Source: a virus
Length of the DNA: 29,875 bases
Strand: one strand, 5' to 3'
Virus record (IMG/VR): IMGVR_UViG_3300032134_000012
Coordinates: 1-29,875 of that record
Shown: piece by piece, positions 1 to 29,875 of the stretch
Numbering within the stretch: position 1 is the stretch's first letter
Layout: every line of letters starts with the position of its first letter
Notes under the pieces: generated by a model
Told to the model about the DNA's origin: nothing
Seen by the model: the letters and a program-made list of their open reading frames with translations, nothing else
The model's database searches: none
Translations under genes and position numbers: made by a program

Positions 1-9
1 TTCATCGGA
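1..9. repeat. Terminal 9-base direct repeat, left copy
   Basis: The first nine bases (ttcatcgga) equal the last nine bases of the window (29867..29875). Merging them gives a 29866-base circle; plain joining adds one SDE tripeptide. Both keep the crossing gene in frame, so the repeat most likely is an assembly overlap or the edge of a terminal redundancy. Confidence 0.8.
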
Positions 10-207
10 CTTATTAAATCGATCAATAAGTTTTATGACAATGCCTTCCACGTTTTCAATGGTTGATTCCATTTTGGCGATTGCTTGCCGCACTCGATCT
101 AAATCATCGGTCTGATCTTTTTGGCTTTTGATTAAATTCATAATCATATAAGCGAACAAAGAACAAACGACTCCGATTGCTCCATATTCAGCATAAACCC
201 GCATCAT
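1..207 (-). CDS. YvrJ-like small membrane/coiled-coil protein, N-terminal part (continues at 29875)
   Basis: The frame starts at two adjacent ATGs (207 and 204) just after the stop of the upstream gene and runs off the window at base 1 without a stop. Residues about 8 to 25 form one hydrophobic helix; the rest is charged and has heptad-like spacing (DDLDRVRQAIAKMESTIENV). This layout, a short N-terminal membrane anchor and a coiled coil, resembles YvrJ/XhlA-like phage proteins, but there is no diagnostic motif. The reading frame continues exactly in phase into 29875..29771, which gives a protein of about 100 residues and shows that the window closes on itself. Function unknown; possibly lysis or membrane related. 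Confidence 0.75.
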   Translation of the reverse strand, partial: MMRVYAEYGAIGVVCSLFAYMIMNLIKSQKDQTDDLDRVRQAIAKMESTIENVEGIVIKLIDRFNKSDE

Positions 208-210
208 TGT

Positions 211-408
211 TTATTTCTCAATCTTGTTCGTGTGCGTACTATTGTAATCACGTGGTGTAGTATTGTCCGCATCTTCTTTTACGGTTTCTTCTGGTACGGG
301 TATTCCCAGTTTCTTTTCCCAATTCTTTATCGTTGGTTCCAGAGTTCCCCTGGCATCCGCAATCAGAATCACAACCGCAATCACACAATGTAAATAAAAC
401 CATGTCAC
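211..408 (-). CDS. Small single-pass membrane protein, unknown function
   Basis: I place the start at the GTG at 408, because it shares a base with the TAG stop of the upstream gene (TAGTG) and has an AAAGGAAAGG Shine-Dalgarno at the right distance; an ATG at 435 in the same frame is the alternative. The protein (about 65 residues) begins with a hydrophobic helix (WFYLHCVIAVVILIAD) and continues as a polar tail rich in Asp, Thr and Asn. It belongs to a run of membrane or exported proteins downstream of the tail genes. No family recognised; a role at the cell envelope is inferred only from the membrane segment and the neighbours. Confidence 0.65.
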   Translation of the reverse strand: MTWFYLHCVIAVVILIADARGTLEPTIKNWEKKLGIPVPEETVKEDADNTTPRDYNSTHTNKIEK

Positions 409-803
409 TAATAAACCTTTCCTTTTGAATGCCAATTAATAGCTTTTCGGACTTGTTCTGTTGTCAATTCAAGTTTCCCATCAAAATCTGCTTTCCACAC
501 TTTTACTTTCTTTCCATCTTTGAATAAAACTACGCTTGGAAAATTTCTTAATCGTAATTTTCTCGCAACATCGGGAACTTTTTTCACGGGCAATATCATC
601 ATTGTTGTCCCCATATATGCAGAATCCCCCGATACAATAAACTTTCCTTTGTAAAAATTGCTTCCATCTTCCGATGACCATGAACTGGTAAAACGAACTA
701 ACCACATCCCCTTGTAGATCGCCCCATTAAAATTGTCATCGTTCACTACTTGTTGTGCAGGTTGGGCAAATACAAATGACATTAATAATATTAGCGATTT
801 CAT
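408..803 (-). CDS. Exported thioredoxin-fold protein without catalytic cysteines
   Basis: 131 residues. Residues 1 to 13 form a short signal peptide (Lys then LILLMSFVFA, with AQ at the likely cleavage site). The rest reads as a thioredoxin fold: a WLVRFTSSW strand at 34 to 42 where the active site should follow, the cis-proline region NFPSVVLFKDGK at 87 to 98, and a C-terminal helix (TTEQVRKAI). The protein has no cysteine at all; the CxxC position reads SSWSSEDG. It therefore cannot do thiol-disulfide exchange and may act as a binding or scaffold protein in the periplasm. The gene starts by an ATGA overlap with its upstream neighbour. The thioredoxin assignment is from pattern reading. Confidence 0.7.
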   Translation of the reverse strand: MKSLILLMSFVFAQPAQQVVNDDNFNGAIYKGMWLVRFTSSWSSEDGSNFYKGKFIVSGDSAYMGTTMMILPVKKVPDVARKLRLRNFPSVVLFKDGKKVKVWKADFDGKLELTTEQVRKAINWHSKGKVY

Positions 804-1141
804 TGGACTGCAATCCTTAAGTTTGTAATCTGTCTATTTAGTTCTTTAATTTCGTCTTGAAGTCCTTCGATAGTCTCATAAAGGTCGTCTTGGTTTTCTT
901 GAAGGTTGCCCACTTGTTGTTTGTACTGCTCATAGGAAGGACTCCAGTTGAAATCACTAATCCCCTTACTTGGGTACTCTTGAGAGAATAGCGATAAAGG
1001 TACTGGCAATTCCTTTGCTTCCTGTATCTCTCCCATCATCATATAATAAAATCCGACAAGCGTTGCGATTCCTACGCCAATACTAATCATTGTTTGAATT
1101 GAAAGAGTAAATTTTGTATCTTGTGATAATTCTTGTGCCAT
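800..1141 (-). CDS. Membrane-anchored coiled-coil protein
   Basis: 113 residues. A hydrophobic helix at about 13 to 36 (MISIGVGIATLVGFYYMMM) is followed by a Pro-rich linker and a C-terminal coiled coil (about 75 to 113, LQENQDDLYETIEGLQDEI). One membrane helix plus an extended coil recalls spanin-like or tail-tip accessory proteins, but no lipobox or other marker is present. The start is a TAATG overlap with the upstream gene and the end an ATGA overlap with the thioredoxin-fold gene, so the cluster is translationally coupled. Function unknown. Confidence 0.65.
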   Translation of the reverse strand: MAQELSQDTKFTLSIQTMISIGVGIATLVGFYYMMMGEIQEAKELPVPLSLFSQEYPSKGISDFNWSPSYEQYKQQVGNLQENQDDLYETIEGLQDEIKELNRQITNLRIAVQ

Positions 1142-1446
1142 TAGTATTTAGTTCCCCAACTTTTCTTTCTATCATACACTTCTTTAGTCGTGGCATGAGT
1201 TTCTGTTTTCGCACCACCACCACCTTTACGTTCTCCATCATTTCTTGTATTAGATTGCCCACCAACACGATATTCTAAAGGTCGGTAATAGTAATCATAT
1301 CCGCCCCTATAATAATGTGGATAATCATATCGCATCCTATATCCATCGTATATAACTATCTTCTGAACAGGCTTGGCATCTTTCAATAATTCCGATACGG
1401 TGAGTCCAAACAAAGCACCGATAATAAAAAACGCGATTGCTTTCAT
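1141..1446 (-). CDS. Exported or membrane-anchored Tyr/Gly-rich protein
   Basis: 101 residues from the ATG at 1446 (TGATG overlap with the upstream tail gene; GAGGA Shine-Dalgarno). A TTG one codon earlier is a possible start. Residues 1 to 20 form a hydrophobic N-terminal segment (AIAFFIIGALFGLTV). The middle is unusual: repeated Tyr with Arg, Gly and Pro (MRYDYPHYYRGGYDYYYRPL), then a Gly run and a Lys/Thr-rich tail. The composition suggests a disordered, surface-exposed segment after a membrane anchor or signal peptide. No family recognised. Confidence 0.65.
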   Translation of the reverse strand: MKAIAFFIIGALFGLTVSELLKDAKPVQKIVIYDGYRMRYDYPHYYRGGYDYYYRPLEYRVGGQSNTRNDGERKGGGGAKTETHATTKEVYDRKKSWGTKY

Positions 1447-2537
1447 CAAAATTCTTCCTCAACGGTTAATTTTAGATTATATATCTCTGGCGCGACTTGC
1501 TGCATATCTAAACTGTTATTCGCGAACCGGCCAAAAATATGTTCAGACTCCGCATTGTCCCCTACCGAACTTTTATCAATCGAAAAAATAAATGGCAGAT
1601 GGTTTCCCGAGGTCATATTCCAAACATCGTTTACAAAATTATCATCAGCCGCTATAATATCATATTCATCTGGCATAATATCTGTGTTGTTAATAAAGCT
1701 GAATTTCATATCATAAATGATTCGGCCACCATGCATATCATATCCGGTTGAAGCCGTCGTAAAAGGCGATTTAGACGTACTCTCCGCCGTTCTACCGTAT
1801 GTTTTCAAGTTGCTGAATCGTTGCCCACCATTAGATTCTTGCAAATCGTTCATTCTGTTATATGAAATCATCCGGGTAATGTCAAGGTCTGGAGAATGTG
1901 GCATATCGTAATATTCGCCAATCATAATACAGCCGACAAACATATCCGTACTTCCCCATGTTCCATTCGTAGCGACTCCGGTGTTTGTTGTGTTGCCTTC
2001 AAATTGGATTCCCCAATATCTATTCGTTTGTTCTGCAAAGCTGACAATCGTTGATCCATCAGTTGCCGGTTCGATCACAACGCTTTTATCATTTGAAGCT
2101 GCGGTTGTTGTATCAGCATTTACGACTTCCGTTAAAGTATCATCCTCCCATGTTATATTGCCTGTATCAGCGTTTGCCCCATCTATTGCGGTAACATCAC
2201 TCGCTTCATCTCCGGCGAAGATTCTTATTTTACCAACCGCCGAAACCAGGTTGTGATTTAAAATTGCGATGTAAGATTTTTTCAATGTCGCATTTTGTGT
2301 GTCAATCGTTATTAGAACGTGTCCATCTGTATCTGCGCTTGTATCGAATGTGCATTTATTCAATGGTCGCATATCAAATAATTCTGGTTCCGATCCTGTC
2401 GTGAATGTTCCCATAAAAGTATTCCCGGCGTGTGTTGCCGTAACATCAAATTCACCATTCTGCGCCACTCCTCTTGACATTAAATAACTTATTTGATCTG
2501 TATAAAAACGTGGCGTTCCGATATTCATGTTTGCCAT
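1446..2537 (-). CDS. Distal tail / tail tip structural protein
   Basis: 363 residues, rich in Thr, Asn, Asp and Gly and poor in Lys, typical of beta-rich virion proteins. It follows directly (TAA then ATG) after the 825-residue hub-like gene and is the last gene of the tail block, the usual place for a tip or receptor-binding component. The segment around NRYWGIQFEG and the C-terminal part (MKFSFINNTDIMPDEYDII) look like folded beta domains. No catalytic motif seen. The tail assignment rests on composition and position; receptor binding is possible but unproven. Confidence 0.6.
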   Translation of the reverse strand: MANMNIGTPRFYTDQISYLMSRGVAQNGEFDVTATHAGNTFMGTFTTGSEPELFDMRPLNKCTFDTSADTDGHVLITIDTQNATLKKSYIAILNHNLVSAVGKIRIFAGDEASDVTAIDGANADTGNITWEDDTLTEVVNADTTTAASNDKSVVIEPATDGSTIVSFAEQTNRYWGIQFEGNTTNTGVATNGTWGSTDMFVGCIMIGEYYDMPHSPDLDITRMISYNRMNDLQESNGGQRFSNLKTYGRTAESTSKSPFTTASTGYDMHGGRIIYDMKFSFINNTDIMPDEYDIIAADDNFVNDVWNMTSGNHLPFIFSIDKSSVGDNAESEHIFGRFANNSLDMQQVAPEIYNLKLTVEEEF

Positions 2538-5015
2538 TTAACTTACCTTTATCGCTTTAATTGAGCATCCACTAACCGTCTTGGTAATGTCTGCAACTAT
2601 AAAATAACCGGTCATTGCGGCTCCATAAATCTTTAACGTAGATGACCAATTACTAAAATCTATTATATCACCAATCTCAAGGTGATTGTATTTCGGACGA
2701 GCGCAATTAAAATTGACCGTATCGTGCCGTTCTTTCATAATGTGTAAATATGCCGCCGCCAAAGCAGATGCGGTTGTCGAATCAATTATTTCATTGGCAT
2801 CCATTTCGAGTCGCATCGTTTGATTGTATCCGTTTACCGTAGTTCCTTGCGAAGTTGAATCGGTTGCGGTGGCTTCTGATTTGTTTTGTTTTGAACCGTA
2901 ATCGTGATTGTATCTAACCAGGATGGAATTTTTAACCGTGCCAATCGATGTTTTACCGATCTTCCCCAAATTAATATCATAAAAGTCAACGGTCTGATCG
3001 ACAGAAGAATAATCATCGGTTCGCCTTAATGTCTTGATCTTGAATTTTCCATCCCCGCCTATAAACACATAAGATAGACAAAGTTTTCCAAGTCTTTCGA
3101 GCATATCTTTTGAATTGATAAATCTGTATTGTGAGAAGGCAAACTTCACATCGCCAACCGCATCCTCATATATGTCGCCCAAAAATCCATCACTTGTATC
3201 GCCAGAAGCATCAAACGAAACGTAATCAATTTGGTCGGAAGTCAATCCGCTGATAATATAACTTTCTCCACTTGCCATAATATCCGCACCGATACTTAAT
3301 GTCGTTGCGCTATCTCTTGCCGTTACCATTGCACTTGTTTTATCTGTCTGATTGTAAAGAGTTTGTCCAACAATGCTTGTGGCAAAAGCAGCGTTAGAAT
3401 CCACTAATTTATTTGAAGTCGTGCTTGTTCCCGATCCGCTATAAAGAACACCTAATTCAGATCGTATAATATTTTCAATCATAAAAATCGGGTTTTCAAT
3501 TAGAGCAGCTTTTGTATATCCTTGATCCCTTGAGTCCGCATCTATATATGCGCCGTATAATCTTCCCTTGCCAGAACAATAAATATAATCAATAATGGAT
3601 GGCGTGAGTTTTGTTGTTGTCCTTGTGAGAATTGTTGTTTCCTCTGCATAACCAACGCCTTCATCTTCTCTTTCAAATTGCGTTCTTACTGCATATCCAC
3701 CCATCCCGCCAGGGATAATCTTTTCGTATGTTTCTTGAATCTCTTGTGCGTATGTTTTTTCCGTGTCCGGTGTGAATCCAATTTCAATTCCCATTTCATA
3801 TAGATCAAAGGAAGCCGTTCCCGAAGTTGCATCGGAATTATCTAAATCTAAAAATAAATCACTCTCAAAATCCCAATTAGTTCGTGCGGTTGCGCCAAAT
3901 AAGGTGCTAATGTTTACCGATTGATCTGCTCCGTCCCACGTCGTCGCAATATCATTGCCACCGGAATTGTTTGAAACATATAAACCGGGGTTGGGTGTGC
4001 CAGATTGAGACTTAAAATCAATTAGTAACCGGATGGAAGTATAGACTCCCAATTTTGTAATTTTTGGCACACGGTATCCCCGCACATTAACATTATCATA
4101 CGGGGCATCCATCGAACTCCCCGCCGTAGTGAAGTCTCCATCTATTTCGTTAGCATAATTCCCGGTTATATAAGTATTGTGTTTTTTTAATGGGAGATAT
4201 ACATACCAAGTACCCCCCTTGAATGATATTGTTGCCGGACCAACTTCCGTTTCAGTCGCATTAGCATCATCGACAGGAAAATACAATCCACTTTTATATC
4301 CATATATATTTTTATTATTAAGTGTACTAATGGCGTGTCCATCCACAAGGGCTTCCACTCTTGCGTTTGTGGCGTTCCATTCGTCGGATATAATGGCGGG
4401 GAATTTTGCTTTTGTAAAATGCCTATCAAATTCCGTTGTGCTTGTGGGCGCATTGCTATCTACCGAAAAATCTCCAAAAGTCAACGGGATTGGTTTGCCG
4501 ATATTGTTTGCCGGAGCATTTGTATATGTGGCTGAATCAATTTTGTTCGCGGGAATCTTTTTATGAAATCGAGTTGTATTATCGAAAAGTGTTAAGGTGG
4601 TACTGTTTTCATCGTATGATATTTCACCAGAGATAACGCCAGATGCGATCATTCGTGCGGCGGTGTCAAGTGTTGCGGTTTCGTTTGTATTTAGAAACAA
4701 TTCCCATTTGCGATTTGCAAAATTGTTAGTAGCGAGGAGGTCGGAGAATCGTTTTCCCTTGATGGAATTTTCGGTGTTAATAAGCGTAACGCCCATGTTT
4801 CCGATTGAGGTCGTGAAGTTAAAAAAATCTAATGATTGGCGGTACGTTCCCCAGGCTGTAACCAATCCGTAATATATATCCGTGCCATCCTGTCGATGGC
4901 GATCACTTACGCCAATGAAAGCCGATTCATCGTTGTAATATAATTTGAGTACCCAGAACGCCGTTGTATTTGCATTTTTGAGGGCGTTGGTAAGACCGGA
5001 ATCGAATGATAACAT
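2538..5015 (-). CDS. Large tail tip / baseplate hub-like protein
   Basis: 825 residues, the largest protein in the window and second gene after the tape measure, the standard position for a hub or tail-tip protein. The N-terminal part (1 to about 190, containing VTLINTENSIKGKRFSDLL and IPANKIDSATYTNAPANNIG) resembles tail proteins common in marine phages. A Ser/Thr/Gly-rich insert at about 535 to 605 looks like an extra beta domain. The C-terminal end has the pattern HLEIGDIIDFSNW followed by MTGYFIVADITKTVSGC, which resembles the end of hub proteins. The start abuts the stop of the tape measure. Enzyme activity was not seen. Confidence 0.7.
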   Translation of the reverse strand: MLSFDSGLTNALKNANTTAFWVLKLYYNDESAFIGVSDRHRQDGTDIYYGLVTAWGTYRQSLDFFNFTTSIGNMGVTLINTENSIKGKRFSDLLATNNFANRKWELFLNTNETATLDTAARMIASGVISGEISYDENSTTLTLFDNTTRFHKKIPANKIDSATYTNAPANNIGKPIPLTFGDFSVDSNAPTSTTEFDRHFTKAKFPAIISDEWNATNARVEALVDGHAISTLNNKNIYGYKSGLYFPVDDANATETEVGPATISFKGGTWYVYLPLKKHNTYITGNYANEIDGDFTTAGSSMDAPYDNVNVRGYRVPKITKLGVYTSIRLLIDFKSQSGTPNPGLYVSNNSGGNDIATTWDGADQSVNISTLFGATARTNWDFESDLFLDLDNSDATSGTASFDLYEMGIEIGFTPDTEKTYAQEIQETYEKIIPGGMGGYAVRTQFEREDEGVGYAEETTILTRTTTKLTPSIIDYIYCSGKGRLYGAYIDADSRDQGYTKAALIENPIFMIENIIRSELGVLYSGSGTSTTSNKLVDSNAAFATSIVGQTLYNQTDKTSAMVTARDSATTLSIGADIMASGESYIISGLTSDQIDYVSFDASGDTSDGFLGDIYEDAVGDVKFAFSQYRFINSKDMLERLGKLCLSYVFIGGDGKFKIKTLRRTDDYSSVDQTVDFYDINLGKIGKTSIGTVKNSILVRYNHDYGSKQNKSEATATDSTSQGTTVNGYNQTMRLEMDANEIIDSTTASALAAAYLHIMKERHDTVNFNCARPKYNHLEIGDIIDFSNWSSTLKIYGAAMTGYFIVADITKTVSGCSIKAIKVS

Positions 5016-6443
5016 TTACCCAATCCTCGCCTGTCCCGTATTTATGGCTTTATTTATGGCCGGAATAATACTATTGGCAGCGAAATTATGATCGATGACA
5101 CCCATACCCCCGAAGTTCTGATTGATTGTAATTTTACTGGAAGATGCTGCTCCCGCACTTGGTGCGTTTTGTGTAGGAGATGCACCGAATAAGAATGAGC
5201 CAATCCCCCCCAAAATTCCACCAAAATCAAATCCTTTAGATGCGTTCATAAAAAAATCAAGCAATTTGGCTTGGGCAACCATGATCGTTAATTGGACGAC
5301 GGCACGTTTTAATGATTCGGTTATATTGTCCCCCATGACCGCAGACGTTAAAAGGGATGCTGACGTTTGGGCTGCGAATTTAGCCATCTTCTCTCTTATC
5401 TCTTTTTCTTCGGCTGCTTTGTCTGCCAATTTCTTTTGGGCTGCCAAATAATCAGCAGATACTTGTTTTGTTCTTTCTACTCTTTCGGCTTCAGCCTTTT
5501 GCATTTGTTCAATGGATAGCAATACAGCTAATTTTTGTTTATCAAGATCAAGAAAGAATCGAGCGTTTTGTAATTGTTCTTTCTCATGATCGTTTATTCC
5601 GCCTTTAAATCTTTCTTGGACAATCAAATCATCGATAATTATTTTATTTGCCGCAATTTGTGCTTCGAGAAGTTCTTTAGTATTTCTTTCAATTTCACCA
5701 ACTACATTCCCAAATTTTAATAGGTTATTTAATCCATCTACAAAGGATTCAGTCCATTCCGCTGCTCCTTTTAATGCTTTAGCGACACCTATTACAATTG
5801 GTGCTAATACGTCTCCAAGTGCTTCAGCGGCATCCCCGGCAGCATTTTTCATTTGCTCAATCGATCCTGCCATTGTATTCGTTTGTGCTAAAGCCTGTCC
5901 GCCGAACATATCAGTTAGGTTTCCAGTTAAGGAATCAAGTCTTTCTGTCGATCCCGCAGCACCTTCAACCGCTACGCCATATCTGCTCATGGCATTCATG
6001 GATGTTCCGAAAGTTCTTCCAACAAGTGCGGCCGCTGCATTTAAATCGGTCCCGGTTGCGGCAGCATAATCCAATGTCGCCGCTGTTAATTTTTTAAGCG
6101 CATTTTCATCTTTTGTAAACGCAGCCATAAGTGCCATTGCTTCAATCGTTGCTTCGTCTCCAAACATAGTGACTTTCTGAAGCGATGAAGCATAGCTCAA
6201 TAAGGTTTTAGAAGTTTTGCCTAAAGCGGCCTGAAGTTTTTTCTCGGCCAATTCTTGTTTTGCCGATAAATCGATTACTGTGCGTAATCCGCTGATTAAT
6301 CCTTTAGCAGCAAAGAAAAGCGCACCGGCTTTGGCGGCGGCTTTCCCCATGCTCGCCATTCCACCTTCAACACCTTTGAGGTCTTTCTTGGCTTTCTTCG
6401 CCCCTTGAGTACGGACTTTAAGATTGAGTTTTTTATCAGCCAT
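5016..6443 (-). CDS. Tail tape measure protein
   Basis: 475 residues. It begins with a Lys-rich helix (KLNLKVRTQGAKKAKKDLKG) and a Gly/Ala segment (GALFFAAKGLISGL), continues as long Ala-rich helices with the typical ALVGRTFGTSMNAM-like region, then a hydrophobic stretch around LAPIVIGVAKALKGAAEW, a coiled region (about 250 to 360), and a Gly/Phe-rich segment near 402 to 418. It follows two small genes in the tail-chaperone position and precedes the hub, the classic order. At about 1.5 angstrom per residue the length implies a tail of about 70 nm, short for a siphovirus. It overlaps the upstream gene by 8 bases. Confidence 0.88.
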   Translation of the reverse strand: MADKKLNLKVRTQGAKKAKKDLKGVEGGMASMGKAAAKAGALFFAAKGLISGLRTVIDLSAKQELAEKKLQAALGKTSKTLLSYASSLQKVTMFGDEATIEAMALMAAFTKDENALKKLTAATLDYAAATGTDLNAAAALVGRTFGTSMNAMSRYGVAVEGAAGSTERLDSLTGNLTDMFGGQALAQTNTMAGSIEQMKNAAGDAAEALGDVLAPIVIGVAKALKGAAEWTESFVDGLNNLLKFGNVVGEIERNTKELLEAQIAANKIIIDDLIVQERFKGGINDHEKEQLQNARFFLDLDKQKLAVLLSIEQMQKAEAERVERTKQVSADYLAAQKKLADKAAEEKEIREKMAKFAAQTSASLLTSAVMGDNITESLKRAVVQLTIMVAQAKLLDFFMNASKGFDFGGILGGIGSFLFGASPTQNAPSAGAASSSKITINQNFGGMGVIDHNFAANSIIPAINKAINTGQARIG

Positions 6444-6843
6444 TATCTTTCTTTGATTTTTCTGCCATACAGGCGTTTATTTCCATATCTATAATTGAAA
6501 AACAATCCAATCGGTGCGCTGAAATATTGTCGAGTTCTCCAAGAGATACGTTGAATCTGGTTGTGTAATTATATTCGTTAATCATTTCCATCATCCAGGG
6601 TTCGACAATTTGATTGCAGTCTGCGAAGAACGGAACAGAATAGTACAAAATTTGACCATCTGTAAAGTCTTTGCTTGGTTCACACGTTTCATCTATTATG
6701 CTCCATATATCATCAACTGTTTGCACTCGCACCGGATCGTGTTTGTAAGTAACCGGGAGTTTCGCCACCGTATAGGGGAGGCTTCTATATATGTCACGCG
6801 GTTCGGGAAAGCCAAATTGCCATGCCCAAACCGCAAGGCTCAA
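6436..6843 (-). CDS. Probable tail assembly chaperone (GT-like partner)
   Basis: 135 residues starting with TTG inside a TTGA overlap with the previous gene, directly upstream of the tape measure. This is where siphophages keep their second tail-assembly-chaperone frame. It contains aromatic-rich segments (VWAWQFGFPEPRDIY) and an acidic C-terminal half. No strong Shine-Dalgarno precedes the TTG, so translation may depend on coupling or on a -1 frameshift from the upstream gene. The assignment rests mainly on position. Confidence 0.6.
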   Translation of the reverse strand: MSLAVWAWQFGFPEPRDIYRSLPYTVAKLPVTYKHDPVRVQTVDDIWSIIDETCEPSKDFTDGQILYYSVPFFADCNQIVEPWMMEMINEYNYTTRFNVSLGELDNISAHRLDCFSIIDMEINACMAEKSKKDNG

Positions 6844-7112
6844 CCCCCGGAATCTTTTTTTGCCGGTTCAATCCCCAGGTATTCCAAGAATACCGCTTGA
6901 AGGACTTCATCGACTTTAGCCATGTCCATATCCTTGAAATCGTTTTCACCTAAACCGGCGATCGCTCCCACTCTTTCAAGGACCTCGTAATATGACTCCA
7001 CATCCATCTTGCCATCCCACCAAACTTTCGCGTTGAGTTTATGTAACTCTCGCCGTTCAGCGTATGTGCAATCATTTACATCCCATTCTTTTTTCCCAAC
7101 CTTAACAATCAT
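6840..7112 (-). CDS. Probable tail assembly chaperone (G-like)
   Basis: 90 residues, small and acidic, lying between the tail tube and the tape measure. It has the look of a phage G/gp13-type chaperone: a short N-terminal strand (MIVKVGKKEWDVND), then helices (YAERRELHKLNAKVWW), ending in DSGG. The stop (TGA) is preceded by a run of five G residues on the coding strand, and the next frame is -1 relative to it, so a frameshift fusion is possible. Function inferred from position and size. Confidence 0.6.
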   Translation of the reverse strand: MIVKVGKKEWDVNDCTYAERRELHKLNAKVWWDGKMDVESYYEVLERVGAIAGLGENDFKDMDMAKVDEVLQAVFLEYLGIEPAKKDSGG

Positions 7113-7130
7113 TTAGACCTCCCTAATTTA

Positions 7131-8120
7131 TCAAGTTGCTTTTATTGTAATCAGAGCATTTGAACCGTCTGCCGTTGCTTTGAACGGTAAATCAATAAAT
7201 ACCCCGCTATCTGTACTCGTATGAGAATATCCCGTGTATTTAGCCGTTGGAATATTAAAATTAATTGCCGAGCCGTCACCTATATCAATCGCAACAGAAG
7301 TTCCGGCTGTGAAATCAGCTATTGTATCAGTTACGTTATCATCCAATTTCGCACTTACGTTTCCGGTGACTTCAATCATTCCACCCCGCATATAAGACGA
7401 AGGTTCAGCTTCAATCGAATTGACTGTTTCATATCCAACCCTTGTTGCGGGATTAGAAATCGTAACATCAAAATTGCTTAACACTACATTATCGCCGCCA
7501 ATAGTCATCGTCGTACAATCAAAAAATCCTTCAGTATAATCGGATGCTGTGGCATTCGCTGAAGTACCTTCTGTACCGATCACGGGTTGATAGCCAGACC
7601 AGAAAGTCCCACTTGCGGTTAATCTTCCACCGTTAGCCGTTGGGTTCATACTCAATGTTAATTCTTGAAGAATTGACGAAAACATCAATTTATCTTCATC
7701 TGCATCCGGTGAAGAAATAACGATACAGGCATATTGTCCCGTTGTCGCTCCTTGTTCATAAGCTACTGTGGCTTGAGTTCCTGTCATTGCCGCCGTTACT
7801 GCGGGAGTTGCATCTTCAGTTACCAGTTGCAATAGAAGTTGTATAACCGCTTCGTTTTCAATTACGTAATCACTAAATGACCACGTAAAAGTACCGCCTT
7901 TAAATATAGCGATATGATCTGTCGGCCTTTGAACTCTTTGTCCAGATCGGATTGCATCCGCAAAAGTTGAACCGGCTGAATAATCAATATCATTCACTTC
8001 CGGTGTTCTTAATTTATACAGCGTACCCGATACAACATTAACACCTAAAGCATCTGATTGCAAAGATATATACGATTCAAATTGCTTACCGGAATAGACT
8101 GTGTTGTCTAAACTTGCCAT
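7131..8120 (-). CDS. Major tail tube protein
   Basis: 329 residues, rich in Thr, Ser, Ala, Gly and Asp. It lies after the tail completion gene and before the chaperone pair and tape measure, where the tail tube gene sits. Segments such as LTLSMNPTANGGRLTASGTFWSG and the NVVLSNFDVTISNPATRVG region read as alternating beta strands of a tube protein with an added domain. A good AAGGAA Shine-Dalgarno precedes the ATG. A small hairpin (8144..8158) separates it from the previous gene. Confidence 0.78.
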   Translation of the reverse strand: MASLDNTVYSGKQFESYISLQSDALGVNVVSGTLYKLRTPEVNDIDYSAGSTFADAIRSGQRVQRPTDHIAIFKGGTFTWSFSDYVIENEAVIQLLLQLVTEDATPAVTAAMTGTQATVAYEQGATTGQYACIVISSPDADEDKLMFSSILQELTLSMNPTANGGRLTASGTFWSGYQPVIGTEGTSANATASDYTEGFFDCTTMTIGGDNVVLSNFDVTISNPATRVGYETVNSIEAEPSSYMRGGMIEVTGNVSAKLDDNVTDTIADFTAGTSVAIDIGDGSAINFNIPTAKYTGYSHTSTDSGVFIDLPFKATADGSNALITIKAT

Positions 8121-8160
8121 TTTTTATTTCCTTTTTTGTTTTTATGATGTATCATCATCT

Positions 8161-8676
8161 TTATGTAAAAATTTCTGTTACCGTACAATTGAAAGCCATA
8201 TTCGCTCTCCATAAATCAAGATTATCTTCGTCTTGTTCATAAGTAACTGATTCGATTCGTCCATCGTGATATTTATAAACACCCGATGGCGAGTAACTTG
8301 TGTTGTTATGTATTAACCTTTTTAAATGTTCGGCGGTGCTTGTCAATTGTGTTTTGACACTTTTAAATCCACCGCCACGCATTAAAGTATATACAATGTC
8401 CATATCATAGCTTCGAGATTCACCAGAAGCAAAGTATTCAATCAATGTATCTTCCTGTGGATCAATTACAAAAGATTGATTGCCGCGATGTTCATCAAAT
8501 ATGGGAATTTTAAATTCTGTATTAATAATATCCTGTAATGATTCTATTACATTTTCATAAACGACATTGGCATAACTATCTGAATCATCAGTACCAGTGG
8601 CAAACGTAGTTCCAGTTACAGAACTCCAAAGTTCGTATGTCTCTGCCCAAAGTGGTGATTGAATATTTAATGCCAT
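8161..8676 (-). CDS. Tail terminator / completion protein
   Basis: 171 residues, between the connector-like gene and the tail tube. It has the helix-then-beta layout of tail completion proteins (MALNIQSPLWAETYELW, then IESLQDIINTEFKIPIFDEH). The start is a TAATG overlap with the upstream gene. No catalytic motif. The terminator assignment follows from size and order (connector, completion, tube); a neck protein is the main alternative. Confidence 0.6.
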   Translation of the reverse strand: MALNIQSPLWAETYELWSSVTGTTFATGTDDSDSYANVVYENVIESLQDIINTEFKIPIFDEHRGNQSFVIDPQEDTLIEYFASGESRSYDMDIVYTLMRGGGFKSVKTQLTSTAEHLKRLIHNNTSYSPSGVYKYHDGRIESVTYEQDEDNLDLWRANMAFNCTVTEIFT

Positions 8677-9671
8677 TAAATTCTTTCCGCCGTCGCGTAT
8701 TTAATTGCCATTGTCCGACTGTCCAAAACACCGCTAATTTCTAATTCCCATTCATCATTAATTGTGTAAACGCCCGGTGAGAATCGAACTTGCATCCCGT
8801 GACCTACATCTTGAAATCCACCATCGATTGTTTCTGCATCGCTTGATTTGTCAATCTTTAAGCCTGTATCATCTGCCACATAGGTATCGTATTTCACACC
8901 CGAAGCCGATCCCGAAGTAAAGGTTCCCGCCGTACTGCAAATAATTTTTATCACATCCCAATCCACGCCCGGAGTTCCTCGCACATCAATTATGCTTCCG
9001 GTGGTACTTGCATTAATTGCAATCTCACGTATAATTCCAGAATGTTTCGCCAATCCTTCATCCTGTGAAAGAGCGATCTGGCCGGTCCGAACCATATCAA
9101 GGTATCCCGTACCTTCGGGATTCATAGCCATTGCCATTAATTCATCGCCTTTTTCTTTATCATAAGGACGGATTAAATCAGCACAGGCAATGATCGCCGC
9201 GCTTCTTACAATAATCTCCGGCCAATCTGAACTTGTGGAAGCAGATGAAGCAGATGACATTCCCACACCTTTGCGCGGATAGATCGGAACGGGAAGTACA
9301 TTGCGACATAAGTCGCTCGATTTACGAACGCTTTCTTGTTTCGTTTCCAACCAATCACGGCCGGACTCGATCACGGCACTATCCAAAAGCGATGTAGATG
9401 AATTTTCTAAAAAGAAACTCAATAAGCCTGTTCCTGTTGCGTAATTAAATTCTTTGTTGGCGTTTGGTGTATCTGTAACCGAAGTCATTTCTTCACCGTC
9501 TTTAAAAAGTTGTGTCACATATCCCGCCGAATAAAGATAATATAAATCAGTCGTACCGGATGCCACCCAATCGCTTGGGACCACCCGCCTTAAATTATAG
9601 TTGTTTATATTCGGTTCAATAAATTGAAGGTCTGTATTCGTGTTGCAATAGGTGGCTTCGTATGTACTCAT
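8676..9671 (-). CDS. Head-tail connector / neck-associated protein
   Basis: 331 residues, encoded between the lysis genes and the tail genes. A helical middle part (WPEIIVRSAAIIACADLIRP, then DKEKGDELMAMAMNPEG) resembles gp6-like head-tail adaptors; it is flanked by beta-rich N- and C-terminal regions (about 1 to 95 and 215 to 331), so this could be an adaptor fused to a decoration-like domain. ATGA overlap with the upstream 61-residue gene and TAATG overlap with the next. The connector role is inferred. Confidence 0.55.
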   Translation of the reverse strand: MSTYEATYCNTNTDLQFIEPNINNYNLRRVVPSDWVASGTTDLYYLYSAGYVTQLFKDGEEMTSVTDTPNANKEFNYATGTGLLSFFLENSSTSLLDSAVIESGRDWLETKQESVRKSSDLCRNVLPVPIYPRKGVGMSSASSASTSSDWPEIIVRSAAIIACADLIRPYDKEKGDELMAMAMNPEGTGYLDMVRTGQIALSQDEGLAKHSGIIREIAINASTTGSIIDVRGTPGVDWDVIKIICSTAGTFTSGSASGVKYDTYVADDTGLKIDKSSDAETIDGGFQDVGHGMQVRFSPGVYTINDEWELEISGVLDSRTMAIKYATAERI

Positions 9672-9853
9672 GCTTGATGCACCTTATTCTTTAAATCTTT
9701 TAAATTAATTCGTGTCGGTTCTTCCATATCTCTAATGGCGGACAATAATTCCACCAAGTCCTCGAAATAGACTTCCGGGTTCTCAAAAAGCGTATTCAAA
9801 TTGATGCTCTCCGCTTTGTCTTTAATGATGTTAATGGACTTGCCCAATGTCAT
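9668..9853 (-). CDS. Small helical protein, unknown function
   Basis: 61 residues from an ATG whose ATGA overlaps the endolysin stop; a longer in-frame extension inside the endolysin gene is not needed. The sequence (MTLGKSINIIKDKAESINLN) is charged and helical. It ends with an ATGA overlap with the connector-like gene. It may be a small structural or lysis accessory protein. Confidence 0.6.
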   Translation of the reverse strand: MTLGKSINIIKDKAESINLNTLFENPEVYFEDLVELLSAIRDMEEPTRINLKDLKNKVHQA

Positions 9854-10335
9854 AAATATTCCTTCACGGTGTCGATGTATTTTTCTTCCGTACCTTTTCC
9901 TTGATCTGTGTTGTAATATTTCTTCCAATACTTCGCCCGGCCTTCCAATGTGTTCGGCATAGATTTCGGCACTCTCCAATACTTGATCCGGCAATGAACA
10001 ATCCCGGCGGCAATATTCTTTTCTAATATGTCTGACCATATCTTTTCATCGTAAGACTGCCAATGCTTTAAATCCACCATACTCGCTTCGGCGCATTTCC
10101 CCATTAACGACTTGCGATGTTTAAGATAGTGGACAAGATTATCTACACAACTGGCCGGCTCTATCTGCCAGAAACTTTTCGCGGGACCATCTCCCAACTG
10201 TCGCAGATACTTATACCCGGATTCAACCAAACCCGTTTCGTGTACGAGTGTGACCGCATCATCAGAAGCAAATTTCTCGCCCATCTTTTCACAAGTGGAT
10301 TTGATGAGCGATTTAATTTGAGTCGGGCTTATCAC
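9850..10335 (-). CDS. Endolysin, lysozyme/SLT-like peptidoglycan hydrolase
   Basis: 161 residues. The motif HETGLVESGYKYLRQLGDG followed by PAKSFWQIEP (residues about 32 to 60) matches the ES...G..QI.P pattern of lytic transglycosylases and related lysozyme-like phage enzymes; E38 (of VES) or E33 is the likely catalytic acid. No signal peptide, so export would need the holin. It follows holin-like and XhlA-like genes with ATGA overlaps, forming a compact lysis cassette. Substrate bond and exact family are not certain from sequence alone. Confidence 0.72.
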   Translation of the reverse strand: MISPTQIKSLIKSTCEKMGEKFASDDAVTLVHETGLVESGYKYLRQLGDGPAKSFWQIEPASCVDNLVHYLKHRKSLMGKCAEASMVDLKHWQSYDEKIWSDILEKNIAAGIVHCRIKYWRVPKSMPNTLEGRAKYWKKYYNTDQGKGTEEKYIDTVKEYL

Positions 10336-10565
10336 TTCCAGGCAATCTTTAATAGAGCCGAAAACACATCAAGAATCTCTTTCATGATCTTCTTCTGCTC
10401 GTCTTTATCCAATTTCCCATCTTCGTATGCTTCCTGTAAAACCGTAAACACTTCTTTTATTTCATCAACCAACTTCTTATATCTCAAGCCGACAAACGTC
10501 GCACCCCCGGCAACAATTAATCCCGCCAGGTAAAAGAAATTCGTCCAATTAAACCAATCACTCAT
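10332..10565 (-). CDS. Holin-like membrane protein
   Basis: 77 residues. One membrane helix near the N-terminus (FFYLAGLIVAGGATFVGL, about 10 to 27) is followed by amphipathic charged helices (EVFTVLQEAYEDGKLDKDEQ). The gene directly precedes the endolysin (ATGA overlap) and follows an XhlA-like gene, which supports a holin role. A clear GGGAGATAAC Shine-Dalgarno precedes the ATG. The single helix would make it a class III-like holin; no experimental family is recognised. Confidence 0.65.
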   Translation of the reverse strand: MSDWFNWTNFFYLAGLIVAGGATFVGLRYKKLVDEIKEVFTVLQEAYEDGKLDKDEQKKIMKEILDVFSALLKIAWK

Positions 10566-10566
10566 G

Positions 10567-10800
10567 TTATCTCCCTTTAAATAGGTAGGCTATGAACCCA
10601 CCAAATATGATGCTCACGACGGAGAACACACCTTGAATGGATGCCATCCCGCCTTCAAGTTTTCGTACCCGGCCATTCTGCATTTGGATCTCAAGTTTAG
10701 TATCGTGAGAATCTCGATGTACTACTGCCAACGTCGATTCTATACGTGCCAAACGATCCACTATGTCCAAACGGTATTCATCAATCTGTGGTTTGTTCAT
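10567..10800 (-). CDS. XhlA-like coiled-coil membrane protein of the lysis cassette
   Basis: 77 residues from the ATG at 10800 (MNKPQIDEYRLDIVDRLARI); an upstream in-frame ATG at 10851 would add a Lys-rich extension that overlaps the previous gene and is unlikely. Residues 8 to 50 form a coiled coil, and residues about 53 to 73 a membrane helix (FSVVSIIFGGFIAYLF). This layout matches XhlA-type haemolysin proteins, which work with a holin. It overlaps the upstream coiled-coil gene by 20 bases and lies just before the holin-like gene. Confidence 0.68.
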   Translation of the reverse strand: MNKPQIDEYRLDIVDRLARIESTLAVVHRDSHDTKLEIQMQNGRVRKLEGGMASIQGVFSVVSIIFGGFIAYLFKGR

Positions 10801-10936
10801 CCTTCTTTTCTTCTTTTGGCTTTTCTTTTTCAGCCTTAATTGTGGTTTCATAACCGTTAATCAAGAAATTGATTTCGCCTAATCGCATATTTAACTGTTG
10901 GCGTTCTGCCTTCAGTTGCTCGATTCTTTTTTCCAT
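10781..10936 (-). CDS. Short coiled-coil protein
   Basis: 51 residues from the ATG at 10936, which has a strong GGGAGG Shine-Dalgarno seven bases upstream; an ATG at 10951 in the same frame (five more residues) is also preceded by AAGGAA. The sequence (MEKRIEQLKAERQQLNMRLG) is a coiled coil ending in a Lys/Glu-rich tail. Similar small coiled-coil genes are common beside phage lysis genes. Function unknown. Confidence 0.65.
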   Translation of the reverse strand: MEKRIEQLKAERQQLNMRLGEINFLINGYETTIKAEKEKPKEEKKDEQTTD

Positions 10937-10955
10937 TTCTTCGCCTCCCATTATT

Positions 10956-11192
10956 TTATTCCTTGCTTGCTTCGTATGCTTCTTTTACTGCATCTGTCCA
11001 TACGGCTGAAGCTAATGCCTGTACTTCTGAACTTTCGCCGGATACATCCGCATCGGGAGTTAATACCCGCCTGTGATATGAAGATGAAAGTTCATTCCCA
11101 TCTTCTATGATAGCCGTTTTTGCACGTTCCTGGATAAATTTATACTCACCCCGGATTTCGTAATCGTATATTACTTCTTTACTTAAAGCCAT
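10956..11192 (-). CDS. Small structural-region protein of marine-phage type
   Basis: 78 residues. The sequence has the layout of a protein often found in marine phages: an N-terminal strand (EYKFIQERAKTAIIEDGNEL), a polar loop (SSSYHRRVLTPDADVSG), and a C-terminal helix (VQALASAVWTDAVKEAYEAS). It follows the fibre gene and has a CAGGAGTAAATA Shine-Dalgarno. A perfect hairpin (11222..11239) lies just upstream. Function unknown; I recognise only the overall look. Confidence 0.65.
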   Translation of the reverse strand: MALSKEVIYDYEIRGEYKFIQERAKTAIIEDGNELSSSYHRRVLTPDADVSGESSEVQALASAVWTDAVKEAYEASKE

Positions 11193-11221
11193 TATTTACT
11201 CCTGTTTGTTATTCGTTTCCA

Positions 11222-11239
11222 ACTATATATCCATATAGT
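11222..11239 (-). other. Perfect hairpin between fibre gene and next start
   Basis: ACTATAT, loop of four, ATATAGT: a perfect 7-base-pair AU-rich stem between the stop of the 606-residue gene and the Shine-Dalgarno of the next gene. There is no T-run on the minus strand, so it is not a standard terminator; it may stabilise mRNA or tune expression. Confidence 0.4.
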
Positions 11240-11245
11240 ATTAAA

Positions 11246-13066
11246 TTATGCCACCAAGTACGTTATAGAAAACGTATAATACCCATTTGCTGTGGCTAAA
11301 AATGGCGTAGTCGCCGCTGACGATTTATTCCCAGAGACCTGCAATATAATACTATTAGCCTCATTCTGCACTACCCCCCATAATACACTGGCTGGTGATG
11401 CGGATTGGTATATGGAGAGACTTCCCACGCATAAGTTTGCACCTTCTCCAAAGGTACTTACTGATGTAAATGGAAGGTTTAAAGACAGCTCCGCTGTACT
11501 GTTATCATCATTAACCCGCGCTTGTCCTTCACAAGTCACCAACCGTCCAACTTTTGTATATGACCCCAAATCAGATGCGGCATGAAGTGTCACACTGTTG
11601 TTTGCAGTCATAGTCCAAGTCCCTTCCTCATAATCATCGAGAGTGTTTGAATCGGTGTTAGATGTTACGCCAAGACAGATACCTTTACCGGCAGTTGAAA
11701 AAACGATGTCGCCTGTTTGAATATCTATATCGCCACCAGATTCTATGGTCATTCTGCTTGCTGTATTTGTATAAAAATCCATCTGATTTGTGCCGTGATA
11801 ATACTGAATACCACCTATATCAATGTCACCACTGTCTCCCATATAAAGATTGGAATACTCTCCTGTGTTAGCTGTTAAGGCTAAAGTCGCCCTTCCATTA
11901 CTTCCCGTATTTGTTATTTCAAGTACTCTGTGATTGGTTATTGCCGTGGGCGACCCACCAATACCGACATTTTGTGAACTATCAATAGTTACCGCTGTAT
12001 CTAAAGTTCCATCCTTACCAGAGGTTTTTAATAGTATCTCACCACCTAATGTACCCGCACCAACACCATCGTCATCTATATTGAATGCAATCTCTGAAGA
12101 AAGTGTATCGTGGTCTGTACCATCAGAACCATAAGACTGAATCTTACCCAGTTCTTCATTATCCGCAACTGTGGTGTTTGACCCAATAGTAGCATGACCA
12201 CCCTTTACAAATTTCAAACTTGGTGAAAGGGCATCTGTTGTACTAAATAAACCAATAGCAAGAGTAGCATCTGTTTCAGTAGTTCCTAATATCTGCGCTT
12301 CTGCCGTTACCTCTCCCATCGCAACTTGTGCGGTATTGCCAACAACAAGGCCAGTACCGTTTGCTACATGAACATCAGATGTTGCAGTAAGATTTAATTT
12401 GCCCCCTGAAGTAATTGTAAAATCTGTATTATCAGTTTCAATATTTTCACCACCATCACCGAATCTTAATCCTACATTTACTGGTACATTAATATCTGTT
12501 CCTGCTGTTAAATTTAAATCTGTTCCTGCGGTTATAGTTAAATCTGTTCCATCTCCTGATAGATATTCACCGCCATCGTTATCGAATATATATAACTTAT
12601 CTACAACAACTAAATCACCATCAGCGATCTTTAATGCTTGTGCGCCATCTGTTCCAGTAATAGTTAGACATTCCTCTGAAGCATCCCAGGTGAAATTATC
12701 ACCCGCCGTGCCACTATAAAATATTACGTCCGTTCCACTTCCATCAGCACCAACGGTTACTGTCCCGGATACGTCCAATGCACCGTTCATATCGATTGTG
12801 GTTGCGTTTATTTCGATCTCTGTATCAGAAACCAGATCAAGCACACCATCTGCCGATTGATGTATATAAGTTCCTGTGTCACCAAACTCTAATCGGTTGG
12901 TGCTTGACATCATCAACGCATCCGTTGCGATGGTAAACCCGAAGGTCGTACCGTTGTCGCCGTCTTTTACGCTGACGTGTGTTGTTGTGTTTCCGCCACC
13001 ATCTCTATCAACGTGTAAAAGTTGTTCGTATGATGAAGCGATTGATTGTGCGCCTAAAGCTGCCAT
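11246..13066 (-). CDS. Long repetitive fibre / virion structural protein
   Basis: 606 residues, very rich in Thr, Gly, Asp, Asn and Ser. After an N-terminal anchor-like region (MAALGAQSIASSYEQLLHVD) it shows degenerate repeats such as DLTITAGTDLNLTAGTDINV and FTITSGGKLNLTATSD, typical of beta-helical or triple-stranded fibres. The motif LDDYEEGTWT (about 480 to 495) marks the junction to a C-terminal head domain, as in many marine phage structural proteins. It sits with the head genes rather than after the tail genes, so it may be a capsid or connector fibre. Receptor binding is plausible but inferred. Confidence 0.7.
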   Translation of the reverse strand: MAALGAQSIASSYEQLLHVDRDGGGNTTTHVSVKDGDNGTTFGFTIATDALMMSSTNRLEFGDTGTYIHQSADGVLDLVSDTEIEINATTIDMNGALDVSGTVTVGADGSGTDVIFYSGTAGDNFTWDASEECLTITGTDGAQALKIADGDLVVVDKLYIFDNDGGEYLSGDGTDLTITAGTDLNLTAGTDINVPVNVGLRFGDGGENIETDNTDFTITSGGKLNLTATSDVHVANGTGLVVGNTAQVAMGEVTAEAQILGTTETDATLAIGLFSTTDALSPSLKFVKGGHATIGSNTTVADNEELGKIQSYGSDGTDHDTLSSEIAFNIDDDGVGAGTLGGEILLKTSGKDGTLDTAVTIDSSQNVGIGGSPTAITNHRVLEITNTGSNGRATLALTANTGEYSNLYMGDSGDIDIGGIQYYHGTNQMDFYTNTASRMTIESGGDIDIQTGDIVFSTAGKGICLGVTSNTDSNTLDDYEEGTWTMTANNSVTLHAASDLGSYTKVGRLVTCEGQARVNDDNSTAELSLNLPFTSVSTFGEGANLCVGSLSIYQSASPASVLWGVVQNEANSIILQVSGNKSSAATTPFLATANGYYTFSITYLVA

Positions 13067-13084
13067 TTTAATATCTCCTTAAAT

Positions 13085-13210
13085 TTATACAATGTTTTGC
13101 CACTTGCGTTCTTCTCTCGTCCAAGTGTCATTTATACTTCGCCATAAATCCCGAACCAAACGTGCTGTCTGGCTTGGAATAGTGACGAATTTTAATCCTA
13201 ATTTTAACAT
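13085..13210 (-). CDS. Small basic protein, unknown function
   Basis: 41 residues (MLKLGLKFVTIPSQTARLVR...). The ATG lies in a TGATG overlap with the stop of the upstream head protein, and the ORF ends 18 bases before the fibre start, so it fills this gap exactly. It is basic and Trp/Arg-rich (DLWRSINDTWTREERKWQ). No family recognised. The exact fit and coupling argue that it is real. Confidence 0.6.
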   Translation of the reverse strand: MLKLGLKFVTIPSQTARLVRDLWRSINDTWTREERKWQNIV

Positions 13211-13551
13211 CAGCCGACGTATGCGAGACACGCACCAGATGCTAATGTAAATCCTGTGAATCTGCCGTAGATTGTCATCCCCTGGGGAAATGTTTCGCCA
13301 TCTATTGCAGCACCGCCATTCGCATCAATCAGCGTACCCGTTCCCGTATCGTCTGGGAATAGTTGTTCTGTTTCTGCGATTAGTCCCCCGCTACCGGAAG
13401 CGAATACCGTATCCTCGATGAATTGGATTGCCACAAAGACACCCGATCCCGCACCACAAGTAACGGCAGTCGTGCCGGTTACAAATATTGATCCGGCTTG
13501 TCCCATTGCTAAATTCTGCGCTTCAACAACGCCATATTCTCTCATTGACAT
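13210..13551 (-). CDS. Small head-fringe / decoration-like protein
   Basis: 113 residues, Gly/Ala/Thr-rich. The C-terminal pattern GETFPQGMTIYGRFTGFTLA followed by SGACLAYVG is a beta-rich motif I associate with small structural proteins of marine phages. It follows the capsid gene, where decoration or head-completion proteins are often encoded. The start has an AAAGGAGAAAC Shine-Dalgarno. Exact virion role uncertain. Confidence 0.62.
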   Translation of the reverse strand: MSMREYGVVEAQNLAMGQAGSIFVTGTTAVTCGAGSGVFVAIQFIEDTVFASGSGGLIAETEQLFPDDTGTGTLIDANGGAAIDGETFPQGMTIYGRFTGFTLASGACLAYVG

Positions 13552-13566
13552 ATTGTTTCTCCTTTA

Positions 13567-13602
13567 AAATGCCTTACCGAGCGGTCAGTCTCATGGGCAT
13601 TT
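13567..13602 (-). other. Stem-loop upstream of the decoration-like gene
   Basis: AAATGCC (13567..13573) pairs with GGCATTT (13596..13602), with a small ACCG/CGGT element inside the loop. It ends just before the AAAGGAG Shine-Dalgarno of the next gene. No T-run, so it is more likely an mRNA-stability or translational element than a terminator. Confidence 0.35.
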
Positions 13603-13611
13603 AGGTTAAAT

Positions 13612-13764
13612 TTATTTATCGTCTTTTTTAACTTTAGCCTTTGGCTCAACTTTGCTTCCGTCTGCATTGCATTCTTGGAACCGGTCTTTAAGTGATTTCA
13701 GATCGTGATTCTTATCATCATATTCAACGACTACACCATTTGGCTTTTTAAAATACTTACTCAT
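13612..13764 (-). CDS. Small charged head-region protein
   Basis: 50 residues (MSKYFKKPNGVVVEYDDKNH...), ending in a Lys/Asp-rich tail. AAAGGAG lies six bases upstream of the ATG. Small proteins starting MSKYFKKPNG are seen after capsid genes of uncultured marine phages; no function is known to me. It is bounded by two hairpins. Confidence 0.65.
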   Translation of the reverse strand: MSKYFKKPNGVVVEYDDKNHDLKSLKDRFQECNADGSKVEPKAKVKKDDK

Positions 13765-13783
13765 TTTTTACTCCTTTAATAAC

Positions 13784-13803
13784 GGGCGGGAGTTACCCCG
13801 CCC
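13784..13803 (-). terminator. GC-rich hairpin after the major capsid gene (attenuator-like)
   Basis: GGGCGGG, loop of six, CCCGCCC: a perfect 7-base-pair GC stem 21 bases after the capsid stop. On the coding strand it is followed by GTTATTAAA rather than a full T-run, so it would be a weak terminator or an mRNA-stabilising element that raises capsid expression over downstream genes. Confidence 0.5.
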
Positions 13804-13824
13804 ATCATCGTTAATCAGTTAAGA

Positions 13825-14730
13825 TTAGGAAACGTCACTCAAGACATAGACACCATAGGTATCTTTTATCTCAACTTGTCCCCAGAATCCGGTTGCAACG
13901 TACTTCGTCATACGTTCAGATTCTTCCCTTTGTGTTCTAATGCGGAATAAACCTTCTGCACCAACACCAAGACCAACAGCACCTTTGCTGAATGCGAACC
14001 CGGCTGCATCTCCACCGCTGCCCACATCTTCATCAATTTGGTCGCTCCAATACACGTTAAATCCCGCGATTGAACCCACGAATCCCGTCTGGAAGGCTTC
14101 TTCACCTTTAGAACCCATCATTCCGATAGGACGTGCGGTTGCGGTATCGGTTGTGCTTGAACCGGCAGTATCTAATGCCGCGTTATGTAGCAAGGATATG
14201 ATTCCTTTTCCTCCCCAAACTTGTTTTGGAGAAAGAACTAATGAATACGGCATTGGCGAACCGGCTGCTCTCATTTGACGCATCGATCCAAAAATATGGC
14301 TCAATGCCAGGGAAGTCCCCGCGCCACATTCAGTTTGCGAAAATGTTTTGCCAAGCTCCACGAGGTCGTCGTCCAATTTCGCTGCCACAGCATTCCCGAG
14401 AGCCGGACCGGCTTGTCCTTCAACATCATCCCCGGAACCCATTAATACGAGATCACTTACTTGTGATTCGATTACGTGTTCAGAAACAGTCGCAGTACGA
14501 GCCGCTGACGTGATAGCAATCGCAGTTGTAGCGGTTGCCTGTGTCGCCGCACTTACATTCGCAGATGTTAGTTTTGTCCAATCAGAAAACTGGACATGGT
14601 TTGATCCCCTTACGGCTTGTTTTACAGTCACAAGTGGATACATTACGTTCACATGATTGAACGCAATCACCGCATCGCCAATGGTTCTTCCGAGTCCACC
14701 GGCAGCGGTTGAGGTATTAGTTAAAGCCAT
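13825..14730 (-). CDS. Major capsid protein
   Basis: 301 residues. It follows scaffold and a small head gene, has the strongest Shine-Dalgarno of the region (AAAAGGAGTTTAAGCAA), and shows the composition of an HK97-fold capsid: an N-terminal arm (MALTNTSTAAGGLGRTIGDA), a helical spine region around GPALGNAVAAKLDDDLVELG (about 106 to 125), a central LVLSPKQVWGGKGII segment, and a C-terminal strand (EIKDTYGVYVLSD). The short length fits a small capsid and a genome of about 30 kb. Confidence 0.85.
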   Translation of the reverse strand: MALTNTSTAAGGLGRTIGDAVIAFNHVNVMYPLVTVKQAVRGSNHVQFSDWTKLTSANVSAATQATATTAIAITSAARTATVSEHVIESQVSDLVLMGSGDDVEGQAGPALGNAVAAKLDDDLVELGKTFSQTECGAGTSLALSHIFGSMRQMRAAGSPMPYSLVLSPKQVWGGKGIISLLHNAALDTAGSSTTDTATARPIGMMGSKGEEAFQTGFVGSIAGFNVYWSDQIDEDVGSGGDAAGFAFSKGAVGLGVGAEGLFRIRTQREESERMTKYVATGFWGQVEIKDTYGVYVLSDVS

Positions 14731-14762
14731 TTGCTTAAACTCCTTTTAATGTATTTAAAAAT

Positions 14763-14999
14763 TCAGTCATCATACGGCTTTTTCATCGTCCCCGGTCCGA
14801 ACCCACTAAACACACCAACGCTCTCCGGCTTTTTGCCCTTCTGTACTCGCTCCCCGCGTTCTTCATGAATATCAAGGTAATCGTCATAACTGACGGAAGA
14901 ACCTTTGTAAGTACATTCAACATCTTCGCCACGATCTACTTTCTTGTGACGAAGGTCATTGTTTGGATCAAGAGCCTTTTTAAATAGATCAGTTGCCAT
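14763..14999 (-). CDS. Small protein between scaffold and capsid
   Basis: 78 residues, highly charged (MATDLFKKALDPNNDLRHKK), ending GPGTMKKPYDD. It overlaps the scaffold gene by 11 bases and precedes the capsid gene, so it may be an assembly factor or internal head protein. No family recognised. Confidence 0.65.
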   Translation of the reverse strand: MATDLFKKALDPNNDLRHKKVDRGEDVECTYKGSSVSYDDYLDIHEERGERVQKGKKPESVGVFSGFGPGTMKKPYDD

Positions 15000-15543
15000 A
15001 ACCGATCTTTATATTGCCGGACGTTTGCGGATTGTTGGCCTTCTTGTATCCAGATGGATCAAGTGAAGCCCATTCTTCAAACGAAGCATATCCGCCCGTC
15101 GATGTTGGTTTAGAGTTATCTACCGAAGCCGGTGATGGAGTCGTAGAAACTTTTTTGACATGGACTTCCAATTTTTCAAGTGGTAATCCATCGTAAATAG
15201 CACGATCTTCTTCTGGTAATTCGGCGAGCAAAGAATCTCGCTTCTTTACATTGTATTCATCGAAGGCATTGGCTTTCTTTTCGGCTGCTTCAAGTTTGGT
15301 TGTCATATTCGCCATGATCTGTTCGTATTCACCTTTTGATTCCATTTCCTTCAGCTTCCGGGATTCGGCCTGTTCCTTTGCATCCTTTCTGAATGTGTCC
15401 AGTTCAACCTTCAATGCGTTTTTTTCGTCCACCAATCCACTAAACCGTGCGTAAGGGACTTGATTGACGGGCTGCTTTTCTTCGCTTGCAGTTGTAGCGG
15501 TGTCCTGTTTTACGTCTGGGACTTCGACTTGTTGTTCACTCAT
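14989..15543 (-). CDS. Scaffolding protein (GP20-like)
   Basis: 184 residues. It is acidic and disordered at the N-terminus (VPDVKQDTATTASEEKQ), followed by a long coiled coil (about 35 to 105; LVDEKNALKVELDTFRKDAK) and a Ser/Thr/Pro-rich C-terminal part. This matches phage scaffolding proteins of the minor structural GP20 type. It lies immediately before the head assembly genes and capsid. No protease gene is visible nearby, so removal of the scaffold may not need phage proteolysis. Confidence 0.78.
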   Translation of the reverse strand: MSEQQVEVPDVKQDTATTASEEKQPVNQVPYARFSGLVDEKNALKVELDTFRKDAKEQAESRKLKEMESKGEYEQIMANMTTKLEAAEKKANAFDEYNVKKRDSLLAELPEEDRAIYDGLPLEKLEVHVKKVSTTPSPASVDNSKPTSTGGYASFEEWASLDPSGYKKANNPQTSGNIKIGYGN

Positions 15544-15573
15544 TTTAACCTCTTGTTTGAGTTATGTAAATCT

Positions 15574-16032
15574 TTAACCAATGCTAATGTTGATTGGTTT
15601 GCTTGCATACTTCTTGACATTCTTGCCAATAAAGTCGCTTATGTTTTTAATAATTTCTTTTTGATTCTGGTCATTGATCCCAAATATATTTCTGTCATTG
15701 TCCGCATTACCTTTAACTTTTAAGCCCTCACGAAATACAATATCCACACCTACATTCGTTGGCTTTTGTGCTGATATGGAACCAAGCATTTGTCCTGTCA
15801 ATCTTAAATTAGGCGGGCTTGTTTGCTTGGATGTACTTACGCCTTTAGCACCGGCCTTACCCGCCGCCTTCTTCGTAGCATATTTAGATGTATATCCTTT
15901 AAACTTATATCGCTTCCCTGTTTCACTCGTTCCGAATCCTTTATCTGAATCCTTTACAATTTTAGTTGCAGCCTTGCCACCAATCTTCGCCCATAATGAA
16001 CTTGGTAATTTTAAAATATCTTCCGCCTTCAT
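15574..16032 (-). CDS. HK97 gp10-like neck / tail completion protein
   Basis: 152 residues from the ATG at 16032 (ATGA overlap with the upstream stop); a TTG at 16044 is the less likely alternative. The middle is basic (KYATKKAAGKAGAKGVSTSK); the second half has the SPPNLRLTGQMLGSIS pattern and a C-terminal helix (KEIIKNISDFIGKNVKK) typical of gp10-like or virion morphogenesis proteins. It would act at the head-tail joint. Its place between minor head and scaffold genes is less usual. Confidence 0.6.
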   Translation of the reverse strand: MKAEDILKLPSSLWAKIGGKAATKIVKDSDKGFGTSETGKRYKFKGYTSKYATKKAAGKAGAKGVSTSKQTSPPNLRLTGQMLGSISAQKPTNVGVDIVFREGLKVKGNADNDRNIFGINDQNQKEIIKNISDFIGKNVKKYASKPINISIG

Positions 16033-16715
16033 TTTACCATCCAATCGTGCCGGCAGTTAAATCCACCACGTACACCAAAAGGCGTTAGGCTTGCCATTAC
16101 TTCGGCTTCGGTATATCCTTTGTCCGGTTCATCGCCTAAAGTTGTGGCGCATTCATCCCTGGTAACGTCATCAAGCGGACCAACGTAAGTCCATCGAACA
16201 TCTTCGCCTTCAAATACCTTATGTCTCGCAAGATTATCGAATTGCCTAAAGCCGTCATTCACCGCTACATTCAATTGATGCGTTTCAAGGTTAATTGTTT
16301 CTGATAATCTTTTTACTATGGATGAAGGACGTTCGCCAGATATAATACCTTTAAACAAACCATCTTTTAAATCGTTAGCATATACGGTTGCCTTACCTAA
16401 TAATGTCGATGCTTCCATGTCTTGTAATAACTCAAGTTGTCCAATCGTTGCACCCTTAACTGTCGGGATTCCACGCCTTGCGGCTTCTTTAGCTATTACA
16501 TCAACTTTCCCCTCATAGGCTTCCATTAAACCATTAACGGCATTGGTATATCCACGATCCAATAATTCTTGAAAGAAATCTAATTCTTTTGCAATCGCCA
16601 CAAGTTCTGTATCGCTTAACGTGTCCATTCTTTTTGCAATGGTCTTTAGGTCATTAAGCAATTTCTTCTCAATGGCTTGGATTTGGCTCATAAATTTGCT
16701 TACTGGATCAGCCAC
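16029..16715 (-). CDS. Mu gpF-like minor head protein
   Basis: 228 residues starting with GTG (AAAGGA upstream). The N-terminal two thirds are helical. The C-terminal domain has the signature WTYVGPLDDVTRDECATTLG followed by GGFNCRHDWMVK, which matches the Mu gpF / SPP1 gp7 minor head family with its Cys and His residues. It follows the portal gene directly, the usual place. It probably sits inside the capsid and may be ejected with DNA. Confidence 0.82.
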   Translation of the reverse strand: MADPVSKFMSQIQAIEKKLLNDLKTIAKRMDTLSDTELVAIAKELDFFQELLDRGYTNAVNGLMEAYEGKVDVIAKEAARRGIPTVKGATIGQLELLQDMEASTLLGKATVYANDLKDGLFKGIISGERPSSIVKRLSETINLETHQLNVAVNDGFRQFDNLARHKVFEGEDVRWTYVGPLDDVTRDECATTLGDEPDKGYTEAEVMASLTPFGVRGGFNCRHDWMVK

Positions 16716-18039
16716 CTAATATCCTTTGGATTGCGGTTGCGGGTTGTTCTGGTTGCTGCGCTTCTGCTTCGGCCTTCTTGTTCTCGTCCACTCTTTCCAG
16801 GAGTGTCTTTAAATCTTCTTCTGAAATGTCTGGATTGAAATGCCGGATCAAGTCCGTGCGATCCATTAGACCTTTAGCCATCATAAATTCAAGGCGTTCA
16901 AACTCTTGCTTCTGATCTGTAGGAAATTCTATTTCGGCGAAATCCACCGAATAATTTTCACCCATATCTTTGCCCGTATGTACACGGATAATCTCACGAT
17001 CCACTTCATATCTTTCATGCTCCCAATCTCGCCATTTAGGTATATCTGATATTCTACTCTCTAAATTTTCCATCTCTAATAAACGCAATGCTGCACCGCT
17101 TGGTGCATTACCCGATTCATCCCACTTGATTCGTAGATGGTTATTGATAGCCGTTTGATTGGCGAATGATTTACTTACCTCGATCATCTGACCAAGATTG
17201 GCGGGACTCGATACAAAAGAAAACGAACTATCCGGTGGCATTAATAAAACGCGATCTATACCCAGTTTCATACGGGTTGCTTCTTCGATCCCCGTTGCTA
17301 CAGGCTGACCAAAAGCGAACCGGGTTGCCAATGCTATCTCTGTGTTCGCAATGCCTATTTGAACGGCTGCCCTTATAACATCTGAAGCACTTGTCGTATA
17401 ATCAACGAAGGTCACAGGCATCCGAGAATATGGGTTGATATTGTCGGAATTGACTTGAATCGTTCTTCCGGCTTGGTCGAACTTCAAGTGGATTCCAGGG
17501 ACTCCGTCTCTTGCTTCCGACCAGAATACGAATATGCGGTTATTCTTTGCATCTCTGCCTACCTCATATGAGACACCGAACGCACGAGATTCGCCTTCAA
17601 TGAAGTATTTCTTGAAGTAAGGAATCAAATCGTATTCTAATTGGTCACGTCCCCACTTACTTCGGAACGCCATACCGCCCGTGAGCCACGATGTTTCATT
17701 GAACTCTCTTGCGACTGAATCGAGGTGATGTGCAGACTCCATATAATCATCCGCCTGTTCGCCATTTAACATACGCTTCGGTGGATTCTTGTAGATCATA
17801 TTCCTGGCGCGGGCGAAGCGTGGCACGATTTTCTGTGGAAAAGGCGGCACTTGTTCTAATGTGGAAGGGGAGAACCATTGCTCAATATGCTGATCTACAT
17901 TCGTGTGATAATAGAAATCCAAAGCGGTTTCACGCTCTGCATTTTCTTTTTCTTCAAATCCTTTTTGCGCACGGCGTATGGATTCAAGTACGATCTGCTC
18001 GGAATGATTCGGGAGGACTACGTCGTTTACTGTCATCAT
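16708..18039 (-). CDS. Portal protein
   Basis: 443 residues. It is the second gene after the large terminase, in the standard terminase, portal, minor head order. The N-terminal part contains VPRFARARNMIYKNPPKRML, which resembles the wing/stem entry of SPP1/HK97-type portals; the C-terminal part is helical and acidic, ending in a disordered Gln/Pro-rich tail. The portal forms the dodecameric DNA channel. The start is ATGATG in a 4-base overlap with the preceding microprotein gene. Confidence 0.85.
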   Translation of the reverse strand: MMTVNDVVLPNHSEQIVLESIRRAQKGFEEKENAERETALDFYYHTNVDQHIEQWFSPSTLEQVPPFPQKIVPRFARARNMIYKNPPKRMLNGEQADDYMESAHHLDSVAREFNETSWLTGGMAFRSKWGRDQLEYDLIPYFKKYFIEGESRAFGVSYEVGRDAKNNRIFVFWSEARDGVPGIHLKFDQAGRTIQVNSDNINPYSRMPVTFVDYTTSASDVIRAAVQIGIANTEIALATRFAFGQPVATGIEEATRMKLGIDRVLLMPPDSSFSFVSSPANLGQMIEVSKSFANQTAINNHLRIKWDESGNAPSGAALRLLEMENLESRISDIPKWRDWEHERYEVDREIIRVHTGKDMGENYSVDFAEIEFPTDQKQEFERLEFMMAKGLMDRTDLIRHFNPDISEEDLKTLLERVDENKKAEAEAQQPEQPATAIQRILGG

Positions 18040-18206
18040 GCTTCAAACATCCAATTCTTATACATATCAGAACTCATTTTGTGAGTGTTATTTATTAAAC
18101 CTTTTGCTTCCCTTTTAATCTTCCTATCAATGTGAAGCCCATAAATCCATAAGCCAATGAAGAAGGCGTTGAACGTCAATGATACTCCGATTAAGAAAGC
18201 TACCAT
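18036..18206 (-). CDS. Small membrane protein between large terminase and portal
   Basis: 56 residues (MVAFLIGVSLTFNAFFIGLW...), with one N-terminal membrane helix (about 3 to 24) and a basic, then polar tail. It has an excellent Shine-Dalgarno (GGAGAG, six bases before ATG), starts within the terminase stop region (ATGGTAG) and ends in an ATGA overlap with the portal start. A membrane protein at this position is unusual. Function unknown. Confidence 0.68.
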   Translation of the reverse strand: MVAFLIGVSLTFNAFFIGLWIYGLHIDRKIKREAKGLINNTHKMSSDMYKNWMFEA

Positions 18207-19417
18207 TTAACACTCTCCATAATTCTACGCCTTGCCGGGAACAATCTATTAATCCCGTACCCGATTGCATCGCTCGCATGAGATTGGGTGCTGTCGCGCT
18301 TATCTATATCGTTTCCATACCATACGTTGCGTTCAAAGTCCATGATTAGATTCGGGCAGTTCTCACAAGAGAAGTTGCCGTCACGTATCAGTTTGTTCAC
18401 GGAGTTTACACGCTCTTTAACGGGCGGGTTTGCCTTTGGTGCGGATATACTATAACCAGGGTGATCCCTAATGATTTGATGATCTGATGCGACTGCCGAA
18501 GATTTTCTGGCCGATCCGGAACTATCGGGAAATATCTTGGCTTCCGGGTATCGCTTTACCAACTCCTCAACCATATCATAAGTGTTCGCGTTCTTTAGTC
18601 TTACTTCATCGAATACGTGTATCCAATTGGGACCTATATAGAATATCTCTGAACTCATTGCATCCACGTTGAAATCCATCGAGATTCCAATGGGCAATTC
18701 TTTGCTCTTTAGGTCTAACCGTTCAATGACGTGCTTCTCCCTGTCGAAATCTTTATATACTCGCCCTTGTGTTAGATTGACAAACTTACCATGCACATAG
18801 GCTTCGATCTGTTCTTCTGAATAAGCCTGTAAAAGACTCTGCTTATAATCGTCGGGAAGATATGGATTGTCTAACGTGGAAGCCTGTATAATACCTATAT
18901 CAAGGTCGGGATCGTTAGCTAATGTGAATCCCCAGTTAAGCTGCTCCGGTGTTCCGGTAAGAAATATCTGCGACTTCTTCGCTTCTGGATGACGTACACG
19001 GGCGATCATCTGTTCAAATACCTCACGCTTTTGTATGAATGGTTCATCTATAACCGCCCATCCAATATTCGGACCACGCAATGAATCTGGTTTATCTCCG
19101 GATCCAAGCCATAGTTTGCCGCCCCAATTATGGAAGATGAACTCGCTTCGTTGCTGATTGTATGTATAATCAATCCCGGCACGATTACATAATTCCTTCA
19201 GCGTTATAATGATCGTCTTGGTGGCTAATTGATGTGAAGGCGACACGTACATTCCCGGTACAGGACTGTTCAAATAACTCATGTACAGGGATTTCAATGC
19301 CCCGATATAAGTCTTGCCCGATCCGTACCCGCCAATCAATAGGACAATTCGATTTGGCATATCCCAGAATCGCCGTTGATGTTTGAGCATCTTGTCTTTT
19401 TTTATACGAAAGATCAC
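18200..19417 (-). CDS. terL: Terminase large subunit
   Basis: 405 residues starting with GTG (GTGA overlap with the upstream gene). The ATPase domain has Walker A GGYGSGKT (29 to 36), Walker B GWAVIDEP (119 to 126) with the catalytic Glu, and motif III LTGTP (153 to 157). The nuclease domain has the acidic residues expected: D248 in ISMDFN, D298 in IFPDSSG, and D383 in SHASDAIGY. It is the packaging motor and nuclease. The family looks like a Terminase_3/6-type enzyme. The packaging mode (cos or headful) is not decided by sequence. Confidence 0.95.
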   Translation of the reverse strand: MIFRIKKDKMLKHQRRFWDMPNRIVLLIGGYGSGKTYIGALKSLYMSYLNSPVPGMYVSPSHQLATKTIIITLKELCNRAGIDYTYNQQRSEFIFHNWGGKLWLGSGDKPDSLRGPNIGWAVIDEPFIQKREVFEQMIARVRHPEAKKSQIFLTGTPEQLNWGFTLANDPDLDIGIIQASTLDNPYLPDDYKQSLLQAYSEEQIEAYVHGKFVNLTQGRVYKDFDREKHVIERLDLKSKELPIGISMDFNVDAMSSEIFYIGPNWIHVFDEVRLKNANTYDMVEELVKRYPEAKIFPDSSGSARKSSAVASDHQIIRDHPGYSISAPKANPPVKERVNSVNKLIRDGNFSCENCPNLIMDFERNVWYGNDIDKRDSTQSHASDAIGYGINRLFPARRRIMESVKW

Positions 19418-19728
19418 TCAATTACAATTTCATCTTTCCGAATGCGTTGCTCCACGTACTCTCTCGGCTTGCCTTCCACTCGGTTCATATATATTTCGGC
19501 AGCCTTTAGCGATCCATTCTCTGCCATACTTAATACTTTATTTAGAATCTTTTCTTTCCTCGTCTTGCCTTTACCATCTTCTGCTTCAGCAAGTTCTTTG
19601 AATAAGTCTGACATTGATCCGTGCCTACCATTTGGATTGGCGTTATTACCCGGTTCGAACTGCACTCCCGCCGAATTTCCTTTGGTAAATTGTCCATTAG
19701 ACCGTCGATTTGCCGTCGCTTCAGCCAT
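19414..19728 (-). CDS. terS: Probable terminase small subunit
   Basis: 104 residues from ATG 19728. The N-terminus has an NGQFTKGNSAGVQFEPGNN segment followed by NPNGR, like DUF5681-type N-termini of small-terminase-like proteins. A helical region follows (about 40 to 90). It is directly upstream of the large terminase. It probably binds the packaging site. An HTH is not obvious, so this is position plus N-terminal motif. Confidence 0.68.
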   Translation of the reverse strand: MAEATANRRSNGQFTKGNSAGVQFEPGNNANPNGRHGSMSDLFKELAEAEDGKGKTRKEKILNKVLSMAENGSLKAAEIYMNRVEGKPREYVEQRIRKDEIVIE

Positions 19729-19909
19729 CGTTATCAACCAACGCCATTACTAAAGGCGTATCTATCTTGTCCATTAAATCTTTTACTTTGTGAGAATCAA
19801 TCTCATATACGTCAAATTCGAGTCTCCAGGTGTGTGTCATCTTGAGATTCTTAATACCAACCAACTCCACGTTTAATGCAACGCCTTCACTTTGGTCCAT
19901 ATTTACCAT
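19721..19909 (-). CDS. Small protein, unknown function
   Basis: 62 residues, or 59 if the second Met (MDQSEG) is used. It reads as a small mixed alpha/beta protein (LVGIKNLKMTHTWRLEFDVY, then HKVKDLMDKI). It overlaps the FmdB-like gene upstream and the small terminase downstream. No family recognised. Confidence 0.6.
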   Translation of the reverse strand: MVNMDQSEGVALNVELVGIKNLKMTHTWRLEFDVYEIDSHKVKDLMDKIDTPLVMALVDNDG

Positions 19910-20081
19910 AATCGGTATCGTGGAATCCCGTGCCTTTGAGTATGAATGATATTTGTGATATTACTTTATCCGTACGAAATGAGTCGCACTTCGGACATTG
20001 TTCGTCTGATTCATCGTCCATAGGTCGGAGAGTTTCCCAGACCCACAAACAATGATTGCATTTGAAGTCGTATCGTATCAT
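19887..20081 (-). CDS. FmdB-like zinc-ribbon protein
   Basis: 64 residues. YDFKCNHCLWVWETLRPM with C8, C11, C29 and C32 forms a zinc ribbon of the FmdB (Zinc_ribbon_8) type, followed by the FILKGTGFHDTDYGKYG tail common in this family. It lies just before the terminase genes. FmdB-like proteins are thought to be regulators, but the phage role is unknown. The start codon directly abuts a 14-base palindrome and has no clear Shine-Dalgarno. Confidence 0.8.
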   Translation of the reverse strand: MIRYDFKCNHCLWVWETLRPMDDESDEQCPKCDSFRTDKVISQISFILKGTGFHDTDYGKYGPK

Positions 20082-20094
20082 CTATCGCGATAGA
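20081..20094. promoter_or_regulatory. Perfect 14-base palindrome at the FmdB-like start
   Basis: TCTATCGCGATAGA is its own reverse complement and touches the ATG of the FmdB-like gene, occupying the space where a Shine-Dalgarno would be. It could be an operator or an RNA hairpin that limits initiation. It lies at the border between early and packaging genes. Confidence 0.45.
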
Positions 20095-20104
20095 GGTACG
20101 CCCA

Positions 20105-20161
20105 TTATTCCTGTTTACCGCCTGTCATTTGTCTGATTTGCCAGAAATGCGGGTAGGGCAA
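20105..20161 (-). CDS. Candidate 18-residue leader peptide
   Basis: A TTG with an AGAGGGG element seven bases upstream opens an 18-codon frame (PYPHFWQIRQMTGGKQE after the start). Its stop TAA overlaps the ATG of a 7-codon frame (20082..20105, MGVPLSR), whose TAG directly precedes the FmdB-like ATG. A chain of short coupled frames would explain how the FmdB-like gene is translated without its own Shine-Dalgarno. Coding is not proven. Confidence 0.3.
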   Translation of the reverse strand: MPYPHFWQIRQMTGGKQE

Positions 20162-20179
20162 TGAGACACCCCTCTACCC
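20151..20179 (-). promoter_or_regulatory. Hairpin downstream of the sigma-like gene
   Basis: GGGTAG (20151..20156) and CTACCC (20174..20179) form a perfect 6-base-pair stem 12 bases after the stop of the sigma-like gene. No T-run follows on the minus strand, so it is not a normal terminator. The loop contains the Shine-Dalgarno-like and TTG start of the candidate leader peptide. Confidence 0.35.
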
Positions 20180-20191
20180 TATTGTGGTGAT

Positions 20192-20494
20192 TTAAACGGT
20201 CTGGAAGTGTTTGCAGGCGCGATGGAAGGCTTGAGATGCCGCTTGCGGGGACATGCCCTTGAGATCGGCGATCCCCGAAAATGAGAACCCCTGTATTGTG
20301 TGCATATATACTATATCTCTCTGTAAATCAGATAGTTGCGGCCATGCAGATTCGGTATCCTTTGCAAAATTCATTTCATCGGAATCGTATTGATCCTTAT
20401 GATATAAATATTCTACGGCTAATTTGAAAACGTTTAATCTTTTGATCGCTTTTTCAGTTTGTTCCGCCGCTTCTAAATTATAGCCTTGATCCAT
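20192..20494 (-). CDS. Sigma region-4-like late gene regulator
   Basis: 100 residues. Residues about 53 to 98 (LSDLQRDIVYMHTIQGFSFS and GIADLKGMSPQAASQAFHRA) look like a sigma-70 region 4 helix-turn-helix: LQRDIVYMH as the first helix, GIADLKGMS as the turn, PQAASQAFHRA as recognition helix. There is no region 2, so it is probably not a full sigma factor. Its place just upstream of the packaging genes matches ArpU/RinA-type activators of late genes. It is coupled to the upstream microprotein by a TAATG overlap. Confidence 0.7.
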   Translation of the reverse strand: MDQGYNLEAAEQTEKAIKRLNVFKLAVEYLYHKDQYDSDEMNFAKDTESAWPQLSDLQRDIVYMHTIQGFSFSGIADLKGMSPQAASQAFHRACKHFQTV

Positions 20495-20619
20495 TATTTA
20501 AAATACCTATCATAAATTTCATGGCAAAAAGCACTTAACATCACCAATCCAAAGGCAAACAACGCCATTCCCATCCCCAGACATAAGACCGATCCAGATA
20601 ATTTGACGATCCAATCCAT
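20494..20619 (-). CDS. Membrane microprotein
   Basis: 41 residues (MDWIVKLSGSVLCLGMGMAL...), essentially one long hydrophobic helix with a short charged C-terminus. It starts in a TGATG overlap with the upstream stop and ends in a TAATG overlap with the sigma-like gene, so both junctions fit exactly. No family recognised. Confidence 0.65.
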   Translation of the reverse strand: MDWIVKLSGSVLCLGMGMALFAFGLVMLSAFCHEIYDRYFK

Positions 20620-20852
20620 CAGAACGGCAACCCATCATTCGTTTTAGGTTTGAACTCATTTTTATAAGCATAATGTGTCGCGCCTTTTTCAGACGGCTCC
20701 CGGCGTTTAGCTATGGTAAGGTTCACCCATCCATTCGGTTCGGCGATCTCGACCAATTCATCCACGTTTAAGGCGACATTTAGTAGGCTCCCGCCATCGT
20801 CAAACGTCTTTTCAACTATCTTGCACTTGTTGATGTACTGTTTTTCTGGCAT
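20619..20852 (-). CDS. Small protein with an SSB-like acidic/LPF C-terminal tail
   Basis: 77 residues. A beta-rich core (DELVEIAEPNGWVNLTIAKR, then THYAYKNEFKP) ends with NDGLPF, close to the DDDIPF-type C-terminal tip by which SSB recruits partners. The core is too short for a full OB fold of usual SSB. It may be a small ssDNA-binding or replisome-contacting protein; this is inferred. GAAGGGA lies upstream of the ATG. Confidence 0.62.
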   Translation of the reverse strand: MPEKQYINKCKIVEKTFDDGGSLLNVALNVDELVEIAEPNGWVNLTIAKRREPSEKGATHYAYKNEFKPKTNDGLPF

Positions 20853-20949
20853 CTTTTCTTTCCCTTCGTTTCTTTGATTTGTATTCTGCGATTTCTTTTC
20901 GCTTGATTATCTTGATCCGTTTTCTTTGTTTTGCTTTTTTATTTGGCAT
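20812..20949 (-). CDS. Highly basic small protein
   Basis: 45 residues (MPNKKAKQRKRIKIIKRKEI...), nearly half Lys and Arg, overlapping the next gene by 41 bases in another frame. Small proteins starting MPNKKAKQRKR are common in phage genomes and probably bind nucleic acid. The Shine-Dalgarno (AGAAAGCGAAT) is only moderate. Confidence 0.6.
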   Translation of the reverse strand: MPNKKAKQRKRIKIIKRKEIAEYKSKKRRERKDARKTVHQQVQDS

Positions 20950-21038
20950 ATTCGCTTTCTAATTCTTTGAGGTCACGGCAGCATTCTCCGGCCAAACAAT
21001 CGACTCTTTTCTATAGTCAACATACGAAAAGATCGTGG
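20950..21038 (-). other. Short gap without an assured gene
   Basis: Between the Cys/His gene and the basic protein gene. A 19-codon frame from a TTG (with CCRDLKELESEYAK near its end) runs into the basic protein start, but has no clear Shine-Dalgarno. Nothing else seen. Confidence 0.3.
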
Positions 21039-21230
21039 TTATGCACTTTTGACCTCAAGTTTCAATTTGTAAATATCTTCTAATAATTCCCTTACATTCT
21101 CAACGTGCTTTGAACAGGCATAAGCAAGCGTAATCGTTTCTCCATCCCTTATATCTGTAAATTCATAGTCAGCCCTGGTAAGGCATGAACCTTGTTTGCA
21201 TACCTTCGGGTAAAGTTTATCCACCTTCAT
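21039..21230 (-). CDS. Small Cys/His protein, unknown function
   Basis: 63 residues with Cys residues at 11, 16 and 39 and a His at 42 (VCKQGSCLTRADYEF, ACSKH), which could bind a metal. A C-terminal helix (ENVRELLEDIYKLKLEV) follows. It starts in an ATGA overlap with the exonuclease gene. No family recognised. Confidence 0.6.
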   Translation of the reverse strand: MKVDKLYPKVCKQGSCLTRADYEFTDIRDGETITLAYACSKHVENVRELLEDIYKLKLEVKSA

Positions 21231-22162
21231 TTTGCTACGCTTCTCATATTAGTTTGGGCATAATTGGAGTTTTTCTTATGCCGGATATATGGTGTTTTAC
21301 ATCCCTGGCATCTATACACCGGGAATTGATTAGCCGAAGTAAAATATGTGGCTTCTGTTTCGTCCAGGTGTTCGCATCCGCAATTCGGGCAAACATCCAT
21401 CTCCATCAATACACCCAGATTCGGATGATTCTTGATATAAGGCCGGAGTTTTAAATATACTTGCTCCAATCCCATTACATCGTGGCGGTTATATTCAGCC
21501 ATTTCATCGAGTCTTTTTTGATCCCCGGCCATACAATCAACCCACAACTTAAATTCTGTCGATAATTTCTGTGGAAGTTTGAAGTGTTTGGTGAGGAAGT
21601 CTTGCTTATATGAAACAAAGGCAAATTCCCTTCTTGCCACCTTCAGCGTATCAACGGTCCTAAACGGTGACGGCGGGTTCATTTCGTTATCAATAAATCG
21701 AGCGTTCAATTTCCTTATATCGAATCTATCACCATTATGACCGATAACAATATCCGCTTCATCAAGCAGCTTCCAGATGGACTTTAAAATACGGCTATCA
21801 TCTCTTGCTATTGATTCGTCTGGAGTAACAATATCGGATAAGATCGTGTCATCATATAGCCACTTCGCCGCCCAGGATAAACAGAACCACGACTTTTCTT
21901 CACCATTTTCGTCTTTAATTATATTCGTGTGGGGGATGAATTGCTTATAAAGTCCCCAGACATATACTTCCATCAATGCAGTTTCAATATCAAACAGGAG
22001 GATTTTAGGTAAATCGGTTTGTGGCGAATCCATCGGAACCGAAAACCTCCGCCCGCAACTATTACACTTGTATCTTTGTAGGTTTCGTTCTAACGAATTT
22101 GAAAATCTAACGCCATGTTTAATTGAGAATGTAGAGTTACACTTCGGACAAATCGCTTTCAT
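21227..22162 (-). CDS. RNase H-like 3'-5' exonuclease with two zinc ribbons
   Basis: 311 residues. An N-terminal zinc ribbon (CPKC at 5 to 8, CNSC at 33 to 36) is followed by a DnaQ/RNase_H_2-like exonuclease core: motif I LLFDIET (D58, E60), motif II VIGHNGDRFDIRKLN (D145/D148), motif III YNRHD (224 to 228) of the DEDDy type. A second zinc ribbon (CPNCGC at 258, CQGC at 285) closes the protein. There is no polymerase domain. It may process DNA ends, or proofread or degrade host DNA. It overlaps the nuclease gene by 26 bases, part of the cassette containing the TET/JBP gene. Confidence 0.82.
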   Translation of the reverse strand: MKAICPKCNSTFSIKHGVRFSNSLERNLQRYKCNSCGRRFSVPMDSPQTDLPKILLFDIETALMEVYVWGLYKQFIPHTNIIKDENGEEKSWFCLSWAAKWLYDDTILSDIVTPDESIARDDSRILKSIWKLLDEADIVIGHNGDRFDIRKLNARFIDNEMNPPSPFRTVDTLKVARREFAFVSYKQDFLTKHFKLPQKLSTEFKLWVDCMAGDQKRLDEMAEYNRHDVMGLEQVYLKLRPYIKNHPNLGVLMEMDVCPNCGCEHLDETEATYFTSANQFPVYRCQGCKTPYIRHKKNSNYAQTNMRSVAK

Positions 22163-22634
22163 TGTTTTCTCTCTGGTATGTGGTTAATTCTGATTGATCC
22201 AAGACATAACCCGGTCCGCGTCCCAAATCTTTAATATTTTCGTCTTTGAACAATTCCGATCCTTTCGCCATTCCTATAAATCTAAAATGAGGTATCTTTC
22301 CTGTTAACAAAGCATAAAGATCGGCTTGTCTCATTTTTTTTGAACGGACTGCCAACAGACGACCGTTTCTGTATTTTGTTGTTTTTACATCCACTGTTCC
22401 TTCGGGTATATCCGCATCGTATTCATCAATTTCTCCAACCATAAGATTAGGATATACGTTCATTGCTTTACAAAATGCAATTTCACCGGCAGCACCATTT
22501 AAATCGGTTTCATAATCGCTTTGACTGCCAACGCGAAGATTTGGTCTACCTTTTTTCCTTGCGAGTTCATGGCGTTTTTTTCCAACACATTTCGCAAGTC
22601 TAATTTCTATTTCGTTTAAAGTAATTTCAATCAT
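22137..22634 (-). CDS. PD-(D/E)XK-like nuclease
   Basis: 165 residues. NGAAGEIAFCKAMNV (E51 on the first helix), then DADIPEGTVDVKTTKYRNGR, with an acidic residue near 73 to 75 and DVK (D82, K84), fits the restriction-endonuclease-like core. The family is seen in phages as Holliday junction resolvase-like or recombination nuclease. It overlaps the FkbM-type gene by 8 bases. It could cut host DNA that lacks the phage modification, but that is a guess. Confidence 0.65.
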   Translation of the reverse strand: MIEITLNEIEIRLAKCVGKKRHELARKKGRPNLRVGSQSDYETDLNGAAGEIAFCKAMNVYPNLMVGEIDEYDADIPEGTVDVKTTKYRNGRLLAVRSKKMRQADLYALLTGKIPHFRFIGMAKGSELFKDENIKDLGRGPGYVLDQSELTTYQRENNESDLSEV

Positions 22635-23322
22635 GTTTTTTACAAAAAATTATCTGATCTATAAATCCGCCCCACAGACCTTTTTCGCCTTTATGTTTTT
22701 GGTTATGAAAACTGTTTTGTATCTTTATTTCAAAATGCTTTTTTAATATTTCAATACAATGAAAAAAATCATCCATTTTTCTATTTTTTGTGAATGAATA
22801 TTCAAATACCAGTTTTTTTATATTTCTAAAATCATGTTCGTTTTCAAGTATTTCTAATTCAGAACCTTCAATATCCAATTTAATAGCGTTTATATCGCTA
22901 TAAATTTGTAAAATATTATCGAACGCAACGCAATCAATTGATTGTTTTTTTAATTCTTTTTTATAATGCGTGTTTATCGCATGTCGCCAGGTGTTCGGTG
23001 CGATGTGTAATAACGCTTTTCCATCGCTTTGGGTTATTGCTCTTTTATCGTTGATTATTTCGACATCATATTTTTTCTTTAAATAATTTGTATTTTTTTC
23101 CAGGAGTTCAAAGTTTGATTTTTCTGGTTCAAAGCAATAAATTTTTTTTGATCCTTTTTTTGCTGCATATTCTGCAAAAATTCCTATCTGTGCGCCGCCG
23201 TCTAACCATACGTCTCCTGGTTCGGCATCAAAATTAATATTCTTTTTCTTGTAGGCCTTCCTGTTCAAAATCTCATCGATTACTTTTTCATCCGTTGTGT
23301 TTTCTCTGTACATAAATGGCAT
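22627..23322 (-). CDS. FkbM-family SAM-dependent methyltransferase
   Basis: 231 residues. Motif I VWLDGGAQIGIFAEYAA (38 to 54), the acidic strand IYCFEPEKSNFELLEKN (61 to 77, Glu for SAM ribose) and IKLDIEGSELEIL (147 to 159) are the FkbM family signature. Characterised FkbM enzymes O-methylate hydroxyl groups. The start lies in a TAATG overlap with the TET/JBP-like gene, so the two are made together. I infer that it may methylate the hydroxyl made by the dioxygenase, on DNA; a glycan substrate is the main alternative. Confidence 0.85.
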   Translation of the reverse strand: MPFMYRENTTDEKVIDEILNRKAYKKKNINFDAEPGDVWLDGGAQIGIFAEYAAKKGSKKIYCFEPEKSNFELLEKNTNYLKKKYDVEIINDKRAITQSDGKALLHIAPNTWRHAINTHYKKELKKQSIDCVAFDNILQIYSDINAIKLDIEGSELEILENEHDFRNIKKLVFEYSFTKNRKMDDFFHCIEILKKHFEIKIQNSFHNQKHKGEKGLWGGFIDQIIFCKKHD

Positions 23323-24227
23323 TATATTATCCCCGCATATTTTTTTGCTATTAATCTTTGATTCCTTTGTATCCTTTTTAATTCTTCAGAAGGACTTAAA
23401 CATTTATACATATTTTTCCTATAATACATAACAAAAGACAACCTTATCCCATCATGAGTTGTTTTTTTTATCTCGCTATTTCCATGATGTTGATGGACAT
23501 CCATTAACAACAAATCATTTTTTGCCAAATTAACGGCAATTCTAAATCTCGGTAAAATTAAATAGACTGGTTCCACGTTTTCTAAATATACAACTAAATT
23601 CCCGAAACCTTCTTCAAAGTCACCGGCATCGGTATGTACGGCTGCTCTATAATTTTTATTAATTGTTATAGTTGTAAAAGCCGTTCCTTCTATAATATAA
23701 TTTGGATGTGTTGCCTTTGCCATCTCAAGTTGTTTTTCATGGCGTTCTGGGACGATATTCTTGAAGGAATTATCCACCGCTTTAAATAATGGCATTGCTT
23801 TTTTAAATTTATTCAAATGTTTTTTTGTAAAGGCCGTTGTTCTGCAAAAATCTAAACGTGCATTTCTATCGAAATAGCCCGCAATTCCACTGTTTATTGA
23901 CAACGGTTGATCTGTTCCCGGCAAGTAAGTAATTGTGGACCTGGATTTTTTTCCAGATGATAACAATGCGTTTTTTCTTTCACCGCCGGAAGCCGGACCG
24001 CGATTCGAAGTTGGTCCCGCCGCGCCAATCATATTTATATAAGCAGTTTTTAAGATTTCTGGTTCTATGTGATTTTTCCTGAAAAACAACAACGGTTGGC
24101 CTGTTGAAGTATAACAATCACAATCAAAATCAATTAGCGTATCAAAGTCGTTTTCGCCAAGAAATGACCCTTCTAATTTTTTTGTTTCTTGTTCGGTTAA
24201 ATGATATTCAGCGATTATTTTTTTCAT
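23322..24227 (-). CDS. TET/JBP-family 2OG-Fe(II) dioxygenase
   Basis: 301 residues. The core motif AAVHTDAGDFEEGFGNLVVY (195 to 214) gives the iron ligands H198 and D200; LLLMDVHQHHGNSEI (239 to 253) supplies the distal His (H245 or H248); IRLSFVMYYRKNM (261 to 273) supplies R262 for 2-oxoglutarate. The upstream TSNRGPASGG (73 to 82) and GIAGYFDRNARLDFCRTTAF (114 to 133) are features of the phage/fungal TET/JBP group rather than AlkB. Such enzymes oxidise the methyl of 5-methylcytosine or thymine in DNA. It is followed by the FkbM gene with a TAATG overlap. An AGGAGAAATAC Shine-Dalgarno precedes the ATG. No C5-methyltransferase was found, so the base is open. Confidence 0.86.
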   Translation of the reverse strand: MKKIIAEYHLTEQETKKLEGSFLGENDFDTLIDFDCDCYTSTGQPLLFFRKNHIEPEILKTAYINMIGAAGPTSNRGPASGGERKNALLSSGKKSRSTITYLPGTDQPLSINSGIAGYFDRNARLDFCRTTAFTKKHLNKFKKAMPLFKAVDNSFKNIVPERHEKQLEMAKATHPNYIIEGTAFTTITINKNYRAAVHTDAGDFEEGFGNLVVYLENVEPVYLILPRFRIAVNLAKNDLLLMDVHQHHGNSEIKKTTHDGIRLSFVMYYRKNMYKCLSPSEELKRIQRNQRLIAKKYAGII

Positions 24228-24429
24228 TGTATTTCTCCTTAATCAAATCGAATAAAAAATCTTGATGGAATTCATAATTGGAAATATCACATAATCTTTC
24301 TAACATTCTTATAAATTCAATTTTTTTATCATCAGCGAAGGCAAGTTGTATATATTCAATTTCAGTCGTTTCCAACACACCATCATTTTCCTTTGGCTTT
24401 ATATCAAACAGTGTCTCCTGTCTAATCAT
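24208..24429 (-). CDS. Small acidic protein between PP-loop and TET/JBP genes
   Basis: 73 residues, helical and acidic (EYIQLAFADDKKIEFIRMLE, then FLFDLIKEKYNEKN). It overlaps the TET/JBP gene by 20 bases. No family recognised; its position suggests an accessory or binding role in the same cassette. Confidence 0.6.
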   Translation of the reverse strand: MIRQETLFDIKPKENDGVLETTEIEYIQLAFADDKKIEFIRMLERLCDISNYEFHQDFLFDLIKEKYNEKNNR

Positions 24430-24437
24430 TTTTTATT

Positions 24438-25274
24438 TCATTCCCCATCGTAACAATCACAAATTAATTCAATACCAGATTCATCAAATAAAGATTCTTG
24501 TTGTTCGTCAGCGTTTATTAAGTCTTTCCAAGCATAATTTCTTCCAAGCCCTTTAATCGATGTCAATTCGGCATTTTCTTCCATCTTTATTGCCCTCTCC
24601 GCTAATTCTGGGAATACTTTTGCAAGTTGCTTTACTTCATTTTTTTTCATTGCCGGACAGAAAAAACAAGCTGATTTTTTTGGTTGTGGCAATCCGTGTT
24701 CTCTAATTTTTTCCACGCACTTATCTCTATCCCACCCCCAATAAACCAAAGGATATTCTGTGTGGCGTTGTTTTGTTTCAAAAAATTTCATTCGGTGAAA
24801 CTCCCCCGCATCAAAACCGACATATTCAGCAATCCTTTGTCCATTTTTAAGTTCGGCTTCAAACCTTTTTTTCTTATATTTCCATTGGGGTCGAAGTTTA
24901 AAATGATCCGAACAACTTTTATATCCATACGCTAACGAAGGAAGATATTTATTTCTAATACAGTTTTCTTCGAGAGTCTCTTTTGGATGTTTTACAAAAA
25001 TAATTTCTGGCATTTCATGTTCAATCAGCCACTTGTTGAATATATCAATAAAAACATAAGTGTCCGGTCTTTCTCCTCCGGTATCGGAGAAAAGAATCAA
25101 ATCCACTTTCAATTCTTTTTCATATAATCCAATAAGCATCGCGGTTGAATTGGTCCCTCCACCGTATGATATGGCTATTGGATCGTTAGACCATTCGGCC
25201 AAATTGATACCTTCTTTTTTTGGTAATTCGTCTGCTTTTTCATCAAGCCATTTCTTTGAATCAAAATTCGTCAT
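24438..25274 (-). CDS. PAPS-reductase-like PP-loop (adenine nucleotide alpha hydrolase) protein
   Basis: 278 residues. The PP-loop AISYGGGTNSTAMLIGLY (34 to 51) and LILFSDTGGERPDTY (59 to 73) are typical of the PAPS reductase/ATP sulfurylase superfamily. Cysteines at 105, 121 (KSCSDHFKLRPQW), 203 and 206 (ACFFCPAMKKNE), and 272 and 274 suggest an iron-sulfur cluster or zinc site as in sulfur-transferring members such as DndC-type proteins. Phage copies are common but not characterised. It could activate a substrate with ATP or transfer sulfur; whether it acts on DNA is unknown. It sits 8 bases from the upstream NinG-like gene. Confidence 0.82.
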   Translation of the reverse strand: MTNFDSKKWLDEKADELPKKEGINLAEWSNDPIAISYGGGTNSTAMLIGLYEKELKVDLILFSDTGGERPDTYVFIDIFNKWLIEHEMPEIIFVKHPKETLEENCIRNKYLPSLAYGYKSCSDHFKLRPQWKYKKKRFEAELKNGQRIAEYVGFDAGEFHRMKFFETKQRHTEYPLVYWGWDRDKCVEKIREHGLPQPKKSACFFCPAMKKNEVKQLAKVFPELAERAIKMEENAELTSIKGLGRNYAWKDLINADEQQESLFDESGIELICDCYDGE

Positions 25275-25282
25275 TTAATAAC

Positions 25283-25648
25283 CTAACAATGTGATTTAAT
25301 TTCATCTAACAATTCTTCAAGATCGAAGTTTTTAAATTTGCGGATTGTCTTGTGCCGCCTTCGTAATGCGTCAAATTTATCCTGTCCGAATTTATCGATG
25401 TACCATTTGAAGTAAGGCCATTGATCGGAGCCATGTGAATAATTACACGGCCAACATTGTGTGTGGCAATTGCCGTCATCGGATATGTCCCACCTGGTTG
25501 AATAGTTTTTCCGTGTGAAGATATGACCATTATTGAGGCGTTCCGTAGTTCCGCATTGAACGCAATATCCGTCCCGGTTTCTGATATATTGTGAAACGGC
25601 TTTATCAAGATTGCGGACTAATGTTTTTCGGGTTGGTTTCTTCGGCAT
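25283..25648 (-). CDS. NinG/Rap-like zinc endonuclease
   Basis: 121 residues. YIRNRDGYCVQCGTTERLNN (C29, C32), GHIFTRKNYSTRWD (H42), then DDGNCHTQCWPCNYSHGSDQ (C65, C68, N69, H72) is the zinc and HNH-like pattern of NinG (lambda Rap), which cuts recombination junctions. It belongs to the recombination genes with the annealing protein and exonuclease. GGAGAAAT lies upstream of the ATG. Confidence 0.82.
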   Translation of the reverse strand: MPKKPTRKTLVRNLDKAVSQYIRNRDGYCVQCGTTERLNNGHIFTRKNYSTRWDISDDGNCHTQCWPCNYSHGSDQWPYFKWYIDKFGQDKFDALRRRHKTIRKFKNFDLEELLDEIKSHC

Positions 25649-25766
25649 ATTTCTCCGATGCTTTTATGTATTCTTTTTTACGCTTTCTTATCTCTGGTTC
25701 TGGCCGTCCATCAATAATTGCATTGATCCAACGGCGATCTAATTCATCTACTTCTTTTTTGTGCAT
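25605..25766 (-). CDS. Small charged helical protein (overlapping gene)
   Basis: 53 residues (MHKKEVDELDRRWINAIIDG...). It fills the 99-base gap between two genes and overlaps each of them (19 and 44 bases) in other frames. The helical, charged sequence (PEPEIRKRKKEYIKASEKYA) looks like a real protein. The Shine-Dalgarno is weak, so coupling from the upstream gene is likely. Confidence 0.55.
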   Translation of the reverse strand: MHKKEVDELDRRWINAIIDGRPEPEIRKRKKEYIKASEKYAEETNPKNISPQS

Positions 25767-26062
25767 TCTGGACACTTCTTTCTTTTTTTACCTATGGTTG
25801 GGAAATCTTCATAGTAATAAAAACTATTCCTTTCTCCGCCAGATATGGGGCGTTGCCAGACCCTTGAACAATCAGTGCAGACAAGCATTAACATATCAAT
25901 ATTCATGTTCCGGGTTGTTTCGGCTTTACTTGAATAAACCTTTGGCAATCCGGTTGTGTTTGTATCGTGTCCCGATGCGATTGCTTCAAGAATCGTTATG
26001 CTATCCCCCTTTCCAACTGTATTTCTTCTATCGGCCTTAAACTTTCGCGACATTCTGGACAT
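25748..26062 (-). CDS. Zinc-ribbon protein, unknown function
   Basis: 104 residues. LMLVCTDCSRVWQRP and KKCPECTKKK give a CxxC...CxxC zinc ribbon. The ATG at 26062 lies within the upstream gene (67-base overlap) but has AAAAAAGGAGTG ten bases before it, which supports it. A later Met (MNIDMLMLV) is an alternative start. Role unknown, perhaps nucleic acid binding. Confidence 0.6.
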   Translation of the reverse strand: MSRMSRKFKADRRNTVGKGDSITILEAIASGHDTNTTGLPKVYSSKAETTRNMNIDMLMLVCTDCSRVWQRPISGGERNSFYYYEDFPTIGKKRKKCPECTKKK

Positions 26063-26781
26063 ACGGCAATCACTCCTTTTTTCGATTTTCGTTTTCCATG
26101 CCCATTAGGACAGGCAATAATTATATCTTCTTTTTTTACAGGCGCATCTTCTGTTTTGCGATAATTGTCGTTCCTTAACCATCTGCGAAATGCGGCGGCA
26201 TAGTTGCTATACCTTTTGTTGTTTGCCAAAAGATAATCCTTAAAATCCTCAAATTCTTTTTTAACATTCCTGTTTTTAAACTGATCATCCTTTTGTAATT
26301 CAACAAGCTGTATTCCGATTGTTAATAATTGAGACTCTTTGCTCTTTTTGTCTTTGTCTTTAACCTTATCCAACTCTTTGATTTTGTCTTTGTCTTTGTC
26401 TTTAGCTCCTTCCAGACTTTTATAAGCCCCTTGTTCAACTTCATTAAGCCCCTTATATAGCTTATATTTTGTTAAAATTTTAATAACAGATAAATGCGCT
26501 CTGTTTGATTTGTTTAATTCTCCATATTGATAAACGATAAATTTCGGAACAAACCACTTGCCAGGTTTGAAGGCAACGATCTTGCGATTAAACGTATTTA
26601 GTATTTCCGATTCATCAAGTTCAACCTCTATTTGAAACGCTGCCAATTCAATATCCACTTCCCATATTCCGGCGTGATCACAGTTGTCCAATAAATAGAA
26701 CCAGAATAATTTCATCTCTGGACTCAATTCGCGGATCCATTTCTTCTTCCATTTGCCGGTATCTGTGAATCGCTTTGCCAC
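25996..26781 (-). CDS. DnaD-like phage replication protein
   Basis: 261 residues from the GTG at 26781, which gives the conserved start MAKRFTDTGKWKKKWIRELS seen in many phage replication proteins; a TTG three codons earlier is possible. Residues 1 to about 105 include FWFYLLDNCDHAGIWEVDIE, a winged-helix-like origin-binding region. A low-complexity linker of KDKDKDK type follows (about 125 to 150), then a helical domain (FEDFKDYLLANNKRYSNYAA) and a zinc ribbon (CPNGH...CPEC). It probably loads the host helicase, as the phage has no polymerase of its own. The origin may be inside or near this gene. Confidence 0.75.
   Translation of the reverse strand: MAKRFTDTGKWKKKWIRELSPEMKLFWFYLLDNCDHAGIWEVDIELAAFQIEVELDESEILNTFNRKIVAFKPGKWFVPKFIVYQYGELNKSNRAHLSVIKILTKYKLYKGLNEVEQGAYKSLEGAKDKDKDKIKELDKVKDKDKKSKESQLLTIGIQLVELQKDDQFKNRNVKKEFEDFKDYLLANNKRYSNYAAAFRRWLRNDNYRKTEDAPVKKEDIIIACPNGHGKRKSKKGVIAVCPECRESLRPIEEIQLERGIA
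26339..26405. repeat. Hexanucleotide repeat encoding a KD linker
   Basis: Repeated tttgtc units (two groups, around 26345..26360 and 26383..26402) encode the KDKDKD linker of the replication protein. Slippage here would change linker length without loss of frame, since the unit is six bases. Confidence 0.7.
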
Positions 26782-26909
26782 TAAATCCAACCGTTAGCAA
26801 TCGCCCGGAAAATTTGGAATAGCATAAACAAAGCGAATAGCTTCATAAATCCGTATATGAACCGATCAAACTGGTTTGCCTGTTTGGGGATGTATCTGTG
26901 ATTCTTCAT
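26781..26909 (-). CDS. Membrane microprotein overlapping two genes
   Basis: 42 residues (MKNHRYIPKQANQFDRFIYG..., then FMKLFALFMLFQIFRAIANG). It has an AAAGAGGAACAC Shine-Dalgarno, the same type used by other early genes here. It overlaps the upstream gene by 44 bases, and its TAG shares a base with the GTG of the replication gene (TAGTG). Contains one membrane helix. Its fit to both borders supports it. Confidence 0.65.
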   Translation of the reverse strand: MKNHRYIPKQANQFDRFIYGFMKLFALFMLFQIFRAIANGWI

Positions 26910-27078
26910 TGTGTTCCTCTTTTGGTTTTTTTTCTTCTACGCTCCAATTCTTTGCTTCATATCGGCGAATAGTTTTAGTGAAATGACCATTGTTAAATTC
27001 AACTTGATCTTCTGGAACGATCATTACTGATGGTCCGCCATTAAACGGTGGGTAAAAATAAAAAATTCTATGCTTCAT
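26866..27078 (-). CDS. Small protein, unknown function
   Basis: 70 residues. It starts with an aromatic strand (MKHRIFYFYPPFNGGPSVMI), followed by a charged Glu/Lys tail. No clear Shine-Dalgarno; a 13-codon frame (MNTTYHKSKPYEA) with its own GAGAG site ends at its ATG and could couple translation. No family recognised. Confidence 0.55.
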   Translation of the reverse strand: MKHRIFYFYPPFNGGPSVMIVPEDQVEFNNGHFTKTIRRYEAKNWSVEEKKPKEEHNEESQIHPQTGKPV

Positions 27079-27108
27079 AAGGCTTGGATTTATGGTATGT
27101 GGTGTTCA

Positions 27109-27297
27109 TTATTGCTCTCTCAATTTATGGTTATCCCTTTTGAATTTACAAGAATCTTTATAAAAAATAGTGTTGCCGCTATCATCCTTTAAAATAATCC
27201 CGGTCTTTGGATCAACGATTGCACCGTTCTTTATATCTTCTATTTCGAGGAATAGGTTCGCAATATTCTTCACGGTGTTATTCAGCTTTTCGATCAT
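27109..27297 (-). CDS. Small protein, unknown function
   Basis: 62 residues: a helix (MIEKLNNTVKNIANLFLEIE) then a beta segment (GAIVDPKTGIILKDDSGNTI). AAAGAGATAAAAG precedes the ATG. It overlaps the upstream gene by 20 bases. No family recognised. Confidence 0.55.
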   Translation of the reverse strand: MIEKLNNTVKNIANLFLEIEDIKNGAIVDPKTGIILKDDSGNTIFYKDSCKFKRDNHKLREQ

Positions 27298-27502
27298 CTT
27301 TTATCTCTTTTTGTGAGTCGCGCCAAACCTTTTCTAATTCGTTTAATAGTCGCCGAAGTTGTGCTACCAATAAATGATTCAGCTTCGGACGATCCCCGAA
27401 AAGTCTCTGTTTGATGCGAATCGTCTTTTTCCATCCCATCAGATTTTGAGCGTTTGCGAATCTTTGAATTAGATCGTACCATTCTTTATTTCTCCAATCC
27501 AT
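27278..27502 (-). CDS. Small basic helical protein
   Basis: 74 residues, basic and helical (EWYDLIQRFANAQNLMGWKK, then LLVAQLRRLLNELEKVWRDS). Its start overlaps the annealing protein gene. A different frame (27294..27482) has a GGAG site upstream but a less protein-like sequence; I prefer this one. Perhaps a recombination accessory protein. Confidence 0.55.
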   Translation of the reverse strand: MDWRNKEWYDLIQRFANAQNLMGWKKTIRIKQRLFGDRPKLNHLLVAQLRRLLNELEKVWRDSQKEIKDDRKAE

Positions 27503-28028
27503 TCGCTTTTTCTATTATTTGAGTAAGCATATCGATTGTTGCCGTTGCGGATTCTTTGGAGTGTCCTTGCGGGTCTGATAGCCATCCTTCAGCTGATATT
27601 CGTTGTGTATCGGTTAGATGATGGGATTTGATTAACTCCCGAATTTTCTTTTCCTGGGGACCGGTCATTAATGGCTTTTGCTTATGGATCGCGTTTTCGA
27701 CTTCATTGGCAGAAGCATATTCATCCCCGCCGCCATATCCGGCAGCACTTAACGCGCGGCCGATCGCCGAAGTTTCTGCGTTCTCTAAAGCACTCGTTTT
27801 ATTAATCTGACTTGAGCCTTCTATTTCGTATGCGTGGCCGGTATAGGTTAAAACAGATTCGCCGGTGATTATTGTTAAAATCGCCTTCATAATTACCACG
27901 CCATTTTCCCAACTAATCAATTCGGTGTTTAGTGAATATTCTTTTTCTTGTTTTCCGAGCAGACCGTTTAGCAGATGTATTCGCTCCGCAACGGTATGGT
28001 ATTCTTTATTGTGTATCATTACAGGCAT
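27486..28028 (-). CDS. Single-strand annealing protein (Rad52/Sak-like)
   Basis: 180 residues. The motif INKTSALENAETSAIGRALS followed by AAGYGGGDEYASANEV (about 75 to 110) is found in phage ssDNA-annealing proteins of the Rad52/Sak/ERF kind; before it, VLTYTGHAYEIEGSS fits the same core. The C-terminal part is helical. It would pair with the exonuclease and NinG-like genes in phage recombination. GGAGGAAAAG lies just before the ATG, inside the end of the 30-codon gene. The subfamily is not decided. Confidence 0.65.
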   Translation of the reverse strand: MPVMIHNKEYHTVAERIHLLNGLLGKQEKEYSLNTELISWENGVVIMKAILTIITGESVLTYTGHAYEIEGSSQINKTSALENAETSAIGRALSAAGYGGGDEYASANEVENAIHKQKPLMTGPQEKKIRELIKSHHLTDTQRISAEGWLSDPQGHSKESATATIDMLTQIIEKANGLEK

Positions 28029-28029
28029 T

Positions 28030-28122
28030 TTACTTTTCCTCCTTTATTACTGAAATAATTCCGACAATTACAACCGCAAAAAATATAATCAATCCAAAGA
28101 AATGGTGATCGCATATATTCAT
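28030..28122 (-). CDS. 30-residue membrane microprotein
   Basis: MNICDHHFFGLIIFFAVVIV followed by GIISVIKEEK. It starts in an ATGA overlap with the upstream gene, has GAGAGGAATTA upstream, and ends with TAA two bases before the next ATG. One membrane helix. Tight packing and the Shine-Dalgarno support translation; function unknown. Confidence 0.65.
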   Translation of the reverse strand: MNICDHHFFGLIIFFAVVIVGIISVIKEEK

Positions 28123-28367
28123 ATTAATTCCTCTCGTTTAAGTTCAACGGCGGTTCGTACATCATCCGTAACCGATACCACCTTTTTATATTTACCATCT
28201 TTCAATGGCGGATAACATTTGTGAGCGTGGTTTACGGTCCACCTATCACCCGCCTTGACAATTTCATCAGCCAATTCATCGATGGAAAACTCCACGACAT
28301 TTTTATCCTTCGTATCGCCGGAAGGTATATTGTATTCGATGATGGCTCTGTATATAACTTTAGCCAA
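28119..28367 (-). CDS. Small alpha/beta protein, unknown function
   Basis: 82 residues, with beta strands (VIYRAIIEYNIP, NVVEFSIDELADEIVKAG) and a C-terminal helix (DVRTAVELKREELI). Overlaps on both sides (8 and 4 bases) show coupling. No family recognised. Confidence 0.6.
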   Translation of the reverse strand: MAKVIYRAIIEYNIPSGDTKDKNVVEFSIDELADEIVKAGDRWTVNHAHKCYPPLKDGKYKKVVSVTDDVRTAVELKREELI

Positions 28368-28557
28368 TTATTTCCTCCGTCACATCCTCGCCGCAATCCT
28401 CACAAACCAAGATTGATTCATCGTTTAGCTTTGTCATTATGACAGTTTTATGCAGGCATACGTATTGATCGTTTTTTAATTCTTCGTAATATTTGTCCGC
28501 TTCGATCCAGTTATTTCGTTCTGCCATTTCTAAAAAATATTCACCTGTTCTGCTCAT
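28360..28557 (-). CDS. Small zinc-ribbon-like protein
   Basis: 65 residues: a helical N-terminal half and C34, H36, C52, C55 (VCLHKTV and VCEDCGED) as a possible zinc site. Coupled to both neighbours by short overlaps. Role unknown. Confidence 0.62.
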
Positions 28558-28850
28558 GATTTAACCTCCGATAGATATGATTCTGCAATTTCATGAAAAT
28601 TGATTTCCTTGATTGCTGAATTACAGACATCAGCAAAGAAACCAGTTTTAATTTTCATTAAATAATCATTCCTACAATCCAAAGCCCAGGATTCTAATTC
28701 CTTAGAAAGATCAGTCTTGGCATTTTCCCGACCATTAACATCTTCCGCCATTTCTATAACCATTTTGTATGATCCCTCATCATTGTCAATCCATAATTTG
28801 AAATTCCAGGTTTCCCAATTCGTCCATCCATTATAGGTTTGATCAGTCAT
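28554..28850 (-). CDS. Conserved phage NGWTNWETW protein
   Basis: 98 residues from ATG 28850 (AGGATA upstream); an earlier in-frame ATG lies at 28874. The start [20 protein letters not shown] is a motif found in many phage genomes (DUF7249-like), always as a small early protein. No activity is established that I can name. Confidence 0.78.
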
Positions 28851-29061
28851 TATCCTGCCCTTCCAATTTTTCAATTAAAGTAAAAAGACTACCATCGTAA
28901 GGATTGCCATTTCCAAGCAGCTGATTAAATCCATATTTCCCGTATGCTTCGTACTGGCCTTCATCATAGGCTTGATCATCCATTGTGCTATCCACTAATT
29001 GGCAGGCTTCCTCAACCAGGTGAACCGCTTGTCGTATTGCGTCTATTTTTTCTTGTTTCAT
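28843..29061 (-). CDS. Small early protein, unknown function
   Basis: 72 residues from ATG 29061 ([20 protein letters not shown]), with AAAGAGGAATAAAA upstream; the frame extends further upstream but through the structured leader. Helical N-terminus, acidic middle ([17 protein letters not shown]). It overlaps the NGWTNWETW gene by 8 bases. Confidence 0.65.
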
Positions 29062-29064
29062 TGT

Positions 29065-29135
29065 TTTATTCCTCTTTAATGAAACCGCCTTGACCGAAGA
29101 TTCGGCAATAGGCGAGGAATTTGCCCCAAGACGGT
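29065..29135 (-). promoter_or_regulatory. Second structured 5' leader
   Basis: On the transcript, ACCGTCTTG (29135..29127) pairs with CAAGGCGGT (29092..29084): nine pairs with one G-U, which is only a C-A mismatch on the other strand, so the structure favours minus-strand RNA. Inside lies CCGA/TCGG (29094..29105), which competes with GGCAA/TTGCC. The stem ends just before TTCATTAAAGAGGAATAA, nearly the same as in the first leader. Confidence 0.55.
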
Positions 29136-29161
29136 TATATTTTGTTCCTCTTTGCATTGGG

Positions 29162-29482
29162 TTATTTGCCTTCTGCTTTGGCGATTAATTCTTTCGCCAT
29201 ATCTATTGTTTCTGTCGCAACTGGATTAAAGATTGTATGTCCCGCTGCTTCATTAACACGACTGATTTCCGGACGAACCTCTGCGAGAATATCTTTCAAC
29301 AATTCAAGCATTTCGGGTGCTGATGCCATTAGTTTTGCGTTGGATCGTTTTTCTGATTTGGTTGGTTCTTCATTTACCATCGGGTTTTGAGTCTGTGCAA
29401 TAAAAGTATTTAAACTAAATATTGCGAACTCGCCTGTTTTTTCTATTTCAAAGGAAACCCATTCACCTTTTGTGTGTTTCAT
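29162..29482 (-). CDS. MKHTKGEW-type conserved phage protein
   Basis: 106 residues from ATG 29482 (MKHTKGEWVSFEIEKTGEFA), with AAAGAGGAATAATA upstream. The pattern MKHTKGEW ... NAKLMASAPEMLELLKDIL is very common in phages, including the NAKLMAxAPEmLe helix. Function unknown. An in-frame ATG at 29599 would add 39 residues but runs through the leader structure and has no good Shine-Dalgarno. It is the first gene of the early operon. Confidence 0.82.
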   Translation of the reverse strand: MKHTKGEWVSFEIEKTGEFAIFSLNTFIAQTQNPMVNEEPTKSEKRSNAKLMASAPEMLELLKDILAEVRPEISRVNEAAGHTIFNPVATETIDMAKELIAKAEGK

Positions 29483-29506
29483 TTTATTATTCCTCTTTAA
29501 AATGAT

Positions 29507-29597
29507 ACCGGGACAAGAGTCAACGCTTAAATCGACCACAGACGGAAGTCTGTTGTGAGAATGTCCCGGTGAATTGTTTGATTGAATCGATTTAAGC
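29507..29597 (-). promoter_or_regulatory. Pseudoknot-capable 5' leader of the early operon
   Basis: Three perfect pairings on the minus-strand RNA: P1 GCTTAAATCGA (29597..29587) with TCGATTTAAGC (29535..29525); P2 ACCGGGACA (29570..29562) with TGTCCCGGT (29515..29507); P3 ACAGAC-TTCC-GTCTGT (29553..29538). P1 and P2 interleave, giving a pseudoknot with P3 inside. It ends 24 bases before the ATG, with the AAAGAGGAA Shine-Dalgarno just after P2. Riboswitch-like, protein-binding or DNA-operator roles are possible. Confidence 0.6.
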
Positions 29598-29599
29598 AT

Positions 29600-29705
29600 G
29601 GTGGAATCTCGATCATTTCAATAACAATAACAAGGTTTTTTTTAAAAAATAATCCACCGAATAAAGCCGTATCGCTTTCCGGTCGATGTTATCTCTAATA
29701 AAAGC
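29600..29705 (-). promoter_or_regulatory. Intergenic region with probable early promoter
   Basis: About 106 bases between the terminator and the leader, without an ORF. The coding strand contains an AT-rich run (ATTATTTTTTAAAAAAAACC) then TTGTTATTGTTATTG. TTGTTA could be a -35 box, but no good -10 box follows at 16 to 18 bases. The promoter call rests on its position between terminator and first gene. Confidence 0.4.
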
Positions 29706-29736
29706 AAAAAACCCCCGTATTCGGCGAATATGGAGG
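29706..29736 (-). terminator. Intrinsic terminator after the junction-crossing gene
   Basis: On the coding strand, CCTCCATATTC, loop of three, GAATACGGGGG, then TTTTTT. The stem spans 29712..29722 and 29726..29736 with one G-U and one mismatch; the T-run is 29711..29706. It lies 34 bases after the stop of the gene that crosses the window junction and ends the late transcript. Confidence 0.85.
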
Positions 29737-29770
29737 CTTCAGGCGTATTCTGGTGTTATATTTAGAGTCG

Positions 29771-29875
29771 TTAAGCCTTGCCGTTGATTCTGCCCTTCAA
29801 ATATGAGAGTCCATCGGTTACATCATTTAATTCTTTCACAATATCGATTCTGTGATTTGCGGTATTTTCATCGGA
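29771..29875 (-). CDS. YvrJ-like small membrane/coiled-coil protein, C-terminal part
   Basis: The frame enters at 29875 in phase with the partial gene at 1..207 and ends with TAA at 29771. It adds SDENTANHRIDIVKELNDV and then TDGLSYLKGRINGKA, a charged helical tail that continues the coiled coil. The stop is followed by a terminator, which confirms this as the end of the late operon. Confidence 0.78.
   Translation of the reverse strand, partial: SDENTANHRIDIVKELNDVTDGLSYLKGRINGKA
29867..29875. repeat. Terminal 9-base direct repeat, right copy
   Basis: Same nine bases as positions 1..9. See the left copy. Confidence 0.8.

Follow-up and report, generated by a model that had tools for sequence, protein, structure and literature searches.

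A TET/JBP-type dioxygenase paired with an FkbM-family methyltransferase: a candidate DNA base hypermodification cassette of marine phages

Genes and features of the locus

We have analyzed an IMG/VR virus record of 29,875 bases, which may be a fragment and which, in its whole length, we call the window. Nearly all of its genes are carried by the minus strand; early genes occupy the right end, and those for the terminase, head and tail lie on the left. On this strand, a predicted TET/JBP-type 2-oxoglutarate/Fe(II) DNA base dioxygenase of 301 amino acids (23322..24227) is followed by an FkbM-family SAM-dependent methyltransferase of 231 amino acids (22627..23322), which is the predicted capping enzyme. 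In Pfam, the former matched Tet_JBP (PF12851; E 1.7e-22, 79.8 bits, cut-off 34.9) and the latter matched FkbM (PF05050; E 1.2e-13, 52 bits, cut-off 22.7), and both family assignments of an earlier note on this DNA were thereby borne out. The stop of the TET gene overlaps the start of the FkbM gene as TAATG (23320..23324, minus strand), just as that note had read it. Reading of the sequence also gave an AAGGAG ribosome-binding site for the TET gene (24235..24240, minus strand) and a GGGGA shortly before the FkbM start codon.

A third gene encodes a small accessory protein of 73 amino acids (24208..24429, minus strand) and shares 20 nt with the beginning of the TET gene. In most relatives a ParB-domain gene lies directly before TET or FkbM, whereas the window has the 73-aa gene instead, and genes of this type hold the same position in L001 and L011-L015. 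When clusters c43 and c17 were compared with ParB C-termini, hhalign gave a probability of 95% (E 1.9e-8), against 0.1% for the ParB N-terminal control, and c43 and c17 matched each other with a probability of 94%. Judged from these profile comparisons, the 73-aa protein is homologous to the C-terminal domain of the ParB proteins found before TET in related phages, and here this domain stands alone.

The cassette region has a GC content of 32-35% and is AT-richer than the terminase side of the window, which fits an acquired cassette. When the window is compared with L001, its closest relative, the identity is 89% for the TET protein and 83% for the FkbM protein. Considering that the TET dN/dS between the two is 0.07 and that the FkbM dN is 0.09 (with dS saturated), both genes appear to be maintained. 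Directly upstream of the cassette lies a gene for a PP-loop/PAPS-reductase-like protein (24438-25274, minus strand), which scored just below the cut-off for PF01507 and matched phrog_424 with E 5.6e-38. It was dropped as a cassette member, being absent from L001 and from the neighborhoods of all other relatives. On the other side, the gene of a DUF5843 protein (22137-22634, minus strand) overlaps the FkbM stop by 8 nt. Its VDVKTTK stretch resembles, by eye, a PD-(D/E)XK nuclease motif, and a relative of it was seen in one case near a kinase-type TET locus (L027).

Active sites and predicted folds of the two enzymes

The earlier note had credited the TET protein with the full set of family residues. 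In an alignment of 54 TETs, no substitution occurs at H198, D200 or H248 and hardly any at R262; H245, which the note had also counted, is W or Q in divergent FkbM-linked TETs and is therefore not family-defining. By this alignment, H198, D200, H248 and R262 form the iron/2-oxoglutarate site, with H248 as the distal ligand. The AlphaFold2 model of the protein (pLDDT 95.4, with 51 relatives in the alignment) found its best solved match in TET2 bound to DNA (4nm6; Z 21.4, 3.2 A over 255 residues), followed by NgTet1 bound to DNA (Z 19.4) and then by CMD1 and CcTet. The AlkB group scored well below (ALKBH3 Z 14.4, others lower). In the model, the fold is thus nearest to the TET-type DNA oxygenases, and the structure prediction that the earlier note had proposed as a check places the two DNA-bound enzymes at the top. 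A PDB sequence search with the TET profile returned chance matches only. Compared with TET2, NgTet1 and JBP1/2, the window TET has the same fold, the same HxD...H...R active site and the Tet_JBP domain, but its sequence is only 15% identical to that of TET2.

By motif spacing, we take D203 and R270 of the window TET to correspond to N1387 and H1904, the base-reading residues of TET2. The TETs of loci in which FkbM comes first have N at the D203 position and L at the R270 position, whereas the others have D and R. For example, in L007 (5663-6448) and other such loci, TET is encoded after FkbM and carries N and L. These residues raise the possibility that the FkbM-first TETs may differ from the others in base specificity, and the D203/R270 pair would fit either base, thymine or cytosine.

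The FkbM model (pLDDT 91.5) shows a SAM-methyltransferase fold. Its first match is a solved FkbM protein (2py6, Z 12.4), tied with RsmD and other Rossmann methyltransferases; the structure prediction proposed in the earlier note for this protein thus upheld the methyltransferase fold, and the family itself was ranked first only in a tie. Among 23 FkbM relatives, D41, G43, G47, E65, K148, D150, E152 and G153 are invariant. The protein shares the domain, the SAM motifs and the fold of the FkbM O-methyltransferases (PF05050; 2py6), but its predicted substrate is a base in DNA and it belongs to a separate phage subfamily, which groups apart from the sampled bacterial FkbMs in the FkbM tree. The family members known to us act on small molecules or glycans.

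Conservation of the pair and the exchangeable slot after TET

A search of IMG/VR with the single TET protein found one relative, and an alignment-based search was needed; the alignment-based scans yielded 80 TET loci and 80 FkbM loci. The earlier note had named conserved adjacency in metaviromes beforehand as a test of its proposal, and among the 80 best FkbM relatives, 75 were found to have a same-strand TET gene as immediate neighbor. The order varies, with TET before FkbM or FkbM before TET, and most pairs overlap, the overlaps being upper bounds considering that each ORF was begun at its first start codon. Of the five FkbM loci without such a neighbor, two are truncated by a contig end. 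Control FkbM loci, nearly all from bacterial genomes, showed no TET (0/81). The pairing is far beyond chance, and these linkage counts argue strongly against accidental adjacency. Altogether the pair is kept in more than 80 related marine-phage sequences. In the cultured Pelagibacter phage HTVC112P it is gp18-gp19, and in the cultured Prochlorococcus phage MED4-184 a ParB-domain protein, FkbM and TET are encoded consecutively; P-HS2 and MED4-117 gave the same FkbM match as the other named phages in the FkbM search alone. On the other hand, TET is missing from the whole records of the FkbM-bearing L133, L155 and L169 and from that of L008, which has a distant phage FkbM, and this counts against a role of FkbM in base modification. 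In L133 (4177-5636) a ParB-cluster gene is followed by FkbM, in a 94-kb record that lacks any TET.

The position after TET is occupied by different tailoring enzymes among the relatives of this TET, each in one conserved neighborhood with it. FkbM fills it in 82 loci, a P-loop kinase (PF18751) with AADT (PF18724) or aGPT-Pplase3 (PF18746) in 46, and TAGT-type glycosyltransferases (PF20691) in 23, where the assignments come from sequence clustering with Pfam run on representatives only. None of the 82 FkbM loci has kinase, AADT, aGPT-Pplase or TAGT enzymes nearby. Also, TAGT (PF20691) and AADT are absent from 20 whole FkbM records, while the control records matched. These sister loci with known tailoring enzymes support the view that FkbM holds the tailoring position in a cassette for DNA-base hypermodification. 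The exchangeable slot, like the ParB-related gene upstream and the cultured carriers of the pair, had not been pointed out in the earlier note.

In the TET tree, the window and L001 are nested inside the kinase-linked TETs (100/90), and the FkbM label changes 3 times on this tree, a number as low as which was reached in 0 of 500 shuffles. In the tree of FkbM proteins, those of the window and L001 group with that of L098 (99), a locus whose TET is only 24% identical to that of the window. The histories of TET and FkbM therefore disagree, a pattern that fits FkbM being a tailoring module that can be exchanged. We consider this mismatch the best single reason to think that the TET product is what FkbM acts on, and we think it very probable that the two enzymes act in one base-modification pathway.

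Some of the sister loci carry further genes. Kinase-type loci sometimes add a glutamine amidotransferase and a GNAT protein. In L017 (5873-8271), TET is followed by a glutamine amidotransferase, GNAT, AADT and a kinase-cluster gene whose relatives match the P-loop kinase, apparently a multi-step thymine-tailoring cluster that is found in many contigs. In L009 (5792-7824), the TET of phage C48C1 is followed by two uncharacterized genes, the second of which resembles UDP-galactopyranose mutase by eye, and a galactofuranose-type DNA modification is possible. In L082 (5879-6658), TET is followed by a fusion of cytidylyltransferase and mannose-6-phosphate isomerase and then by TAGT, which suggests that this phage may make its own nucleotide sugar for DNA glycosylation.

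Proposed pathway, alternatives and meaning

We propose that the cassette consists of three genes and would act on DNA rather than on nucleotides. The ParB C-terminal-like adaptor would assist or target the oxygenase. The TET/JBP enzyme, for which the fold and the catalytic residues have been described above, would then hydroxylate a pyrimidine of the phage DNA at its 5-methyl group, and conversion of thymine to 5-hydroxymethyluracil would be likelier than that of 5-methylcytosine to 5-hydroxymethylcytosine. Subsequently, FkbM would methylate the hydroxyl so formed, with SAM as the donor; the product would be a 5-methoxymethyl pyrimidine, probably 5-methoxymethyl-2'-deoxyuridine. Such a small ether cap would shield the site against host restriction as well as against enzymes acting on free 5-hydroxymethyl groups. 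With the base left open, a 5-methoxymethyl pyrimidine is the product toward which we lean. The earlier note had read the pair as oxidation followed by such a cap, and its reading is supported in part.

The base itself had been left open in the earlier note. C5-cytosine methyltransferase (PF00145) was found neither in the window record (possibly a fragment) nor in the complete genomes of HTVC112P and MED4-184; it exceeded the cut-off in 2 of 38 records, both FkbM-first. Thymidylate synthase was found only in Cr30 among the records searched. No kinase or pyrophosphorylase family was found among the window proteins, and AADT is absent from the window record. The characterized kinase acts on 5hmdU in DNA, in the thymidine pathway (PMC7653180; PMC6449724), and in phage Tonitrus a set of ParB, TET-like, aGPT-Pplase2 and 5hmU kinase genes has been annotated as thymidine hypermodification (PMC11955845). 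Because 36 of the 38 records have no C5-methyltransferase above the cut-off and the sister loci carry thymidine-pathway enzymes, the evidence favors thymine, and we regard thymine as probably the modified base. The same cassette might instead work on cytosine, with TET oxidizing a 5-methylcytosine made by the host or by an unseen enzyme and FkbM giving 5-methoxymethylcytosine. The top structural matches of the TET model are 5mC oxygenases, two FkbM-first records do hold a C5-methyltransferase, and phage TETs acting on 5mC were reportedly described in Burke 2021. This is unlikely, although it deserves more weight than the alternatives below, considering that no C5-methyltransferase exceeded the cut-off in the window, the two cultured phages or the great majority of the records, and that a 5hmU-type kinase and AADT occur in the sister loci.

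Other chemistries can be considered for the second step. TET enzymes can oxidize iteratively, and if the window TET went on to a 5-carboxyl base, FkbM would form a methyl ester, or it might methylate another group made downstream; the FkbM model, a general SAM-methyltransferase fold without a substrate cue, would suit this. Yet the kinase and glycosyltransferase of the slot need a hydroxymethyl group rather than a carboxyl, and no further tailoring enzyme was found among the window proteins, so that we find such a route improbable. We give equally little credence to FkbM methylating a sugar that a glycosyltransferase has placed on the oxidized base. Sugar-methylating FkbM enzymes exist, TAGT fills the slot in other phages, and HTVC112P encodes a GT9-like protein beside its tail fibre gene; sugar methylation is therefore possible in that phage, which counts against the methyl ether. 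But the search of the FkbM records, which covered some glycosyltransferase families, gave no TAGT or GT2 match, no glycosyltransferase family was found among the window proteins, and TAGT and FkbM share no locus. Lastly, FkbM might act on a virion or host glycan and be a neighbor of TET by accident, as some phage FkbM genes lie near tail-fibre and mannosyltransferase genes, e.g., in DSL-LC02. An adjacency that is kept in nearly all loci in both orders, re-pairs across TET lineages and is lacking in bacteria makes this very improbable.

TET-based hypermodification is already known. Iyer 2013 is said to be the principal bioinformatic study of TET systems in phages, and thymidine hypermodification systems of the ParB-TET-aGPT-Pplase/AADT-5hmU kinase type were reportedly treated in Iyer 2013 and in Lee 2018 and 2021. 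Compared with these systems, as in phage Tonitrus (PMC11955845), the window cassette has a TET of the same clade, the same operon position before the terminase and a tailoring enzyme after TET; in place of their ParB-type upstream gene it has a homologue of the C-terminal domain alone, and its tailoring would rely on one FkbM rather than on a kinase plus a transferase or pyrophosphorylase. Among the phages with TET and TAGT (PF20691), Nonlabens phage P12024L has a TET that is 40% identical to that of the window and likewise a single tailoring gene directly after it, but the cap predicted for the window is a methyl group and not a sugar. The CmoX/CmoY carboxymethylcytosine pathway (PMC12783734) is also a phage DNA hypermodification that is often linked to a ParB-domain gene, but it uses a C5-methyltransferase homologue and Cx-SAM in place of TET and FkbM. 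We found no literature report that connects FkbM with TET, 5hmU/5hmC, DNA modification, 2OG or methoxymethyl in phage DNA. Accordingly, no FkbM capping step turned up in the searchable literature, Iyer 2013 and Burke 2021 aside; an earlier prediction in either of these or in Lee 2021 is possible.

In summary, we tentatively propose that TET followed by FkbM, working on the DNA polymer, gives rise to 5-methoxymethyl-2'-deoxyuridine as a naturally occurring base, one that would be common among marine phages, those infecting SAR11 and Prochlorococcus among them. If this is true, it would be, to our knowledge, the first known base-methyl ether in natural DNA and the first FkbM acting on DNA, that is, a new natural base and a nucleic-acid role for the FkbM family. 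The pair is carried by phages of two of the most abundant marine bacterial groups, and at least two of its carriers are complete genomes of cultured phages, so the predicted base can be sought in cultures. The TET-FkbM pair could then also be used as a tool to put a small, stable cap onto 5-hydroxymethyl bases, and the exchangeable slot after TET offers a general route to further tailoring chemistries.
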